Of a stretch of DNA of 64,000 bases, positions 1 to 64,000 are shown piece by piece. The position numbers were made by a program, and so were the translations under genes. The notes under the pieces were generated by a model that saw nothing but the letters and a program-made list of their open reading frames with translations, searched no databases and was not told where the DNA came from. Position 1 is the stretch's first letter. Every line of letters starts with the position of its first letter. Origin of the DNA: Oscillospiraceae bacterium (lineage in GTDB: Bacteria; Bacillota; Clostridia; Oscillospirales; Ruminococcaceae); assembly GCA_009776305.1 (NCBI GenBank), contig WRLY01000001.1:558001-622000 (forward strand). The letters are read 5' to 3'.

Positions 1-1
1 G

Positions 2-175
2 GTCGGTTTCATGGACAGTTCAGGCATAGGGCTTATTCTCGGTCGTAGACGAATAGCCGAAAGCTACGGCGGAAAGGTCGTTGTAAAAAACGTTTCGGGC
101 TACGTGGAAAAGCTTATAAAATTAGCGGGGCTCGGCGCTATGATTTCAAAGCAACAGGAGGTGTGTCGCAAATAA
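2..175 (+). CDS. spoIIAA: Anti-sigma-F factor antagonist SpoIIAA, 3' part only
   Basis: The gene enters from the left edge and only its last 57 codons are present. The visible part is the C-terminal half of a STAS domain. It begins VGFMDSSGIGLILGR, which contains the conserved Asp-Ser-Ser-Gly block whose serine is phosphorylated by SpoIIAB in Bacillus subtilis. In that system unphosphorylated SpoIIAA binds SpoIIAB and frees sigma-F in the forespore. The identity is supported by the next two genes, spoIIAB and sigF, in the usual order. Unlike the tight junction in B. subtilis, a hairpin and 35 bp separate it from spoIIAB. Confidence 0.93.
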   Translation, partial: VGFMDSSGIGLILGRRRIAESYGGKVVVKNVSGYVEKLIKLAGLGAMISKQQEVCRK

Positions 176-200
176 CATCATAAGCGGCGTTATTTGCGAC
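165..200 (+). promoter_or_regulatory. Perfect 12-bp inverted repeat between spoIIAA and spoIIAB
   Basis: GTCGCAAATAAC (165-176) and its exact reverse complement (189-200) flank a 12-nt loop. The left arm contains the spoIIAA stop codon. No T-tract follows, so it is not an obvious terminator. It ends 10 nt before the spoIIAB start, where no clear Shine-Dalgarno site is visible, so an effect on coupling, mRNA processing or expression ratio is possible. The function is inference. Confidence 0.6.
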
Positions 201-210
201 TGTATAAGTC

Positions 211-654
211 ATGATTATAAATAACTTTATGAGGCTTATAATTCCAAGCCGCTCACAAAATGAAGCCTTTGCGCGGGCGGCGGTTACGGCTTTCGCGGCA
301 GGGCTTGACCCTACCGTCGAGGAAATAAACGACATAAAGGCGGCGACCAGCGAAGCGGTGACAAACTCGATTGTACACGCCTACGCCGACCGAATAGGAA
401 ATATAGAAATTTTAGCCCGAATACTTGAGCCTGATATTTTCTACATACGAATAAAGGATAAGGGATGCGGCATCGCCGATATAAAACAGGCAATGACGCC
501 TCTGTTTACCACGTGTGCGGAAGGAGAGCGCGCGGGTTTGGGTTTCGCGGTTATGGAAAGCTTTATGGACAAGCTCCGCGTTACATCAAAGCCCGGAAAA
601 GGTACAAGCGTAACAATGACCAAGCGCATAAAATCACGATATGAACAGAATTGA
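211..654 (+). CDS. spoIIAB: Anti-sigma-F factor / serine kinase SpoIIAB
   Basis: This is a 147-residue GHKL-fold kinase, the family's usual length. It holds sigma-F inactive and phosphorylates SpoIIAA. The N-box is seen as EAVTNSIVHAY (about residues 48-58), the G1 box as DKGCGIAD and the G2 box as GERAGLGFAVMESFMD. The N-terminal SRSQNEAFARAAVTAF block matches the family and places the start at 211; ATG at 229 is an alternative. Its end overlaps sigF by 14 bp, which implies translational coupling of sigma-F to its inhibitor. Confidence 0.96.
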   Translation: MIINNFMRLIIPSRSQNEAFARAAVTAFAAGLDPTVEEINDIKAATSEAVTNSIVHAYADRIGNIEILARILEPDIFYIRIKDKGCGIADIKQAMTPLFTTCAEGERAGLGFAVMESFMDKLRVTSKPGKGTSVTMTKRIKSRYEQN

Positions 655-1291
655 TGATGAATTTGCCGAACGCAATATGGGTTTGGTACACTCTCTTGCC
701 AACCGTTTCAGGGGCAGGGGAATCGAGTATGAAGAACTTTTTTCGGCGGGCTGTGTGGGACTTGTGAAAGCGGGGAAGGGCTTTGACGAGAGCCGCGGCT
801 TGCAGTTTTCGACTTATGCCGTCCCTGTAATTTTAGGCGAAATAAAACGCCTTTTTCGCGATGGAGGCGCGGTTAAGGTAAGCCGAGGCTTAAAAGAGCT
901 GTCTTTGAAAGTCGCCAAAACCCGTGAAATCTTAGCGCAAAACGGTTCAGAGCCTCATCTTTCGGAAATTGCCGAGGCGCTCGGCATAACTATAGAACAG
1001 GTAAGCGAGGCGCTTTCGGTAAATCTGCCGCCCATTTCACTCACAGACAGCGATGAATCAGGGGGCGAATACGACCTGCCCGTAGAAGCTCCCCAGACAA
1101 GACTTACCGAAATAATCGCCCTCAAACAATCCTTGGGCAGGCTTTCCCCCGAGGACAGGAAGCTGATTATCCTGCGATACTGGGGCGGCAAAACCCAGGG
1201 CGAAACAGGCAGTCTTCTCGGAATGAGTCAGGTTCAGGTATCAAGAAGAGAACGGAAAATTTTGGAGGAGTTGAAGAAACAGTTGGTGTGA
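641..1291 (+). CDS. sigF: Forespore-specific RNA polymerase sigma factor SigF
   Basis: This is a 216-residue sigma-70 family factor. Region 2 is visible around residues 20-75 (YEELFSAGCVGLVKA and FSTYAVPVILGEIKR), followed by region 3 and a region 4 helix-turn-helix near residues 180-212 (TQGETGSLLGMSQVQVSRRE). Position after spoIIAA and spoIIAB identifies it as sigma-F, the first compartment-specific sigma factor of sporulation. The ATG lies inside the end of spoIIAB with no good ribosome site of its own, so translation probably depends on ribosomes finishing spoIIAB. It converges on addA with a 16-bp gap and no clear terminator. Confidence 0.95.
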   Translation: MNRIDDEFAERNMGLVHSLANRFRGRGIEYEELFSAGCVGLVKAGKGFDESRGLQFSTYAVPVILGEIKRLFRDGGAVKVSRGLKELSLKVAKTREILAQNGSEPHLSEIAEALGITIEQVSEALSVNLPPISLTDSDESGGEYDLPVEAPQTRLTEIIALKQSLGRLSPEDRKLIILRYWGGKTQGETGSLLGMSQVQVSRRERKILEELKKQLV

Positions 1292-1307
1292 ATGTCAGAA
1301 TATATGT

Positions 1308-4300
1308 TCAATTATCAATGATTTTGATTTCCCCGACTTCAAAGGAATAAATCCACTTTTCCGTCACCTTGCCCCCCGTCATTTCCTCAATTGCACGCGC
1401 ATAAATTTCAAGTTGTCCGCTGTATTGTTCAATGAGCTTTTCGCAGGTTATGTTTCTGTTGGTTTTATAGTCCACAAGAATTATTCCGCCGTCCTCATAA
1501 AAGAACATGTCGGCTATACCCTGAACAAACGGCTTGTCATCGAAAATATCATCATACTCTTTCGGGTATCCGAGTTCCGAAAGGCTTATTTCAGTACAAA
1601 GCATAAATTCTTTGTGTATTTTAGGACTTTTTACAGCCCGTTTCCCAAGGGGGGAATTGAAAAAGCCCATAATTTTTCTTGGCTCAATCGCCGCGAATTC
1701 TTCTTCGGTAAAGCGGCTTTTTTGCTTCTCAATCTGTTTTTCATAATCGGGTTCTTTAAAATCAATAATCTCCATCATCTTATGATAGGCGTCGCCTCGC
1801 TTTTTACCGGTTAATTTTTTGTTGCCCATAAACGACGGACTCCTCGGGAATACCGTCGGCTCGTCCGCCATATCGTCGGTTCCGCCGCTTAATAAAATTT
1901 CGCCGTCTTCTTTATAACCCTCCGAAACGGCGGAGTTATGCCGCACGCCTATTTGCGTTGCCGTGACCCGACGCGGAATTTCAGTCAACGGCTGACGCGA
2001 ATAGGTTCTTTTTACGGATTTTATAATTTCCCGCGTTTGTTCCTCGCGGGAGATTTTTATTTCTTCTTCCGTGTCTTGTGCGCTTTTCCCATTTTTTACA
2101 ATCGGCTCAATTTCCGAGGCTTTTATGATGAACTTTTCAACATCTGTTTTAATCAGCCAATTAAGATAGGATTTTTCAGTTACCTTTTGGTTTTCGCTAA
2201 AATTTTCGCAGGCGGCGGTAAGAATCAACTTATCCCTTGCCCGCGTACACGCTACGTAAAGCTTACGCATTTCCTCGGCTCTTGCGGAGGTTTCGTTTTC
2301 CAGCTTTGCCTTGGCGTGGGTTAGGGTGTCGCATCGGGTATTGGTTTCAGGGATAATATAGCGCATGGCAACGCCTATTTCTTCGCTGAAAATTATATCC
2401 GAATAATTCTCCCGTAGATTGAACTTAGCATTATTACGCGCAACAAAGCAAACAGGAAATTCGAGACCTTTTGACGCGTGGATTGTCATAATTTTCACCT
2501 TTTCGGTGTCGGCTTCGCCGGGGAAACGCGCCTCCTCGAGCTTTGCGCCGCTTTTACCGCCAAGGACATTTATAAGCCCCGAAAGCGTGTCCCTTGTAAG
2601 GCTTTTCAGATTTTCCGAATAATGCAGTAATAACCTTACATTAATCAGCGTCTTCTCAGGATTCGCGCTTGCCGCGATTAACGGATTGAACGCCCCTTCG
2701 TCACAGAGCAACCGAATTAATCTGCAAGCGCCGTAATTTTTCACATAGGAAGAACGGCGGCGGTAATCCTCATAAAATCTTCTTGCTTTTTTATAGGCGG
2801 GGGAGGGTTTTTCAGAGCTTTGGTATTCTTCAATGTTGTCAAAAAGAGCTTTGTTTCTGCCATCTCTCCTTATTTCGGCAATATCTCGCGCCGTAAAACC
2901 GTAAAGCGGCGACATCAGCGTTTTTAAAAGTTCCAGACACTCAAAAGGGCGTTCTATTATTGTAAGCAACGACAAAATTGTTTTGACTTCCCTTACCTCG
3001 GCGTAATCGCCGCTTTTTTGCTTGTCGCAGGGAAGACCGCGGATTTCAAAAGCGTTTGAAAATTCCTCCTCCACGGTCGAAAGCCCGCTTATTAAAACCG
3101 CGAAATCCCCGTAGTTGCAATCCCGCTTTTTGCCGTCCTTATCAGCAACCTGAAATTTCTCCGATACCATTTTGTTAATGCGCTCGGCTATATAATCGGC
3201 TTCAGCACTTTTGCCGGAAATCTCTTGTTCAGTTTCTATAATTACAAGCTCCGCTTCACACTCCTTGCCACCCGCGTTTTGCGCCCCGAAAACGAGTTTT
3301 GCGTCTTCATTGTAATCTACGCCCCCAATTTCTTTTGTCATATTTTTTTCAAAAATATTGTTTACGGCATTGACTACCTGCGGCGACGAACGGAAATTCT
3401 TATTAAGCGTAAGGGTTTTAAAATTCGCTTTGTCTTCCGTAACACCTACAAAAACTCTCGGGTCTGCGTTTCTGAAACGATAAATAGACTGCTTAACATC
3501 GCCCACGAAGAAAAGGTTTTTGAATTGCCTGCTTATTTTCTTGAAGATTTCATACTGAACGGCATTGCTGTCCTGAAATTCGTCAACGATGATTTCATAA
3601 AAAGCCGCTCTAATTTTTTCGGCTATTGTTTCATTTTGCATTAATTCCAGACAATAATGCTCCGCATCTGAAAAATCTATGCGGTTAGCTTCTGTTTTAA
3701 GCCTTTTAAATTCGGTTTCATAAAGTCTGAAAAGCTTTGTAAAAGCGTCAACCTGCCCCGCCTGTTTCCGAACCACAAAATCAAAGTCAATAAGCAGTCC
3801 TGCGGTTACAATAATTTCCTTAAAAACAGGTATATAGCTATCCCTGAGCTCCTTTATGACGCTCTTAGCTTCTTTATGCTTTTCGGCGGGATTACCATAG
3901 CTTGAATTGCCGTATTTAAGCAGACCTTTTTTACCTTTTGATAAATCCGCATATTCTAATTTCGCCCAGCTTTCGGCGAAATTCCTGTCAGTTTCAAGTC
4001 TTTGGTTCATGGAATCGCTGTAGGAATAATTAAAACATTCTTCTATGTCAGGCAGGCAGGCGCGGGCTTTTTCCCTTATTTCGTTTTCAGAAGTTTCGGC
4101 AATCAGTTTTTTCAAGCTCTCGGGATGTTTATACAGTGATTTTTTTTCACCGAGCCAACTTTCGGGGAAAGGCTGTTTTACATATTCCTCATAAAGCTCC
4201 AAAATCGCATTCCCGAGTTTTGAGTCCCCCGCTTCCCCAGTCATGGAGCGCAAAGCCGCTTTTTCTTCGGGCGTAAAGCTAACACCGTCATAAATCGCTT

Positions 4301-4754
4301 CAAGGGCAAAATTAAGCGCACTGTCGGAAAAGCTCTCGCTCTCCTTGCCCTCGCAGATTTTGAAGTCGGGTTTTAACCCCGCGTCTTCCGCGAAATCCCG
4401 TAAAAGAGCAAGGCAAAACGAACTTATTGTGCAAATCCGCGCATTTTCAAGGCTTATTAACTGCCGATTCAGCCATTCGGCGGAAACCGAATTCGATTCG
4501 GCGCAAAGCCTTAGCTTGTTGAGCGTTTCCTCAAGCCTTGATTTCAGTTCCCCTGCGGCGGCGTCGGTAAAGGTCACGGCGGCAATTTTGTCTGCGGGGA
4601 TTTTAGGCTCTTCTTTTATAATCATGCGAGTAATACGCTCAACCAAAACGGCGGTTTTTCCGCTTCCCGCCGCCGCCGAAACAATAGCTGAACCGCTTTC
4701 GGCGGTAGAATAGGTTATGGCTTTTTCCTGTTCTGCGCTCCATTTTATGCTCAT
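1308..4754 (-). CDS. addA: ATP-dependent helicase/nuclease subunit A (AddA)
   Basis: AddA is the UvrD-like helicase and 3'-strand nuclease of AddAB, which processes double-strand breaks for RecA loading. From the start at 4754 it has about 1148 residues, within the usual 1100-1250 range. Walker A is AAAGSGKTAVL (about residues 27-37), Walker B is VDEFQDSN (about 386) and later helicase motifs include LNKNFRSS, TIHASKGLEFP and VACTRARDKLI. The C-terminal nuclease has VDYKTN near residue 1094. It lies 85 bp downstream of addB on the same strand and is probably co-transcribed with it. ATG at 4766 is an alternative start; the AAAGGG site does not decide between them well. Confidence 0.95.
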   Translation of the reverse strand: MSIKWSAEQEKAITYSTAESGSAIVSAAAGSGKTAVLVERITRMIIKEEPKIPADKIAAVTFTDAAAGELKSRLEETLNKLRLCAESNSVSAEWLNRQLISLENARICTISSFCLALLRDFAEDAGLKPDFKICEGKESESFSDSALNFALEAIYDGVSFTPEEKAALRSMTGEAGDSKLGNAILELYEEYVKQPFPESWLGEKKSLYKHPESLKKLIAETSENEIREKARACLPDIEECFNYSYSDSMNQRLETDRNFAESWAKLEYADLSKGKKGLLKYGNSSYGNPAEKHKEAKSVIKELRDSYIPVFKEIIVTAGLLIDFDFVVRKQAGQVDAFTKLFRLYETEFKRLKTEANRIDFSDAEHYCLELMQNETIAEKIRAAFYEIIVDEFQDSNAVQYEIFKKISRQFKNLFFVGDVKQSIYRFRNADPRVFVGVTEDKANFKTLTLNKNFRSSPQVVNAVNNIFEKNMTKEIGGVDYNEDAKLVFGAQNAGGKECEAELVIIETEQEISGKSAEADYIAERINKMVSEKFQVADKDGKKRDCNYGDFAVLISGLSTVEEEFSNAFEIRGLPCDKQKSGDYAEVREVKTILSLLTIIERPFECLELLKTLMSPLYGFTARDIAEIRRDGRNKALFDNIEEYQSSEKPSPAYKKARRFYEDYRRRSSYVKNYGACRLIRLLCDEGAFNPLIAASANPEKTLINVRLLLHYSENLKSLTRDTLSGLINVLGGKSGAKLEEARFPGEADTEKVKIMTIHASKGLEFPVCFVARNNAKFNLRENYSDIIFSEEIGVAMRYIIPETNTRCDTLTHAKAKLENETSARAEEMRKLYVACTRARDKLILTAACENFSENQKVTEKSYLNWLIKTDVEKFIIKASEIEPIVKNGKSAQDTEEEIKISREEQTREIIKSVKRTYSRQPLTEIPRRVTATQIGVRHNSAVSEGYKEDGEILLSGGTDDMADEPTVFPRSPSFMGNKKLTGKKRGDAYHKMMEIIDFKEPDYEKQIEKQKSRFTEEEFAAIEPRKIMGFFNSPLGKRAVKSPKIHKEFMLCTEISLSELGYPKEYDDIFDDKPFVQGIADMFFYEDGGIILVDYKTNRNITCEKLIEQYSGQLEIYARAIEEMTGGKVTEKWIYSFEVGEIKIIDN

Positions 4755-4839
4755 ATTTATGACCATGCCCTTTCTGTACGCAACACTGCCATGTAAGCCC
4801 GTATGGTCTCGTTTTTTCTTTGCTTCTTATTATTTTCTT

Positions 4840-7800
4840 TCAAACTTTTATTTCCTCGCCTTTTCCCGCGTTCCCGCAAATATCCCTGTAATCGCAATAA
4901 GGGCAGGGTGACAACCCGCTGTAAGTCGGCACGGCGCTGACGTCGCCGCCGTACAATGCGGCAAGCCTTGATTTAAGCTGTTCGGCGGCTTTTTCGGCAA
5001 GCAGGCTGAATTCGTCTTCTTCTAAATTCACAAGCTTTATAAAGTCCTTATTAGCTGAAGATTTTTGCCGAAGCTCATTATTGATTGCCTCAATGTCAGA
5101 ATAATCATGGCGGGTTTCTCCGTCTTTACCGATAAACTGAATCCCCGTTGTGCTTTGGGTTTCCATTCTGTTTTTGTATAAATCGCATTTATTTAAATCC
5201 CCCGGCACGCTTTCAAGAACGCCGTAAGGCTTTGCTTTTTGGCTCAGTTTGCCTCCGTTTACAAGCCGATAGAACGCCCCCGACGGCTTATAATTTTCAT
5301 CAAGACTTGCTATGGCGAATAAATAAATCAGAGCCTGCAAATTAAGACCGTATTCGATTTCGGGATAGCTGAATTTCTTACTGCCGGTTTTGTAGTCAAT
5401 AACCCGAACATAGCGGGAATCTCCGTCTTCAAGAATGTCAAGCCTGTCGGTTTTACCTTTTATAAGAATATCGCCCAGCATAAACTCAAAACTCTTTTCA
5501 AACTCCAAGGGGCGAAAATCCGACAGCTTCATATCCTCCCGCATTTGCCGCAAAACCTCCGCAATTCCCCCCGCATGCATTAAGAGAATTTCCTTTTTCC
5601 TGTTTGAGCGGGCATAACCGCCGAAGAATTCTTTTTGCTCAAATTCGGCTATATATCTTTCGGTTGTTTGGGTGAACTTCTCCGGTTCTAACTTAATAAA
5701 TTCATTGTCGCTTAACACCCGCTCCAGCACATAATGCACCATACTGCCCCTTGTGAGTGCGTCGGGACTTATATCGTTTTTGATTCTGCCCGCGCTTATC
5801 ATAAGTCCCTCGGAGCAGAAATATTTAAACAAACAGGTATTCAGCTTTTCTATACCGCTCGGCGACAGACTCCTCCGTTTCAAAAGCGTTAATGCGTCAT
5901 CGGAATTGATTTTATGCCGAAAATCCTTTTTATTACCATAAGCGAAAAGCCGAGTAAACTCAAACGGCGCGATTTCATAAAGCGCGTCTTTATACGCTCG
6001 CTCGCTTGGGTTTTCGGCACACCTGAATTTCAGCGCGTTTTCATGGCTTGCCCAAAACGCAGGCGAGCCGCCGCCGGCAAAATTTACCGCTTTTATATTA
6101 AGGTCGAGTACAATCCTTGAAACTTTCTTTTCTTTCCACGCCGCATCTCTCAGAGGCGCGGTAATGTAAAGTTTTTCAGTCGGCAGGCTCATGGCGCGGT
6201 TGATTAAAAACTTGTCCCGATAGTATCTGTCAACACGGTTTTCCTCAATGAATATTCCCGCCTCGCAAAGCTCCTCGGTTTCGTTCTCGGTGAATTCCAC
6301 CCCCGCAAAAGAGCCTTTGGGGAATTCACCGCGGTTCGCGCCCATAAGGAAAGCTACTTTTATTCCGCCCGTTCTGGTTCGGCGTAAATCGCCGACTGTC
6401 ACGGCGTCAAGCACCTGCGGTGGTTTGGCAATCAGCGTTTTCCCGAAAATCGAGGTCAAAATGGCGGTATAATCCCGGAGTGAAATTGCCTGCGATTTTA
6501 AAGCGCAGTGCATTGACTCGAGTATTGAAATAACCGTCTCCCAAAGGTTGCGGTATTCGTCATTCAGCGCGCTACTGACCTTTTGCCCGCGATAAACTAT
6601 ATCCGCTACGGTTCTGCCGAGCTCCATATCATTTATTAAGAAATCCGCCAGTTCCTCGGTTATTTTATCGCCTGTAGTGTTTTGCATACGTTCACCCAAG
6701 GCTGATATTTTCCCGGTTATTTCGGCTCTTATAAGTTCAACGGCGGTATCCGTATCTCTTTTGCGAAAATTCGGAAATGGCGTGTGCCAATCTTTCTCAT
6801 CTAACTGCCATTCGCGAGCGGCAAACGTCAGCGCCTTTATATGCCCGCGCCCGAGGCGGTAAGATTTCTTTTGGGGTCGGGCGCAGTCATAGATTCTTTT
6901 CCCCGTTATTTTACGGAGTACGGCTCTTTTATAATTTCCTGAAAAAGCCGCCGCCGATACTCTTATAAACCCGCTTTGAATCAGGCTCAAAATCGCTCCC
7001 GATTGGGGTTTGTTTTGTGCCGCCTCCAAAACGGTTATTATAAATTTTACCATAGGCTTTTCAATTACGGCTTCGGGAATATCAGAAAATTCTTTTATCC
7101 CGTAAGCCGAAAACGCCCCGCCGAGCGTCTCCGGCGATGCGGCGTTAAGCACCGCTATTTGGCTTTGAAAATAGTTTTTGGTTGTAATTAATTCCCGTAT
7201 TTTCGCCCCCACGAAATTGCTTTCGGAGTAAATATCGGGGAGAAAATAAATTTCGGTTTCTTTTGGACTACGTTCGGGAAACATTGGGCTTACAGAAAGG
7301 TTTTGGGTTACAACCTCAATCTTCCTCTTTTCGGCGGCGTTTTTAAGTTTCTGAATTAATTTTGCCGTGGTTTTGTAGTGCGGCAAATAAGTGTCCGCCT
7401 TATCCGCCGTCAGCGTGATTGAAACCGATTCGGCTTGTTCAAGCATGGCTTCAATCAACAAAAACTGCCCGCCTGTGAACCCGTCAAAGCCGTCGATATA
7501 AATATTCCTGCCCGTGAAGCATTTTGCCCCGAGGGCAAGCTCTGCCGCTATTCTTATTTCGTCCGGGCGGTCTGAAAAATTCTCCGATACAGAATGTACA
7601 TACCTTTCATAAATAGCCGCAAGGTCGGAAATTTTAGCTTTGAGGCGGGGATTTTTTATACCTGCCGCCGCTTCTGACAGCTCGCGCGGCGATATTCCCT
7701 CCCGCTGAAAAGTACCCGTCGCACTCAGCATACGGGCGGCAAAGTCGGGTTTTTGCGACGCCGCGCCGTAAAATTTTAGTTGCTCCCGTAATTCCAAAGC

Positions 7801-8112
7801 CGCCTTGAACATGATTATTTCTCTTACGGCATCCTCCGCGTAGGGGGCTTTGTCCTTTTTGCTGTCCGAAACTATTTTGGCGCTTAATTTTGTGAATGAC
7901 AGTATCTCGGTATTGCAAAAGCAAACCGCACCCAGCTTTTTATAAATCATTCTTTCGGTTTCAAAATGACTTTGCTCGGGAACTATCAGAATTGGCAAAA
8001 TAGGCGCAGGGAAATCGGGGATGCCGCCGCGAATAGCGGCATCCCCTCTTATTTTTTCGGTTATGTAGGTGGTTTTTCCCATTCCGGGAGGTGAGATAAT
8101 AACCTTTAGCAT
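4840..8112 (-). CDS. addB: ATP-dependent nuclease subunit B (AddB)
   Basis: This is the second subunit of AddAB, about 1090 residues. The start at 8112 is chosen because GGAGGCGACCTT directly precedes ATG and the protein then opens with LKVIISPPGMGKTTYI, a Walker A motif at the expected N-terminus. The C-terminal nuclease has VIDYKTG near residue 905. Cysteines for the family's iron-sulfur cluster are visible as NTCLFKYFC (about 755-763) and CPYCDYRDIC near the C-terminus. It is followed by addA and preceded, 17 bp upstream, by a small sigma-like gene with which it appears to share a promoter. Confidence 0.95.
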   Translation of the reverse strand: MLKVIISPPGMGKTTYITEKIRGDAAIRGGIPDFPAPILPILIVPEQSHFETERMIYKKLGAVCFCNTEILSFTKLSAKIVSDSKKDKAPYAEDAVREIIMFKAALELREQLKFYGAASQKPDFAARMLSATGTFQREGISPRELSEAAAGIKNPRLKAKISDLAAIYERYVHSVSENFSDRPDEIRIAAELALGAKCFTGRNIYIDGFDGFTGGQFLLIEAMLEQAESVSITLTADKADTYLPHYKTTAKLIQKLKNAAEKRKIEVVTQNLSVSPMFPERSPKETEIYFLPDIYSESNFVGAKIRELITTKNYFQSQIAVLNAASPETLGGAFSAYGIKEFSDIPEAVIEKPMVKFIITVLEAAQNKPQSGAILSLIQSGFIRVSAAAFSGNYKRAVLRKITGKRIYDCARPQKKSYRLGRGHIKALTFAAREWQLDEKDWHTPFPNFRKRDTDTAVELIRAEITGKISALGERMQNTTGDKITEELADFLINDMELGRTVADIVYRGQKVSSALNDEYRNLWETVISILESMHCALKSQAISLRDYTAILTSIFGKTLIAKPPQVLDAVTVGDLRRTRTGGIKVAFLMGANRGEFPKGSFAGVEFTENETEELCEAGIFIEENRVDRYYRDKFLINRAMSLPTEKLYITAPLRDAAWKEKKVSRIVLDLNIKAVNFAGGGSPAFWASHENALKFRCAENPSERAYKDALYEIAPFEFTRLFAYGNKKDFRHKINSDDALTLLKRRSLSPSGIEKLNTCLFKYFCSEGLMISAGRIKNDISPDALTRGSMVHYVLERVLSDNEFIKLEPEKFTQTTERYIAEFEQKEFFGGYARSNRKKEILLMHAGGIAEVLRQMREDMKLSDFRPLEFEKSFEFMLGDILIKGKTDRLDILEDGDSRYVRVIDYKTGSKKFSYPEIEYGLNLQALIYLFAIASLDENYKPSGAFYRLVNGGKLSQKAKPYGVLESVPGDLNKCDLYKNRMETQSTTGIQFIGKDGETRHDYSDIEAINNELRQKSSANKDFIKLVNLEEDEFSLLAEKAAEQLKSRLAALYGGDVSAVPTYSGLSPCPYCDYRDICGNAGKGEEIKV

Positions 8113-8129
8113 AAGGTCGCCTCCGAAAA

Positions 8130-8561
8130 TTATCCCGCTTCTTTTATTTTTTCCAAATAAAAAGGCTCTAACTTTTTCAAAGCTTTGTTGTGCAGATAAT
8201 GCACCGTGCGAAGACTTACAAAACATTCCTCCGCTACAGTTTCCCACGTCTGCCCCGACAAATAATGCCGTTCGAGAATTGCCCGTTCCTCATGATTGTC
8301 GAGTAGCGTGATTAAATCGCGGATTTCATCTTGCAAATCCACATATCTGTCGATGTCTTGGTTAATTCGCTCCTCGGCGTCGGTGATTTTCATAATTATC
8401 CGCTCCACGCCGCTTGATTTTCCGTAATGGTTGTCAGAGCTTGCTTTTAAAAAGCTTCGGGATTTTAAACCGAATTTTTTCCATTCCTCCAACCTCAGAA
8501 TGGCGCTGTCGATTGCCTTGTTCAATTTGACAGCTTGCGAAAGATATTCCTTGAATGTCAT
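8130..8561 (-). CDS. Small phage-type sigma-factor-like regulator (DUF1492-like)
   Basis: This 143-residue protein has a charged helical N-terminal half and a C-terminal helix-turn-helix resembling sigma region 4 (EERAILERHYLSGQTWETVA, then FVSLRTVHYLHNKAL). Proteins of this build are usually found in phage late-gene control regions and on mobile elements. Here no phage genes surround it. It is the first gene of a likely operon with addB and addA, ending 17 bp before the addB ATG, and its promoter (8625-8653) seems to be the only one for the group. Whether it regulates addBA is inference. AAAGGC upstream of the ATG is a reasonable ribosome site. Confidence 0.7.
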   Translation of the reverse strand: MTFKEYLSQAVKLNKAIDSAILRLEEWKKFGLKSRSFLKASSDNHYGKSSGVERIIMKITDAEERINQDIDRYVDLQDEIRDLITLLDNHEERAILERHYLSGQTWETVAEECFVSLRTVHYLHNKALKKLEPFYLEKIKEAG

Positions 8562-8624
8562 TTTTTTGTTTCTGCCTTTCTTTTTGTTTAATTATTTTCC
8601 CCCTGTATTTTTCGGGTTTATATA

Positions 8625-8653
8625 ATTATACGATAAGAAAAGACATAATTCAA
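8625..8653 (-). promoter_or_regulatory. Sigma-A promoter for the sigma-like gene-addB-addA operon
   Basis: On the minus strand TTGAAT (8653-8648), 17 nt and TATAAT (8630-8625) form a good vegetative promoter. Transcription would begin near 8618, leaving a leader of about 57 nt. Confidence 0.7.
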
Positions 8654-8723
8654 TCAATAAAAGTGCAATTTAGTGTTATGTTTTAATTAGTTAGGCTTTA
8701 GTTACAGTCATTCAATTTTATTC

Positions 8724-8741
8724 CGCAGTCTGCGGACTGCG
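8724..8741 (-). terminator. Hairpin after the chromate transporter pair
   Basis: CGCAGTC, a 4-nt loop and GACTGCG form a perfect 7-bp stem just beyond the end of the minus-strand gene. On that strand it is followed by GAATAAAATTG, a weak T-run. A second 7-bp stem (8744-8759) overlaps the gene's last codons. Confidence 0.5.
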
Positions 8742-8748
8742 CACGCTG

Positions 8749-9321
8749 TTACAACAGCGCAATGCCCAAAACCGCGCCGACTGCTATAAATAACACAGGG
8801 TGAGGTCTTAGCTTTCTAAGCTTTGGCAATTTATGAAGTTGCTCGCCCAAAAAGCACAGCGTGGTTAAAATAGCATATAAAATAAGCGGAATCGGTAATA
8901 TCCTGCGGGTTTCCGTATTAAACACAGTGAGGGTTATAATAGACAACGCCGCCGCCAAAATCAGCCCTGCAGCGGCAGGGCGAAGTACTTTAAACGTCCC
9001 CGAAACGATTCGGCTTTCACCAAAACGTTTTAAAAACCGTGAAATGATTAAAATAATAATCATCGAGGGTGAAACAAGCGCCGTCACGGCAACGATTGAA
9101 CCCCAAACTCCCGCCGCGTTAAAGCCCGCGTAAGCCGCCATATTTACACCTAAAGGTCCGGGGGTTGACTCCGAAACGGCGACCATGTCAATAAGCTCGC
9201 TTTGGGTGAACCAATCGTATTTATCGGCGATTTCATGCAGGAAAGGCAGGGTAGCCAAGCCTCCGCCAATGGCGAAAAGTCCTGTTTTGAAGAATTCAAT
9301 AAAGAGGTTTATATAAATCAT
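8749..9321 (-). CDS. Chromate transporter-type membrane protein, second half
   Basis: This is a 190-residue protein of the CHR family short-chain form, in which two separate half-size proteins are made. The N-terminal FFKTGLFAIGGGLATLPFLHE block and the later STPGPLGVNMAAYAGF block are family signatures. Several hydrophobic segments follow. It overlaps the upstream paralogue by 4 bp (ATGA), so the two are translationally coupled and probably form one transporter. The family exports chromate or imports sulfate-like anions; the substrate here cannot be read from sequence. Confidence 0.88.
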   Translation of the reverse strand: MIYINLFIEFFKTGLFAIGGGLATLPFLHEIADKYDWFTQSELIDMVAVSESTPGPLGVNMAAYAGFNAAGVWGSIVAVTALVSPSMIIILIISRFLKRFGESRIVSGTFKVLRPAAAGLILAAALSIITLTVFNTETRRILPIPLILYAILTTLCFLGEQLHKLPKLRKLRPHPVLFIAVGAVLGIALL

Positions 9322-9875
9322 TTTGTTTTACCTCTGTTTTTTGAGAAAGCAATAAGCGAGTAAGCCACGCCTAAAACAATCGCGCCAAGCGCAATTATAA
9401 CAGGAGAAATTCCCAAAAACGCAACCAAAACAAAAGCCGCTGAAGCCGCCGTCGCCGCTAAAATTCCATTAACCGTATTTTTCACGAGCCTGAAAACCGA
9501 AACCGTAATCAGCGCGCTGACGGCTATTCTGATTCCCGCGAAAGCGTTCTGCACTATTTCATAATGACTGAAATTCTCTAAAAAGACAGCTATAATTATG
9601 ATAATAACAGCGCCCGGAAAAACAACGCCCAATGTCGCGGCAACCGCCCCTAAGACGCCTTTTTGTTTCGCGCCGACAAAGGTAGCAGTATTAACGGCGA
9701 TAATGCCGGGCGTACACTGGGCGACGGCGTAATAATTCAGCAACTCTTCTTCTGTCGCCCACTTTTTTTGCCCGGCAATCACACGCGACATCATAGGCAA
9801 CATGGCGTAGCCGCCGCCGAAGGTGAATAAGCCGATTTTGAAGAAATTTATGAAGAGGGAGAATAGTATTTTCAT
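9318..9875 (-). CDS. Chromate transporter-type membrane protein, first half
   Basis: This is the upstream partner of the two-gene CHR transporter, 185 residues. FFKIGLFTFGGGYAMLPMMS and QCTPGIIAVNTATFVG mirror the motifs in the next gene, as expected for two half-size proteins. The ATG at 9875 is preferred because AAGGGGAACAAAA places a ribosome site at suitable distance; a TTG further upstream lies inside it. It follows rny on the same strand, but the hairpin at 9893-9926 separates the two. Confidence 0.87.
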   Translation of the reverse strand: MKILFSLFINFFKIGLFTFGGGYAMLPMMSRVIAGQKKWATEEELLNYYAVAQCTPGIIAVNTATFVGAKQKGVLGAVAATLGVVFPGAVIIIIIAVFLENFSHYEIVQNAFAGIRIAVSALITVSVFRLVKNTVNGILAATAASAAFVLVAFLGISPVIIALGAIVLGVAYSLIAFSKNRGKTK

Positions 9876-9892
9876 TTTTGTTCCCCTTTTCA

Positions 9893-9926
9893 AAAAGCGG
9901 AACGATATGGGTATCGTCCCGCTTTT
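9893..9926 (-). terminator. Rho-independent terminator after rny
   Basis: A 14-bp stem with one mismatch (AAAAGCGGaACGAT with its complement at 9913-9926) and a 6-nt loop lies 3 bp beyond the rny stop. Minus-strand T-residues follow, although the next gene's ribosome site begins immediately after. Confidence 0.75.
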
Positions 9927-9929
9927 GCT

Positions 9930-11528
9930 TTATTTGGCAAAATCAATTGTTCTGCTCTCCCTGATTAAATGTACCTTGATTTGTCCGGGATAGTCCATTT
10001 CGCCCTCTATGCGCTGTGCGATTTCACGCGCCAAGACCACCATTCCGTCGTCGTTGACGGTTTCCGGCTTAATCATAATCCTAACCTCGCGCCCCGCCTG
10101 AATAGCAAAGGATTTCTCAACTCCGTTATAGGACGTGCAGATTTCCTCTAATTTTTCAAGACGTTTAATATAGTTCTCGTAGTTTTCACTTCTCGCGCCG
10201 GGTCTTGCGGCACTTATAGCGTCAGCCGCCTGAACTATTGCGGCTATAACGGTCTTAACCTCTACGTCGCCGTGGTGAGCTTCAATCGCGTGTATGACTT
10301 CGGGGGTTTCCTTATACTTTTTGCAGACTTCCACGCCGATATGGACGTGAGAGCCATCTATTTCGTGGCTTAACGCCTTTCCTATGTCATGCAATAATCC
10401 CGCTCTGCGCGCTAAATTGGCGTCCACTCCGAGTTCTGCCGCCAAAATTCCTGAAAGGTGCGCCACCTCAATTGAGTGCGCCAATACATTTTGGCTGTAG
10501 GAAGTCCTGTAGTAAAGCCGTCCGAGCAATTTTACGATTTCATGGTTTACGCCGTTTACGTTGGTGTCAAGGATTGCGCGTTCGCCCTCCTGCTTGATTT
10601 TCATTTCAATTTCGTGTTTGGCTTTTTCGACCATTTCTTCTATGCGGGCAGGGTGAATCCTGCCGTCCTGAATAAGCCGTTCAAGCGAAATACGAGCGAT
10701 TTCACGCCTTACGCGGTCATGACTGGACAGGGTTATGGCTTCGGGGGTGTCGTCAATGATTAAGTCAACGCCGGTAAGCTGTTCAAGCGTCCTGATATTA
10801 CGCCCCTCACGCCCGATTATGCGCCCTTTCATCTCATCGCTCGGAAGCGGAACTACTGAAACCGCGATTTCCGAAACGGTCTCTGAGGCAAGTCTTGCGA
10901 TTGCTAAAGAAATGTACCCGCGCGCCTTCGCGTCGCATTCGTCCTTAACTTTTTGCTCATGCGCCAAAATCCGCACGGCTTTTTCATGGTCAAGCTCCCC
11001 GTCAAGAAGCGAAAGCAGGTGTTCTTTTGCCTGCTCGGTGGTAAAGCCGGATATTTGCTCTAATTTTTCGCGCTGGCTGACCTTCATTTGTTCAGCCGTT
11101 TCCAGTTTTTCGTCAAGCAATTTGTTTTTGTGAACCAACGACTCCTCAAGTTTCTCAATTTTGTCGTTTTTCTTTTCAATGCTCTCTTCTTTTTGTTGTA
11201 GTCTTCTTTCGGTTCGGTTTAACTCCGACCTGCGCTCTTTCAGCTCCCTTTCCGATTCCTGTTTTTGGCGGGCAATGTCTTTTTCCGCCTCTCCCCTGAG
11301 TTTATAGATTTCGTCTTTTGCTTCTACAAGCGCCGTTTTCTTTTTTGTTTCGGCTTTTTCATTAGCTTCATTGATAATACGCAGGGCTTCTTTTTCAGCC
11401 GATTCTACATGCGCCTCCGCGAACTTCTTGCGATGTTTTTCACCGACTTTGAACATGATAAAGCCTAAAATCGCGGCTCCTATGACAAAGCTCAGTAAGC
11501 ACAACAAGAACACTATCTGCCCGTTCAT
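9930..11528 (-). CDS. rny: Ribonuclease Y
   Basis: RNase Y is the membrane-anchored endonuclease that starts mRNA decay in many Firmicutes. The 532-residue protein has an N-terminal membrane helix (about residues 5-25), a long charged coiled coil (to about 200), a KH domain with [12 protein letters not shown], and an HD domain with [13 protein letters not shown] and LLHDIGKAL. The start at 11528 is chosen over ATG at 11537 because AGGAGG abuts the upstream ATG but lies 9 nt from this one. A RicT homologue, which directs RNase Y in B. subtilis, is encoded at 26.4 kb. Confidence 0.97.
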
Positions 11529-11676
11529 TGGCAGCATCCTCCTTTATTGTATCCTCAAAGTCCGGTGATAATTAAATAATTATCGCCCGAACGGAAAAAA
11601 ATATTGATTTGCTTTATATTAAAAATTATCCATATTAACTAATTTTTCAGGTAATTTATACAAGCATATCATTATT

Positions 11677-11705
11677 ATTTTATAGTATAATTTTTCCGTT
11701 GTCAA
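11677..11705 (-). promoter_or_regulatory. Promoter of rny
   Basis: On the minus strand TTGACA (11705-11700), 17 nt and TAAAAT (11682-11677). The leader to the rny start would be about 140 nt and includes an AT-rich hairpin near 11562-11592 (GATAATT, loop, AATTATC). Confidence 0.6.
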
Positions 11706-11757
11706 GTGTTTTCGGTAATATTGACAAAATTTTTAACAAAAAGTAAAAACTAAACCC

Positions 11758-11786
11758 TTGACAAGTCATTTTTTTTGTGATAAAAT
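11758..11786 (+). promoter_or_regulatory. Promoter of the tRNA-Ser gene
   Basis: TTGACA (11758-11763), 17 nt and TAAAAT (11781-11786) end 18 bp before the first tRNA base. It is divergent from the rny promoter. Confidence 0.7.
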
Positions 11787-11804
11787 AAAATTTGCGCCGA
11801 CAAT

Positions 11805-11891
11805 GGGGAAGTACCCAAGCGGTGAAGGGGCTCCCCTGCTAAGGGAGTAGGTCGGTAAAACGGCGCGAGGGTTCAATTCCCTCCTTCCCCG
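11805..11891 (+). tRNA. tRNA-Ser, anticodon GCU
   Basis: The 87-nt sequence folds as a class II tRNA. The acceptor stem is GGGGAAG with CTTCCCC (11884-11890) and G as discriminator. The anticodon stem CTCCC/GGGAG encloses loop CTGCTAA, giving anticodon GCT for AGU/AGC serine codons. A long variable arm follows, then T-arm GAGGG-TTCAATT-CCCTC. No CCA is encoded; the following bases already belong to the tandem repeats. Confidence 0.95.
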
Positions 11892-12150
11892 GTCGAGAAC
11901 CTCGACACGTAATATTCTCACACGACTATAAGTTCGTTGAGAGTGGAGTGTCGGGGTTCGCATTTATAGAGCATCAAACTCCGGTCGAGAACCTCGACAC
12001 GTAATATTCTCACACGACTATAAGTTCGTTGAGAGTTGGAGTGTCGGGGTTCGCATTTATAGAGCATCAAACTCCGGTCGAGAGCCTCGACACGCAATAT
12101 TCTCACACGACTATAAGTTTGTTGAGCGTTAAGTGTCGGGGCTCGCATTT
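11892..12150 (+). repeat. Three ~92-bp tandem repeats directly after tRNA-Ser
   Basis: Units begin near 11891, 11983 and 12076 with GGTCGAG. The first two are nearly identical (one inserted T); the third is more diverged and shorter. Each starts with a small hairpin, GTCGAG-AAC-CTCGAC. The segment CCTCGACAC can pair with GTGTCGGGG about 45 bp later in the same unit, with TCTCACACGA facing TTCGTTGAGA inside, so each unit could fold as a branched RNA. Units are spaced too closely and are too large for CRISPR. No function is known to me. Confidence 0.85.
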
Positions 12151-12184
12151 GGATTGTGGCAGTCTGTCCGCAAACGCGGTAATA

Positions 12185-12219
12185 AATCCCCGCCACTTTG
12201 TTGAAAAGCGACGGGGATT
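12185..12219 (-). terminator. Terminator-like hairpin after the 12.2 kb membrane-protein gene
   Basis: AATCCCCG (12185-12192) and CGGGGATT (12212-12219) form a perfect 8-bp stem. On the minus strand TTATTA follows, a weak T-run. It could also end transcription coming through the repeats on the plus strand. Confidence 0.55.
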
Positions 12220-12227
12220 CTCATTTA

Positions 12228-13034
12228 TTATTCTCGGGGTGTTTCCCCCGCCCTCTCCGGAATAAAATGCTCCGAAAATTTAAACTTCTCCCTGTTCTTA
12301 ACATAAAAGAACCCCAAAACCGAAAACACAACCGCACCTATGAAGTTCACAAAAAGGTCTTTCATGGTGTCGTAGATTCCAATGTCTAAATAGCCGCCCT
12401 CGATTGCCGTCAGCACATTGCCGTCGGCGTCGTACAGTACCGTCTCGGCGATGTCCTTGATGATTACGGCATTGTTGTCCTGCAAAGGGTCAAGGTACAC
12501 GGTCGATATGGTGGTTACAAGGGTGTCTTTTTGGGTATCCAAAAGAAAAAGCCTGTCAAGACTATGCTCTAAAAATTCCCAACATACGCCCACCGTCATG
12601 CTGAAACAAAACGCGACTAATGATATGTATAACGGCGAAAGCTTTATGCTTTTGCTGTTTTTGTTTAACAGGTCAACCAATGCAAAACCTATTCCCGCGC
12701 ACAGAAAACCGTTGATTGTATGCAACATAGTGTCCCAATGGGGAATATTACCGTAAAAATTATAGATTTCGCCTAAAATTTGTGCGGAAAATATAAATAA
12801 AAATATTATTATTTCAAGCGTATTGGGCAGAGCTATTTTTAAGATTTTCGGCAAAAAGACAGGAATTACAAGCAAAACTAAAGCAAAAAGGCATAAAAAT
12901 GTTCCGTGGAAGTTCCCCCGAATCGCCTGCATAACGGCACAGACGATAATCAGCGCCCGAAGAATTACAAATACCGTTACGCTACTTCTTTTGCTTTTTT
13001 TAAACTCCTGCATGGTTTGTTTGAATTTTGTCAT
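12228..13034 (-). CDS. Multi-pass membrane protein, YjdF/DUF2238-like
   Basis: This 268-residue protein has about six hydrophobic segments. The motif HWDTMLHTINGFLCAGIGFA (about residues 100-119) and a later VCWEFLEHSLDR resemble the YjdF/DUF2238 group of uncharacterised integral membrane proteins. A hydrophilic stretch near residues 170-215 precedes the last helix. The ATG at 13034 is chosen because GGGGA lies 8 nt upstream. It has its own promoter and appears monocistronic. The function is unknown. Confidence 0.72.
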   Translation of the reverse strand: MTKFKQTMQEFKKSKRSSVTVFVILRALIIVCAVMQAIRGNFHGTFLCLFALVLLVIPVFLPKILKIALPNTLEIIIFLFIFSAQILGEIYNFYGNIPHWDTMLHTINGFLCAGIGFALVDLLNKNSKSIKLSPLYISLVAFCFSMTVGVCWEFLEHSLDRLFLLDTQKDTLVTTISTVYLDPLQDNNAVIIKDIAETVLYDADGNVLTAIEGGYLDIGIYDTMKDLFVNFIGAVVFSVLGFFYVKNREKFKFSEHFIPERAGETPRE

Positions 13035-13074
13035 TTTCAAATCCCCTATCGTTGTTTTTTTATTTCATATTAAA

Positions 13075-13103
13075 ACTATATCATACTTAGATATTCATGT
13101 CAA
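13075..13103 (-). promoter_or_regulatory. Promoter of the YjdF-like gene
   Basis: Minus-strand TTGACA (13103-13098), 17 nt and TATAGT (13080-13075). The -35 box touches the stop of the upstream amidase gene. Confidence 0.7.
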
Positions 13104-13104
13104 A

Positions 13105-14799
13105 TTACTTTATATTTAGAGAATCCTTGTTTTTCCAAAACAGTGCCGCGCCCCCGAAAAACATAAATAAAATTATGATTATAAATATTTTAACCCCTCT
13201 GCCGAAATCGTCGTAACCGGACGCAGGCGGCAATTCAGCCTCCTGCTCGCCCTGTCCGCCAATCGCGGGAACGGCGGGTTCTTCCTCCGGCTCGGTCTCA
13301 AAATTCGGCTCAGGCTCTTCAATTTCCCGGAAATCGTGAATAATTCCGCTGATTTCAGCCGTTTGTGTAAGATATAACTCTATTGATTTCCCCAAAGCCT
13401 CCCCCATAAGGTCAAGATAGCCTGTTTCAAGCAACCGCTCATAATCCTCGGGGTTGCACATAAACCCCATTTCAAACAGCATAGACGGCGCAGCGGTATA
13501 GCGCGCCATAGCAAAATTCTGACGTTTTGGTGCTCGGTAATGATTGCCCGTTTCGGAGGCTATAAGCCTAATCATATCGTCGGCGGCTTTTTCGGACAAG
13601 TCTAAGGTGTAAAACATCAGCGGACCGTCATCAGAGGAAAAATCAGAACTAAGCGGCATAGAATTAGTATGCACGCAGACCGATATATCGAACCTGTTTC
13701 CCCTGTCGAAATGAGCAATCCGCTCCATGATATTTATATACTCGTCATATTCTCTTATGAAAGTGACCTCAACCCCGAGCTGTTCCAAATAATCCCGTGC
13801 CACCCCCGCCACATAAAGGTTAAAATCCTTTTCCATAGGACCAAATTCGCCGGGAGGTCCGAGTGCACCCGGGTCTGTCCCGCCGTGTCCCGCGTCAAGT
13901 AAAACCGCCGCTTCCGACAATGACGTAGCCGCGTACCTGAACTCGACCTCCATAACGCCGTCATAAAATCCTACGGCATAGCCTACAGGCGGTTTTTCAA
14001 AGGTGAAACTGTAAATCGACAATTCGTATGAGGCGGTTTTTTTAATTTGCTTTATATAACCGTCGTCAAACGAATACAGCCCTGTCCATGAGTCGGTTTG
14101 GTCATTTGCGTAAAGACTCAAAAGGGCTTTTTCACCCTCAAGCTCGAGGCTGTAAAGCGGATTGTCGCTGACATTAAACAACACCGAAACGCCGTTATCG
14201 GTCTTTTGTGTTCTCCCCTCCGTTACCGTAATTTCGGGGACGGCTCGGTCTAACATATATACGTCTTTTTTGAAAATGCAGGTCTCGTCCTCTATCACAT
14301 AGAATTCGCCCCGCTCGGCTATTATTTTAACTATAGTCCCGCGGGCAAGCGGCGTACGCATTTTCAAGTCGTCGTCAAAATCGGCAAAACGGGAAATGTT
14401 ATCATTTTCAACCGCGCCGTAAATCGGGACTTCAAAATATATAGTTACAGGCGGTAGATAAGGCTCGGGAGGTTCTTGTATTACAGTTATGGTTTCCTCG
14501 TTTTCTCCGTTTGTGAAGATAAAAACATTTTTCCCTGATTCAAGCTCGGCATACAGCGTGAAAAAGCCGTTTAGTGTAGTTTTAACCTCTTCCCCGTTTA
14601 TGTATAAAGGGAAATCAGGGTCAGACGCGCCTAAAATACTGATATTAGCAGACGAAGTAACCCGACCGTTCTCGCCCGGTTGGGTAATAATCAGCAGACC
14701 CGCGTTTTGATATGTGACGCTTTCTCTTACCGAATCGCTTGCTGCTACTGTAAAGCTAAATAAAAACACAAGTATTGTTAAAATTAAAAACTTTTTCAT
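13105..14799 (-). CDS. Membrane-anchored N-acetylmuramoyl-L-alanine amidase (Amidase_3)
   Basis: The 564-residue protein would cut the amide bond between muramic acid and the stem peptide outside the membrane. It starts with a signal peptide (MKKFLILTILVFLFSFTVAA), then about 250 residues of beta-rich modules. An Amidase_3 domain follows (about residues 305-490) with LLDAGHGGTDPGALG, VCVHTNSMP and MLFEMGFMCNPED, which supply the zinc ligands and catalytic glutamate. A Pro/Glu-rich linker and a C-terminal helix (IFIIIILFMFFGGAALFW) then anchor it. The start at 14799 is set by the signal peptide. The C-terminal anchor distinguishes it from soluble CwlC/LytC types. Confidence 0.9.
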   Translation of the reverse strand: MKKFLILTILVFLFSFTVAASDSVRESVTYQNAGLLIITQPGENGRVTSSANISILGASDPDFPLYINGEEVKTTLNGFFTLYAELESGKNVFIFTNGENEETITVIQEPPEPYLPPVTIYFEVPIYGAVENDNISRFADFDDDLKMRTPLARGTIVKIIAERGEFYVIEDETCIFKKDVYMLDRAVPEITVTEGRTQKTDNGVSVLFNVSDNPLYSLELEGEKALLSLYANDQTDSWTGLYSFDDGYIKQIKKTASYELSIYSFTFEKPPVGYAVGFYDGVMEVEFRYAATSLSEAAVLLDAGHGGTDPGALGPPGEFGPMEKDFNLYVAGVARDYLEQLGVEVTFIREYDEYINIMERIAHFDRGNRFDISVCVHTNSMPLSSDFSSDDGPLMFYTLDLSEKAADDMIRLIASETGNHYRAPKRQNFAMARYTAAPSMLFEMGFMCNPEDYERLLETGYLDLMGEALGKSIELYLTQTAEISGIIHDFREIEEPEPNFETEPEEEPAVPAIGGQGEQEAELPPASGYDDFGRGVKIFIIIILFMFFGGAALFWKNKDSLNIK

Positions 14800-14971
14800 A
14801 AATTTTATTGTAACACAAATCACGGAAATTTTCAACAAATACGAAAATTTAAAAAAGAGAAAAATTTTCCAATATGACATACTGTTGTCCGATTGCCCAC
14901 TGTATAATAAAATTAGAATCTGTATTCAATACTGATTTTGAACAGGCTCTAATATTAATAAGGAGAAAAAC

Positions 14972-15250
14972 ATGAAAGATTTCAAAAATGTGAAGTTTTG
15001 CCAAAGCTGTATGATGCCAATGCAAAATGATGAAGAGTGGGGTACGGAAAAAGACGGCGTAAAAAGTGCGGATTACTGCAAATATTGTTATGAGAACGGC
15101 GAATTCAAAGAGGATACCACAATGGAAAAAATGGTTGAGTTCTGTATACCGTATGCCATTAAAGGGGGAGCGTTCAAAACCGAGGCTGAGGCAAGAAAAG
15201 ATATGTTGGTCAGCTATAAGACGCTGAAAAGGTGGGCGGCGAATAATTAA
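14972..15250 (+). CDS. Small zinc-ribbon protein
   Basis: This 92-residue protein has two CxxC pairs, CQSCMMPM near residues 10-13 and YCKYCYENG near 36-39, spaced like the putative zinc-ribbon domain PF12674 that occurs alone or beside AraC-type regulators. AAGGAG precedes the ATG. The rest is helical with no enzyme motif. It is read toward the MFS transporter gene, and the 38-bp palindrome after it could end its transcript. The function is unknown. Confidence 0.75.
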   Translation: MKDFKNVKFCQSCMMPMQNDEEWGTEKDGVKSADYCKYCYENGEFKEDTTMEKMVEFCIPYAIKGGAFKTEAEARKDMLVSYKTLKRWAANN

Positions 15251-15264
15251 GCCCCTGCAATTAC

Positions 15265-15307
15265 TTGACAAAATCCGCAATTTATTGTACAATAAATTGC
15301 GGATTTT
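15265..15307 (+). promoter_or_regulatory. Consensus promoter embedded in a perfect 38-bp palindrome
   Basis: TTGACA (15265-15270), 17 nt and TACAAT (15288-15293) form a strong promoter for the transporter gene. The sequence from 15270 to 15307 is a perfect palindrome with two 19-base arms and no spacer. It covers the spacer, the -10 box and the expected start site. This is the geometry of a repressor operator. As RNA it could also act as a terminator for the zinc-ribbon gene. Confidence 0.75.
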
Positions 15308-15339
15308 AATATTTATCGAATTTGGGGAGGACGCCATAT

Positions 15340-16623
15340 ATGGGGGCAATCACACAAAACAAGCAAGGCTTAAAGACGCTTATAGCAGGCACGGTTTTGC
15401 AGCTTTTTCTCGGGATAATCTATGTTTGGAGCGTTTTTAAAAATCCTGTCAGCCTTTATTACGGCTGGGAGCCTTCCGACGTAGGGCTTACCGCCTCGTT
15501 TATGCTCTGCTTTTTTGTTATAGGAATTTTGTCGGGCGGGAAACTGCAAATGAAAATCGGCGTAAAATTTACGGCGTTAATCGGCGGACTTATGGTGGCG
15601 GTGGGTATGCTTGCGACTGCGCTTATTCCTCAAGGAGAATTGCTCGGTTTTATTGACCCCGAAACCCCATTCAGTAGCTATTTGGAGGTTACCCTTGTTC
15701 CCATAGTTCCTGTATTTCTTATATACATATTCTACGGCATAATCGGTGGATTTGGCGTGGGAATGGGCTATAACGCCGCCATTTCCACCGCGCAAAAGTG
15801 GTTTCCCCAAAACAGGGGCCTTGCTACAGGCATATCTGTCTGCGCTTTCGGAGCGTCAACTGTAGTGTTTGCGCCTGTCGTGGAGTTGCTGAATGGTAAA
15901 TTTGAGGTTAATGTCACGCTGATGATTTTGTCGGGGGTTTTCGCGGCGGCGACTCTCTTGCTTTTCAGCTTTATAAAAGCCCCTGTTGACCTACCTGCGC
16001 CTGCAATAAAAGCAGGAGAATTACCGCCGGCGGCTCGGCGGCAGTACACAACGTTTGAAATGCTCGGCAGTCCGCGCTTTTACCTTATTGCACTGTCTTT
16101 AATGCTCGGGACTTCGGTGTTTTTTATAATTAACCCCGACCTTTACGATTTGGCGAAAGACAGGGGGCTTGAATCTTTCGCGACCTATCTCGTAATGTTC
16201 ACGGGAATAGCCAACGCGGCGGGCAGGCTCGGCGCTCCGCTCATGTCGGATAAAATAGGCAGAGAACAGGCGGATATTATTATTCTCACGGCGACAGCCT
16301 TGGGCGCGTTCGGACTTTGTTTCGCGCAAGGAGGGCTGTTGGTTGCTATAATCGCCGTGGTCGCGTTCTGTTTTGGGGGCTATTCGGGGCTTTATCCCGT
16401 GCTTACATCCGAAAACTTCGGAATCAAAAACATCGGCTCTAACTACGGCGCGGTAATGGTAGGATTTATGATTTCGGCGTTATTATTCCCTGTTGTGATT
16501 AATAAAATAGAAGAGCAAATCCTGCGATTTATAACCCTTGGCTGTCTTGCTGTAATCGGCGCGATTTTGGTGGTGGTTTTAAAGATTGTAAATTCTAAAA
16601 AAGTAAAAGATAATAAAATTTAA
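15340..16623 (+). CDS. MFS transporter, oxalate/formate antiporter (OFA) type
   Basis: This 427-residue protein has about twelve hydrophobic segments. GTVLQLFLGIIYVWSVFKNP at the N-terminus, GFGVGMGYNAAISTAQKWFP and the following QNRGLATGISVCAFG are typical of the OFA subfamily of major facilitator transporters, which includes OxlT. The substrate is probably a small carboxylate but is not shown by sequence. The start at 15340 is chosen because GGGGAGG lies 9 nt upstream; a TTG at 15322 lies before that site. It is controlled by the palindromic promoter directly upstream. Confidence 0.88.
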   Translation: MGAITQNKQGLKTLIAGTVLQLFLGIIYVWSVFKNPVSLYYGWEPSDVGLTASFMLCFFVIGILSGGKLQMKIGVKFTALIGGLMVAVGMLATALIPQGELLGFIDPETPFSSYLEVTLVPIVPVFLIYIFYGIIGGFGVGMGYNAAISTAQKWFPQNRGLATGISVCAFGASTVVFAPVVELLNGKFEVNVTLMILSGVFAAATLLLFSFIKAPVDLPAPAIKAGELPPAARRQYTTFEMLGSPRFYLIALSLMLGTSVFFIINPDLYDLAKDRGLESFATYLVMFTGIANAAGRLGAPLMSDKIGREQADIIILTATALGAFGLCFAQGGLLVAIIAVVAFCFGGYSGLYPVLTSENFGIKNIGSNYGAVMVGFMISALLFPVVINKIEEQILRFITLGCLAVIGAILVVVLKIVNSKKVKDNKI

Positions 16624-16695
16624 GCAGTTTATGCGACGGGCGTGCGGAATCTGCTCGGCGTTTCGGAAAACGCTCCCCAACAACATCGTTATAAG

Positions 16696-17523
16696 TTATT
16701 TCCCTACAACATCAATAATCACCAGTTCAGGTCGGTTAAACACCCTCGGAATCCCTCTTGTGCTTTTACTTAATCCTCTGCTTACTACCATTTTGCAGGG
16801 GATTTTGGTTTTGGGGTTACCGCCAACCTCATAAAGCCCGCCGGTGTATTTCGGGAAAAAACCTTGATTAACGGCGTAAATGCCATTTACAACATGTGGG
16901 ATTACAATCTGTCCGCCGTGCGCGTGTCCCGTCAGAATCAGGTCAGGATTCAACCTTTTGTACAAATTAACCTTTTCGGGGCGATGCGCCAAAAAAATTG
17001 TAAATAAATCATACTCAATGTTCTGGGCGCAGTTTTGAAGCTGTTTTTTGAACCTCTCACCGCCAATCACAGCGTCGTCAACCCCCGCTATGTTGATTTT
17101 ATTTTCTCCGAGTCTTACTTTTCTGTTTACGCCTTCCAAAACTTCAGCGCCAAGCTCGCGGAAAAACCGCTTTATTTCGTTGATTTCGCCGCTTTTGTAT
17201 TCATGATTACCCGTTACATAGAACTTTGGGTATTCCGAAAGCCTGCGAAGTAAAATTTTTGTATTGGCATGGGGAATAATATGGTCGGCAATATCGCCCG
17301 CCATCAAAATCGCATCGGGGTTTTGCGCCTTTACGGCGCGGACAAGCTTTTCCTGCGGCTCGTGTTTACTGCCATGATTAAAACTGTGCAAGTCTGAAAG
17401 CACGGCAAGCCTGATTTTTCCTTTAATTTTACCGGATTTTATTTTGTATTTGACCACATTGAGTTTTCGCCCGCGTAAAATCGTAATAAAAATGATGATT
17501 AAAAATATAAGAATTTTTTTCAT
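16696..17523 (-). CDS. Membrane-associated metallophosphoesterase (YaeI-like)
   Basis: This 275-residue calcineurin-type phosphoesterase has one N-terminal membrane helix. Metal-binding motifs are visible in order: LSDLHSFNHG, AGDIADH, GNHEY and GHAHGGQ. The build matches the YaeI/YkuE group, which act on lipid-linked or other phosphodiesters; the substrate here is unknown. It is divergent from the cardiolipin synthase gene with only about 45 bp between, which hints at joint control and perhaps a membrane-lipid role. ATG at 17529 is an alternative start; neither has a good ribosome site. Confidence 0.87.
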   Translation of the reverse strand: MKKILIFLIIIFITILRGRKLNVVKYKIKSGKIKGKIRLAVLSDLHSFNHGSKHEPQEKLVRAVKAQNPDAILMAGDIADHIIPHANTKILLRRLSEYPKFYVTGNHEYKSGEINEIKRFFRELGAEVLEGVNRKVRLGENKINIAGVDDAVIGGERFKKQLQNCAQNIEYDLFTIFLAHRPEKVNLYKRLNPDLILTGHAHGGQIVIPHVVNGIYAVNQGFFPKYTGGLYEVGGNPKTKIPCKMVVSRGLSKSTRGIPRVFNRPELVIIDVVGK

Positions 17524-17568
17524 AAACATATTATAGATATTTCGCGTTTTTTCGGAAAATATACAAGT

Positions 17569-19173
17569 ATGAAGTATGTTTTTAAATTAGCAAATCTTAT
17601 TATTTTGTCTGTAGTTTTGCAGATGCTTTATTTATTCGCCTTGGTTTATACAATGGCGAATTTGTCGCCGCTTATCCATGTCACAATGACGGCGTTTGGA
17701 ATTTTATGCGTTTTTTTTATTTTAAGCGGACGCGACGCGGCTGTTTACCGGTTGAGCTGGAGTGTGCTTATTCTGCTTTTGCCCGCCGTAATGGGGGTGG
17801 TATATTTGTTTTATAACCGCCGGATTACAGGGCGGAAAATCGAAGCAGAACTGCTTTCGGCACGCAAAAATTCACAAAAATATTCGCATAAGTACCCTGT
17901 TCAACCCTCTGACAGCTTGAATAATTCACGCCTTGCCGTCTATATAGAAAAAACTACGGGAATCCCGCCCGCTTCCTATTATGAGGCGGAATACTTCCCT
18001 CAGGGCGAGGATTTTCTAAAGCGGTTTCTCGAAGAATTAGAACGCTCTGAAAAATATATTTTTATAGAATTTTTTATAATTGAGCAGGGCAAAATGTGGG
18101 GTGAAATCCTTGAGGTTCTTAAAAGAAAAATAAGCGCAGGGGTTGAAGTTCGTCTAACCTACGACGGCTCGGCTACCCTTTATACCCTGCCTCGCGGGTA
18201 TTATAAAACCATGAGGAAAATGGGAATCAAGTGTGTGGTTTTTAATCCCCTGCGAAGTCTTATTTCTTTCAGGGCAAACCTTCGCAATCATCGTAAGCTC
18301 GCGGTGATAGACGGCGTTACGGCGTTCTGCGGAGGACTTAATTTATGTGATAATTACATTAACGCCAATCCCAAAGCCAAATCGAAAACAGGTCATTGGA
18401 AAGACAGCGCGGTTATGGTTAAAGGACAGGCGGCATGGAATTTCACCTTATCATTTTTGGCAATGTGGGAGTTTATAACAAGACAGCGGGAGGATTACAC
18501 CCCTTTTATTCCCAATCAAGCCGGGTTATCAGGAGAGAATGCCGCATCGGTATGGCACGATATACCTTTAGACAATGAACCTGTTTCGGAGCGGATTCTG
18601 CTGAATTTCGTCAACCGCGCCGAAAATTACGTTTATATAATAACGCCGTATCTCGCCCCCTCGGAGGAAATCATGTCCGCTCTTGCTATGGCGGCGAAAA
18701 TGGGGGTGGACGTGCGTATCATGTTGCCTTTTCTCCCCGATAAGTTTGTCGTTCAGGCTATCAGCAAATCTAATTATTTGCCGCTTTTGGAGGCGGGTGT
18801 GAGAATTTTCGAGTATCCGCCGGGGTTCATACATTCTAAGAACATTGTCTCCGACGATGAAAGAGCGGCTGTAAGCACCGTAAATTTCGATTACCGCGCA
18901 CTTTATATGCACCATGAATGTGGAATCTGCTTTTACTCCAAGGCAGAAGCTGCCTCCAAGGCAGAAGCTACCTCCAAGGCAGAAGCTGCCTCCAAGGCAG
19001 AAGTTGCCTCCAAAGCAGATTCTGCCCCTGTAGAAATTATAACCAAAATAAAACAAGATTTTGAAAAAACTCAAAAGAACAGCCACGAAGTAACCCTTGC
19101 AGAGCATAACAATACGGGACTTTTCCAAAAAGGCGTCAGAAGGATTTGCAAGATTTTAGAGCCATTGGTTTAA
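17569..19173 (+). CDS. cls: Cardiolipin synthase (phospholipase D family) with a repeat insert
   Basis: This 534-residue enzyme joins two phosphatidylglycerol molecules at the membrane. Two or three N-terminal hydrophobic segments lead to two phospholipase D motifs, HRKLAVIDG (about residues 243-251) and IHSKNIVSDD (about 422-431). Just after CGICFYSK the usual C-terminal part is interrupted by five hexapeptide repeats of the SKAEAA type (about residues 457-486), encoded by 18-bp tandem DNA repeats. The reading frame then resumes with a normal family C-terminus. It is divergent from the phosphoesterase gene and ends at a strong terminator. Confidence 0.93.
   Translation: MKYVFKLANLIILSVVLQMLYLFALVYTMANLSPLIHVTMTAFGILCVFFILSGRDAAVYRLSWSVLILLLPAVMGVVYLFYNRRITGRKIEAELLSARKNSQKYSHKYPVQPSDSLNNSRLAVYIEKTTGIPPASYYEAEYFPQGEDFLKRFLEELERSEKYIFIEFFIIEQGKMWGEILEVLKRKISAGVEVRLTYDGSATLYTLPRGYYKTMRKMGIKCVVFNPLRSLISFRANLRNHRKLAVIDGVTAFCGGLNLCDNYINANPKAKSKTGHWKDSAVMVKGQAAWNFTLSFLAMWEFITRQREDYTPFIPNQAGLSGENAASVWHDIPLDNEPVSERILLNFVNRAENYVYIITPYLAPSEEIMSALAMAAKMGVDVRIMLPFLPDKFVVQAISKSNYLPLLEAGVRIFEYPPGFIHSKNIVSDDERAAVSTVNFDYRALYMHHECGICFYSKAEAASKAEATSKAEAASKAEVASKADSAPVEIITKIKQDFEKTQKNSHEVTLAEHNNTGLFQKGVRRICKILEPLV
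18937..19026 (+). repeat. Five 18-bp in-frame tandem repeats inside cls
   Basis: The unit TCCAAGGCAGAAGCTGCC recurs five times without gaps. Unit 3 is identical to unit 1; units 2, 4 and 5 carry one, one and several changes. Each unit encodes Ser-Lys-Ala-Glu-Ala-Ala or a variant. Being a multiple of three, changes in copy number keep the frame. Confidence 0.92.
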
Positions 19174-19177
19174 AGAT

Positions 19178-19215
19178 AAATAACGGGTGCATTTTTCTAA
19201 ATGCACCCGTTATTT
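19178..19215 (+). terminator. Bidirectional terminator between cls and the DHH gene
   Basis: A perfect 17-bp stem (19178-19194 with 19199-19215) with loop TTCT, rich in A on one side and T on the other, lies between two convergent genes and fits termination on both strands. Confidence 0.9.
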
Positions 19216-19219
19216 TAAT

Positions 19220-20149
19220 TTACATCTCATAATACTTATCATAATTAACTAATTCGTCAAGCAATTTCGGCAGTTTTTCCGAAACAGCCTCGTCACCGAA
19301 CTGGCAGGTTCCAACCATAGGGTGTCCGCCACCGCCGTATTTCAGCATAAGGCTTCCCACGTTGACTTTACTTGTGCGGTTGAGAATGGAATAACCCACC
19401 GCCACGGCGCAACCCTTGCCGCCCCTGCCCGAAACTATCCATGCCGATATATTCTGTTCGGGGTAAAGGCTGTAAATCATAAAACGATTGCCGGTATAAA
19501 TGGTTTGAAGTCCCCGCAAATCTGTAATAATTACGTCCCGCTCAATCCTCGTATGTTCTTCTACCATTTTTTTGAAAAGCTCGGACTGCTCGTGATAGAG
19601 TACCACTCGCTCCTTTATATCAGACAGGTCCAATATTTCCTCTGTCGTCATGGTTCGACAACAAATCAGCAATTTTTCCATAAGCTGATAGTTACTTATA
19701 GTAAAATCGCGAAAACGTCCCAATCCCGTCCGTGGGTCCATAAGAAAACCTATTAAAATCCATCCTTCGGGGTTTAGGATTTCCTCGCGGGTAAGACTGC
19801 CCGAATCCACCTTGTCAACCGCAACCATCAAATCGTCAAACTGAGGGAAACGCTCCCGTCCGCCGTAATACTCATAAATTATTCTGGCACAGCTCGGCGC
19901 TGAACGGCTCTCTCCTTTGTATTTGCCTTTCAGCTCGTTTCGCTCGTTTTCGCTTGAATGGTGGTCAAACCATAAGCCGCACCCCTGCGCGTAAGGAACA
20001 TTGGCTAACACATCGTTTGAGGTGACAGGTACTAACCCGTCTTGTATATCCTTAGGGTGCGCGAAAGTATAATTATCTATTATTCCTATCTCAAGCAATA
20101 AAGCCCCGCAAGCCAACCCGTCAAAGTCCGAACGGGTAATTAATCTCAT
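19220..20149 (-). CDS. DHH-family phosphoesterase
   Basis: This 309-residue protein has the DHH superfamily motifs: SDFDGLACG near the N-terminus, WFDHHSSE (about residues 65-72) and a C-terminal DHHA1 motif GGGGHPMVGTCQF. Relatives include RecJ, oligoribonuclease NrnA, cyclic-di-AMP phosphodiesterases and polyphosphatases; sequence alone does not choose among them. The ATG at 20149 begins directly before LITRSDFDG. A TTG six bases further upstream (20155) has better spacing (6 nt) from GAGGTG and may be the true start. Confidence 0.85.
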   Translation of the reverse strand: MRLITRSDFDGLACGALLLEIGIIDNYTFAHPKDIQDGLVPVTSNDVLANVPYAQGCGLWFDHHSSENERNELKGKYKGESRSAPSCARIIYEYYGGRERFPQFDDLMVAVDKVDSGSLTREEILNPEGWILIGFLMDPRTGLGRFRDFTISNYQLMEKLLICCRTMTTEEILDLSDIKERVVLYHEQSELFKKMVEEHTRIERDVIITDLRGLQTIYTGNRFMIYSLYPEQNISAWIVSGRGGKGCAVAVGYSILNRTSKVNVGSLMLKYGGGGHPMVGTCQFGDEAVSEKLPKLLDELVNYDKYYEM

Positions 20150-20277
20150 TGCCAAGTGAAACACCTCTTTTATAAAAACTTTACCCGGCGAGCCGAACAC
20201 CGCTTTTAAAGCGGTTGTTTTACGCAAAGCAGAGCATCTGAACCGCCCGCTTCTATTATTTAATGTTTAACAAAATA

Positions 20278-20306
20278 ATTATAGCAAATTTTAACAGAGT
20301 TTGCAA
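20278..20306 (-). promoter_or_regulatory. Promoter of the DHH phosphoesterase gene
   Basis: Minus-strand TTGCAA (20306-20301), 17 nt and TATAAT (20283-20278); leader of about 120 nt. Confidence 0.6.
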
Positions 20307-20340
20307 GGTTTTTAATAAATTTCACATATTCAACAATTTA

Positions 20341-20380
20341 GACAGGCTCTAAGGCAACAGTTTAATTTTCAGAACCTGTC
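20341..20380 (-). terminator. Hairpin after the transglutaminase gene
   Basis: GACAGGTTCT and AGAGCCTGTC (minus strand) form a 10-bp stem. The one position that is a C-A mismatch on the plus strand becomes a G-U pair on the minus strand, which fits a minus-strand RNA. Only a weak T-run follows. Confidence 0.5.
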
Positions 20381-20388
20381 TTTCTAAT

Positions 20389-23184
20389 TTATTTTATAAT
20401 TTTAAAAGCAATCATTTTCCTCACAAACCTCTTTAACAGCCGCTTTTCGGTTACAATTTTCTTATAAAGGTCTGCGGCGCATACCGAAATCTTCTCATAT
20501 TCCAGCTCGGAAAGCTCCTCATTGCTGAATTCTAATTTTTGTATTACGTTTATAACAGGGGTCAGTCCAAGCCCTTTTATGGCGTTGTCAACCCTGATTG
20601 CGAATTTTACAGGGGTTTCCCCGGGAGAACCTGTCAATCCCTCCATTTTCAACAACCTGAGTATAAATCTGTATGTCTCTCCCGCTGTATTCCTGTCGTC
20701 AATACCGGCATATTTTGTTAAGCTCTTCTTTTCAGCCCGAAGTACGCTGTTAATAAACATCAGCGCAGACATTATTAATATTCCCGACAAAACCGCCGTT
20801 ACTGCGAACATGAGTATTTGCACCGGCAATACCGAACGGGCTTGGGTGTGTGGCTCGGGGGCGGTCATTGCAGTGGTTTGCGCAGGCGACGTCATATTCG
20901 GCGGAGTGGTTTCGGACGGCGTGGTAACAGGAGGCGGGGTTGTAGTTACGGCAGTGGTTGTTGCAGATTGCGGTATGGTGGTAGCGGGGGTGGTCGTGGC
21001 TAAAGTCCCTTCAGTTCCCGCTGTTCTTTCGGCTTCTATAAAATTATATTCGTATATAGGCGGCGTGGGGTCAAACGGCAACCAGCCGATTCCCTCAAAA
21101 TACACCTCAACCCAGGCGTGCAGGTCTCTTTCGATAATCTCATAAATAAATTTCCCGTCGTCGGTGCTCATGCCTCCTCCTCCGCCCGCGACATAGCCTG
21201 TCACATAGCGGGCGGGAATACCCATTTCACGCAGTGCAAGCGTCATCGCCGTAGCGTAAAGCGCACAGTGTCCCGACCGGGTTTCAAACAGGAAGTTCCC
21301 GAGCATGGTATTAGAACCGCTGTTATTATCTGTAATTAAAGAATAGGTGTACATATTTTTGAAATAACTCTCTATATATTCAGCTTTGCCGTATCTGCTC
21401 ATTTCGTCAAAATCGGCAAACATAAATAAACTGTCCGAATTATCCGCCTCTGCGCCGTAGCTGTAATTAATCCGCACATCATCTAAAAGCTTTTGCATGT
21501 TTTTGCTTTCGGACGGCGCGGTCTCTGTATAAACTTCATATATTAATTTCTCATATTCATAAATCATGCTGAGATATTGCTCTGCCGTAAGACCGTAATC
21601 CTCAACGAAAATCCTTAAAGCGCCCGATTCCGGAACATCTCCCCGCCCACCCGCGCCGGGGTCAAGCGTAAGATGAATATAATCCTCATATATGCCCTCT
21701 GTATTATATGATATAGCGTTGGCGGGCGTTAGCACATCTTGGGTGATGATGACATTTTGAACGTCGTTTATTGCGCTCATGAGTTCACGGCTCATAATGG
21801 GGTAAAATACGTCCCATGAATATTTTTCGGCTCTGTTTGAACCCCGTTTCATTAAAATAGCGTCGTTTCTCCATGTAAAACGAGGGTCTGATTTATAATC
21901 GGGAATAGAAAGCGAGGTCGGCAACATGACATGCTCGGCGTTCACAAGATATTCAACATCAACCTGTTGCCACCCAATCAGCGCGTTGGCGTCATACCCG
22001 AGAGCCTGACCTGCTTTTTGACGGAAAACCAGATATTCATGCTCGGGGTAAAATCTGTTGTCAAAACTTCTCATGCGGTTAGCGCCGCTGTTTACGTTCC
22101 AGCGACCCGTAGCGGGGTTAAAGGACGCGCCTATACCGTTTCTTAGGTAAACAAAGTTATTATCGTCCTCCAGTGTAACATTCAAAACACGCTGCCTTCC
22201 GATTGAGGGATTGTCTATAGAGAGTGATGCGTCTATACTCCCCGATGGCATATACCCGCCATGGTTCAGCGTCGGAAAATTCAAACCGAAGTCTCCGCCG
22301 AAGCGCTCCCCTATTTCGTAAGTCTTTTCAACCATGCCGTCGGCTAATCCGCCGAAGAAGTCTATTATATCATGAGTTTTTTCAGGAGGGAGGACAGTCT
22401 GTGCAATCAGAGCGGAAACTAACGCAATTACCGCCATCGCCGCACCGTTTACGGCGTGACGGTGTACCCTCGGGATAAAAGGCGGGGTTTTCAGGTTGCG
22501 AGGTTTTGCACTTTTTAAGAAGCTCTGCTCCTGACTTACCCAAATGCTGTACAGCCCCATCATGCTTACCGCCAAAAGGGTCATAGCGGGGACATAGCTC
22601 GCCTTTTGCGCCGCTATGGCGGGAATCAGTATGACTATGTTGGTGATTAAAATAGAGCCTATGAATTTCCCCCGCGCCGACAAAGAGAAAATCAGGGCAA
22701 AAATAACGCAGACAAGAATTAACCCCTTTTGCAACGGCTCATAGAAAGACGGGAGCAATATTTCGTAGGAATTTCTCGTTGCGTAACCGGCGGTACTCAG
22801 CATACCGCCGTCTATGTAATTCAGCAAATAGTCCGAAACGCATCTGAGGTTAAACAAAACGTCTTCAACGCGCTGATAAAAGTAAAAAATCAAAGCAAGC
22901 AACGGCAATGAGTACCTGAATTTCAGGAATATAAAAAGAATATTAAAAAAAAGCGAAACGAACACCGTCCACAAAATAACAGCACTTGTATTTACGGGGA
23001 TTTTGTAAAGCTGAACAAGAAAAAGCGCCGTTCCTGCCCCCGCCGCGCACAGCAAAGCGATTCGCACGGCTACATTCATAAACAGCACGAAATCGGTTTG
23101 TTGTTCCTGCCCACTGGTCCAAATTTGCAGGGCTTGTTTTTTTTCTTTTTTCTTCTTTTGCTTTGGCTTTTTTTCTTCTTTCAA
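20389..23184 (-). CDS. Membrane-bound transglutaminase-like protein (TgpA type)
   Basis: The protein has about 931 residues. A Lys-rich N-terminus and about six membrane helices (to about residue 260) precede a long external part. The transglutaminase core has the catalytic triad in GHCALYATAM, DLHAWVEVYF and LPFDPTPP. A Thr/Pro-rich linker, another membrane helix and a cytoplasmic tail follow. It belongs with the DUF58 and MoxR genes upstream, a common trio of unclear function, possibly in envelope protein handling. TTG at 23184 is taken as start because AGAGGT lies 5 nt before it; GTG at 23223 lacks a ribosome site. Confidence 0.88.
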   Translation of the reverse strand: MKEEKKPKQKKKKEKKQALQIWTSGQEQQTDFVLFMNVAVRIALLCAAGAGTALFLVQLYKIPVNTSAVILWTVFVSLFFNILFIFLKFRYSLPLLALIFYFYQRVEDVLFNLRCVSDYLLNYIDGGMLSTAGYATRNSYEILLPSFYEPLQKGLILVCVIFALIFSLSARGKFIGSILITNIVILIPAIAAQKASYVPAMTLLAVSMMGLYSIWVSQEQSFLKSAKPRNLKTPPFIPRVHRHAVNGAAMAVIALVSALIAQTVLPPEKTHDIIDFFGGLADGMVEKTYEIGERFGGDFGLNFPTLNHGGYMPSGSIDASLSIDNPSIGRQRVLNVTLEDDNNFVYLRNGIGASFNPATGRWNVNSGANRMRSFDNRFYPEHEYLVFRQKAGQALGYDANALIGWQQVDVEYLVNAEHVMLPTSLSIPDYKSDPRFTWRNDAILMKRGSNRAEKYSWDVFYPIMSRELMSAINDVQNVIITQDVLTPANAISYNTEGIYEDYIHLTLDPGAGGRGDVPESGALRIFVEDYGLTAEQYLSMIYEYEKLIYEVYTETAPSESKNMQKLLDDVRINYSYGAEADNSDSLFMFADFDEMSRYGKAEYIESYFKNMYTYSLITDNNSGSNTMLGNFLFETRSGHCALYATAMTLALREMGIPARYVTGYVAGGGGGMSTDDGKFIYEIIERDLHAWVEVYFEGIGWLPFDPTPPIYEYNFIEAERTAGTEGTLATTTPATTIPQSATTTAVTTTPPPVTTPSETTPPNMTSPAQTTAMTAPEPHTQARSVLPVQILMFAVTAVLSGILIMSALMFINSVLRAEKKSLTKYAGIDDRNTAGETYRFILRLLKMEGLTGSPGETPVKFAIRVDNAIKGLGLTPVINVIQKLEFSNEELSELEYEKISVCAADLYKKIVTEKRLLKRFVRKMIAFKIIK

Positions 23185-23229
23185 GTTGTACCTCTTCGGA
23201 CAGACAACCGCCCGCCCCCGCACGGCATA

Positions 23230-24417
23230 TTATAAACTGAAGACCGACTCGCAGTCATTAATTTCAATCAGCTTGATTTTGGTTTTCTCGCTTATGAAGT
23301 TCACCATATCTTCCCCCGCCTTTACGGCGTCGAATGTAATAATCATAATTCCGCTCCGCATGGAAAGCCCCGTTTCCTCAAGCTTTTTCAAAAGCGTTTC
23401 ATTTAGGTCCGGGGTAATTATATAAATGTTATGATGTTCCTTTATTTCCGGGGAAAACAGCGAAATCAATTCATCAAACCGCTTTTTCGACGGCTCTTGC
23501 GGTAAAACCGTAAATACGCCGTGCAAATAACTGTAATGGGAAAATTCGGCGGCTTCATATTTTTCACTGCCGTAAGCACCCTGCCAGCAGTTTATAACAC
23601 TGTTTCCATCAAGCAGAATCTTTTTAGTTACAGCAAGAGAGGTTTCCAAAACCGCGTCCAACATTCTTTTGTTCATAAAGTTGTCCCCGAAATTGCCGGA
23701 AAAATCACAGAAAATCACCGCGCTGTTATTGACCGACTGCTCCATTTGCTTAACAATAATCTCGTCCTGTTTGGCGCTAAGTTTCCAGTGTATGTTACGC
23801 ACGCTGTCGCCCTCGTGGTATTCCCTTAGAGAGTTAAACATATTGCTCCTGTGGGCGGTTATGATGCTTGCGGGGCTTTCTATGTCAGTTTCGGTTTCCC
23901 TACCGCCGTCGCTCGGGGCTTTTTCACGCGGGAGTATTATGATTCGGGCACAAACGTCAAGCTTGCGGCGCAAACGAAAGAGCTTCAGCAAATCATAAAC
24001 ACAGATTTCATAAATTCTTACATTGTACTCGCCGCGAAAGGGCAATTTAAAAGGAATTTGCATCTCTGCCGAGCCGAGCGGCTGAATGTCGGTCATCAGT
24101 ATTTTTTTTGAAAATCCGATTTCGTTATCATGCAAACTTTGAAAATCGCCGATAATTCTAATCGGCGAAACAGGGAACAGAAAATGGTTTTGCAGTCTTA
24201 TTTCCAAGATGCACTCCTCAGATTTTTCGGCAACTAATTCACCCGGCGCGACTTTAAGCCTTATCGCGGCAAAATTAACCAACATCACGATAAGGCTCAA
24301 AACAGGGCATAATACAAGTATAAGCAGTAACAACGGCATAAGACGGCTTTGATAAACAAAGCACATAATCATCATGATTATTACCAAAACGCTGTAAAAA
24401 ACACGGAATTCTCTCAT
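23230..24417 (-). CDS. DUF58 domain protein
   Basis: This 395-residue protein has two N-terminal membrane helices (about residues 8-50), a beta-rich middle and the DUF58 signature SVRNIHWKLSAKQDEIIVKQ (about residues 207-226). Its fold is von Willebrand A-like. Members nearly always sit between a MoxR ATPase and a transglutaminase-like protein, exactly as here. It starts 54 bp after moxR on the same strand. The role is unknown; the three products probably form one assembly at the membrane. Confidence 0.88.
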   Translation of the reverse strand: MREFRVFYSVLVIIMMIMCFVYQSRLMPLLLLILVLCPVLSLIVMLVNFAAIRLKVAPGELVAEKSEECILEIRLQNHFLFPVSPIRIIGDFQSLHDNEIGFSKKILMTDIQPLGSAEMQIPFKLPFRGEYNVRIYEICVYDLLKLFRLRRKLDVCARIIILPREKAPSDGGRETETDIESPASIITAHRSNMFNSLREYHEGDSVRNIHWKLSAKQDEIIVKQMEQSVNNSAVIFCDFSGNFGDNFMNKRMLDAVLETSLAVTKKILLDGNSVINCWQGAYGSEKYEAAEFSHYSYLHGVFTVLPQEPSKKRFDELISLFSPEIKEHHNIYIITPDLNETLLKKLEETGLSMRSGIMIITFDAVKAGEDMVNFISEKTKIKLIEINDCESVFSL

Positions 24418-24471
24418 AAACTAAATCTACCTCGGGTATAGTCGTTCAATTTAAAGGACAATAAATTCGGG

Positions 24472-25446
24472 CTAATCGCGATGGTAGGGAGGAATTATAG
24501 ATTTTGCGATTTCCCGTAGCACATTAAGCGGGGTCATTTTGCGTACTTTTGCATCTTGTGTAAGTTGCAGACGGTGTTCAAGGACGTGGGGGGTCATCCG
24601 CAGTACGTCCTCCGGAGTTACATAAGCCCGTCCCGACAGAAAAGCACACGCCTGGCTTGCCCTCATCAAAAGCAAGCTGGAGCGCGGACTTGCCCCGAGC
24701 AAAATCGACTTGTGATTGCGCGTAGAGGAAACAAGCTGAACTATATAACGATAGACGCTTTGTTCTATATTTACATACTGTACCGATTCGATACAGGAGA
24801 TAAGCTCTTTTTTAGTGCAAACGGCATTAACCGCCTCAAGAGGGTCGGCGGTTTGGCGGGAGGCGATTATGTTGACCTCCTGCTCCAATGTGGGATAACC
24901 TACCGAAATCTTCATAAGAAAGCGGTCAAGCTGGGCTTCAGGTAGGGGATAAGTTCCGACAAAACCGAGTTCATTCTGGGTGGCTATAACCATAAAAGGC
25001 TGAGGAAGCTGATAGGTGATTCCGTCAACGGTGACATTTTGCTCTTCCATAGCTTCAAGAAGCGCGGACTGGGTTTTGGGCGAGGTGCGGTTGATTTCAT
25101 CGGCTAACAGTAAATTGCACATAACCATTCCGGGGCGGTATTCAAAATCATTGGTATCCTTATTATAAATAGTAAAGCCGGTTATGTCCGACGCCATAAC
25201 ATCGGGGGTAAACTGCGAACGGCGGCACTGTAGCCCCGTAGACTTTGAAATCGCGGTAGCAAGCGTAGTCTTACCCACACCCGGCACGTCCTCAATCAGC
25301 ACATGCCCACCGGAAAGCAGAGCAATCACCAGCATTTTCACCACGTCGCGCTTACCAATAATTACCTTCTCCACCTCGTCGATGATTTGCTTTATTTTTC
25401 GGTTTTGCTCTTCTGCAACATAATTCCCCTTTATATTATCCCGCAT
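24472..25446 (-). CDS. MoxR-family AAA+ ATPase
   Basis: This 324-residue AAA+ protein has Walker A as EDVPGVGKTTLA (about residues 53-64), Walker B as LLLADEINR (about 113-121) and sensor motif VIATQNE. MoxR proteins act as chaperone-like ATPases that mature partner proteins containing VWA-like domains, consistent with the DUF58 gene next to it. It is the first gene of the three-gene minus-strand operon and has a consensus promoter 41 bp upstream. Confidence 0.93.
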   Translation of the reverse strand: MRDNIKGNYVAEEQNRKIKQIIDEVEKVIIGKRDVVKMLVIALLSGGHVLIEDVPGVGKTTLATAISKSTGLQCRRSQFTPDVMASDITGFTIYNKDTNDFEYRPGMVMCNLLLADEINRTSPKTQSALLEAMEEQNVTVDGITYQLPQPFMVIATQNELGFVGTYPLPEAQLDRFLMKISVGYPTLEQEVNIIASRQTADPLEAVNAVCTKKELISCIESVQYVNIEQSVYRYIVQLVSSTRNHKSILLGASPRSSLLLMRASQACAFLSGRAYVTPEDVLRMTPHVLEHRLQLTQDAKVRKMTPLNVLREIAKSIIPPYHRD

Positions 25447-25486
25447 ATCCCTATCCTTCCGTCTTCTTCAAAGTCACTCGTTTTAA

Positions 25487-25515
25487 ATTATAACATAAAT
25501 CGGATATTTCGTCAA
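25487..25515 (-). promoter_or_regulatory. Promoter of the moxR operon
   Basis: Minus-strand TTGACG (25515-25510), 17 nt and TATAAT (25492-25487), with TG one base before the -10 box (extended -10). The block CGATTTATGTTATAAT recurs upstream of other genes in the window. Confidence 0.8.
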
Positions 25516-25535
25516 CAATATCAAAAGCGCGTTTA

Positions 25536-26090
25536 CTAATACAACTTAGCCTTTAAAAAAACTATTTTAAACGGATTATAAAGCGCTACCGCCAATGCGG
25601 CGTTCATACCGCCTTTTATTAAGTTAAACGGAAAAATCACGGGAATCAGCATAACCACAACGGCTTCCCGTGGCATTCCCGTATAAATCGGCGTCAATAA
25701 AAAATTCCAAATAAGCATTACGACGGTCATGCAAACACAGCCCACCGCAAGCCCGATTACAGCACCTGAAAAGCTTTTCTTGTATTTATAAATCAAAGCT
25801 GCCGTACAGCAAAAAGCGCATGATGCAAGCATATTCATAATAAATCCGATAAAACCGGTTCTGCTCACCGTAAACATTTCAACTAATGAAACTACCGCTG
25901 ACATCATCAAAGCCGCGAGCGGTCCGTAGAGAAACCCGCCCATGACAATAATAACGTCTTTGGGGTCAAGCGTCAAAAACGGCGCGGATATAAAAACAAA
26001 TATACCCAATATGCTGAAATAATAAGCTACAATATATGCAATTGTACTTAACAAGGCTAATGTAACTAATTTTTTGGTGGTGAAATTCAT
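25536..26090 (-). CDS. ECF transporter S component, RibU-like
   Basis: This 184-residue membrane protein has about six helices. The C-terminal stretch WNFLLTPIYTGMPREAVVVM followed by IPVIFPFNLIKGGMNAALA resembles riboflavin-type S components that dock on a shared energy-coupling module encoded elsewhere. No FMN riboswitch is visible in the 31 bp between it and the ferredoxin terminator, so the riboflavin assignment rests on protein features only. Confidence 0.78.
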   Translation of the reverse strand: MNFTTKKLVTLALLSTIAYIVAYYFSILGIFVFISAPFLTLDPKDVIIVMGGFLYGPLAALMMSAVVSLVEMFTVSRTGFIGFIMNMLASCAFCCTAALIYKYKKSFSGAVIGLAVGCVCMTVVMLIWNFLLTPIYTGMPREAVVVMLIPVIFPFNLIKGGMNAALAVALYNPFKIVFLKAKLY

Positions 26091-26107
26091 AGAGCTCTCC
26101 TACAATT

Positions 26108-26143
26108 TTAAAAATAAAACAGCCCCGCAGGTTATACGGGGCT
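26108..26143 (-). terminator. Terminator of the ferredoxin gene
   Basis: AGCCCCG and CGGGGCT form a perfect 7-bp stem with a 9-nt loop (26121-26143). On the minus strand GTTTTATTTTT follows, a good T-tract. Confidence 0.85.
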
Positions 26144-26164
26144 ATGCCTTATTGCAGTTGCCCG

Positions 26165-26332
26165 TTACCCTTTAATCGCTTCAACGGGGCAGGTGGGGGC
26201 GCATGCGCCGCAGTCTATGCACTTATCGGCGTCGATTGTATATTTGCCGTTTCCCTCGGAAATCGCGTCGGTAGGACATTCCCCCGGGCAAGCTCCGCAG
26301 GAAATGCAATCGTCGTTGATTGTGTAAGCCAT
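26165..26332 (-). CDS. Ferredoxin, 2[4Fe-4S]
   Basis: This 55-residue protein has two clostridial ferredoxin motifs, CISCGACPGECP (about residues 9-20) and CIDCGACAPTCP (about 38-49), each giving four cysteines for a cubane cluster. The spacing between clusters and the length match small electron-carrier ferredoxins of anaerobes. GGAGGAAAAATC precedes ATG. It has its own promoter and terminator and so is a single-gene unit. Confidence 0.95.
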   Translation of the reverse strand: MAYTINDDCISCGACPGECPTDAISEGNGKYTIDADKCIDCGACAPTCPVEAIKG

Positions 26333-26362
26333 GATTTTTCCTCCTTAAAATATGTTTTTTTC

Positions 26363-26391
26363 AGTATAACATAGGGAAAGGTAAATGTCAA
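26363..26391 (-). promoter_or_regulatory. Promoter of the ferredoxin gene
   Basis: Minus-strand TTGACA (26391-26386), 17 nt and TATACT (26368-26363), again with TG before the -10 box. It begins 3 bp after the ricT stop. Confidence 0.75.
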
Positions 26392-26393
26392 TA

Positions 26394-27260
26394 TTAATCT
26401 TCCAATCCTTTCAGCGCGTTAATCTCATCTCTCTCAAGCCGAATCTGCGCGTCGCGGATTACCTTTATTTCATCTCTGCCTACTAAAACAGGCGGCGCGT
26501 CCTTATTTTTGTCTAATTTAACCTTTAATTTCCCGGTCAATAAATTAGCCTCTTCAACAACGCCTCTGCCCTCGCTACATTCGATGTAAGCGCCGATGTT
26601 AGGGGTGATTTTCAATAACTCCTCATAGGTGTCCTGCTCATATTTAAGACAGCACATAAGCCGTCCGCAGGTTCCCGAAATTTTGGTAGGATTTAAGGAA
26701 AGCGACTGCTCCTTCGCCATTTTTATGGAAACCGGCTGAAATTCCCCAAGAAAACTTGAACAGCACAGTCCGCGTCCGCAAACGCCCAAGCCCCCGAGCA
26801 TTTTCGCCTCGTCGCGCACGCCGATTTGCCTAAGTTCAATTCTCGTCCTGTAAACCGAGGCTAAGTCCTTTACAAGCTCTCTGAAGTCCACGCGGCTTTC
26901 GGCAGTGAAATAAAATAAAATCTTACTGCCGTCAAAGGTGCAATCTATGCCGATAGGCTTCATTGAAAGTCCGTGTTCGGCTATTTTTTTTATGAAAACG
27001 TGCATAATCTCAGCTTCTTTTTTTCTGTTAGCTTCCAGGATTTGCGCGTCCTTACGGGTTGCTATACGCATAATGCTCTTAAGCGGCGAAACCACCTCGT
27101 CGTCGTTAATCTGCTTGTTCGGAATCACCACCTCGCCGTATTCAACACCGTGGGCAGTTTCTACAATCACCTTTCCACCTGCAGGTATTTTCAGGTCGCC
27201 GGGCGAAAAATAATATACTTTTCCGACGTTTTTAAATCTTACTCCTACGATTTCTGCCAT
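26394..27260 (-). CDS. ricT: RicT (YaaT), PSP1 domain protein of the Y-complex
   Basis: This 288-residue protein has a PSP1 domain and the cysteine-rich segment GGLGVCGRGLCCSSF and GTCGRLMCCLKYEQ (about residues 140-205). In B. subtilis RicT works with RicA and RicF, binds iron-sulfur clusters and steers RNase Y to specific mRNAs; it also affects sporulation and competence. The ATG at 27260 is chosen because AGGGAGGAAAA stands directly before it; the in-frame ATG at 27278 lies upstream of that site. It is the last gene of the dCMP deaminase-darA-holB-ricT group. RNase Y is encoded at 9.9-11.5 kb. Confidence 0.93.
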   Translation of the reverse strand: MAEIVGVRFKNVGKVYYFSPGDLKIPAGGKVIVETAHGVEYGEVVIPNKQINDDEVVSPLKSIMRIATRKDAQILEANRKKEAEIMHVFIKKIAEHGLSMKPIGIDCTFDGSKILFYFTAESRVDFRELVKDLASVYRTRIELRQIGVRDEAKMLGGLGVCGRGLCCSSFLGEFQPVSIKMAKEQSLSLNPTKISGTCGRLMCCLKYEQDTYEELLKITPNIGAYIECSEGRGVVEEANLLTGKLKVKLDKNKDAPPVLVGRDEIKVIRDAQIRLERDEINALKGLED

Positions 27261-27305
27261 TTTTCCTCCCTGCGCCAAAAGGCTACAGATATTTTTTCCT
27301 CGTTT

Positions 27306-28151
27306 TTATGTTTTGCATATTTCTTTATAAATGCCCGCCGTTACATGAGTGCAAGCCAAAGCAACGTTAGGGTTATACTTTAAATCCTCAATACATGATT
27401 GTAAAAATTTCTGCGCTCGGGCAAAGTCCCCGATGCTCATATTATAAGACGAATTGCCGGTGTTAATCATACAATTTCTTATTTCTCCGGCAATAATGCC
27501 GAGAACCCCGCTCAAATCCTCACGCGTTTTAACCCCTGACAATGCCGCCGCCGCCATATACTCGTTGCCTGCGCTGACAGCGTTCATGAAATCCCGCGCT
27601 ATTGAAAGCAGTTCTTTGTTTTTTTCGGAAATTTCCGAAATTTCCGAATTTTCAGACGTTTCGGCGTTTATAAAAACTAACCGCGATTTTATGGTGTCAA
27701 GAAATAAGTCGGCAGACTTGGCGGTAAAAATAATTTTGACATATTCGGGCGGCTCTTCGGTGAATTTAAGCAACGCATTTTGGCAAACCGCCGACATGGT
27801 ATCGGCTTGCTCAAAAATATAAACTCTTAAATCCCCATCGTTAGGACGAAAAACCGAATCCGCAACTATTTTACGCAGTGCGTCCACTTTATATTTACCG
27901 TCGGGCATAGCTTCCCTTACGCGAACAATATCGGGATGGGTTTTGCTTTGCAGTTTTTTACAACTTTTACAGGGCGAACCGTCCGCGGCGGTATCGCAAG
28001 GCTTTACTCCGCCCCGCTCACACAAAATGAGCCGTGCCGCATATTCCGAAAACTCTTCCGAATTAGCTGAATTATCACCGACATAACAAAAGGCGTGCGG
28101 TATTCTCCCCGAAACAATAAACCCCTCAAGCTCGTTTTTAGCAAGGCTCAT
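27306..28151 (-). CDS. holB: DNA polymerase III delta' subunit
   Basis: This 281-residue protein is a clamp-loader ATPase-fold subunit. The expected zinc module is CERGGVKPCDTAADGSPCKS with CKK after it (about residues 44-66). The segment AVCQNALLKFTEEPPE is a hallmark of HolB/DnaX relatives. The N-terminal P-loop is not recognisable, as is usual for delta'. A short Ser/Glu-rich repeat (SENSEISEISEKN) occurs mid-protein. The position between darA and ricT matches the B. subtilis yaaQ-holB-yaaT order. Confidence 0.9.
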   Translation of the reverse strand: MSLAKNELEGFIVSGRIPHAFCYVGDNSANSEEFSEYAARLILCERGGVKPCDTAADGSPCKSCKKLQSKTHPDIVRVREAMPDGKYKVDALRKIVADSVFRPNDGDLRVYIFEQADTMSAVCQNALLKFTEEPPEYVKIIFTAKSADLFLDTIKSRLVFINAETSENSEISEISEKNKELLSIARDFMNAVSAGNEYMAAAALSGVKTREDLSGVLGIIAGEIRNCMINTGNSSYNMSIGDFARAQKFLQSCIEDLKYNPNVALACTHVTAGIYKEICKT

Positions 28152-28157
28152 AATTCC

Positions 28158-28481
28158 CTATACTTTCTCAAACCGCTCTATGTCGGTCACGAAAATAGTA
28201 GCGCCGCCAACGCTTACCTCCACGGGAAAACTGGTGTAATTCCCCGCCCCATAAGAAGTGGTGGAAGGCACGAATTGCCGCCGTTTGCGCGAATGTTCCT
28301 TGATTATATCAATGATTTCGTCAACCTTTTCATCTTCGGAGCAAACCAAAAACGTGGTGTTTCCCGCCATCAAAAATCCGCCGGTTGATGCTAATTTAGT
28401 AACCGAAAACCCGTTTTGGGTCAGAGCGTTTGAAACCGGGTGAGAATCGTCGTTGTTTACAATCGCATAAACTAATTTCAT
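28158..28481 (-). CDS. darA: Cyclic-di-AMP receptor DarA (PII-like)
   Basis: This 107-residue protein starts MKLVYAIVNNDDSHPV and contains KLASTGGFLMAGNTTFLV, features of the DarA/PstA family of PII-like trimers that bind cyclic-di-AMP. The length equals the family norm. The start at 28481 is set by GGAGG 9 nt upstream; longer frames reach into dCMP deaminase and are not needed. The neighbours dCMP deaminase and holB support the assignment. Confidence 0.93.
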   Translation of the reverse strand: MKLVYAIVNNDDSHPVSNALTQNGFSVTKLASTGGFLMAGNTTFLVCSEDEKVDEIIDIIKEHSRKRRQFVPSTTSYGAGNYTSFPVEVSVGGATIFVTDIERFEKV

Positions 28482-28521
28482 AAAAATTAACCTCCGTAAA
28501 ATTGTCCTTTTCGGGTTGCCG

Positions 28522-29010
28522 TCAATAACCATTTGAACCTTCAAGGCTTTCATCGTGTTCAACCCATTTTTGCACGTTAATAGTACGAAATTCGTCGCGG
28601 GTCAACCTTATGATTACCGTGGTCAGTCCCGCGTTTATAATCAGCCGCTTGCACATAGAGCAGGGCTCGGCGTCTTTTAATAGCTCACTCGTTTCGGGAT
28701 TCTTGCAGGCGAGATAAATGGTAGCTCCAAGCATTTCGGCACGCGGCGCGGAAATAATGCAGTTAGCCTCGGCATGTACTGAGCGGCAAAGCTCGTAACG
28801 CTGTCCCGAGGGTATATTCAATTTTTCACGCAGACAAGTCCCTAAGTCGCTACAATTCATACGTCCTCTCGGCGCACCGTTGAAACCGGTAGAAATAATT
28901 TCGTCGTTTATTACTATAATAGCCCCGTAGCATCTTCTCATGCAGGTAGCGCGTTCGCTGACCGTTTCGGCTATATCAAGATAGTAGTTGATTTTGTCAC
29001 GCCTTTTCAC
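28522..29010 (-). CDS. dCMP deaminase family protein
   Basis: This 162-residue zinc enzyme converts dCMP to dUMP, feeding dTMP synthesis. The motifs are HAEANCI (zinc His and catalytic Glu, about residues 79-85) and EPCSMCK (two zinc cysteines, about 115-121). The N-terminal YYLDIAETVSERATCMRRCYGA and GFNGAPRG are family-typical. It heads the operon with darA, holB and ricT, taking the place that thymidylate kinase has in B. subtilis. ComEB-like use in DNA uptake is an alternative name for the same family. Confidence 0.9.
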   Translation of the reverse strand: MKRRDKINYYLDIAETVSERATCMRRCYGAIIVINDEIISTGFNGAPRGRMNCSDLGTCLREKLNIPSGQRYELCRSVHAEANCIISAPRAEMLGATIYLACKNPETSELLKDAEPCSMCKRLIINAGLTTVIIRLTRDEFRTINVQKWVEHDESLEGSNGY

Positions 29011-29085
29011 CTGTAAAAGCCCTCCGATAATAATTCTGTTTAATTATAACATAAATCGGCTATAAAACCACCGTTTGGGTGATTG

Positions 29086-29141
29086 AGTTTATTATAACAT
29101 AAATTTATTGTTTCGTCAATAAATTTATGTTATAATAAACT
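29086..29141 (-). promoter_or_regulatory. Promoter inside a perfect 25-bp inverted repeat
   Basis: Two 25-base arms (29086-29110 and 29117-29141) are exact reverse complements around a 6-nt centre. On the minus strand TTGACG (29119-29114), 17 nt and TATAAT (29096-29091) make a strong promoter for the dCMP deaminase-darA-holB-ricT operon. The symmetry also places TTGTTT-17-TATAAT on the plus strand toward serC. A second minus-strand extended -10 box lies at 29047-29042. The layout suggests an operator or a divergent control element. Confidence 0.75.
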
Positions 29142-29207
29142 TTTTGCCGATACGGGCGGGTGCAAGGCGCTTTGGTGCAACGTCTCCAAAAAAATAAAAC
29201 TAACATA

Positions 29208-29236
29208 TTGACTTTGACATATATTTAACGTATAAT
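29208..29236 (+). promoter_or_regulatory. Promoter of serC-serA
   Basis: TTGACT (29208-29213), 17 nt and TATAAT (29231-29236), 31 bp before the serC ATG. Confidence 0.85.
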
Positions 29237-29267
29237 ATATTTATATAAAAATCACAAGGAGGCAAGT

Positions 29268-30347
29268 ATGAGAGTTTATAATTTCAGCGCGGGTCCGGCG
29301 GTACTGCCGGAAGAAGTTCTAAAAAAAGCCGCTTCGGAGCTTTTCGAGTACGAAAATTCGGGGCAATCGGTAATGGAGATGTCACACCGCTCTAAGGAGT
29401 ACGAAGCGATTCACAGTGGATGCACGGCATTAATGCGCGAAGTGCTGGCGATTCCAGACAACTACAAGGTTCTGTTCTTACAGGGCGGCGCAAACATGCA
29501 GTTCGACATGATTCCGCTTAACCTTATGAATAGCGGCAAAGCTGATTTTGTCGTTACGGGTCAATGGGCGGGAAAAGCCCAGTCCGAGGCAAAACGCTAC
29601 GGCACGGCAAACATTGTGGCTTCTTCAAAGGACAAGACCTTTTCGTATATCCCTGAGCTTGACAGTTCAAAGTTTGACCCCAACGCGGACTACTTCCATA
29701 TATGCTTTAATAATACTATTTTCGGTACGAAATTCCCCGAACTCCCCCAAACGGGTAACGTGCCTTTGGTAGCCGATATGTCGTCCTGCATACTTTCCGA
29801 GCCGGTTGACGTTTCAAAATACGGCTTGATTTACGCTTGCGCCCAGAAAAACGTAGCGCCGGCGGGAGTAACGGTGGTTATTATCCGCGAGGATTTAATC
29901 CGCGATTTAAAGGATTCAAACGTTCCCACTATGTTACAGTATAAAACCTACGCCGACAGCGACTCGCTTTACAACACCCCGCCGACCTATTCCATTTACA
30001 TGTGCAAATTAGTGCTGGAATGGGTCAAAAGCAAGGGCGGACTTACCGCTATGAAACAATATAACGAGAAAAAAGCGGCTGTTTTATACAATTATCTTGA
30101 TAATTCGGGGCTGTTCAAAAGCACGGTTGAGAAAAAATTCCGCTCGCTGATGAACGTGCCGTTTGTTACGGGGAAAGAAGAAATCGACAAAAAATTTATC
30201 GCCGAGGCAAAAGCGGCGGGATTTGTGAATCTTGCGGGACACCGCTCAGTCGGCGGTATGAGGGCGTCGATTTACAACGCTATGCCGATAGAGGGCGTGG
30301 AAAAGTTAGTAGCTTTTATGAAAAAATTTGAAGAGGAGAACACTTAA
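29268..30347 (+). CDS. serC: Phosphoserine aminotransferase
   Basis: This 359-residue pyridoxal-phosphate enzyme converts 3-phosphohydroxypyruvate to phosphoserine. It begins RVYNFSAGPAVLPEEVL, has MEMSHRSKEY (about residues 41-50), FLQGGANMQFDMIP, and the lysine-bearing YACAQKNVAPAGVTVV (about 189-204). The length is normal. AAGGAGG lies 7 nt before the ATG. Its stop overlaps the serA start by one base, so the two are translationally coupled. Confidence 0.97.
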   Translation: MRVYNFSAGPAVLPEEVLKKAASELFEYENSGQSVMEMSHRSKEYEAIHSGCTALMREVLAIPDNYKVLFLQGGANMQFDMIPLNLMNSGKADFVVTGQWAGKAQSEAKRYGTANIVASSKDKTFSYIPELDSSKFDPNADYFHICFNNTIFGTKFPELPQTGNVPLVADMSSCILSEPVDVSKYGLIYACAQKNVAPAGVTVVIIREDLIRDLKDSNVPTMLQYKTYADSDSLYNTPPTYSIYMCKLVLEWVKSKGGLTAMKQYNEKKAAVLYNYLDNSGLFKSTVEKKFRSLMNVPFVTGKEEIDKKFIAEAKAAGFVNLAGHRSVGGMRASIYNAMPIEGVEKLVAFMKKFEEENT

Positions 30348-31525
30348 TGTACAACATTTTAACCTTAAATAAAATAGCAAAATGCGGAACAAGCCTATTT
30401 GACGCGGGCAGATACAACATCGGAGACAATGTGGAAAACCCAAAGGCGGTTTTGGTACGCAGTGCGTCCCTGCACGAGTTTGAATTAGGCAACGGACTGC
30501 GCGCAATTGCAAGAGCGGGCGCGGGTACTAACAACGTTCCCGTTGACAAATGCACCGAAAAAGGCATCGTGGTATTCAATACCCCCGGCGCAAACGCCAA
30601 CGCGGTTAAGGAATTGGTTTTGGCGGCATTATTCCTTTCAAGCAGGAAAATACCCGCCGCTATGGAATGGGTAAAAACCCTTAAAGGCAAAGGGGACGAA
30701 GTAGGAGCTTTGGTGGAAAAAGGTAAAAGCAACTTCGGCGGTCCCGAAATCACAGGTAAGAAATTAGGCGTGATTGGTCTCGGTGCAATCGGAGCGTTAG
30801 TGGCAAACGCGGCATTAGAGCTTGATATGGAAGTCTACGGTTGCGACCCGTTCTTGTCGGTTGACAGCGCGTTATCCTTATCGAGAAAAATAAAATATGT
30901 CAAAACCTTAAACGAAATCTACGAAACCTGCGACTACATTTCCGTCCACGCTCCGGCTAATGCCGAAACCAAGGGAATGATTAACGCTGAAACCATAGCC
31001 CGTATGAAGAAAAATGTGCGAATCCTCAACTTCGCGCGGGCAGAGCTTGCCGATGATAACGCGGTGATTGACGCGCTCGCGAACGGCGGAATGGCTTGCT
31101 ACGTCACAGACTTCCCCACAGATGCACTGCTCGGCGTTGACGGTGTTGTGGCGATTCCTCACCTCGGCGCTTCTACCCCCGAAAGCGAAGACAACTGCGC
31201 TGTTATGGCGGTAAATCAAGTAATAGATTATCTCGAAAACGGTAACATAAAGAACAGCGTAAACCTCCCCAACCTATCCATGAATATGACAGGGGACGCT
31301 AAAATCTGCGTGATTCACAAAAACGTGGACGGCGTTATCAACCAAGTCACCAAAGCAATCGCCGACGCTAAGGTGAACATAGAAAACATGGAAAGCAAAT
31401 CCAAAAAAGACTACGCCTATACCGTTCTTGACGTTAGCGGCTACGCCAGCGGTCTTGCTACGGCAATAGAGGAAATCGACACAGTGGTGACGGTGAGGGT
31501 AATCAAAGAGGTTGTTTATAATTAA
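30347..31525 (+). CDS. serA: D-3-phosphoglycerate dehydrogenase, short ACT form
   Basis: This 392-residue enzyme makes 3-phosphohydroxypyruvate, the substrate of the preceding SerC. GLGAIGALVANAALELDMEVYG is cut here to its core: GLGAIGALVA is the NAD-binding motif (about residues 145-154), followed by the catalytic Arg, Glu and His region ending in IPHLGASTPESEDN. A C-terminal ACT domain (about residues 320-390) may bind serine. It lacks the extra domain of long bacterial forms. A perfect terminator hairpin follows. The third pathway enzyme, SerB, is not in the window. Confidence 0.95.
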   Translation: MYNILTLNKIAKCGTSLFDAGRYNIGDNVENPKAVLVRSASLHEFELGNGLRAIARAGAGTNNVPVDKCTEKGIVVFNTPGANANAVKELVLAALFLSSRKIPAAMEWVKTLKGKGDEVGALVEKGKSNFGGPEITGKKLGVIGLGAIGALVANAALELDMEVYGCDPFLSVDSALSLSRKIKYVKTLNEIYETCDYISVHAPANAETKGMINAETIARMKKNVRILNFARAELADDNAVIDALANGGMACYVTDFPTDALLGVDGVVAIPHLGASTPESEDNCAVMAVNQVIDYLENGNIKNSVNLPNLSMNMTGDAKICVIHKNVDGVINQVTKAIADAKVNIENMESKSKKDYAYTVLDVSGYASGLATAIEEIDTVVTVRVIKEVVYN

Positions 31526-31542
31526 AAAAGCCTGAAAATAGC

Positions 31543-31574
31543 AAGGTGCGGGGAATTTAAATTCCCCGCACCTT
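31543..31574 (+). terminator. Terminator after serA
   Basis: Two 16-base arms starting AAGGTGCGGGGAATTT form a perfect palindrome followed by TTTT. It lies between convergent genes and may serve both. Confidence 0.92.
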
Positions 31575-31581
31575 TTTTGTT

Positions 31582-32820
31582 TTATGTAACTCTGATATTT
31601 ACCCTTTGTGAAACGCCGCCCGCTGTAACCGTTACAGTCGCTGTACCTTTCGCCTTTGCCGTAACTAAGCCGCTACTGTTTACCGTAGCTACCGAAGTTG
31701 TATTCGAATTATATTTTACGCTGTCTGTAGAATCTGACGGGTTCAGCGCCGCTCCAAGCTGTAGCGTATCGCCAACTTTAAGGTTTATCGTAATTCTAAG
31801 CGCTGTTGCGGCTTTGCTGTCGCTATTATCATCGGGAATATCATAAAGCCTCATCATAGTACGGAGAATGGGATAGCCGTTATTGACTTTGGGGTGGATA
31901 TACCAAACTCGGTCGAAATTAAACCCTACATAAGTTTCTTGCTTTTTGAAGTCGTCGCGGGGGACGTTGGTTTTTATCTGACTTGTGTGACTGCCGTCCA
32001 ACGCATATCCAACGGCGGTTTTGCCTGTCGTTGCGCTGTTTGATACATTTGCACCGCTACCCGCAGTTCCCACAAGACCGCCCGCAATATATACCTTAGA
32101 GGAATTTGTGCTTTTTACCGCCCCGAAATTGTAGCTGTTATTAACTCGACTACCCCTAAGATGACCAGCAATACCGCCGACAAACTCACTATCGCCTGTG
32201 ATTGCCCCCTCGTTTATACAATTGACAAGCGAGTAACCGCGACCATTGCCAATTATTCCGCCCGCACCAAATTTTGAAGTCACAGAGGCTTTATTGTAAC
32301 AGTTTTTAAGAGAAAGAGTATTAGACCAGAAAGAATCGCGTCCAAAAAAACCTCCGGCATAACTGCTGGACGAAGAATTTACCACTTTTCCTGTTACGTA
32401 GCAGTTTTCAATTGTTACGGTACGACCATAGGTGTTTGCCAAAGCTCCCACATCTCCGTCACACATAACATCTACATTAATTAGTCCGAGGTTTTTTATA
32501 GTTGCATCGCCGGAGTTGGCACCTACTGCACCTAATTCCCTAAACAAGCCACCGCGCGTACTCGTAAGATTTCTTATTGCATAACCATTGCCATCAAGTG
32601 TGCCCATAAACGAATATATCGGTTGCCATAACCCATAATCCTTTAAATTAATGTCGTTTGTGAGATAATAATTATTACCGCTACTAATTTTAGATAATTC
32701 CTCCGGCGTGGATATTTTTATCCACCCCGCCCACTTTGAATCAGATGCACCCGCGGGAAACGCGAACATCGTAACTGCCACCGCCATAACCAAAGCCAAA
32801 CATAAAATTTTCTTACCCAT
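31582..32820 (-). CDS. Secreted GLUG-repeat protein with C-terminal Ig-like (BIG2) domain
   Basis: The 412-residue protein starts with a signal peptide (about residues 1-25, ending AGA). The middle (about 35-300) is built of GLUG-type beta-helix repeats such as GALANTYGRTVTIENCYVTG, AGGIIGNGRG and VGGIAGHLRG, found in adhesins and cell-surface proteins. A short DDNSDSKAATAL linker leads to a bacterial Ig-like domain with SSGLVTAKAKGTATVTVTAG. There is no LPXTG or lipobox. It is divergent from an XRE regulator, with both promoters overlapping in one palindromic region, so that regulator probably controls it. Confidence 0.85.
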   Translation of the reverse strand: MGKKILCLALVMAVAVTMFAFPAGASDSKWAGWIKISTPEELSKISSGNNYYLTNDINLKDYGLWQPIYSFMGTLDGNGYAIRNLTSTRGGLFRELGAVGANSGDATIKNLGLINVDVMCDGDVGALANTYGRTVTIENCYVTGKVVNSSSSSYAGGFFGRDSFWSNTLSLKNCYNKASVTSKFGAGGIIGNGRGYSLVNCINEGAITGDSEFVGGIAGHLRGSRVNNSYNFGAVKSTNSSKVYIAGGLVGTAGSGANVSNSATTGKTAVGYALDGSHTSQIKTNVPRDDFKKQETYVGFNFDRVWYIHPKVNNGYPILRTMMRLYDIPDDNSDSKAATALRITINLKVGDTLQLGAALNPSDSTDSVKYNSNTTSVATVNSSGLVTAKAKGTATVTVTAGGVSQRVNIRVT

Positions 32821-32852
32821 TTTTTGACACCTCCAAAAAGTTTAATAGAATA

Positions 32853-32902
32853 ACTATATCACAAAATGCCAAATTTGTCAATAGGGCGTTTTGTGATATT
32901 TT
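32853..32902. promoter_or_regulatory. Overlapping divergent promoters flanked by an operator-like inverted repeat
   Basis: Minus strand: TTGACA (32881-32876), 17 nt, TATAGT (32858-32853), toward the GLUG gene. Plus strand: TTGTCA (32875-32880), about 16 nt, TATTTT (32897-32902), toward the XRE gene. The arms ATATCACAAAATGCC (32856-32870) and GGCGTTTTGTGATAT (32885-32899) are reverse complements with one G-T pair and cover both -10 regions. The two -35 boxes share bases. Confidence 0.8.
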
Positions 32903-32925
32903 AATATTATGTAGAGGTGATTTAT

Positions 32926-33174
32926 TTGAACTACGGAATATTTAAGTATCAAAGAATACGCGATTTAAGAGAAGATAACGATTTAAAACAAAGCACTGTC
33001 GCGGATTATCTGAATATAAATCAAAATACCTATTCGTATTACGAAAGGGGAGAAAGAGGCATGCCTATAGAAATTTTTATCAAGCTTGCACGGTATTATA
33101 ATACCAGCGTTGATTATTTAGTCGGGCTTACAAATGAGAAAAAACCTTATGCGAGATTAAAGAGAAAAATATAA
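32926..33174 (+). CDS. XRE-family transcriptional regulator
   Basis: This 82-residue protein is a Cro/C1-type helix-turn-helix: RIRDLREDNDLKQSTVADYL and NINQNTYSYYERGERGMPIE form the DNA-binding domain (about residues 9-50), followed by LARYYNTSVDYLVGLTNE. TTG at 32926 is preferred as start because AGAGGTG lies 6 nt upstream; a GTG at 32917 overlaps that site. It is probably autoregulated through the inverted repeat in front of it, which also spans the promoter of the divergent GLUG gene. A terminator follows directly. Confidence 0.9.
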   Translation: MNYGIFKYQRIRDLREDNDLKQSTVADYLNINQNTYSYYERGERGMPIEIFIKLARYYNTSVDYLVGLTNEKKPYARLKRKI

Positions 33175-33211
33175 AGGCGGGGAGCGCAATGTGCCGTCCC
33201 CGCCTTTTTTA
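33175..33211 (+). terminator. Terminator after the XRE gene
   Basis: AGGCGGGGA (33175-33183) pairs with TCCCCGCCT (33197-33205), followed by a T-tract. The 29-nt core is nearly the same as the hairpin at 58037-58065. Confidence 0.9.
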
Positions 33212-33224
33212 TTTTCAGATATTC

Positions 33225-34088
33225 TTATTCCTGCTTAGTCAATTTTCGTCTGCTTTCCTCCAAAACCGCCTCCTGTTCGGGAGTAATTACGGGGTACTGC
33301 GGGTCAATTTCCCGCATGGTTTGAAGCAAAATGTTTGAGATTATCGCACGGGAGAACCATTTTTTATCGGCGGGGATTATATACCACGGATTTTTTTCGG
33401 TTGCTGTTGCCCCGATTGCCGACTGATACGCCTCCTGATAATCGTCCCAGAATTTTCTTTCCCGAATATCCGCATCGGAAAACTTCCAGTTTTTATCCTT
33501 GTTGTCAATCCGCCGCAAAAAGCGTTTACGCTGAGTTTCCTTTGACAAGTGCAGGAAGAACTTTATGGTTATAATACCGTTTTCCCATAAATAATCTTCA
33601 AAATTTTTGATTTGCTCATAGCGTTTTTTTATGGTGTCGGCGGTTTTACAGCGGGGCGGGACGTTAAGCTTTTCATAAAGTTTATGTACTTTGACCACCA
33701 AAACGTCTTCATAGTAAGAGCGGTTAAAAATAGCGATTTTACCGCGTTCGGGGAGAACCTTGACTGCCCGCCACAAATAGTCGTGAGCAAGCTCCTCGGA
33801 GGACGGCTGTTTAAAGCTGTGGACATTGACCCCCTGTGGATTGATTCCGCTCATGACGTGCTTAATGGCGCTGTCCTTGCCCGCCGCGTCCATTGCCTGA
33901 AAGATGAGCAGCAGACCTGTTTTGCCCTCGGCGTAAAGCTTGGATTGTAACTCTGAGATTTCCTTTACATTTTCCTCCACAATGCTTTTCACGTCATCGG
34001 AGGTCGTGAAACAATCGGTATATTTGGTGTCAAAAGCGGTAAGCTCTACCTTTTGCTTGCCGTTGAATTTATAGCGGTTTAGGTTCAT
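33225..34088 (-). CDS. Polyphosphate kinase 2 family protein
   Basis: This 287-residue enzyme moves phosphate between polyphosphate and nucleotides. Walker A-like FQAMDAAGKDSAIKHVMSG (about residues 57-75) and the lid/Walker B-like IAIFNRSYYEDVLVVKVH (about 116-133) are PPK2 signatures, and the length fits a one-domain PPK2. The nucleotide preferred cannot be read here. ATG at 34088 is chosen because GGAGG stands 7 nt upstream. It has a consensus promoter at 34128-34156. Confidence 0.9.
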   Translation of the reverse strand: MNLNRYKFNGKQKVELTAFDTKYTDCFTTSDDVKSIVEENVKEISELQSKLYAEGKTGLLLIFQAMDAAGKDSAIKHVMSGINPQGVNVHSFKQPSSEELAHDYLWRAVKVLPERGKIAIFNRSYYEDVLVVKVHKLYEKLNVPPRCKTADTIKKRYEQIKNFEDYLWENGIITIKFFLHLSKETQRKRFLRRIDNKDKNWKFSDADIRERKFWDDYQEAYQSAIGATATEKNPWYIIPADKKWFSRAIISNILLQTMREIDPQYPVITPEQEAVLEESRRKLTKQE

Positions 34089-34127
34089 ATTCCCTCCTGA
34101 CGGACATTTGCGATTATATTTTATCAA

Positions 34128-34156
34128 ATTATATCACATCAGGGGAAAAATGTCAA
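34128..34156 (-). promoter_or_regulatory. Promoter of the PPK2 gene
   Basis: Minus-strand TTGACA (34156-34151), 17 nt, TATAAT (34133-34128), starting at the last base before the anti-sigma stop codon. Confidence 0.85.
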
Positions 34157-34882
34157 TTACCATTCGGTTAGCCAACCGCTACCGTCCGGAAAGTAATGCC
34201 TTTTTAGACCTTTCTCCATTTCCTCGCTTGCGGGGGGTAATTGAGCGCCTTCTTCCCAGATTTTAACCCCGCCGCCCGGCGGTCCGATATAAATAGAGGT
34301 GATTTGCAAACCGTCGAAGTCGCCTTTACGATAATAGTCGTTCATCTCCTCCACGTCAATCGTATGATAACGGTTCATGAGATTCAAATCAGGGTCGCGC
34401 TTTCCTTCAATGATTGAACGTCTTGGAATAATGTGATATTCGCCGCTCTCGGTAGTGATGAAATACATTGTGTTAAGGTCTTTATCGTCCAATATGTTAA
34501 AACGATAGGCGATTCTCCCGTCGGAAAGCTGATAAACGTCGGTCACGTCAATCATTTCCGCCGAAACCGTCGTAATTTTCCACGAGGTAAATATTACCAA
34601 TACCCCCGCAAAGAGCCCGCAGGTCAGCACCGCAATCAAAACCCCTTTAATAAATGATTTTGCCTTGCTTTTTTTAAATACGGTTTCGATTGCTTTAATC
34701 GGTTTCGCCTCGTCTTCGGCGTTTACAGGGCGTTCCATTTCGTCCGAAATCGCGCCCAGCGTCTCTTTGCATGAATCACACTCTGCTATATGCTTCTCCA
34801 CTAAAACGCGGCTTTCCGCACTGCATACGTCGTCGTGGTACAGGGGCAACAGGTCTTTGATTACTTCGCATGGTACATTCAT
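34157..34882 (-). CDS. Putative anti-sigma factor (zinc-finger type, one membrane helix)
   Basis: This 241-residue protein opens with CEVIKDLLPLYHDDVCS and KHIAECDSCKE, the zf-HC2 zinc-binding pattern of ECF anti-sigma factors. A membrane helix (FIKGVLIAVLTCGLFAGVLV, about residues 77-96) leads to an external domain of about 140 residues, presumably the sensor. It overlaps the ECF sigma gene upstream by 4 bp, the usual arrangement for such a pair. The signal it senses is unknown. Confidence 0.88.
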   Translation of the reverse strand: MNVPCEVIKDLLPLYHDDVCSAESRVLVEKHIAECDSCKETLGAISDEMERPVNAEDEAKPIKAIETVFKKSKAKSFIKGVLIAVLTCGLFAGVLVIFTSWKITTVSAEMIDVTDVYQLSDGRIAYRFNILDDKDLNTMYFITTESGEYHIIPRRSIIEGKRDPDLNLMNRYHTIDVEEMNDYYRKGDFDGLQITSIYIGPPGGGVKIWEEGAQLPPASEEMEKGLKRHYFPDGSGWLTEW

Positions 34883-35355
34883 AGTAAAACCTCTCTTAAT
34901 TTTAATTTAGCGCGGTGATAGGTGACGCGCGCCCATGACTCGGTTTTTCCGAATAATTCCCCGATTTGCGAAAAAGATAATTCTCCGAACAGGCGCAGGG
35001 TAAATATTTCCTTGTACGGCTCTTCAAGCTTATGAAGCGCCTTATGTATCTCAAAAGCCTTTTCCCTGTCTGAAAATTTCCGCTCGAAGTCCTCGGTATA
35101 GGACAGCTCGCACTCCTCGGTGTAATCGGCGCGTTTCTTTTCCCTTTTGCGATATGAGAAATATGTGTTTTTGGCGATTTGACAAAGCCAAATCTGCATT
35201 TTACATTCACCCTTGAAATCGCCGATTCTTTTAAGCGCTTTCAGAAAGGTTTCCGAGGTTATATCTTCGGCAATGGTTTGATTTCTGCATAATGACAATA
35301 CATATTTGTACACATAATTGAAGTGCCTGATATACACGTCGTCGAATTCAGTCAC
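34879..35355 (-). CDS. ECF-type RNA polymerase sigma factor
   Basis: This 158-residue sigma factor has region 2 (FNYVYKYVLSLCRNQTIAED and ETFLKAL) and region 4 (EEPYKEIFTLRLFGELSFSQ then IGELFGKTESWARVTYHRAK). GTG at 35355 is taken as the start because GCAGGTG lies 6 nt upstream; ATG at 35373 lies before that site. It is coupled to the anti-sigma gene. A candidate ECF promoter just upstream suggests autoregulation. Confidence 0.9.
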   Translation of the reverse strand: MTEFDDVYIRHFNYVYKYVLSLCRNQTIAEDITSETFLKALKRIGDFKGECKMQIWLCQIAKNTYFSYRKREKKRADYTEECELSYTEDFERKFSDREKAFEIHKALHKLEEPYKEIFTLRLFGELSFSQIGELFGKTESWARVTYHRAKLKLREVLL

Positions 35356-35377
35356 GTTTTCACCTGCTTTCATATAT

Positions 35378-35405
35378 AAGACCGTGCAAAATCAAATTCG
35401 TTACA
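35378..35405 (-). promoter_or_regulatory. Candidate autoregulated ECF promoter
   Basis: Minus-strand TGTAAC (35405-35400), 16 nt and GGTCTT (35383-35378) resemble the AAC/CGTC pattern of ECF sigma promoters and lie just before the sigma gene. No sigma-A promoter is obvious there. Confidence 0.45.
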
Positions 35406-35477
35406 GAAATTAAAAAATTATTTATTAAAAAAATTAAAAAAGGGGATTTACCGCCAATTTTTAATTCAGTCAAACAG

Positions 35478-35503
35478 AAAGGGCGGCTATTGTCCCGCCC
35501 TTT
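35478..35503 (+). terminator. Terminator-like hairpin in the gap before the asparaginase end
   Basis: AAAGGGCGG (35478-35486) and CCGCCCTTT (35495-35503) form a perfect 9-bp stem with a T6 run on the plus strand. No plus-strand gene ends here, so it probably acts as a second stop for minus-strand transcripts or as a leftover. Confidence 0.55.
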
Positions 35504-35530
35504 TTTGCGTATAACGTTCGCTTTCGCGAG

Positions 35531-35554
35531 AAAAAAGCGCGGGACTTATCCCGC
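35531..35554 (-). terminator. Terminator of the asparaginase gene
   Basis: GCGGGA and TCCCGC with a 4-nt loop, followed on the minus strand by GCTTTTTT, 9 bp after the stop codon. Confidence 0.8.
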
Positions 35555-35562
35555 CCCTGATA

Positions 35563-36486
35563 TTAATTTTCACCGAGTTCAAGCATAAGCCTTGCTAAAG
35601 CCGCCGCGCCCGTCATATTCCACGCCTCAATTCCTAATTCCAACGCCTTTTTGTGGGCGGCGTAAACGCTTAAATCCACCCCTCCGAACAGGCACTGCGA
35701 AACAATAACAACCCTCACGCCGCTTTTTACAAGTCCCCCTAACCTTTCGAGAAAACCATGAGGGATTCCCCCGAGACCGTAAGCCTCGCAAACTGCGCCC
35801 TTATATTCTTTTTCAAGTAAAAAATCCACAATGTCGCCGCTTATATTCGGGGTAACTTTGAGATAAAAAACTTTTTCGTAAAAATTATTTTTCAAAACAG
35901 GCGGCAAACAGGAATTCGGTAAAGTCGCGAATAGCTTTGCGCCGTCAGAGTTTGCACTACCCGCGGAACCGTTTACGCCTGTGAAAGCGTCGGTGTCCCT
36001 TGAACTTATTTTAACGCAAGAATCGCCGCCGATTATTTTCCCGGCGAAAACCACAAAAACCCCGCCGCAATCACAATCGGATAAATCCCGCGCCACCGCG
36101 AACGCCGACGCTAAATTAAAAGGCGCGTCGCTGTCTTTGATGCTGAAAGGTTTCATAGAGCCGGTGAAAATAACAGGCTTATCAAAATTTACAAGCATAA
36201 ATGACAACGCCGCCGCACTGTATTGCAGGGCGTCGGTACCGTGGGTTATAACAAAGCCGTCGTATTTTTCACGGTTTTCAAAAATCGTTCCGGCGAGTAT
36301 TTTCCAATGGGCGGGCGTTATATCGGCGCTGTCTATACTGAAAACGTTCTCGGATTTATACGAAATACCATGCGGTAAAATGCTTTCAATTGCGGGAGAA
36401 TCTGAATTCAAAACAGGCGAAAGCCCGACGTGGGTTTTTACGCAGGCGATAGTTCCGCCCGCCTGCAACCAAAGAATTTTTTTCAT
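35563..36486 (-). CDS. L-asparaginase
   Basis: This 307-residue amidohydrolase splits asparagine to aspartate and ammonia. The first catalytic motif is WLQAGGTIACVKT (about residues 6-18) and the second is VITHGTDALQYSAAAL (about 78-93). FTGSMKPF and the C-terminal GAAALARLML are also family-typical. The sequence does not show a signal peptide, so a cytoplasmic type is likely. It lies 19 bp after the response regulator on the same strand and is probably co-transcribed with it. Confidence 0.9.
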   Translation of the reverse strand: MKKILWLQAGGTIACVKTHVGLSPVLNSDSPAIESILPHGISYKSENVFSIDSADITPAHWKILAGTIFENREKYDGFVITHGTDALQYSAAALSFMLVNFDKPVIFTGSMKPFSIKDSDAPFNLASAFAVARDLSDCDCGGVFVVFAGKIIGGDSCVKISSRDTDAFTGVNGSAGSANSDGAKLFATLPNSCLPPVLKNNFYEKVFYLKVTPNISGDIVDFLLEKEYKGAVCEAYGLGGIPHGFLERLGGLVKSGVRVVIVSQCLFGGVDLSVYAAHKKALELGIEAWNMTGAAALARLMLELGEN

Positions 36487-36505
36487 AAAAATGCTGCCTG
36501 TAAAA

Positions 36506-37198
36506 TCATTCTTCCAACTCGAATTTATACCCTACGCCCCATACGGTTTTAAGTTTCCACCTTTCGGAGGCGTCTTCAAGCTTGGAACGCAGTCTTTTTA
36601 TATGTACGTCAATCGTGCGCGAATCCCCGTAATATTCAAAACCCCAAACATCGTCTAAAAGCTGGTCGCGGGTGAAAACCCTGTTGGGATTTGACGCTAA
36701 GTAAAACAAAAGCTCCAACTCTTTCGGGGGGGCTTCCTGCACCTTTCCGGCGAGACGCATTTCATAACGGTTCATGTCTATAATTAAATTATCGTACTCT
36801 ATTATTTTTTTATCCTGTTCGGCTGTGTTTTTCAGGTTTTTTGTGCGCCGTAAAAGCGCCTTGACCCGTGCCAATACTTCTTTTACGTCAAAGGGTTTGG
36901 TGATGTAGTCGTCCGCGCCAAGCTCCAAGCCCAATATTTTCTCTAACATGTCGTCTTTGGCGGTCAGCATTATTATAGGTATATCCGAAAACTTCCGAAC
37001 CTCTTTGCAGACCTCCCAGCCGTCCTTGTCAGGAATCATAACGTCCAAAATCATAAGGTCAAGAGGGGTGGTTTCGCACTGTTTGAGCGCGTCTGCGCCA
37101 CTATACGCCTGCAATGTTCTGTAGCCCTCTTTTTCAAGCACTAACGAAAGCATTTCGCACGCGCTCTTGTCGTCGTCTACAATCAGAATTTTTTCCAT
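36506..37198 (-). CDS. OmpR/PhoB-type response regulator without an adjacent kinase
   Basis: This 230-residue protein has a receiver domain (IVDDDKSACE, phosphoacceptor LDVMIPDKDG near residue 53, MLTAKDD, ITKPFDVKE) and a C-terminal winged helix (NRVFTRDQLLDDVWGFEYYG and DSRTIDVHIKRLRSKLE). ATG at 37198 is chosen because AAGGAG lies 8 nt upstream; a TTG at 37204 is too close to it. No histidine kinase gene is adjacent; asparaginase follows. Confidence 0.92.
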   Translation of the reverse strand: MEKILIVDDDKSACEMLSLVLEKEGYRTLQAYSGADALKQCETTPLDLMILDVMIPDKDGWEVCKEVRKFSDIPIIMLTAKDDMLEKILGLELGADDYITKPFDVKEVLARVKALLRRTKNLKNTAEQDKKIIEYDNLIIDMNRYEMRLAGKVQEAPPKELELLFYLASNPNRVFTRDQLLDDVWGFEYYGDSRTIDVHIKRLRSKLEDASERWKLKTVWGVGYKFELEE

Positions 37199-37231
37199 TT
37201 CCAACGCTCCTTATAATTTCTATATGTTTTC

Positions 37232-37260
37232 AGTATAATATATTTTCTATAAAAAATCAA
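37232..37260 (-). promoter_or_regulatory. Promoter of the response regulator gene
   Basis: Minus-strand TTGATT (37260-37255), 17 nt, TATACT (37237-37232). Confidence 0.65.
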
Positions 37261-37391
37261 CAGTTTATTAAAGAATTATTAATAAACATTTAAAACTTAA
37301 TTAACTTGTCTCCGTTTCTAACAAATTCGACATTATTTTTTTGTACATAATTTACAAAAATTAAAAAATTAACGTAAATCACTTGATTTTT

Positions 37392-37420
37392 TTGATGGAA
37401 ATGATTAAAATAAGTATTAG
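37392..37420 (+). promoter_or_regulatory. Promoter of groES-groEL
   Basis: TTGATG (37392-37397), 17 nt, TATTAG (37415-37420). The expected start site falls at the first CIRCE arm. Confidence 0.65.
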
Positions 37421-37425
37421 CGGCT

Positions 37426-37452
37426 TTAGCACTCTTGACCATCGAGTGCTAA
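37426..37452 (+). promoter_or_regulatory. CIRCE element (HrcA operator)
   Basis: TTAGCACTC, 9 bases, GAGTGCTAA: an exact match to the CIRCE consensus. HrcA bound here represses groESL until heat shock. hrcA itself is not in the window. Confidence 0.98.
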
Positions 37453-37458
37453 ACCTGA

Positions 37459-37779
<321 letters not shown>

Positions 37780-37847
37780 TACCACAGGGGCAAATCTCGG
37801 GCGAATACAGGATTCGCCCTTATAATCTCATAATTGAAAGGAAATAA

Positions 37848-39482
<1,635 letters not shown>

Positions 39483-39506
39483 TCGGCGTTAATCGGGTAT
39501 AACATC

Positions 39507-39540
39507 AAAACCCTGTTCGTATAAATGCGGACGGGGTTTT
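39507..39540 (+). terminator. Terminator after groEL
   Basis: AAAACCCTG and its partner ending CGGGGTTTT form a 13-bp stem with G-U pairs, followed by ATTTTTT. Confidence 0.85.
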
Positions 39541-39550
39541 ATTTTTTCTA

Positions 39551-39578
39551 TTGCGTTTTTTAAAAAATGTGGTATAAT
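39551..39578 (+). promoter_or_regulatory. Promoter of the LRR lipoprotein gene
   Basis: TTGCGT (39551-39556), 16 nt, TATAAT (39573-39578), 32 bp before the ATG. Confidence 0.6.
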
Positions 39579-39610
39579 TAAATTGTGTGTAAAAATTTCG
39601 GGAGAAAAAT

Positions 39611-40192
39611 ATGAAAAAAATTTTAATTATATTTGTAATTTTAAGTTTAATTATAACATTACCCGGCTGTAAAAAAACAGGAATCCTCGACCCCGACCTC
39701 GAGCTTGAACAGGAGAGTCTCGAAACATTCGTAATTATAAAAAACACCGAGTATCCTTTGGATATAGCGCGGCTTACCATTTCACGCAAAGAGGTTTCGG
39801 ATTCGGACGTTGAGCTTATAGGGAATCTGAGGGAATTGGTTTTTTTAGAATTGAAAATCAACGACATCACCAAAATAAGCTCGCTTTCAAGGCTTACAAA
39901 ATTAGAGGAGTTAGATTTGGGGTTTAACTATATTTCGGATATAAGCCCCCTTTCGGGACTGACAAATTTAACCCGTCTTGATTTAAGGGCTAACAAAATT
40001 TCTAACCTGAGCGGGTTGGAAAATCTTGAAAATCTTACCGAGTTAAATTTAGGCTCGAACGATATAATGGACATTACGCCGCTTAAAAAGCTTACCAATT
40101 TAAATAATTTATATCTAAACGACAACTCTATTGAGGAGAGCGATTATATTGTATTAAGGGCGGCGTTGCCGGATTGTAATGTTTATTTTTAA
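39611..40192 (+). CDS. Leucine-rich-repeat lipoprotein
   Basis: This 193-residue protein has a lipoprotein signal (hydrophobic run, then LPGC, with Cys near residue 19). From about residue 65 it carries five internalin-type leucine-rich repeats of 22 residues, such as LTKLEELDLGFNYISDISPL and LTNLTRLDLRANKISNLSGL. No enzyme domain follows, so it is probably a surface binding protein. GGAGAAAAAT precedes the ATG. It stands between groEL and the PfkB kinase gene with its own promoter. Confidence 0.88.
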   Translation: MKKILIIFVILSLIITLPGCKKTGILDPDLELEQESLETFVIIKNTEYPLDIARLTISRKEVSDSDVELIGNLRELVFLELKINDITKISSLSRLTKLEELDLGFNYISDISPLSGLTNLTRLDLRANKISNLSGLENLENLTELNLGSNDIMDITPLKKLTNLNNLYLNDNSIEESDYIVLRAALPDCNVYF

Positions 40193-40234
40193 GTATGGGT
40201 ACATGGGGGAATTTATATTTTCGGAGATGTCAAC

Positions 40235-41176
40235 ATGAAAAATTACGAAATATACTTATACGGCATGGTCACTAAAACCAACGGCTTTTTGTTACAAGGC
40301 GATTTCCCGAAAGCCGACCATTATTGTGAAGTCAAGGAACGCTATATGCTCCCGGGCGGTGAAACCGGCACAGCGGCGATTGTACTTGCTTCGCTCGGTT
40401 GCACTGTTAAGGTGGACGGCAATTATCTAGGCAAGTACACAAGGGATTTGACTCATGATTTCTACGGCAAAATCGGCGTTGACGTTTCCTCATTGCATTA
40501 TGACCCTGACTATGACGGCATGGACGAATTTGTCATGGTTGACAGCACTACTCGCACTAACTTTTCTACATTCGCTTCATTTCATGCAGATTACTGGGAG
40601 AAGGGCATTGTTCGTTGGAACACTCCCGATGAAACTGATATTTGTGCCGCCAAAGTCGCGGGACTGGATGCTTTTTTCGGCAAAGAATCCAACCTTGCCG
40701 CTGAATATTGCCGCAAGAATAATATTCCCTACGTTACGATTGATGAAAGACCCGATAATGATGTCATAAAAAACGCAAGTATAGTCGCAGTTTCGAGCGA
40801 GTATATCCGCGACCATATTTCGGAATACCACACTCCGGAAAATGAAAAAGACGGCAAAGCCAAATTGTTGCAAAAATACGCCGAATATACAAACGCACTT
40901 GTAATTATAACAGGCGGAGGCGGCACGACCTATTACGGAAGAGGCGGTGAAGTTAAGGAATTCAGTGCATATAAGGTCAATGTTGTAAGCACACTCGGCG
41001 CAGGTGATACATTTAAGGCAGGGTGCGTTTATTCTTTGTTGAAAGGCTATGATGACGACAAGGTTGTGCAATTTGCGGCGGCGTTGGCAGCGGTTGCCTG
41101 CACAAAATTTCCGCTTGGGTTGAATCCGCCTGAATTAGAGGAAGTGGAAAATCTAATAAGCAAAACGCAAAAATGA
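40235..41176 (+). CDS. PfkB-family carbohydrate/nucleoside kinase
   Basis: This 313-residue ribokinase-fold protein has the family's first signature PGGETGTAAIVLASLGCTV (about residues 40-58) and the anion-hole/catalytic motif STLGAGDTFKAGCVYSLL (about 249-266) with Asp as base. The substrate is not given by sequence. Because adenosylhomocysteinase is encoded 64 bp downstream, phosphorylation of the released adenosine (or inosine) is an attractive inference. GGAG lies 8 nt before the ATG. Confidence 0.88.
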   Translation: MKNYEIYLYGMVTKTNGFLLQGDFPKADHYCEVKERYMLPGGETGTAAIVLASLGCTVKVDGNYLGKYTRDLTHDFYGKIGVDVSSLHYDPDYDGMDEFVMVDSTTRTNFSTFASFHADYWEKGIVRWNTPDETDICAAKVAGLDAFFGKESNLAAEYCRKNNIPYVTIDERPDNDVIKNASIVAVSSEYIRDHISEYHTPENEKDGKAKLLQKYAEYTNALVIITGGGGTTYYGRGGEVKEFSAYKVNVVSTLGAGDTFKAGCVYSLLKGYDDDKVVQFAAALAAVACTKFPLGLNPPELEEVENLISKTQK

Positions 41177-41240
41177 AATAAGCATTACCTGTATACCCAT
41201 TTACAAAACATAATATTAAATTTTCAGGAGGACAACTAAA

Positions 41241-42488
41241 ATGAGCCAAATCAGCGATATCACCCTTTGGAAAAGCGGAAAACGTAAAATTGACTGGGTT
41301 GAGGGCAATATGCCCTTGCTCCGTCAAATTAAAAAAGATTTTGAGGCAGAGCAACCGTTCAAGGGCTTAAAAGTTGCACTGTCGGTGCATTTAGAGGCAA
41401 AGACCGCATATCTGTGCAAGGTTTTGGCGGCGGGCGGGGCGGAAATGTATATCACGGGAAGTAATCCGCTTTCAACTCAGGACGACGTAGCCGCCGCGTT
41501 AGTGCAGGACGATTTAAACGTCTTTGCCTGGTACAACGCCACCGACGAAGAATACAAGCGGCATATTACCGAGGTGGTTAAGGTAGGTCCCAATATAATT
41601 ATCGACGACGGCGGCGATTTGGTAAATCTGATTCATAACGAGTACCCCGAACTGATTCCGAATGTAATCGGAGGCTGTGAGGAAACCACTACGGGTATTA
41701 TCCGCCTTATTGCCATGAACAAGGAGGGGAAACTGAAATTCCCGATGGTTATGGTAAACAACGCCGATTGTAAATATCTGTTCGATAATCGTTACGGAAC
41801 GGGGCAGTCGGTCTGGGACGGAATCAACCGTACTACAAACCTGATTGTTGCGGGTAAAAATGTTGTTGTCGCGGGCTACGGCTGGTGCGGCAAGGGCGTG
41901 GCAATGCGCGCTAAGGGACAGAACGCCAATATTATCATCACCGAGATTGACCCCATAAAGGCTATGGAGGCGGTTATGGACGGCTTTAAAGTTATGCCTA
42001 TGAACGAGGCGGCGAAAATAGGCGACATTTTCATCACCGTAACAGGCTGCCGCGACGTAATTACCGAGGCTGATTATTATAATATGAAAAATGGCGCGAT
42101 TTGCTGTAACGCGGGACACTTTGACATTGAGGTTGATGTGGCGGGCTTGAAAAAAATCGCAGTCGAGGAAAAACTTGCACGAAATAACATTATGGGCTAT
42201 AAACTCAAAAATAACAACTGGGTTTATATTATAGCCGAGGGCAGACTTGTAAACCTTGCCGCAGGCGACGGACACCCCGCCGAAATCATGGATATGTCGT
42301 TTGCGATTCAGGCGCTTTCGGCTTTGCATTTGGTGAAGAATAAGGGGAAACTCAAAGATTTTATTATTCAGGTGCCGCGTGAGGTTGATTTGGAAGTAGC
42401 AAGAAGACAGCTTGTAAACTGGAATATAAGTATTGATAAACTGACCGATGTACAGGAGCGGTATTTGAATAGCTGGGAGGCGCACTGA
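41241..42488 (+). CDS. ahcY: Adenosylhomocysteinase, short archaeal/Thermotoga-like form
   Basis: This 415-residue enzyme hydrolyses S-adenosylhomocysteine to homocysteine and a nucleoside. Visible motifs are LSVHLEAKTAYL, the NAD-binding VVAGYGWCGKGVAMRAKG (about residues 209-226) and CNAGHFDIEVD. It lacks the internal insert and the Lys-Tyr C-terminal tail of the long form and ends in YLNSWEAH, as in archaeal relatives. Some short archaeal enzymes are reported to prefer S-inosylhomocysteine, so the true substrate needs checking. AGGAGG lies 9 nt upstream. The neighbour is a PfkB kinase. Confidence 0.93.
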   Translation: MSQISDITLWKSGKRKIDWVEGNMPLLRQIKKDFEAEQPFKGLKVALSVHLEAKTAYLCKVLAAGGAEMYITGSNPLSTQDDVAAALVQDDLNVFAWYNATDEEYKRHITEVVKVGPNIIIDDGGDLVNLIHNEYPELIPNVIGGCEETTTGIIRLIAMNKEGKLKFPMVMVNNADCKYLFDNRYGTGQSVWDGINRTTNLIVAGKNVVVAGYGWCGKGVAMRAKGQNANIIITEIDPIKAMEAVMDGFKVMPMNEAAKIGDIFITVTGCRDVITEADYYNMKNGAICCNAGHFDIEVDVAGLKKIAVEEKLARNNIMGYKLKNNNWVYIIAEGRLVNLAAGDGHPAEIMDMSFAIQALSALHLVKNKGKLKDFIIQVPREVDLEVARRQLVNWNISIDKLTDVQERYLNSWEAH

Positions 42489-42958
42489 CGGTTAATACGG
42501 CGGTTTATGAGACGGCTTTCGGGCGTGTAATGATAAGAGCGGACAGCGGCGTAATCAGTACTTTGAAGTTTATAAATACGGCGGATTATAATCTTCAAAG
42601 CAATACGATTACCACTGCGCTGACTGACCTTGCGGCAAGACAGTTAGAGGAGTATTTTTGGGGAAAACGCCGATGCTTTGATTTGCCTCTCAGACCTTGC
42701 GGAACTGCGTTTCAGCAAACCGTATGGAATGTGCTTTTGTCCGTTCCTTACGGTGAAACCCGAAGTTATAAGCAAATCGCCGAACTTACAGGAAACCCCC
42801 GCGCATGTCGTGCCGTCGGTATGGCAAACAATAAAAACCCTTTACATATTATAATCCCCTGCCATCGCGTGGTGGGTTCAAACGGTGCGCTCATAGGTTA
42901 TGCGGGAGGGCTTGAAATTAAGGAGAGGCTTTTGAAACTGGAAAAATGTTTTAAGTGA
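42485..42958 (+). CDS. Methylated-DNA--[protein]-cysteine S-methyltransferase
   Basis: This suicide repair protein takes alkyl groups from O6-alkylguanine. The active site IIPCHRVVGSNG is complete (Cys near residue 124 from the CTG start), and PYGETRSYKQIAELTGNPRA is the helix-turn-helix/Arg-finger region. The first in-frame ATG (42530) would cut off a conserved first strand, because the codons before it read AVYETAFGRVMIRADSG, like family members. No ATG, GTG or TTG lies further upstream in frame; a CTG at 42485, four bases after GGGAGG, is proposed. It would overlap the ahcY stop by 4 bp. Confidence 0.88.
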   Translation: MTVNTAVYETAFGRVMIRADSGVISTLKFINTADYNLQSNTITTALTDLAARQLEEYFWGKRRCFDLPLRPCGTAFQQTVWNVLLSVPYGETRSYKQIAELTGNPRACRAVGMANNKNPLHIIIPCHRVVGSNGALIGYAGGLEIKERLLKLEKCFK

Positions 42959-42966
42959 AAATAAAT

Positions 42967-42993
42967 TTCGGGGAGATTTTAAATCTCCCCGAA
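42967..42993. terminator. Bidirectional terminator between MGMT and the FAD reductase
   Basis: TTCGGGGAGATTT and its complement form a 13-bp stem around one base; CTTTTT follows on the plus strand. It overlaps the last codons of the minus-strand gene. Confidence 0.85.
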
Positions 42994-44076
42994 GTCTTTT
43001 TCTGTTCCTCCGACTATATCAATCGCGCCGACCCCGCTCTTCATAACGATTTTTCTTAAAAATCGGTTATACATCAGCGGGCATTTCAACAGTTTAAGCG
43101 TCAGCTTAAATCTTAATCCCGCCGTTTCTTTTTTATAGGCTTTTTGGTAAGCTTTGGCGTTACCCAAAGCTTTACCGAAAATCTTTCCTAAAATATATCC
43201 GCTCTCAATGGCGTAGCTGATTCCCTCAAGGGAGCTGGGACTAATCAGCCCCGCCGCTTCTCCGATTAAAAAGGCGTTGTCGCGAGCCATGCAAAACTGA
43301 AAGGGACTTGCGGCTCGCAAAACAAGACAGGCTTCGGTCTTAATCGGATTGCTGAAATCAAACCCAAACGGCGCAAGCCTTTGCTTCAATTTTTCAAAGC
43401 TTTTTCTCGCATCTTTGGGTTCAAACGCGCCCCCGAAAATAAAATGCTCGTTCTTAGAAAGCCCCCAGGCGTAGCAATCTGTAGTGCAGGGGTCAAATAT
43501 ACTCGCGTAAAAAGGGGCGGGGTTTTTATTTTTGTACCACTGCTGGATTGAAAGATAGGCTCTTGTTTTTTTGTTTGAAAAAATGCTTTTGCGGACAATG
43601 GAATTTGCACCGTCCGCCCCTATAATAAATCTTGCGGACACCATTTTATTTTCGCCGTTTTGGCTGTAAGAAACATTCCAGCCGCTTTTAGTTTTTTCCA
43701 CTCGTTTTACAATGCAGGGAGCCGCTATCTCAACATTTTCGGGAATCAGCGACTTTAGCCAAAGGTCAAATTTATGTCTGTCCATATTCATATAAAACCG
43801 CTGATAATGCCGCAGGAGTCCACTTTTAACATCAATGGTGCGGACGCTGAAAATCTGAGGGTTTACCAAAATGCTTTTAGGTAGCGTCAGCCCGAACCGC
43901 GACAGGGCTTTTTGTGCATCAGGCGCGAGTAAGCCTCCGCAAGGTTTGCGGAAGCTTACATTGTCTTGATTATCGGATTTCTTATCTAAAGCGATTACTT
44001 TAAACTCTTTCGGTAAAAAGCGCGCCAAAGTCGAGCCGGCAGGTCCGAGCCCTATGATTACAACGTCATATATCAT
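42979..44076 (-). CDS. FAD-dependent oxidoreductase, geranylgeranyl reductase family
   Basis: This 365-residue flavoprotein has an N-terminal dinucleotide site VIIGLGPAGSTLARFLP (about residues 6-22), GADGANSIVRKSIF (about 153-166) and FLIGEAAGLISPSSLEGISY (about 280-299). These fit the geranylgeranyl reductase/lycopene cyclase-like group; a C-terminal helical part follows. The substrate is unknown; isoprenoid or quinone-like compounds are typical. ATG at 44076 has AAGGGG 6 nt upstream and lies 11 bp inside the end of rex, so the two are translationally coupled. Confidence 0.85.
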   Translation of the reverse strand: MIYDVVIIGLGPAGSTLARFLPKEFKVIALDKKSDNQDNVSFRKPCGGLLAPDAQKALSRFGLTLPKSILVNPQIFSVRTIDVKSGLLRHYQRFYMNMDRHKFDLWLKSLIPENVEIAAPCIVKRVEKTKSGWNVSYSQNGENKMVSARFIIGADGANSIVRKSIFSNKKTRAYLSIQQWYKNKNPAPFYASIFDPCTTDCYAWGLSKNEHFIFGGAFEPKDARKSFEKLKQRLAPFGFDFSNPIKTEACLVLRAASPFQFCMARDNAFLIGEAAGLISPSSLEGISYAIESGYILGKIFGKALGNAKAYQKAYKKETAGLRFKLTLKLLKCPLMYNRFLRKIVMKSGVGAIDIVGGTEKDFGEI

Positions 44077-44719
44077 CGTCGCGCCCCTTGTCATTATTAA
44101 CGCTGTAGGCTAACGTCAAAAGGCTGTCCGCCAAATGCACGTTCTCCACAATGATATCATCATAGTGCAAATGAATGTCATAACTTGAGAAATTCCAAAA
44201 AGCCTTAACCCCGCAGGAAATAAGAGTTTCCGAAACCGTACCCGCGCTCTCTTTTGGTATACATAAAACCGCGATTTCAGGTTTTTCCTTATCGCAAAAC
44301 GCCCCGAGCTTAGACATGTGCCGAACCTCAACCCCGGCTATATTAATGCCTTCAAGCTGTAAATTTATATCAAAAATCCCAATAAGTTCACAACCGTTTT
44401 TTGAGGAGTCGAAGTGAATGGTCATAGCTCTGCCAAGGTTTCCCGCGCCTACAATAATGGCTTTCAGCTTTTTCTCAACGCCGATAATCTCGCCGATTTC
44501 ACGGCGCAGTTCCGACACGTTATAGCCGTAACCCTGTTGTCCGAAACCGCCGTAGCAATTTAAGTCCTGCCTGATTTGAGAAGCCGTAAGCTTCATACGC
44601 GCCGACATATCCCCCGAGGAAATTTTATTGATTCCCTCTTTCTGCAATTCGGCTAAAAACCTGTAATAGCGCGGCAGACGTCTGATTACAGAGCTTGAAA
44701 CATATTTTTTCGCGGGCAC
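44066..44719 (-). CDS. rex: Redox-sensing transcriptional repressor Rex
   Basis: This 217-residue protein has an N-terminal winged helix (VIRRLPRYYRFLAELQ, MKLTASQIRQDLNCYGGFGQ) and a Rossmann domain (VGAGNLGRAMTIHF, about residues 91-104) that senses NADH/NAD+. Rex leaves DNA when NADH is high. GTG at 44719 is the start, with GGAGGTG 8 nt upstream. It is the fourth gene of an operon with acn and icd, whose promoter carries a near-consensus Rex site (48729-48746), so autoregulation is likely. Confidence 0.95.
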   Translation of the reverse strand: MPAKKYVSSSVIRRLPRYYRFLAELQKEGINKISSGDMSARMKLTASQIRQDLNCYGGFGQQGYGYNVSELRREIGEIIGVEKKLKAIIVGAGNLGRAMTIHFDSSKNGCELIGIFDINLQLEGINIAGVEVRHMSKLGAFCDKEKPEIAVLCIPKESAGTVSETLISCGVKAFWNFSSYDIHLHYDDIIVENVHLADSLLTLAYSVNNDKGRDDDI

Positions 44720-44737
44720 TTTTTCGGCACCTCCAAT

Positions 44738-45955
44738 TTATTGTTTTTCCATTATCTCTTGCAGTCTTTCGCCGACTTTAACTAAAAATTCTTCGGTATT
44801 AACCTTTACCTTTTGCGGCAGGGTTGAAATGGAGTATAAGTCTCCCGTCATAATACCATCTTCTATAGTTTCCTTGGCGGCTTTTTCAAGGTTGAGGGCA
44901 AAAATGGTAAGCTCCATATTGCCGTCAAGCTCGCCTCTTTTATAAAGCGCGCCCGTCCACGCGAACAGGGTAGCCACCGAGTTGGTTGAGGTTTCCTCGC
45001 CTTTCAGGTGCTTGTAATAATGCCTTGTCACCGTGCCGTGTGCCGCCTCGTATTCATAAGCGCCGCCGCGTGAAACCAATACCGACGTCATCATGCCGAG
45101 GCTACCGAAAGCTGTTGCCACCATGTCAGACATTACGTCGCCGTCGTAGTTTTTGCAAGCCCAAATAAATCCGCCGTCAGAGCGCATAACTCTTGCCACC
45201 GCGTCGTCTATGAGTGTGTAGAAATATTCAATCCCCGCCTCTTTGAACAGGTTCTTGTAAGCGGTTTCGTAAAGCTCGTCAAAAACATCTTTAAATCTGT
45301 GGTCGTATTTCTTGGAGATGGTGTCTTTGGTGGCGAACCAAAGGTCAAATTTCACCTCAAGCGCGTAGCAGAAACAGGAATGTGCGAAACTTTCAATACT
45401 CGCCTCGGTATTATGTTGCCCCTGAATAATCCCGCCCGAATTTTTGAAATTATGGATTAGATGTCGGCGCTCGCCATTTTTTCCGGTTATAACAAGCTCT
45501 GCTTTTTCGTCCTCAGCGACTATATCCTCTACCCCTTTATAAACGTCGCCGTAGGCGTGACGCGCAATTATGATGGGCTTTTTCCAGCTCGGCACGAGCG
45601 GCTCAATCCCTTTTACGATAATTGGGGCGCGGAAAACTGTGCCGTCAAGAATAGCCCTGATAGTGGCGTTTGGGGATTTCCACATTTCTTTCAGGTCGAA
45701 TTCTTCCATGCGCTGGGAGTTTGGGGTAATTGTAGCGCATTTTACCGCTACGCCGTATTTTTTGGTGGCGTTGGCACTGTCGATTGTGATTTGGTCGTTT
45801 GTTTCATTGCGTTTTTCAAGCCCTAAGTCGTAATATTCGGTTTTGAGGTCAATGTAAGGCAGGAGCAAAATCTCCTTTATCATCTTCCATATAACGCGGG
45901 TCATTTCGTCGCCGTCCATTTCGACGAGGGGGGTGGTCATTTTGATTTTTTCCAT
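44738..45955 (-). CDS. icd: Isocitrate dehydrogenase (NADP-type, eukaryote-like subfamily)
   Basis: This 405-residue enzyme decarboxylates isocitrate to 2-oxoglutarate. It begins [19 protein letters not shown] and has [20 protein letters not shown] and [20 protein letters not shown], features of the subfamily found in eukaryotes and some bacteria. Later blocks include [20 protein letters not shown]. The length fits. It is read from the acn promoter, 38 bp after the unknown gene and 18 bp before rex. Confidence 0.95.
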
Positions 45956-45993
45956 AAGTGCGGGATTCCTTTCTTGGTTTATTTTAAAATTAG

Positions 45994-46653
45994 TTATGAA
46001 GATAAGAATTTAAAGAATTTTTTCAAACCTGATTCTTGCTTTCGGGGTGCGGGGACAGAGGGTGTATCGCGCCGCGCATCAGGTGCGGCGGCAGGAGGCG
46101 CAGGTGTAAAAAAACCGCAATAAGACTTGGAATATGGCGCGTTTTTTTCATCATAATTTATGACAAGCGCAAGCATACCTCCCGCATACAATGCGGCTGA
46201 TTCCCCGCCGTTTCTGACCTCGCCGACTTTCGCGCCGGATAGGTCGTAAGCTACCGCGACGGCGTTATTGCCGCTACCCGTGGCTTCAACCCTGCCTATT
46301 TTGATTGTTTCGGCTTGTTTTACTTTGGTTTTTTTGAGCCTGCCATCTTTAAATATATCCAAGACAGCGCCTTCTTTATCATAGTAAACATTGCCGTCCT
46401 CTGTAATAAATCCCGCCTTTTTTAAGAGCGCTCCTCTGCCGTACCAAATCACGTTGCCCTCTTTTTCGCTTTGCGAAACCCCGCCGAGGTTAAAGCTTGT
46501 ATTGTATATAGTATGGGTGTCTTTGCCGAGTTTCACGAAGCCTATTCCGAGCCCGTTGTTGTTATAGAAAGCGGGTGTGTCCTCCTTTACGTTCTCGAAA
46601 AATATGTTTGGCATTACACGGTGTTTTTCGTACTTTTTATTAAGGTCTTCCAT
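45994..46653 (-). CDS. Unknown protein between aconitase and isocitrate dehydrogenase
   Basis: I do not recognise this 219-residue protein. Its body (about residues 15-170) is rich in short strands with repeated turns such as [16 protein letters not shown] and [20 protein letters not shown], with no signal peptide or membrane helix. A Pro/Ala linker (about 180-205) ends in a basic amphipathic tail, [10 protein letters not shown], that could touch the membrane. ATG at 46653 is preferred (AGAGGA about 10 nt upstream). It sits with 36- and 38-bp gaps inside acn-icd-rex, so its expression should follow those genes. Confidence 0.8.
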
Positions 46654-46689
46654 ATTAAATACCATCCTCTGATACTTGAGCTTTTTAAA

Positions 46690-48636
46690 CTAATTCCCTT
46701 TTCTTGTAAGATTCAGCAGACCGCCGGCAAGTATCATATCCTTTTCCCTTTCGGAAAAGCCGCCTGAAAGCGCTGTTTCTGTCCCTGTAGTGAGGTTTTT
46801 AAGGACAAACTCTTCACCTTTTTGCAGTTTTTCTTTTACTCCTTCGAGAATTAATCGGTCGCCTTGTGCAACCTTTTCATAGTCCTCGGGGTTTTTAAAT
46901 ATGAGGGGGATAATTCCATTGTTTATTAAATTCTGTTTGTGAATACGGGCGAAAGACTTGCAAACTACGGCTTTTATTCCAAGATAAAGCGGGGCTAAAG
47001 CCGCGTGTTCTCTTGAACTGCCCTGCCCATAATTCGCGCCGCCTATGATAATCCCTCCGCCCGCCTCTTTTGCCCGTTTCGGAAAAGTTTCGTCGCAGAC
47101 AGTGAAGCAATATTCGCTTATAGCGGGTATGTTAGACCGCAGGGGCAAGATTTTCGCGCCTGCCGGCATGATGTGGTCGGTGGTGATATTGTCGCCGACT
47201 TTTAAAATCGCTTCGGCTTTTATTGAATCCTCAAGCGGAGAATTTTTCGGGAATGGCTTTATGTTCGGACCGCGCTGAATTTCGGCTTTTGCGGCTTCTT
47301 TTTCGTCAAGGGGCTTTATGACCATATTGTCGTTAATGAGGAACTTTTCGGGTTGTGCTGTTTCGGGGAATTTTCCGTATTCCCTCGGGTCGGTCAAAAC
47401 TCCGTTTATTGCTGAAACCGCCGCCGTTTCTGGGGAAAGGAGATAAACCTGCGCGTCTTTTGTGCCGCTCCTGCCCTCAAAGTTGCGGTTGAACGTTCTA
47501 AGTGACACGCCGCCCGACTTAGGCGACTGCCCCATACCGATACAAGGACCGCAGGCACTTTCCAAGATTCTTGCCCCCGCCCCGATTAAATCAGCTAAAG
47601 CGCCGTTTTCCGCCAGCATTTGATAAACTTGTTTTGAGCCGGGGGCAATCGAAAGGTCAACATTCGGGTGGACTGTTTTGCCCTTGAGAATAGCCGCCAC
47701 AGTCAACAAATCGGCTAACGAAGAATTTGTGCAAGAGCCGATACAAACCTGGTCGATTTTTATTTTACCTATGTCTTTTATTTTTTTCACGTTGTCGGGG
47801 CTGTGCGGGCAAGCCGCCATAGGTTCTAATTCCGATAAATCTATTTCGACAACGCTGTCATAAATCGCGTCGAGGTCGGCATCGAGGGGGATATAATCTT
47901 CCTCGCGCCCCTGCGCTTTCAAGAATTCTCTCGTAATTTCGTCAGATGGGAACAGGGAAGAGGTCGCGCCGAGTTCCGCGCCCATATTGGTAATTGTGGC
48001 GCGTTCGGGAACTGACAGGGTTTTTACGCCTTCACCCGTGTATTCCATAACCTTGCCCACGCCGCCTTTAACCGACAAAAGCCGCAAAACTTCCAAAATA
48101 ACGTCTTTGGCGCTTACGAAAGATTTCAGCTTGCCTTTAAGTTTTATATTGACGATTTGGGGCATATTTATATAATACGCGCCGCCCGCCATTGCCACGG
48201 CAACGTCCAAGCCCCCCGCCCCGATTGCCAGCATACCCAAGCCTCCGCCCGTCGGAGTGTGGGAATCTGAGCCTATAAGGGTTTTCCCCGGCTTACCGAA
48301 ACGTTCGAGATGCACCTGATGACAGATTCCGTTTCCCGGGCGTGAGAAATATATGCCGTATTTGTTGGCGACGCTTTGTATATAACGATGGTCGTCGGCG
48401 TTCTCAAAACCTGACTGGAGTGTGTTGTGGTCTATATATGCCACCGAACGCTCGGTTTTTACCCGACTTACGTCCATTGCTTCAAATTGCAGATACGCCA
48501 TAGTTCCCGTTGCGTCCTGGGTCAGCGTCTGGTCGATTTTTAAGCCTGTTTCCCTGCCTTTAGCAGGAATTTCTTCGGCGGCTGTGCCGTCTGTAAGATG
48601 TTCTTTTATTATTTTTTCTGTTATGGTTAAGCCCAC
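46690..48636 (-). CDS. acn: Aconitate hydratase
   Basis: This 648-residue iron-sulfur enzyme interconverts citrate and isocitrate. Cluster cysteines are visible in CIGSCTNSS (about residues 296-304) and ESACGPCIGMGQSP (about 358-371). Active-site blocks include QDATGTMAYLQFEAM, GSDSHTPTGGGLGMLAIGAG and, in the swivel domain, GGANYGQGSSREHAA. The length fits the shorter, mitochondrial/homoaconitase-like type. It is the first gene of the acn-unknown-icd-rex-FAD reductase operon, which lacks citrate synthase. Confidence 0.94.
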   Translation of the reverse strand: MGLTITEKIIKEHLTDGTAAEEIPAKGRETGLKIDQTLTQDATGTMAYLQFEAMDVSRVKTERSVAYIDHNTLQSGFENADDHRYIQSVANKYGIYFSRPGNGICHQVHLERFGKPGKTLIGSDSHTPTGGGLGMLAIGAGGLDVAVAMAGGAYYINMPQIVNIKLKGKLKSFVSAKDVILEVLRLLSVKGGVGKVMEYTGEGVKTLSVPERATITNMGAELGATSSLFPSDEITREFLKAQGREEDYIPLDADLDAIYDSVVEIDLSELEPMAACPHSPDNVKKIKDIGKIKIDQVCIGSCTNSSLADLLTVAAILKGKTVHPNVDLSIAPGSKQVYQMLAENGALADLIGAGARILESACGPCIGMGQSPKSGGVSLRTFNRNFEGRSGTKDAQVYLLSPETAAVSAINGVLTDPREYGKFPETAQPEKFLINDNMVIKPLDEKEAAKAEIQRGPNIKPFPKNSPLEDSIKAEAILKVGDNITTDHIMPAGAKILPLRSNIPAISEYCFTVCDETFPKRAKEAGGGIIIGGANYGQGSSREHAALAPLYLGIKAVVCKSFARIHKQNLINNGIIPLIFKNPEDYEKVAQGDRLILEGVKEKLQKGEEFVLKNLTTGTETALSGGFSEREKDMILAGGLLNLTRKGN

Positions 48637-48705
48637 TTTTTGACGTTCCTTTCTTTTTTAAGGACGGAAGCCGCTTGCGACCAAACCCGCCCTGCAATCT
48701 CTTAA

Positions 48706-48746
48706 ATTATACTATAAAATCAGACTGCTTGTCAAGTAATTAACAA
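48706..48746 (-). promoter_or_regulatory. Promoter of the acn operon with overlapping Rex-type operator
   Basis: Minus-strand TTGACA (48735-48730), 18 nt, TATAAT (48711-48706). The 18 bases 48729-48746 read TTGTCAA-GTAA-TTAACAA, one mismatch from the clostridial Rex consensus TTGTTAA-N4-TTAACAA. They cover the -35 box, a position where a repressor would block polymerase. Confidence 0.8.
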
Positions 48747-48771
48747 TTTTAAGCAATTTTCCTTAAAATTG
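48744..48771. repeat. 10-bp inverted repeat between divergent promoters
   Basis: CAATTTTAAG (48744-48753) and CTTAAAATTG (48762-48771) are exact reverse complements around 8 nt. They lie between the acn promoter and the GHL10 promoter and could be another operator. Confidence 0.5.
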
Positions 48772-48781
48772 TGTGAAAAAG

Positions 48782-48810
48782 TTGACATTTTCGCTCGAAA
48801 ATGCTATAAT
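48782..48810 (+). promoter_or_regulatory. Consensus promoter of the GHL10 lipoprotein gene
   Basis: TTGACA (48782-48787), 17 nt, TATAAT (48805-48810): a perfect sigma-A consensus. Confidence 0.9.
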
Positions 48811-48840
48811 AAATCAGTATATCTTATACGGAGGCTTATT

Positions 48841-50400
48841 TTGATAACAAAATCGTTAAAATTTATTCTCCCCATTGTTCTTGTCTTTTGCATTTTGCTT
48901 GCCGCCTGCTCGCAGGAAACTCCGGTGCGGCTTTTGAACGCGCAGGGCTTTGACGGTGTGGAAATTGCAGAAATTGTTATAAATAACTCGGATTATGATT
49001 TGCCGCCTCCGCTTGAAATTGCGGAGAATTCGCAAACCACCCCTCCTGCTGTTACGACCGCAACCACAACCGAGCGGCCGGTTTCGACGTCTGAAACAAC
49101 CCCTGCCGCGACTGTTCCTGCGGTTACTACTGCGGCAACAACCGCGCCGCTCCCCTCAACCTTTGCCGCAACTCCGTCAGAAACCACTGCCCCGCCCGTC
49201 ACAACCACCCCGCCAACTACTTCTACAGTAGCAACAACCACCCTGCCGACCCCGACTACTACGAGAAATACGCCGCTTAATCACAGCAATGTCAGGGGTG
49301 TTTGGATTTCATATATAGAATTACAGAGTTCTTTTTCCGGCAGAACAGCAGAAAGTTTTCGCGCGGCTTTTGCCGAGAAGATGGAAAACTGCAAATCTCT
49401 CGGAATCAACACTGTTTATGTGCATTTACGTGCATTCGGCGACGCTTATTATGAATCGGAAATTTTCCCGTGGGCAAAACCAATAACCGGAAATATCGGA
49501 CAAGCCCCCGGCTTTGACCCGCTCAAAATAATGCTTGAAGAAGCTCATGCACGGGGTATTTCTTTCCACGGTTGGCTAAATCCCATGCGTCTGCCCGGCG
49601 ATTCGGACATGAGCAAAATAAGCACGGATTTGCCGCTCGGTAAATGGTACAACGGCGGCGCTGAAAATAAAAAAGGTACTTTTATTGTTAAAAGCGGAGA
49701 CAACTGGTTTTTAAATCCCGCCTACCCCGAGGTCAGAAAGCTGATAACCGACGGTGCGGCGGAAATTCTCAGAAACTATAATATTGACGGACTTCACATA
49801 GACGATTATTTTTACCCGCCGAACACGGCTGAAAGCTTTGACCGTGCGGCTTTTTCTGCAAGCGACGTCGGACTTTCCGGCGGTCATGCTAACCTTTCGG
49901 ATTTTCGCCTTGAAAACTGCACCAAAATGGTAAAATCACTTTATGAAGTCACAAAAGCCGCAAATCCCGCCCTGCTTTTCGGAATCAGTCCGCAGGGGAA
50001 TATTGAAAACTGCTACGCCCTTTACGCCGACGTAAGGAAATGGGCGTCTCAGGTAGGGTATTGCGATTATATCGCGCCGCAGCTTTATTACGGCTTTAAT
50101 AATGCTACGCAACCGTTTGACAAATGTCTTGAACAATGGGAGAATCTTGTGAAAAACAGCGGTGTTAAGCTTATTCCGGGTCTTGCGATTTATAAAATAG
50201 GGCTCGAAGACGCTTGGGCAGGCGATTCGGGGAGAACCGAGTGGCTCAATTACGACGACATTTTAAAACGCCAAATGGATTTAGCCGTACAAGCGCAAAA
50301 TTACGGCGGCGTAATCTTTTTCAGCTACAATTATTTATTCGCTCCGGGATTTAACACCCCTGCGATTAATACGCAGTTGACCAAGGCGGGAGTAAGATAA
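48841..50400 (+). CDS. GHL10-family (DUF187) glycosidase-like lipoprotein
   Basis: This 519-residue protein starts at TTG (48841), 6 nt after GGAGG. It has a lipoprotein signal ending LLAAC, then a Thr/Pro-rich linker (about residues 55-145). The catalytic GHL10 domain begins at VRGVWISYIELQ (about 152). Further blocks are GINTVYVHLRAFGDAYYESE, HGWLNPMRLP, DGLHIDDYFYPP and YCDYIAPQLYYGFN. The E. coli member DigH cuts glycan strands that amidases have stripped of peptides, so a cell-wall role is likely. A second GHL10 domain is fused to an amidase two genes downstream. Confidence 0.9.
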   Translation: MITKSLKFILPIVLVFCILLAACSQETPVRLLNAQGFDGVEIAEIVINNSDYDLPPPLEIAENSQTTPPAVTTATTTERPVSTSETTPAATVPAVTTAATTAPLPSTFAATPSETTAPPVTTTPPTTSTVATTTLPTPTTTRNTPLNHSNVRGVWISYIELQSSFSGRTAESFRAAFAEKMENCKSLGINTVYVHLRAFGDAYYESEIFPWAKPITGNIGQAPGFDPLKIMLEEAHARGISFHGWLNPMRLPGDSDMSKISTDLPLGKWYNGGAENKKGTFIVKSGDNWFLNPAYPEVRKLITDGAAEILRNYNIDGLHIDDYFYPPNTAESFDRAAFSASDVGLSGGHANLSDFRLENCTKMVKSLYEVTKAANPALLFGISPQGNIENCYALYADVRKWASQVGYCDYIAPQLYYGFNNATQPFDKCLEQWENLVKNSGVKLIPGLAIYKIGLEDAWAGDSGRTEWLNYDDILKRQMDLAVQAQNYGGVIFFSYNYLFAPGFNTPAINTQLTKAGVR

Positions 50401-50421
50401 AGAAAGAGAGATAAATATGAA

Positions 50422-51378
50422 GTGTTTTTAGATATAAAGGACGATACAAACAATTTATTTAATTTGATAAATGTTGAAAGCTGTCCGCGCCTTGACATTA
50501 TGAAAGGCGTAGGGGACGAAACTGTTGACTTGATTGTGACTGACCCACCCTATAATCTTTCAAAGGATTACGGAAACGATAGCGATAAGCTTACGCATGA
50601 CGAATACATTGATTTTTCACACCAATGGTTAAAGGAAGCAAAACGAGTATTAAAACCTACGGGAACGCTTTATCTTTTTATGGGAGTTCGTTATATTTCT
50701 TATGTTTATAAAATTCTTGAGCAAGAACTAAACTTTGTTTTTAATTCATGGATTTCATGGTGTTATACGCAAGGTATAGGAAAAACAAAGGGATTTAGTC
50801 CGCGACATGATGATATTCTTATGTTTACAAAAACAAAGGATTTTAAATTTAACTTGGACAATATACGCGTTCCTCAAAAATATTATAGAAGCGTAAATAA
50901 TATGCGCGGAGCAAATCCGGGCAATGTATGGGAATTTTCGCATATACACTATTGTCAGGAAAACCGCCAAAATCACCCCACGCAAAAGCCCGAAGCATTA
51001 TTTGAAAGAATGATACTTGCGTCAACCGACAAGGACGATTTTGTTTTAGACCCGTTTTGCGGTTCGGGCACCGCCTTGCGGGTATGTCAGCAAACATCAA
51101 GAAAAGGTATGGGAATTGAAATAAATAATGAATATGTGCAAATGACCAAAGAGCGTTTAAACAAAACGTTCAACGGATTTGACAGCATAGACGAACGGAT
51201 GACGCGAATACCAAATGACTTAAACGACGAAAAAATACGGGAGGAATACATTTTAAACCATATAGATTGGTTTTTGCATAATCATCCTGACGAGGTTAAT
51301 GATTTTATGAAAAGAGTAAGCGAAAAATATCCTGCAGTAACTCAATCATCGTTTGAAGTAAATAGAATTGCTTTATGA
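50422..51378 (+). CDS. Solitary DNA methyltransferase (N4-cytosine/N6-adenine type)
   Basis: This 318-residue enzyme has catalytic motif IV LIVTDPPYNLSKDYG (about residues 38-52) before the AdoMet motif LDPFCGSGTALR (about 207-218), the order of beta-class amino-methyltransferases. NHPTQKPEALFERMI precedes the latter. No restriction endonuclease gene is adjacent. The gene is visibly richer in A/T than its neighbours, which suggests transfer. The start is uncertain: GTG at 50422 is used; an ATG three bases earlier in another frame stops after four codons. It follows the GHL10 stop by 21 bp. Confidence 0.87.
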   Translation: MFLDIKDDTNNLFNLINVESCPRLDIMKGVGDETVDLIVTDPPYNLSKDYGNDSDKLTHDEYIDFSHQWLKEAKRVLKPTGTLYLFMGVRYISYVYKILEQELNFVFNSWISWCYTQGIGKTKGFSPRHDDILMFTKTKDFKFNLDNIRVPQKYYRSVNNMRGANPGNVWEFSHIHYCQENRQNHPTQKPEALFERMILASTDKDDFVLDPFCGSGTALRVCQQTSRKGMGIEINNEYVQMTKERLNKTFNGFDSIDERMTRIPNDLNDEKIREEYILNHIDWFLHNHPDEVNDFMKRVSEKYPAVTQSSFEVNRIAL

Positions 51379-51447
51379 AAAACAAACATTTCCTACATAT
51401 ATAAAGGTTGTATAAAACCTATAAATAAAATTCAAGGACTTGTAAAA

Positions 51448-54400
51448 ATGAAAAAATTTAAAAGAAAGCTCACGCTGATTTTAGCGGGAATTTATCTGCT
51501 TGGTTGCTTTTCCGCGTTTGCGGAAAGCTTGGAAAATTCGGGTTTTTCTGAATCTGAACCTGGGGGGGTTAGCGCCTTTGAGTCAGGGGGGGCGCAATTG
51601 CAGGATTTCGGCGAAAGTTTTGATGAATATAACGATTTTGCCGAGCCGGTTACTTATGCGCCGATGTTTTATTTGCCCCATAATATGCGCGGCGTTATAA
51701 TAAGCCCCGAAACCGACTTCCTGCTTACACCGGAGGACGGCAAAAACGAGGTCATAGCCCAACTTGATGAAGTTTTTTCAAGAGTTTCCGACATAGGGTT
51801 GAACTCGGTTATAATAAAAACTTCGGTGGAGGGCAGACCTTATTACGACCTTGATATGAACCGAAATGGCAAGGAAGATTTATTAAAACTCGCCGTTGAG
51901 ACAGCGCAAAGCCACTATCTCGGGGTTTATCTGATTTATGATATAGGGCATGTTGTAAACCCTCTTTCTGATTCAGATTTAAACTCGGCGGCGGCAATAA
52001 ACGCATTAGTTTCCGAAGTACACCGGCTTACAATCAAATACCCCTGCGACGGCATAATCCTTGATAATTATTATAATGACCCTGAAGTCAATAACTTTTC
52101 AAGATATATGAAATTAGGTTCGGGAATCGGGTATCAAAACTGGCTTTATGACAGCACCGAATACCTTTTCGAGACGGCGGGCGAGGTGGTCCGCATGACT
52201 GACAACAGCGTGCCTGTAGGGGTTATGATTAATGACTCGTGGGCGAATTCATCGTCCATGCCCGACGGTTCGCCTACCGAGGACAGTGTTCAAGCCTTTT
52301 TTGACGGTTTCGCCGATACAAAGAAATACATAGAGCAGGGGTTTGCGGATTTTATAACCCTGCGTTGTTACGGCTCGCTGACCGACAACAACCTGCCCTT
52401 TGAGCAGACGGCGCAGTGGTGGGGCGAACTTTGTGAAGAAAATAATATTCCCATGTACCTGATTCACTATAACGAGAAATTAGGTGGAAATTCCCCCGGT
52501 TGGCTGTCGGAAGACCAGATTTTAAGACAATTAAAAACCGCCAAGGAAAGCGTAACGGCATATAGCGGAAGTATTTTTAACTCATACTCGGCAATCAGAC
52601 AAAACACGCTTAATTCAGCCGAAACCTTGAAAAAATATTACGCCGACCTTATAGATGAAGACAGCCTTTTAAAAGACCTCGAAATGCAGTCTCCGAAAAA
52701 CTTCAACTTTACCACTTACGAGCCTACCGTGGACTTTATGGGGAGCTTTGACCAAAACTTCGACGTTTATTTTAACGGCAATAAAATCACCCTTAACGAC
52801 GCGGGAAACTTCTATTTTGAAGAGCCCCTGCAAATCGGCACAAACATTTTCACCCTAAGACACAAGGACAGAACCTATACATACAGAATAGAGCGTAAAA
52901 TTATTGTAATGCGCGAAATTAACGCGTCTATAATCGAGGGGAAAACGATTAGGGTAGACGGAGGGACTTCAATTACCCTCGAGGCTATTGCATATAAAGG
53001 GGCGACTGTTACCGCTACCATAAACGGGCAGACCGTAAAGCTCACCGAGCAGACCGGTATTCAGGACGAGGACATAAACTCGTCTTACACAACTTTCAGA
53101 GGCAGATATAAAGTACCCGACGGGGTAATAGGAACGGAGCAGGCTCTGGGTCAAATCAGCGTGCAAGCCTCTTTCATGGGGCAATCCCGAACAATACTCG
53201 GCGCGTCGGTATTTGTCAACGCCAAACCCGAACCCCCGAAACAGGATATAAAAGCGGTCATGTTTGACGAAAGCGCGCTCGGCACGGGAGAAGTAGTTGG
53301 TAGAATCGACCCTGTGCGCGGCAGGGATGAGCAGGTGACTTTAGTCCGTATAAACAATAACAATACCACGATTTTTGACGCCAAAACCACCGGTACGGTT
53401 TTCGACCCGAGATTCGGACAGCTTCCCGCAGGGACGGTGGATTATTATCGCTCAAACGTCGGGGGATTTTACACGACCGAATCGGGTAAGCGTTTTCTTG
53501 CCGATGAATCTTCCTTAACAGAAGGCACGGGAATCGGCGAGAACCCGTTAGTGGTTAAAGCCGGCGGGACTTTTAACGGTAAAAGTTATCTTGAAATCTC
53601 CCTTGACACTAAAATAAGCTACAATGTCGAGGTTGCGGGGCTTAACTTCTTCAGCGACTGGGGAAGCGATTATAATATAAGAAACTTTAACTCGGAATTT
53701 ATTTATATAACCTTTGACAATGTAACCTCGGTTACAAAATTGCCGAGTTTTGAGAAAAACTACGTTTTCAGTTCGGGACGTTGGGAGCAGGTGACAATCG
53801 ACGGCATAGCCAAATTCCGCCTTGTCCTGCAACTTAGGAGCAGTGGCGTTTACGCGGGCAACAGCGCCTATTATAACAGCGACGGAAATTTAATGCTGAC
53901 ATTTCCGGTTTTAACAAACAGCCTTGCGGGCATGACTATAGTAATAGACCCCGGGCATGGTTACGGCGTAAGCCCCGACAAGTTTGACCCCGGCGCGATT
54001 GGACATATAACCGAGCAGACGGCAAATTTGGCAGTGGCGAAAAGGCTTGAAAGTAAGCTTACGGCTATGGGGGCGAACGTCATACGTCTTAAATCCGAGC
54101 AAAGCTTTATTCTTACCAAAAACCGCCCTGTTGCGGCGCGAAGTTATAACTGCGACCTGTTTATTTCACTGCACGCCAACAAGGTAGCCGGAAACAGCGA
54201 CGCGCGCGGAACTGAGGTATATTACTACACGCCGTTTTCGCAACCGTTGGCGGAGGCTATTTCGGGCAGTGTGTCAAGTTATTTCAGCAAGAACGTCTAT
54301 TCGGACGGCGCGGATAAAAACAGAGGCGCAAAGCACAGCTATTTTTGGGTAACGGTTCAGCAGGATTTCCCTTCTGTTTTGGTGGAAATGGGCTTTGTAA

Positions 54401-54684
54401 GCAACCTTGAGGACGCTATGGCTTTAGCCAACGACGCGCATCAGGATGGTATTGCTGATGCGATTGTCAGAGGAATTCAAACCTATCTGTCCCGCAGTTC
54501 GGTAACCTACAGCGCCGACGGAACGGCTGAAATCCCCTCGAATTTCATACCGGAACAGCCGCAAATTCCCGAGCCCGACCCCGAGCGGGAACCGGAAGAC
54601 ATTCCCGAGCCCGAATATACGGAAAATACAGATACTTTGGAAGAATTTGACGAAATTGACATATTTGACACTATAATATACTAA
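51448..54684 (+). CDS. Secreted GHL10 glycosidase-like / N-acetylmuramoyl-L-alanine amidase fusion
   Basis: This 1078-residue protein joins two cell-wall domains. After a signal peptide (about residues 1-26) comes a GHL10-like domain (about 75-400) with MRGVIISPETDFLL, DGIILDNYYNDPE and FITLRCYGSL. About 400 residues of Ig-like and beta modules follow. The C-terminal Amidase_3 domain (about 828-1040) keeps IDPGHGYG, SLHANK and LVEMGFVSN with zinc ligands and catalytic Glu. A Pro/Glu-rich tail ends the protein. The amidase would remove stem peptides and the GHL10 domain could cut the bared glycan. AAGGA stands 9 nt upstream of ATG. Confidence 0.9.
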   Translation: MKKFKRKLTLILAGIYLLGCFSAFAESLENSGFSESEPGGVSAFESGGAQLQDFGESFDEYNDFAEPVTYAPMFYLPHNMRGVIISPETDFLLTPEDGKNEVIAQLDEVFSRVSDIGLNSVIIKTSVEGRPYYDLDMNRNGKEDLLKLAVETAQSHYLGVYLIYDIGHVVNPLSDSDLNSAAAINALVSEVHRLTIKYPCDGIILDNYYNDPEVNNFSRYMKLGSGIGYQNWLYDSTEYLFETAGEVVRMTDNSVPVGVMINDSWANSSSMPDGSPTEDSVQAFFDGFADTKKYIEQGFADFITLRCYGSLTDNNLPFEQTAQWWGELCEENNIPMYLIHYNEKLGGNSPGWLSEDQILRQLKTAKESVTAYSGSIFNSYSAIRQNTLNSAETLKKYYADLIDEDSLLKDLEMQSPKNFNFTTYEPTVDFMGSFDQNFDVYFNGNKITLNDAGNFYFEEPLQIGTNIFTLRHKDRTYTYRIERKIIVMREINASIIEGKTIRVDGGTSITLEAIAYKGATVTATINGQTVKLTEQTGIQDEDINSSYTTFRGRYKVPDGVIGTEQALGQISVQASFMGQSRTILGASVFVNAKPEPPKQDIKAVMFDESALGTGEVVGRIDPVRGRDEQVTLVRINNNNTTIFDAKTTGTVFDPRFGQLPAGTVDYYRSNVGGFYTTESGKRFLADESSLTEGTGIGENPLVVKAGGTFNGKSYLEISLDTKISYNVEVAGLNFFSDWGSDYNIRNFNSEFIYITFDNVTSVTKLPSFEKNYVFSSGRWEQVTIDGIAKFRLVLQLRSSGVYAGNSAYYNSDGNLMLTFPVLTNSLAGMTIVIDPGHGYGVSPDKFDPGAIGHITEQTANLAVAKRLESKLTAMGANVIRLKSEQSFILTKNRPVAARSYNCDLFISLHANKVAGNSDARGTEVYYYTPFSQPLAEAISGSVSSYFSKNVYSDGADKNRGAKHSYFWVTVQQDFPSVLVEMGFVSNLEDAMALANDAHQDGIADAIVRGIQTYLSRSSVTYSADGTAEIPSNFIPEQPQIPEPDPEREPEDIPEPEYTENTDTLEEFDEIDIFDTIIY

Positions 54685-54687
54685 ACA

Positions 54688-54718
54688 TTCAGGGCGGCAG
54701 ATAAACTTCCGCCCTGAA
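54688..54718 (+). terminator. Hairpin after the fusion gene
   Basis: TTCAGGGCGG and CCGCCCTGAA form a perfect 10-bp stem with an 11-nt loop, 3 bp after the stop. No T-tract follows on the plus strand, so termination may be incomplete and the FliB-like gene may be co-transcribed. Confidence 0.55.
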
Positions 54719-54741
54719 AAATATATTTCCGGAGGAACTTC

Positions 54742-55998
54742 ATGGAAAAGATAAAGGTTTTAGTCCCTGATTATTATGAAAAGTTTTTCTGTATAGGCAG
54801 TGCGTGCGAGGATAACTGCTGTGAAGCAGACTGGAAAATTTTCATTGACAAAAGCACTTATAATTTATACCGAAACATAAAAGAGCCGAAATTCAAAAAA
54901 GAACTGCCGGAAAGAATTAAGCGTATTAAAGGCGAAAACGCAAGCGATAAAAATTACGCCCAAATCATCTTAGATGATAACGGACGCTGTAAATTCCTTG
55001 AAAACGGAATATGTTCGATTCAGGCGAAATACGGGTTTAAAACCCTTTCGGTCACCTGCCTTGTCTTCCCGCGTAAACAGCTCAAACGTTTAGGGGGGAA
55101 TATAGAAAGCGCTCTCTCGGTCGCCTGTCCCGAAGTTATTCGAGTGGGCTTGTTTCCGTCGGAGAAAATGACTTTTAAATTCATTGAAATTGAAAAGACC
55201 CACAGCAAGGCGCTCGCCTCACTGCCGATACTTCACTTTGACGAGAAAATAAATATTCTTGCCAAACATGCACTAATATTGAGACATTGCTGTATAGAAA
55301 TAATGCAGACCCGTACAATTTCGGTTGCCGACAGGCTTTTCGCTATTGGCATGATGCTGAAAAAGCTTCGCGAACTGTCGGACGTCGGAACTTTCGATGA
55401 AGATTCGATTTCCCGCTGTGCAGGGCAATATGTTGCATCGGCGAAAAGCGGGCAGTTTGACAACCTATTGGCTTCATTCGCCGACAACGAGATAATAAGA
55501 GCGGACGTAAAAGCTATATTATTCAACACCGCCGTCAGCTCCGTGGGCAAAAAACGCACATTCCCCCATTTTATCCCTTGTGTTGAAAAACACGCCAAAA
55601 ACTTAAACAAAAAGCCGGAGGAACTGACCCATCTTGAAATGAGCCAAATGGTCGATAAAGCGGCGGCGGTTTTTTGGAGTGATTTTTTAGAAAAGCGCGG
55701 TCATATTTTGGAGAACTATTTTGTAAATCATATTTTCGGAACTGTTTTTCCTTTTTCCATATCGCTTGGTATTCAGCATCAGATTTTGATTCTTGCGGAA
55801 TCCTACGCGCTGTTCAGGATTCTTTTATGCGCCCCCGCCGGGCTTGACGGAGAAATAACCGATGCGAACGTTATAAAAACAATAACCGAAGTTTTCAGGC
55901 ATACTAACCACAGCAGTATGATTCAAAACGTGACTGATAATTATATATTATCGGGAATGGACAGTTTGGCACATATTTCGTTTTTATTGAGGGATTAG
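54742..55998 (+). CDS. FliB-family lysine-N-methylase-like protein
   Basis: This 418-residue protein carries the FliB/YkgJ cysteine cluster: FCIGSACEDNCCEADWKI (about residues 16-33), RCKFLENGICSIQAKYG (about 84-100), VTCLVFPR and SVACPE. In Salmonella FliB methylates flagellin lysines, but relatives are common in clostridia without flagellar context, as here. The cysteines probably hold a metal or iron-sulfur cluster. GGAGG lies 7 nt before ATG. The substrate is unknown. Confidence 0.85.
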   Translation: MEKIKVLVPDYYEKFFCIGSACEDNCCEADWKIFIDKSTYNLYRNIKEPKFKKELPERIKRIKGENASDKNYAQIILDDNGRCKFLENGICSIQAKYGFKTLSVTCLVFPRKQLKRLGGNIESALSVACPEVIRVGLFPSEKMTFKFIEIEKTHSKALASLPILHFDEKINILAKHALILRHCCIEIMQTRTISVADRLFAIGMMLKKLRELSDVGTFDEDSISRCAGQYVASAKSGQFDNLLASFADNEIIRADVKAILFNTAVSSVGKKRTFPHFIPCVEKHAKNLNKKPEELTHLEMSQMVDKAAAVFWSDFLEKRGHILENYFVNHIFGTVFPFSISLGIQHQILILAESYALFRILLCAPAGLDGEITDANVIKTITEVFRHTNHSSMIQNVTDNYILSGMDSLAHISFLLRD

Positions 55999-56001
55999 CA
56001 G

Positions 56002-56025
56002 AAGAGCGGGACTTGTCCCGCTCTT
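56002..56025. terminator. Bidirectional terminator
   Basis: AAGAGCGGGAC and its complement around TT, between the converging FliB-like and helix-turn-helix genes; it overlaps the last bases of the latter. Confidence 0.8.
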
Positions 56026-56251
56026 ATTCTCTGAACTCAAACAATTTATGAACAGGAATTTGCAATGCTTTCGCTATGCTGAAAATTACATGAAGCGATG
56101 GTACGGAATGTGCGTTTTCTATTTTTGATAAATAAACAGTGCTAATTCCCGCTTTTTCTGATAACCCCTCTTGTTTATAATCTTTATATCTTCTATAGAA
56201 ACGGATATTTAGACCGAGTTGCATATAACTTTCCATATATTTTTCATCCAT
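56024..56251 (-). CDS. Small XRE-type helix-turn-helix regulator
   Basis: This 75-residue protein is a minimal Cro/C1 domain: LGLNIRFYRRYKDYKQEGLS, then EKAGISTVYLSKIENAHSVP and IAKALQIPVHKLFEF. The start at 56251 has GGGGTGA 5 nt upstream. It stands alone, divergent from the small unknown gene at 56.4 kb, which may be a target. Its ligand and operator are unknown. Confidence 0.88.
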   Translation of the reverse strand: MDEKYMESYMQLGLNIRFYRRYKDYKQEGLSEKAGISTVYLSKIENAHSVPSLHVIFSIAKALQIPVHKLFEFRE

Positions 56252-56402
56252 ATAAATCACCCCATTATATTTTATCTTTTTTGCAAGGAAAAATTAATTA
56301 ACTGACAGTTTAATAAATTTATATTGACGGTATATTTAATATATGTCACAATATAAAAAAATAAACAGTTAAATTAATAACTGCAAAAAGGGGGGCTTTA
56401 TT

Positions 56403-56627
56403 ATGGACTACAAAATTGAATATTTAAAGCTTTTTAACAAAATTACCGACACAATAAAAGTGCTTGAAAGGGAAACGACTTTGTTAAAAGCCGTGCAGAT
56501 TAAAACAGAGGCTATGATTTTCTCTGATGAGGTGAATGAGCCAAATGATGAATCAGATAAGAGCCAGATGGCTATGAAATTGTTTAAAGAGATTGTCGAG
56601 GGGGCACATTCTGAAAACAGCGAATAA
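56403..56627 (+). CDS. Small unknown protein
   Basis: This 74-residue, acidic, helical protein (MDYKIEYLKLFNKITDTIKV at the start) matches no family I recognise. It looks like a short coiled coil. GGGGGG lies 7 nt before ATG, an unusually strong purine run, and AT-rich promoter-like sequence lies upstream (TTGACG at 56324-56329). A terminator shared with rplL follows. It is divergent from the small regulator at 56.0 kb. Confidence 0.6.
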   Translation: MDYKIEYLKLFNKITDTIKVLERETTLLKAVQIKTEAMIFSDEVNEPNDESDKSQMAMKLFKEIVEGAHSENSE

Positions 56628-56631
56628 AAAA

Positions 56632-56655
56632 ACCCCGCCTTTGATTAGGCGGGAT
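56632..56655. terminator. Bidirectional terminator after rplL and the small gene
   Basis: CCCGCCT and AGGCGGG form a 7-bp stem with a 6-nt loop, extended by A/T pairs. GGTTTTTTTATT follows on the minus strand, ending the rplJ-rplL transcript before any rpoB. Confidence 0.88.
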
Positions 56656-56670
56656 TTTCTTTGAATTTTA

Positions 56671-57048
56671 TTATTTAAGTTCAACAGTCGCGCCGACTTC
56701 TTCAAGTTTTTTCTTGAGTTCTTCAGCGTCAGCCTTAGAAACGCCTTCTTTGAGAGCTTTGGGAGCCGCCTCAACGAATTCCTTAGCTTCTTTAAGTCCG
56801 AGAGCGCAAAGGTCTTTAACCGCTTTTATAACGTTCATCTTGGATTCGCCGAAGTTCATGAGTACAACGTCAAACTCGGTTTTTTCTTCAGCCGCCGCCG
56901 CGCCCGCGCCTGCCGCAGGTCCTGCCGCTACCATAGCCGCCGCCGATACGCCGAATTCTTCTTCAAGCGCCTTTACCAATTCATTAAGCTCTAAAACCGT
57001 CAGAGCTTTTACTTCTTCAACCAATTTGGTTACTTTATCCGATGCCAT
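56671..57048 (-). CDS. rplL: 50S ribosomal protein L7/L12
   Basis: This 125-residue protein has the N-terminal dimerisation helices ([20 protein letters not shown]), an Ala/Gly-rich hinge (about residues 37-55) and the C-terminal factor-binding domain ([40 protein letters not shown]). It forms the ribosomal stalk with L10. The gene follows rplJ by 49 bp and ends at a terminator; rpoBC do not follow. Confidence 0.97.
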
Positions 57049-57097
57049 TTTATTTTCCTCCTAAAAATTTAAGTTAATTGTGTAATTTTTGAAAATT

Positions 57098-57748
57098 TTA
57101 ATTTTCAGTTGCCGTTTCAGCTACGGTTTCAGCCGCGGGTTCCGGTTCGGCTACGGGCTCTGTTTTTGCTGTGGATTCCGGTTCGGCTGTGGGTTCTGCT
57201 TTTGCTACCGGTTCAGCTTCAGCCTTAACTTCGCTCTCGACTGCCGACGGGGTTTCACTTTTCTTTGCGATTTCATTAACCGCGATTGCAAGCCTTTGTA
57301 CAGGCGACTGCAACATAAACAAGAGTTTTGCGACAAGCTCTTCCTTGCTTGGCAGTTTTGCGTAATCTTCAATAGTTTTGGCGTCAACCGCCGCGCCGTT
57401 CATAAATCCGGCTTTGATTGCAAACTTACCTTTGGATTTTTCGACCTGCTTGTACAGGAGCTTAGGCGCGGTAATCACGTCGCTTTCGCAAAGACCAATT
57501 GCCGTAGGTCCTGCCAAATGCCCGTCAAGTCCGCTTATTTCTGCTTTTTCAAGCGCGAATTTCAACATTGAGTTTTTTACAACGAAGTAATCTACGCCCG
57601 CTTCACGCAAGGATTTGCGTAACTTTGTATCGTCGGAAACGTTAATCCCCATGTAATCGACCATAACGCCGCAGGCTGATTTTTTCAGCTTTCCCGCAAG
57701 CTCGTCAACAAACTGTTCTTTTTCGCGTAAAATTTGATTGCTCGGCAT
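57098..57748 (-). CDS. rplJ: 50S ribosomal protein L10 with an acidic C-terminal extension
   Basis: The first 165 residues are a normal L10: LREKEQFVDELAGKLKKSAC, MVDYMGINVSDDTKLRKSLR, GPTAIGLCESDVI and the L12-binding helix ending LAIAVNEIAKK. About 50 further residues, rich in Ala, Glu, Pro and Thr with repeated AEPVA/AEPTA-like units, extend it to 216; B. subtilis L10 has about 166. The tail looks disordered and acidic. GGAGGG precedes ATG, and an L10 leader with attenuator stands upstream. Confidence 0.96.
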   Translation of the reverse strand: MPSNQILREKEQFVDELAGKLKKSACGVMVDYMGINVSDDTKLRKSLREAGVDYFVVKNSMLKFALEKAEISGLDGHLAGPTAIGLCESDVITAPKLLYKQVEKSKGKFAIKAGFMNGAAVDAKTIEDYAKLPSKEELVAKLLFMLQSPVQRLAIAVNEIAKKSETPSAVESEVKAEAEPVAKAEPTAEPESTAKTEPVAEPEPAAETVAETATEN

Positions 57749-57784
57749 GTTTTCCCTCCTTAATTATTTCTCGCTGTTCACATT

Positions 57785-57899
57785 AAAAAAACCTTTTCCC
57801 TAAAAGGAAAAGGACAAAAATACAATATCGCCCCATTCCTCGGCAGGATTTACAGTGTTTCATTTAAGAAACGCCAAACCTGCTGTCTTTAGAACAGCA
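57785..57899 (-). ncRNA. Ribosomal protein L10 leader with attenuator
   Basis: On the minus strand the leader starts near 57899 and contains paired arms around GACAGCAGG and ATCCTGCCGAGGAATG, the pattern of the Firmicutes L10 leader bound by L10-L12. It ends in an intrinsic terminator: CCTTTTCC with GGAAAAGG (57813-57792) and a T7 run (57791-57785), 36 bp before rplJ. This would allow feedback control by attenuation. Confidence 0.85.
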
Positions 57900-57904
57900 A
57901 TAAC

Positions 57905-57933
57905 AGTATATCATAGTTTTTTTAGATTGTCAA
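57905..57933 (-). promoter_or_regulatory. Promoter of rplJ-rplL
   Basis: Minus-strand TTGACA (57933-57928), 17 nt, TATACT (57910-57905). Confidence 0.88.
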
Positions 57934-58036
57934 CACTTTTTTGGAAAATTCACAGGTTTTTTAAATAAATATAAAATCGTGCGGGGAAATACAATAGTGC
58001 TTTGGTGTTATTGATAAGCATCTGATAAAAACATGG

Positions 58037-58065
58037 CGGGGAGCACAGTGTGTCGTCCCCGCCCT
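58037..58065 (-). terminator. Terminator of the NlpC-like gene, second copy of a 29-nt hairpin
   Basis: GGCGGGGA pairs with TCCCCGCC. The 29 nt differ at only three positions from 33176-33204, and two of the changes compensate each other in the inner stem. On the minus strand ATGTTTTT follows. Confidence 0.8.
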
Positions 58066-58082
58066 TTGATTACTTTAAAATA

Positions 58083-58787
58083 TTATAATACCCTCACGCC
58101 GGTAAGAAAATTCTCTTTATAATAACCCGATGAAATGTCAAATTCTCTTACATCCTCGCCGGGCATACGGCAACTAATCATAACCCCGTCGCCTATATAG
58201 ATGCCGCCGAATTGCGGTTTGTCGCTGTTCTCGGCGAAAAAAACCAGGTCGCCCGAGCGAAGCTCCGAAATTGAATCAACTTTGTTTCCCATGACCGACT
58301 GTTCCTGCAAACCGCGCGGGCTGTTCACATAGCCGTTTTGGCGCAGAACGTAGTAGATGAATCCCGAGTTGTCAAAGCCCTCTGACGGGGAACTGCCGCC
58401 GTCCGTGAAAGGGATTCCGAGAAGTGATTTCGCCGTATTGGCTATCTGATTTTCCTCGGCGGGCATAACCGATGTTTCGCCGTCTGTTGGTGGTTCTGTT
58501 GTAATATCGGTTATTGGCTCGGTTTGGTACGCCGGATTCGGTTCAGCGGGAATCTCTTGCGTGTCCGGTTCGGGCGTTTGCGGTAAAGGGACGTCTTCTC
58601 CCGTAGGGCTGTCGCTTTGCGGAGAAGTAACGGGGGAAGTAGGGGGCGGAGGCGTATTGCTGTCGGTTATATTGATTTTTTCGCCCCTGCAACCGCTCGA
58701 CAACAGCAATAACGCCATTGTCAAAATAGCCGCAGGCAACAGTATGAGCGTTTTTTTCGCCTGATTTACTTTAATTGTCTTTTTCAT
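58083..58787 (-). CDS. NlpC/P60-like lipoprotein lacking catalytic Cys and His
   Basis: This 234-residue protein has a lipoprotein signal ending LLSSGC (about residues 26-31), a Pro/Thr-rich linker and a C-terminal NlpC/P60 fold (about 120-234). Where active enzymes have FDCSGF, this one has FDNSGF (codon AAC), and the His normally before VGIYIG is Gly (FGGIYIGDG). The cysteine-histidine dyad is therefore missing and hydrolysis is not expected. The fold is otherwise well kept, including SGDLVFFAE, suggesting a binding or regulatory role. ATG at 58787 is set by the signal peptide. YpeB is encoded upstream on the same strand. Confidence 0.87.
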   Translation of the reverse strand: MKKTIKVNQAKKTLILLPAAILTMALLLLSSGCRGEKINITDSNTPPPPTSPVTSPQSDSPTGEDVPLPQTPEPDTQEIPAEPNPAYQTEPITDITTEPPTDGETSVMPAEENQIANTAKSLLGIPFTDGGSSPSEGFDNSGFIYYVLRQNGYVNSPRGLQEQSVMGNKVDSISELRSGDLVFFAENSDKPQFGGIYIGDGVMISCRMPGEDVREFDISSGYYKENFLTGVRVL

Positions 58788-58889
58788 AATTTGTACCGCT
58801 TTCTTGAAAAACGATTTATTTGTTTTTATTTTTTGAGAATTTGCACAAATTTGCGTAAAATTAAACCTGTGCATAAACATCTTTACTAT

Positions 58890-58919
58890 ATTTTAACATA
58901 AGTCGATATGATTTTTCAA
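58890..58919 (-). promoter_or_regulatory. Promoter of the NlpC-like gene
   Basis: Minus-strand TTGAAA (58919-58914), 18 nt, TAAAAT (58895-58890), with TG one base before the -10 box. Confidence 0.6.
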
Positions 58920-59014
58920 TATCCAAATGCTACAATTTTATTACAAATTATTACCTAAATCGACAAATAGTATACAAAAACAGCGATTAAACCGTAGGTT
59001 ATGGGTATTTTGGA

Positions 59015-60388
59015 TTAAACGGTCAATATTCCGTTTTTTGTAATTTCGAGCAGCAGAATCCGCTCTTCCTCCCCCGTGTCGGCGTTGATATAGACCAAAA
59101 GCTGTTGTTCAGAGCTGTCTGAACTATTTACGCACTTGAATTCGTAGCAGAATATTTCTTTCATGCCGTCGGAGGGAATGACGCAAAGCTTGGAATTTAA
59201 GACCGTAAGCAGGGGGGACAATTTGGTGGCGGCTTCTTCCCGACTTAAAGCAGGTTCTCCTATATCGCGCCCGTTCGGGTTATGATTGGTCAGGTAACCG
59301 CGCATGTCACAACTTAAAATTTCGCCTGTGTTCATAGCCACGCCTACTTTAATTAAGTCGGTATAAAGCGTAACGTCATCTTGAATCCCGGCGAAGTTAA
59401 TGATACATATTCCGTCCCGTATTTCGTGATAAGTTTCGGTTATATTGAGTTTACCTGATTTTTCAAGGAATTTTTCAGCTGCTTTCACCGCCTGTTCAGC
59501 CGTTATGCGCTCGGCGTCAACGGGGCGGTAACTCAGCATATAGCTTAAAAATCCGCCCTGCTTTGTCACGGCTGCCGTGTTACTGTACGAATCGCCGAAG
59601 ATGTAAGAGGGCATTTTGCCGTCCTCCTCGGAAATTAGGACAAGGTCGGTTATGCCGGTTATTTTAACGGCTTTTTTAAGCGCCTGCTCCATGCTGACGA
59701 TTTCGGCGTTTTTTTGCATAAGCGGCTCTTTTTGCATGATATGGTCGGAAAAAGGTCCATCGTATATAAGCATGGGATAATCTTCAAATGCGTCTTCGAG
59801 CTCTCTGAAGCTGTCCGCAACGTGCAAAAGATTACCCGCGCCCGTTCCCGCCGCCGTTCCTGCCCCGACTGCTGTTTTCTCCACCTTTTCAAAGGTCAGG
59901 GTTCCGTCCCGCAGACGGCTTTCCGCCTCCCAAACGTTTTCGGAAATTGTTTTGGCTAAGTTATAAAGTTTTGCCATATTTTCCCTGTCTTCGGCGGTTA
60001 GCTCGTAGCCGAGGGCGGCGCGTCTTGAAAGCGAGTCGGAATAATTCCCAACCTGTGACAAAAACTTATAAGCGTCGGTTAAATCAGCCTCGTGCACGGG
60101 TAACTGCGAAATATTAGCCTTTGCCGCCGAAGCGTCGCTTGAAAGCCTTGACGAAAGACGGCTCATCATGAGCGGCGAATTGCTGTACATGCCTTTGTTG
60201 AGGGCGTTTTTTATGTTTTCGAGACTTCGGGATAAATCCTCTACGGCGCGGGCGTAATTATTTTCGAGTGTGCGTTTCGCGGTTTCTGTCTGCGCTAAAT
60301 TAACATATAACATAATCGAAAGCGCGGCGACAATTGCAACAGGAAAGGCTATTAAGCGCGCCAGACCGCGTTTTGTAATGTGAATCAT
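59015..60388 (-). CDS. ypeB: Germination protein YpeB
   Basis: This 457-residue protein has an N-terminal membrane helix (about residues 9-30), a helical region with the DLSRSLENIKNALNKGMYSN block and C-terminal PepSY-type repeats (for example AEQAVKAAEKFLEKSGKLNI and SREEAATKLSPLLTVL). YpeB is needed to place or stabilise the spore cortex hydrolase SleB in B. subtilis. There sleB precedes ypeB; no sleB is seen here. AAGGAG lies 9 nt before ATG. The downstream gene is the NlpC-like pseudoenzyme. Confidence 0.9.
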   Translation of the reverse strand: MIHITKRGLARLIAFPVAIVAALSIMLYVNLAQTETAKRTLENNYARAVEDLSRSLENIKNALNKGMYSNSPLMMSRLSSRLSSDASAAKANISQLPVHEADLTDAYKFLSQVGNYSDSLSRRAALGYELTAEDRENMAKLYNLAKTISENVWEAESRLRDGTLTFEKVEKTAVGAGTAAGTGAGNLLHVADSFRELEDAFEDYPMLIYDGPFSDHIMQKEPLMQKNAEIVSMEQALKKAVKITGITDLVLISEEDGKMPSYIFGDSYSNTAAVTKQGGFLSYMLSYRPVDAERITAEQAVKAAEKFLEKSGKLNITETYHEIRDGICIINFAGIQDDVTLYTDLIKVGVAMNTGEILSCDMRGYLTNHNPNGRDIGEPALSREEAATKLSPLLTVLNSKLCVIPSDGMKEIFCYEFKCVNSSDSSEQQLLVYINADTGEEERILLLEITKNGILTV

Positions 60389-60704
60389 AAAGGTAAACTC
60401 CTTGTTTTAGGGGTAAGCGGGCGGCCTGTCTCGCCCATAAACACTATTTTTTCACATAAATTTTAAATTATACTGTTTTAATTTTTATATAAATGTGTTA
60501 TAATAAAATCACTCACCCAAACGCTTTGGCGTTTGGCGACCGCAAAGGTGATTTTATTTCAACGGAAACGGCTGTTTTGCGTACACGTAAAATCCGGCGC
60601 GGTTGTGCTGTGCTAAAGCGCGGTACGGCGTATGCCGCCTGAAAACATTGAAACATAATTACGCTATACTTAAAAAATAACGATGTGTAAAACAAGGATT
60701 TTTA
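60389..60704 (+). other. 316-bp gap with nested hairpins and probable nifS leader
   Basis: No convincing gene is present. An extended -10 box (TGTTATAAT, 60496-60504) faces the desulfurase gene; its -35 is poor. From 60502 to 60558 an outer inverted repeat, AATAAAATCAC/GTGATTTTATT, encloses a perfect inner hairpin, CCAAACGC-TTTG-GCGTTTGG. Further small stems follow (TTTTGCGT/ACGTAAAA near 60573-60591 and CGGC-GTAT-GCCG near 60626-60637). A TATACT at 60665-60670 may be a nearer promoter. On the minus strand TATAAT (60472-60467) may serve ypeB. Confidence 0.55.
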
Positions 60705-61802
60705 ATGCTCTATTTTGATAATGCGGCTTCCGCAAAGCCCTGCGAGGAAGCTATTGCCGCCCTCAGTAAGGTTTTAACCTCTAATTACGCCAATCCGTCC
60801 GCACTGCATAAGGGCGGGATTGAAGCCGAGAAAATCATTACAGATTCGAGAGAGAATTTGCTGTCAAGGTTATCGGGGTTTGGGAAAAAGGGTAGTCTTA
60901 TATTCACGTCGGGGGCGACCGAAAGTAATTCTCTGGCGCTTTTAAATTCGGTTAAATCGCGCAAAGGTAACAGAATCGTCACCACGGCAACAGAACATCC
61001 GAGCGTAAGCCGCGCTGTTGACAAGTTGGCTCAAGAAGGCTTCGAGGTTGTCAGGTTGTCGCCTAAGGACGGTGGAGGGCGCTTTGAGGAATATATAATT
61101 GAAAACGTCGATGATAATACCGTTATGGTCAGCGTAACTTCAGTTTGCGGAGAAACGGGATTTTTGACCGACGTCGATTTTCTTTACAGAGAAATAAAGC
61201 GGCGTTTTCCCGACTGCCTTTTTCACACCGACGGGGCGCAGGGTTTTTTGAAAACGAATATAAACGGTGATTTAATCAGCCTTTCAGCTCATAAAATAGG
61301 CGGTGTAGCGGGAGTGGGCGGTTTATTCATAAACGAGGGCGTGCGGGTAACGCCGCAGATGTTCGGCGGTGAACAGCAAAAAGGCGTGAGACCCGGAACC
61401 GAGCCCACGGCTTTAATTGCGGCTTTTTCGGCAGCGACCGACTCATACTGCGGGGAAATAAACCTTCACTTTAAAGAATTGAATGAACGTTTACGCCGTG
61501 GCTTAGAGAATTTACCGAATATAAAAATAAACAGCAGGGACGGGGTTTATAATATTCTTAATTTCTCCTGCGGCGTAAAAAGTGAAATCATGTTGCATTT
61601 CTTAGCCGAAAAAAACATCTACGTTTCGAGCGGCTCTGCCTGTGCGCGAGGGAAGAAAAGCCAAATTCTGCCCGCTTTCGGAATAGGCGGACAGGACATA
61701 GATTCGGCACTTAGGGTAAGTTTCGGACGGCAGAATACGTTTGATGAAGTCGCTGTGTTTTTGGAAACATTAGAAGAAGGGATAAAAAGATTTAGGAGGT
61801 AG
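60705..61802 (+). CDS. Cysteine desulfurase (NifS/IscS type)
   Basis: This 365-residue pyridoxal-phosphate enzyme removes sulfur from cysteine. It begins LYFDNAASAKPCEEAIAAL, has FTSGATESNSLALL, the HTDGAQ block, the PLP lysine in LSAHKIGGVAG (about residues 192-202) and the persulfide Cys in SSGSACARGKKS (about 307-318). The gene is followed 30 bp later by thiI, so it probably supplies sulfur for tRNA 4-thiouridine, like NifZ-ThiI in B. subtilis. Confidence 0.94.
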   Translation: MLYFDNAASAKPCEEAIAALSKVLTSNYANPSALHKGGIEAEKIITDSRENLLSRLSGFGKKGSLIFTSGATESNSLALLNSVKSRKGNRIVTTATEHPSVSRAVDKLAQEGFEVVRLSPKDGGGRFEEYIIENVDDNTVMVSVTSVCGETGFLTDVDFLYREIKRRFPDCLFHTDGAQGFLKTNINGDLISLSAHKIGGVAGVGGLFINEGVRVTPQMFGGEQQKGVRPGTEPTALIAAFSAATDSYCGEINLHFKELNERLRRGLENLPNIKINSRDGVYNILNFSCGVKSEIMLHFLAEKNIYVSSGSACARGKKSQILPAFGIGGQDIDSALRVSFGRQNTFDEVAVFLETLEEGIKRFRR

Positions 61803-61832
61803 GGAACGATGCTCCGTTCCGATAAATAAAGC

Positions 61833-63071
61833 ATGGAAGTATTCATGGCAAAATATGGTGAAATCGCCTTAAAAGGGAATAACAAGCGTATTTTTGAAGA
61901 ACAGCTTGTAACAAATGTAAAGCGGCGGATTTCAAGCCTCGGAGAATTCAGGTATGAACGGCATCAATCGACGCTTTATATTACGCCGGTTTTGGGAAAT
62001 AATTTTGAAAATTCACAAAATCACCCAACCCCCGCAAGCGCAGGAACAAACATTGCCTGTGGCGGCTTGCCTGTAGACGAGATAGAAAGACGTTTGCTGA
62101 CTGTATTCGGTATAGGCGCGGTACAGCGTTCTCTACCTGCATCCAAGGATTACGGCGAAATAGTGCGGCTCGGAATACCTTATTTGAAAGAGCGGCTCAT
62201 GCCGGCTAAATGTTTTAAAGTAGACGCAAAACGCGCCGATAAAACCTTTCCTATGAATTCTATGGAACTAATGCGGGAATTCGGTGCAAAGGTGTTGGAA
62301 GCCTATCCGCATTTAGAGGTTGACGTGCATAACCCCGATGTAACGGTGCGAATTGAAATCCGCGACAAAAACGCCTTTGTCTGCGCCGACAGGTTGAAAG
62401 GTGCGGGTGGAATTCCTGTCGGTACGTCGGGGAAAGCCTTAGTTTTGCTTTCGGGCGGGATTGACAGTCCTGTTGCCGCTTATATGATGGCAAAACGCGG
62501 AATGTCGCTTGATATGTTACATTTTCAAAGCCCCCCGTATACGTCGGAGCGGGCGCTTATGAAGGTTGAGAGCTTGTGTGAGCGGCTTTCGGAGTATTGC
62601 GGAGAAATAAAGCTTTTTAACGTCAATTTAACCGAGGCTCAGGAGGAAATCCGCGACGTCTGCCCTGAGGAATACATGACGGTGATTTTAAGGCGGCTTA
62701 TGGTTAAAATTGCCGGTAAGGTGTGTGAAAACTCAGGGAAACGCGGATATTCAGCCCTGATTACAGGGGAAAGCGTAGGGCAGGTGGCAAGTCAGACCCC
62801 CGCCGCCATAATTTGCACTGATGACGCGGCGAATTTGCCGATTTACAGACCGCTAATCGGAATGGATAAAATTGAAATTACTGCAATTGCGCGCAGAATC
62901 AACACCTTTGACGTTTCAACACTGCCATACGAGGACTGCTGTACTGTTTTTACGCCGCGAAGACCCAAGTTAAAACCGTCGCTTGCAGAAGTTAAAAAAC
63001 TTGAGGAAAGGCTGAACCCTGATTTTATTGAAAATTATTCGGAAAATATGGAAATAAAGCGTTTCGGGTAA
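61833..63071 (+). CDS. thiI: tRNA sulfurtransferase ThiI (no rhodanese domain)
   Basis: This 412-residue protein makes 4-thiouridine at tRNA position 8. The N-terminal KYGEIALKGNNKRIFEE block, a THUMP domain (about residues 60-180) and the PP-loop ATP motif LLSGGIDSPVAAYMM (about 206-220) are clear; TGESVGQVASQT follows. The C-terminal rhodanese domain of the E. coli enzyme is absent, as in most Firmicutes, fitting a partner desulfurase next door. The ribosome site is weak, suggesting coupling to the upstream gene. Confidence 0.95.
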   Translation: MEVFMAKYGEIALKGNNKRIFEEQLVTNVKRRISSLGEFRYERHQSTLYITPVLGNNFENSQNHPTPASAGTNIACGGLPVDEIERRLLTVFGIGAVQRSLPASKDYGEIVRLGIPYLKERLMPAKCFKVDAKRADKTFPMNSMELMREFGAKVLEAYPHLEVDVHNPDVTVRIEIRDKNAFVCADRLKGAGGIPVGTSGKALVLLSGGIDSPVAAYMMAKRGMSLDMLHFQSPPYTSERALMKVESLCERLSEYCGEIKLFNVNLTEAQEEIRDVCPEEYMTVILRRLMVKIAGKVCENSGKRGYSALITGESVGQVASQTPAAIICTDDAANLPIYRPLIGMDKIEITAIARRINTFDVSTLPYEDCCTVFTPRRPKLKPSLAEVKKLEERLNPDFIENYSENMEIKRFG

Positions 63072-63151
63072 CTAAATTCATGGTTTTTTAAGCTATTGCC
63101 GTTAAAATTGACTATTTTAACAAAAAATTGAAAGAAAATAATTGTAAATTT

Positions 63152-63706
63152 ATGAACACACTTATTAACAAAATGCAATACGATATTGACAAAACGGCAC
63201 AAAATGTAGTACAATTATTATACGGGCACAATATTATACTGAATACGGCGGAAAGTTGCACGGGGGGGCTGTTGTCGGGGGCTGTCACATCAGCCTCGGG
63301 TTCGTCGGAGGTTTTTAAAGTCGGAATCTGCGCCTACGACAATGAGATAAAGAAACGTGTGTTAGGTGTTTCGGCTGAAACTTTGGAAAAACACGGTGCG
63401 GTATCAGCAGAATGTGCCGCTGAAATGGCGCTCGGAGCGGGTAAGGTTTCAGGAGGGCTGTTTGAAACCAAGCAAAAAATAAGCGTTTCAGTAACAGGTA
63501 TTGCGGGTCCTTACGGCGGAAGTCCCGAAAAGCCTGTAGGTACGGTGTTTTTTGCCTGTTCGCATAAGGGCGGATTAGATGTTTTGGAACTCTTGATTAA
63601 CGCGGACGGCATCAGCGCTGAACAAAAACGGCAATATATACGCCTTGAATCGGTGAGACAGGCGCTAATTCTGGTAAGTGACACCATTACTACACAATTT
63701 GACTAA
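63152..63706 (+). CDS. pncC: CinA C-terminal domain protein / nicotinamide-nucleotide amidase
   Basis: This protein of about 184 residues is the stand-alone CinA C-terminal domain, which deamidates NMN in NAD recycling. TAESCTGGLLSGAVTSASGS (about residues 35-54) holds the catalytic serine region; GICAYDNEIKKRVLGV and SVTGIAGPYGGSPEKPVGTV follow. The N-terminal domain of full CinA is absent. The start is uncertain: TTG at 63128 and ATG at 63173 are alternatives, and none has a clear ribosome site. Confidence 0.88.
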   Translation: MNTLINKMQYDIDKTAQNVVQLLYGHNIILNTAESCTGGLLSGAVTSASGSSEVFKVGICAYDNEIKKRVLGVSAETLEKHGAVSAECAAEMALGAGKVSGGLFETKQKISVSVTGIAGPYGGSPEKPVGTVFFACSHKGGLDVLELLINADGISAEQKRQYIRLESVRQALILVSDTITTQFD

Positions 63707-63740
63707 AAACACTATAAAATTTAAAAGGGATTGATGCTAA

Positions 63741-64000
63741 ATGGCTACTGCAAGTTACGACTCAAGACCGCACTCAAGTAATATGTATAAAGACGGCAAA
63801 AAGCGCAATATTTTTGTGCGGTTACTTATGTGGTTATTCCCTTGCAAGGGGGACGGAGCTTTTGAGGTTATGAGAAAATTATGCTTTTTGATTGCGCTGG
63901 GCTGCTTGATTTACTTCGGCGGCAGCGTGGTTATCGACTTGGGGAACGACCTTTATCAGGAATGGAAAATTACCCAAAAAATCAAGGACTGGGATAATGG
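63741..64000 (+). CDS. Membrane protein, 5' part, possibly a class B sortase
   Basis: The reading frame is open from ATG at 63741 to the window edge (86 codons). A basic cytoplasmic N-terminus of about 48 residues leads to one membrane helix (MRKLCFLIALGCLIYFGGSV) and then a helical external segment. This start resembles class B sortases of related clostridia, but no catalytic part is in view, so the name is a guess. AAAGGGA lies about 9-10 nt upstream. Confidence 0.5.
   Translation, partial: MATASYDSRPHSSNMYKDGKKRNIFVRLLMWLFPCKGDGAFEVMRKLCFLIALGCLIYFGGSVVIDLGNDLYQEWKITQKIKDWDN

Follow-up and report, generated by a model that had tools for sequence, protein, structure and literature searches.

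A predicted Rex operator over the −35 box of an acn-icd-rex operon in an Oscillospiraceae bacterium and its relatives

Introduction

The closest described relative of the locus reported here is found in Caproicibacterium lactatifermentans, where rex lies in an operon with the aconitate hydratase and isocitrate dehydrogenase genes (acn and icd); Table 1 of the 2022 paper gives the order as acn-GJQ69_04730-icd-rex, with the predicted Rex site TTGTGAATGGATTGACAA (PMC9600882). The same source also predicts Rex sites at thl, cat, ldh, rnf, hydA and other genes. In Clostridium thermocellum, isocitrate dehydrogenase (Clo1313_1944) and rex are both targets with DAP-seq peaks, the motif was confirmed by gel shift, and Rex sites at NADH-producing enzymes are called counter-intuitive (PMC8457756). 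Deletion of rex in Caldicellulosiruptor bescii brought 2-oxoglutarate down to 18% of the parental level (PMC6391272). A literature search for rex with aconitate hydratase in Ruminococcus and redox found no paper.

Here, we describe a locus of an Oscillospiraceae bacterium in which a Rex-type palindrome covers the −35 box of a promoter upstream of acn, icd and rex, and we compare it with the corresponding loci of related genomes.

Results

A palindrome over a consensus promoter

The window, by which we mean the whole 64,000-nt stretch of DNA that was analysed, carries at positions 48729-48746 the sequence TTGTCAAGTAATTAACAA, whose coordinates and letters were exact in a sequence check. It forms an 18-bp imperfect palindrome (TTGTCAA-GTAA-TTAACAA, with no strand assigned) that a motif search and comparison with relatives, about half of which keep it, mark as a candidate Rex-type operator. 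Both half-sites fit TTGTYAA exactly. Read on the minus strand the palindrome becomes TTGTTAA-TTAC-TTGACAA, and its last half, on the acn side, contains the −35 box TTGACA (48735-48730) of a minus-strand promoter that continues after 18 bp with the −10 box TATAAT (48711-48706). This promoter scores 12/12 in the promoter scan, and the GTG start codon of acn lies 99 nt downstream of the beginning of its −35 box. The original prediction had placed an 18-bp palindrome over the −35 box of a TTGACA-18-TATAAT promoter, and this proved exact. By its overlap with the −35 box of a perfect promoter, the palindrome is placed to block transcription from it.

Such an arrangement could arise by chance if a strong −35 box (TTGACA plus A) happened to lie beside an AT-rich stretch reading TTGTTAA. 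Because the −35 box makes up one half of the site, independent evidence comes from the other half only. Matches with two mismatches are at chance level in the window, with 9 found vs 6.5 expected from shuffles, a result that favors coincidence. Exact TTGTNAANNNNTTNACAA, which occurs once in the window, is expected just 0.02 times (2 of 100 shuffles reach one occurrence), and this speaks against it. The exact motif occurs once in the organism's own genome (1.54 Mb, 71% complete), as does a backwards-pattern control; the match is therefore unremarkable by itself, and it is its location that is remarkable.

The operon and its Rex protein

Family models identify four of the genes that follow this promoter on the minus strand. 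These are acn (aconitate hydratase, 648 aa, GTG start; 46690-48636; NF005558, 997 bits), icd (isocitrate dehydrogenase, of NADP type by family model; 44738-45955; NF006156, 635 bits), rex (redox-sensing repressor; 44066-44719; PF06971 for the DNA-binding N-terminus, PF02629 or CoA_binding, and NF003990 at 277 bits) and a gene for a geranylgeranyl-reductase-like FAD-binding protein (42979-44094; NF008519, 501 bits) whose start overlaps the end of rex. Between acn and icd, on the same strand, lies a 223-aa open reading frame (orf223; 45994-46665) that matches nothing in Pfam or NCBIfam at E 0.001. The promoter had been predicted to read into acn, an unknown gene, icd, rex and an FAD gene, and the family models confirm the four genes other than the unknown one. 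From the coordinates, acn, orf223, icd and rex are separated by 24, 38 and 18 nt. A terminator scan found no minus-strand terminator-like site in the gaps between the operon genes and one after the last gene, with a 12-pair stem, at the end of the FAD gene (42967-42993, minus strand). The five genes from acn to the FAD gene are likely to form a single transcript.

A search of the own genome gave one rex match. The encoded protein combines a DNA-binding N-terminus with a Rossmann domain (PF06971 and PF02629) and reaches 276.9 bits with the Rex equivalog model NF003990, the cut-off of which is 233. Its best sequence match among solved chains is 3wg9_A, a solved Rex, with which it shares a near-identical segment (TASQIRQDLN and GGFGQQGYGYNV). 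In an alignment of 25 sequences, the window's Rex included, most positions of the TASQIRQDLN region, which we take to be the DNA-contacting part of the protein, are invariant or nearly so. The glycine-rich motif G91-A-G93..G96 and D117, which presumably have an NAD-related role, are invariant in the alignment. Proteins of the Rex family release DNA on binding NADH.

Gene order in relatives

We compared the locus with a genus set of 60 genomes, a sample of a larger group, 45 of which have a rex match. Among the 40 congeneric rex loci taken, 36 have acn and icd upstream of rex; in the remaining 4, icd is present and the contigs stop short of acn. A rex scan of named genomes, from which the best 80 of 598 matches were used (4 of these loci being genus-set loci under a name), brought in titles of Ruminococcus, Ruminiclostridium, Caproiciproducens and Oscillospiraceae bacterium. 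Of these best 80 of 598 matches, 47 have an acn gene of at least 50% identity no more than 3.5 kb upstream of rex; the figure is 38 of 60 when only those with at least 5 kb upstream are counted, and in one locus (L108) acn also precedes rex, slightly beyond 3.5 kb. The layout had been expected to be uncommon. That view does not survive: acn-icd-rex is the usual neighbourhood of rex in the sampled genus and is frequent in the named loci, and the same order with a predicted Rex site was already printed in 2022 (PMC9600882).

Across the 120 compared loci (the 40 congeneric ones and the best 80 of 598 named matches), some of which stop near rex, the FAD gene adjoins rex solely in L035, and a tblastn search with orf223 (E 1e-8) found no match. 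In relatives, acn and icd are about 10 to 1,770 nt apart, and the space between them contains varied open reading frames or none, much like a slot whose contents are exchanged. In some loci, a 387-392-aa dehydrogenase of the isocitrate/isopropylmalate superfamily takes the position of icd, and rex is retained. The four such dehydrogenases scanned (L107:8763-9938, L149:8816-9982, L154:8796-9959 and L171:8821-9981) fall below every listed curated cut-off; the site persists in L107, L149 and L154 and is absent in L171.

Upstream of acn, in the window as in many congeneric loci, lies a divergent GHL10 glycoside-hydrolase-like gene (48841-50400), followed in the window by an adenine-specific DNA methyltransferase gene (50422-51378; N6_N4_Mtase, CcrM-like below cut-off). 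The promoter of the GHL10 gene, TTGACA-17-TATAAT, is a perfect consensus match, and a weaker Rex-like palindrome with two mismatches (48771-48788) overlaps its −35 box. In L036, the one relative compared by eye, this palindrome is not kept, and we dropped the idea of the GHL10 gene as a second Rex target.

Conservation of the site at acn promoters

From 123 loci, 80 included the acn start, 74 of these had a promoter by the rule of our script (six were dropped), and 70 were left without duplicates. Of the 70 acn promoters, a set that includes the window's, 34 have the upstream half TTGTNAA at a distance of exactly 4 nt above the −35 box when one mismatch is allowed, and 19 of these copies are exact. 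When 599 other promoters found on these contigs were put through the test, 9 had the half-site (2 without mismatch). Any of 15 other spacings left at most 2 of the 70 acn promoters with a match. Since the −35 box served to pick both promoter sets, its sequence cannot account for the excess (Fisher p 2e-29 with the kinship of the sequences ignored, a value that overstates the case because the sequences are related). This recurrence of the other half, at a single spacing, argues strongly against coincidence, which we regard as highly improbable.

A good site (matrix score 15) is present in 36 of 74 acn operons and absent in 38. Conservation upstream of orthologous acn operons had been named as a check on the prediction, which is not refuted, with a good site in only 36 of the 74. 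On the acn tree the sites are scattered, and parsimony requires at least 20 changes, at least 12 of which are forced by well-supported branches. Among the nearest kin of the window, the site is perfect in L035 and L036, degenerate in L037 and L040, and absent from L038, L039 and L219; L038 and L039 carry rex.

A few of the loci that lack the usual site show other placements. In L052/L114 and G037, ATGTTAAGGTATTAACAA overlaps the end of the −10 box, and in L118, L139 and L153 weaker palindromes have the −35 box as their left half; both groups are too few to count. L134 has a one-mismatch match directly before rex, the systematic search having covered the region upstream of acn.

The site and rex across the genus

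A match to acn of at least 65% identity was found in 59 of the 60 genomes; among the matches listed, G016 has one of 36% only. Nine genomes have acn-icd without an adjoining rex and none elsewhere in the genome, one of the nine being 82% complete. Five loci, in which contigs or stretches stop before the position of rex, were set aside. When scored with the matrix, which was trained partly on rex-bearing loci, the site is present in 20 of 41 rex-bearing and 0 of 9 rex-less loci (p 0.006). A neutral pattern with at most one mismatch gives 18 of 41 vs 1 of 9 (p 0.07), the same pattern at two mismatches 24 of 41 vs 2 of 9 (p 0.05), and the clostridial consensus with up to three mismatches 23 of 41 vs 4 of 9 (p 0.39). 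Tree-paired contrasts of site and rex loss did not reach significance, and the pairs that differ all go the expected way. Under the neutral definition, the tie between site loss and rex loss is only a trend.

Genome-wide, one-mismatch sites number 193 vs 98 in the control for the 45 rex genomes and 31 vs 29 for the nine rex-less ones (Fisher p 0.039 for the difference in excess); the six genomes outside these classes have 16 vs 11. Without the 18 acn sites, the rex genomes still have 175 vs 98, and the difference from the rex-less genomes is then at p 0.08. This excess fits a motif that Rex reads and that probably marks targets other than acn as well.

The site could also be a conserved palindrome bound by another regulator, Crp/Fnr-type or citrate-responsive, with rex a mere neighbour. 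TTGTNAA-N4-TTNACAA indeed resembles Crp/Fnr palindromes, several rex-bearing relatives have no site, and loss of rex is not clearly linked to loss of the site. The Crp core, however, is TGTGA, unlike the upstream half-sites of the acn promoters. These are mostly TTGTCAA or TTGTTAA, the published clostridial Rex type (PMC8457756, PMC9600882). The genome-wide excess of the motif is, moreover, seen with rex and not without it, and rex sits in the same operon. We therefore hold a different regulator to be improbable.

The strict pattern TTGTYAA-N4-TTRACAA has 13 matches in the 60 genomes, 8 of them upstream of acn (in G000, G017, G034, G038, G051, G054, G057 and G059), vs 6 for the reversed control. 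The wider TTGTNAA-N4-TTNACAA has 51 exact matches in the genus vs 34 in the control. That Rex serves its own operon alone would fit the strict matches off acn (5 vs 6 in the control) but fits poorly with the wider counts, and we set this idea aside. From the 51 vs 34 exact matches and the 175 vs 98 one-mismatch sites outside acn, it is probable that Rex has further targets in the genus. The own genome has 18 one-mismatch sites vs 7 in the control; besides the acn site there are 17, of which 11 fall inside open reading frames of at least 60 aa and 6 between them. A scan of 10 proteins encoded near these sites covered, among others, a pyridoxine-kinase-like gene, dnaA and a Cys/Met PLP enzyme, none of which is to our knowledge a usual Rex target. 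The site near dnaA is a one-mismatch Rex-like sequence 29 bp upstream of the gene (L091:2925-2942). A further scan of 10 proteins included a glyceraldehyde-3-phosphate dehydrogenase of G041 whose gene has a site 80 bp upstream; genes of this type are among the Rex targets given for C. thermocellum (PMC8457756).

Discussion

We consider it very probable that 48729-48746 is the operator for the Rex that the operon itself encodes in its fourth gene, and that Rex bound there blocks its own promoter. The Rex-operator reading and the autoregulation put forward in the original prediction find strong support in the fixed place of the site over the acn −35 box in relatives and in the neighbouring Rex, which carries the DNA-binding segment usual for the family. 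NADH-free Rex on the palindrome would cover the −35 box and turn off its own transcript, from acn through orf223, icd and rex to the FAD protein; at high NADH, Rex would leave the DNA and the acn promoter would be freed. Binding by the locus's own Rex, the single transcript, the response to NADH and the direction of control are all what we infer from sequence.

Repression of an NADPH-forming enzyme at low NADH is a departure from textbook Rex logic, and the control proposed here would not follow that logic, because the controlled enzymes make 2-oxoglutarate and, by family, NADPH. The drop of 2-oxoglutarate in the C. bescii rex deletion is not what release of the acn-icd branch would give; both the organism and its operon differ from ours.

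A variant compatible with the operator reading is that the site acts as a weak brake on the dosage of Rex, with little effect of NADH on acn and icd output. Autoregulated repressors often act as dosage brakes, and acn operons without a good site are frequent (38 of 74). The rex transcript of C. lactatifermentans, moreover, did not differ between glucose and lactate as carbon sources (PMC9600882). The site, on the other hand, precedes acn, the first gene of the operon. A simple dosage brake is a serious alternative, possible rather than probable in our judgement.

Returning to the operator reading, Rex in these bacteria might be mainly a local governor of the branch from citrate to 2-oxoglutarate, with its own operon as the strongest and most conserved target, a −35 site that is often lost and gained, and the usual fermentation targets weak or absent. 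The probable existence of other targets makes this less likely, and we find it doubtful. If Rex does govern acn and icd in these fermenters, the supply of 2-oxoglutarate and NADPH would be tied to the NADH pool. It would also present an awkward case, a Rex set over enzymes that make rather than use reducing power, that can be tested in a compact system of one operon for which natural site-less and rex-less relatives are available.

Compared with described systems, the window is most like C. lactatifermentans, with which it shares the order acn-orf-icd-rex and a predicted Rex site before acn (PMC9600882). The site in that species is predicted at −243, whereas the window's site lies across the −35 box, with the end farther from acn 110 nt away from the start codon; the window also has an FAD gene after rex, unlike the C. 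lactatifermentans operon as given in that source. The C. thermocellum Rex_2471 regulon has the consensus TTGTTAA-N4-TTAACAA, which is the type of the window's site, but its rex and isocitrate dehydrogenase genes are separate targets rather than members of one operon (PMC8457756). The Rex proteins of C. acetobutylicum and C. kluyveri, as described in PMC9600882, share the repressor family and the consensus, yet their rex genes are tightly linked to reverse beta-oxidation genes, unlike that of the window. As PMC9600882 contains both the layout and the predicted control, these are already in print, as a prediction, and the window is a genuine new instance of an arrangement known from the literature. 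The present analysis adds that, in many genomes, the site keeps a fixed register over the −35 box, that it is also often missing, and how relatives that have no rex compare.
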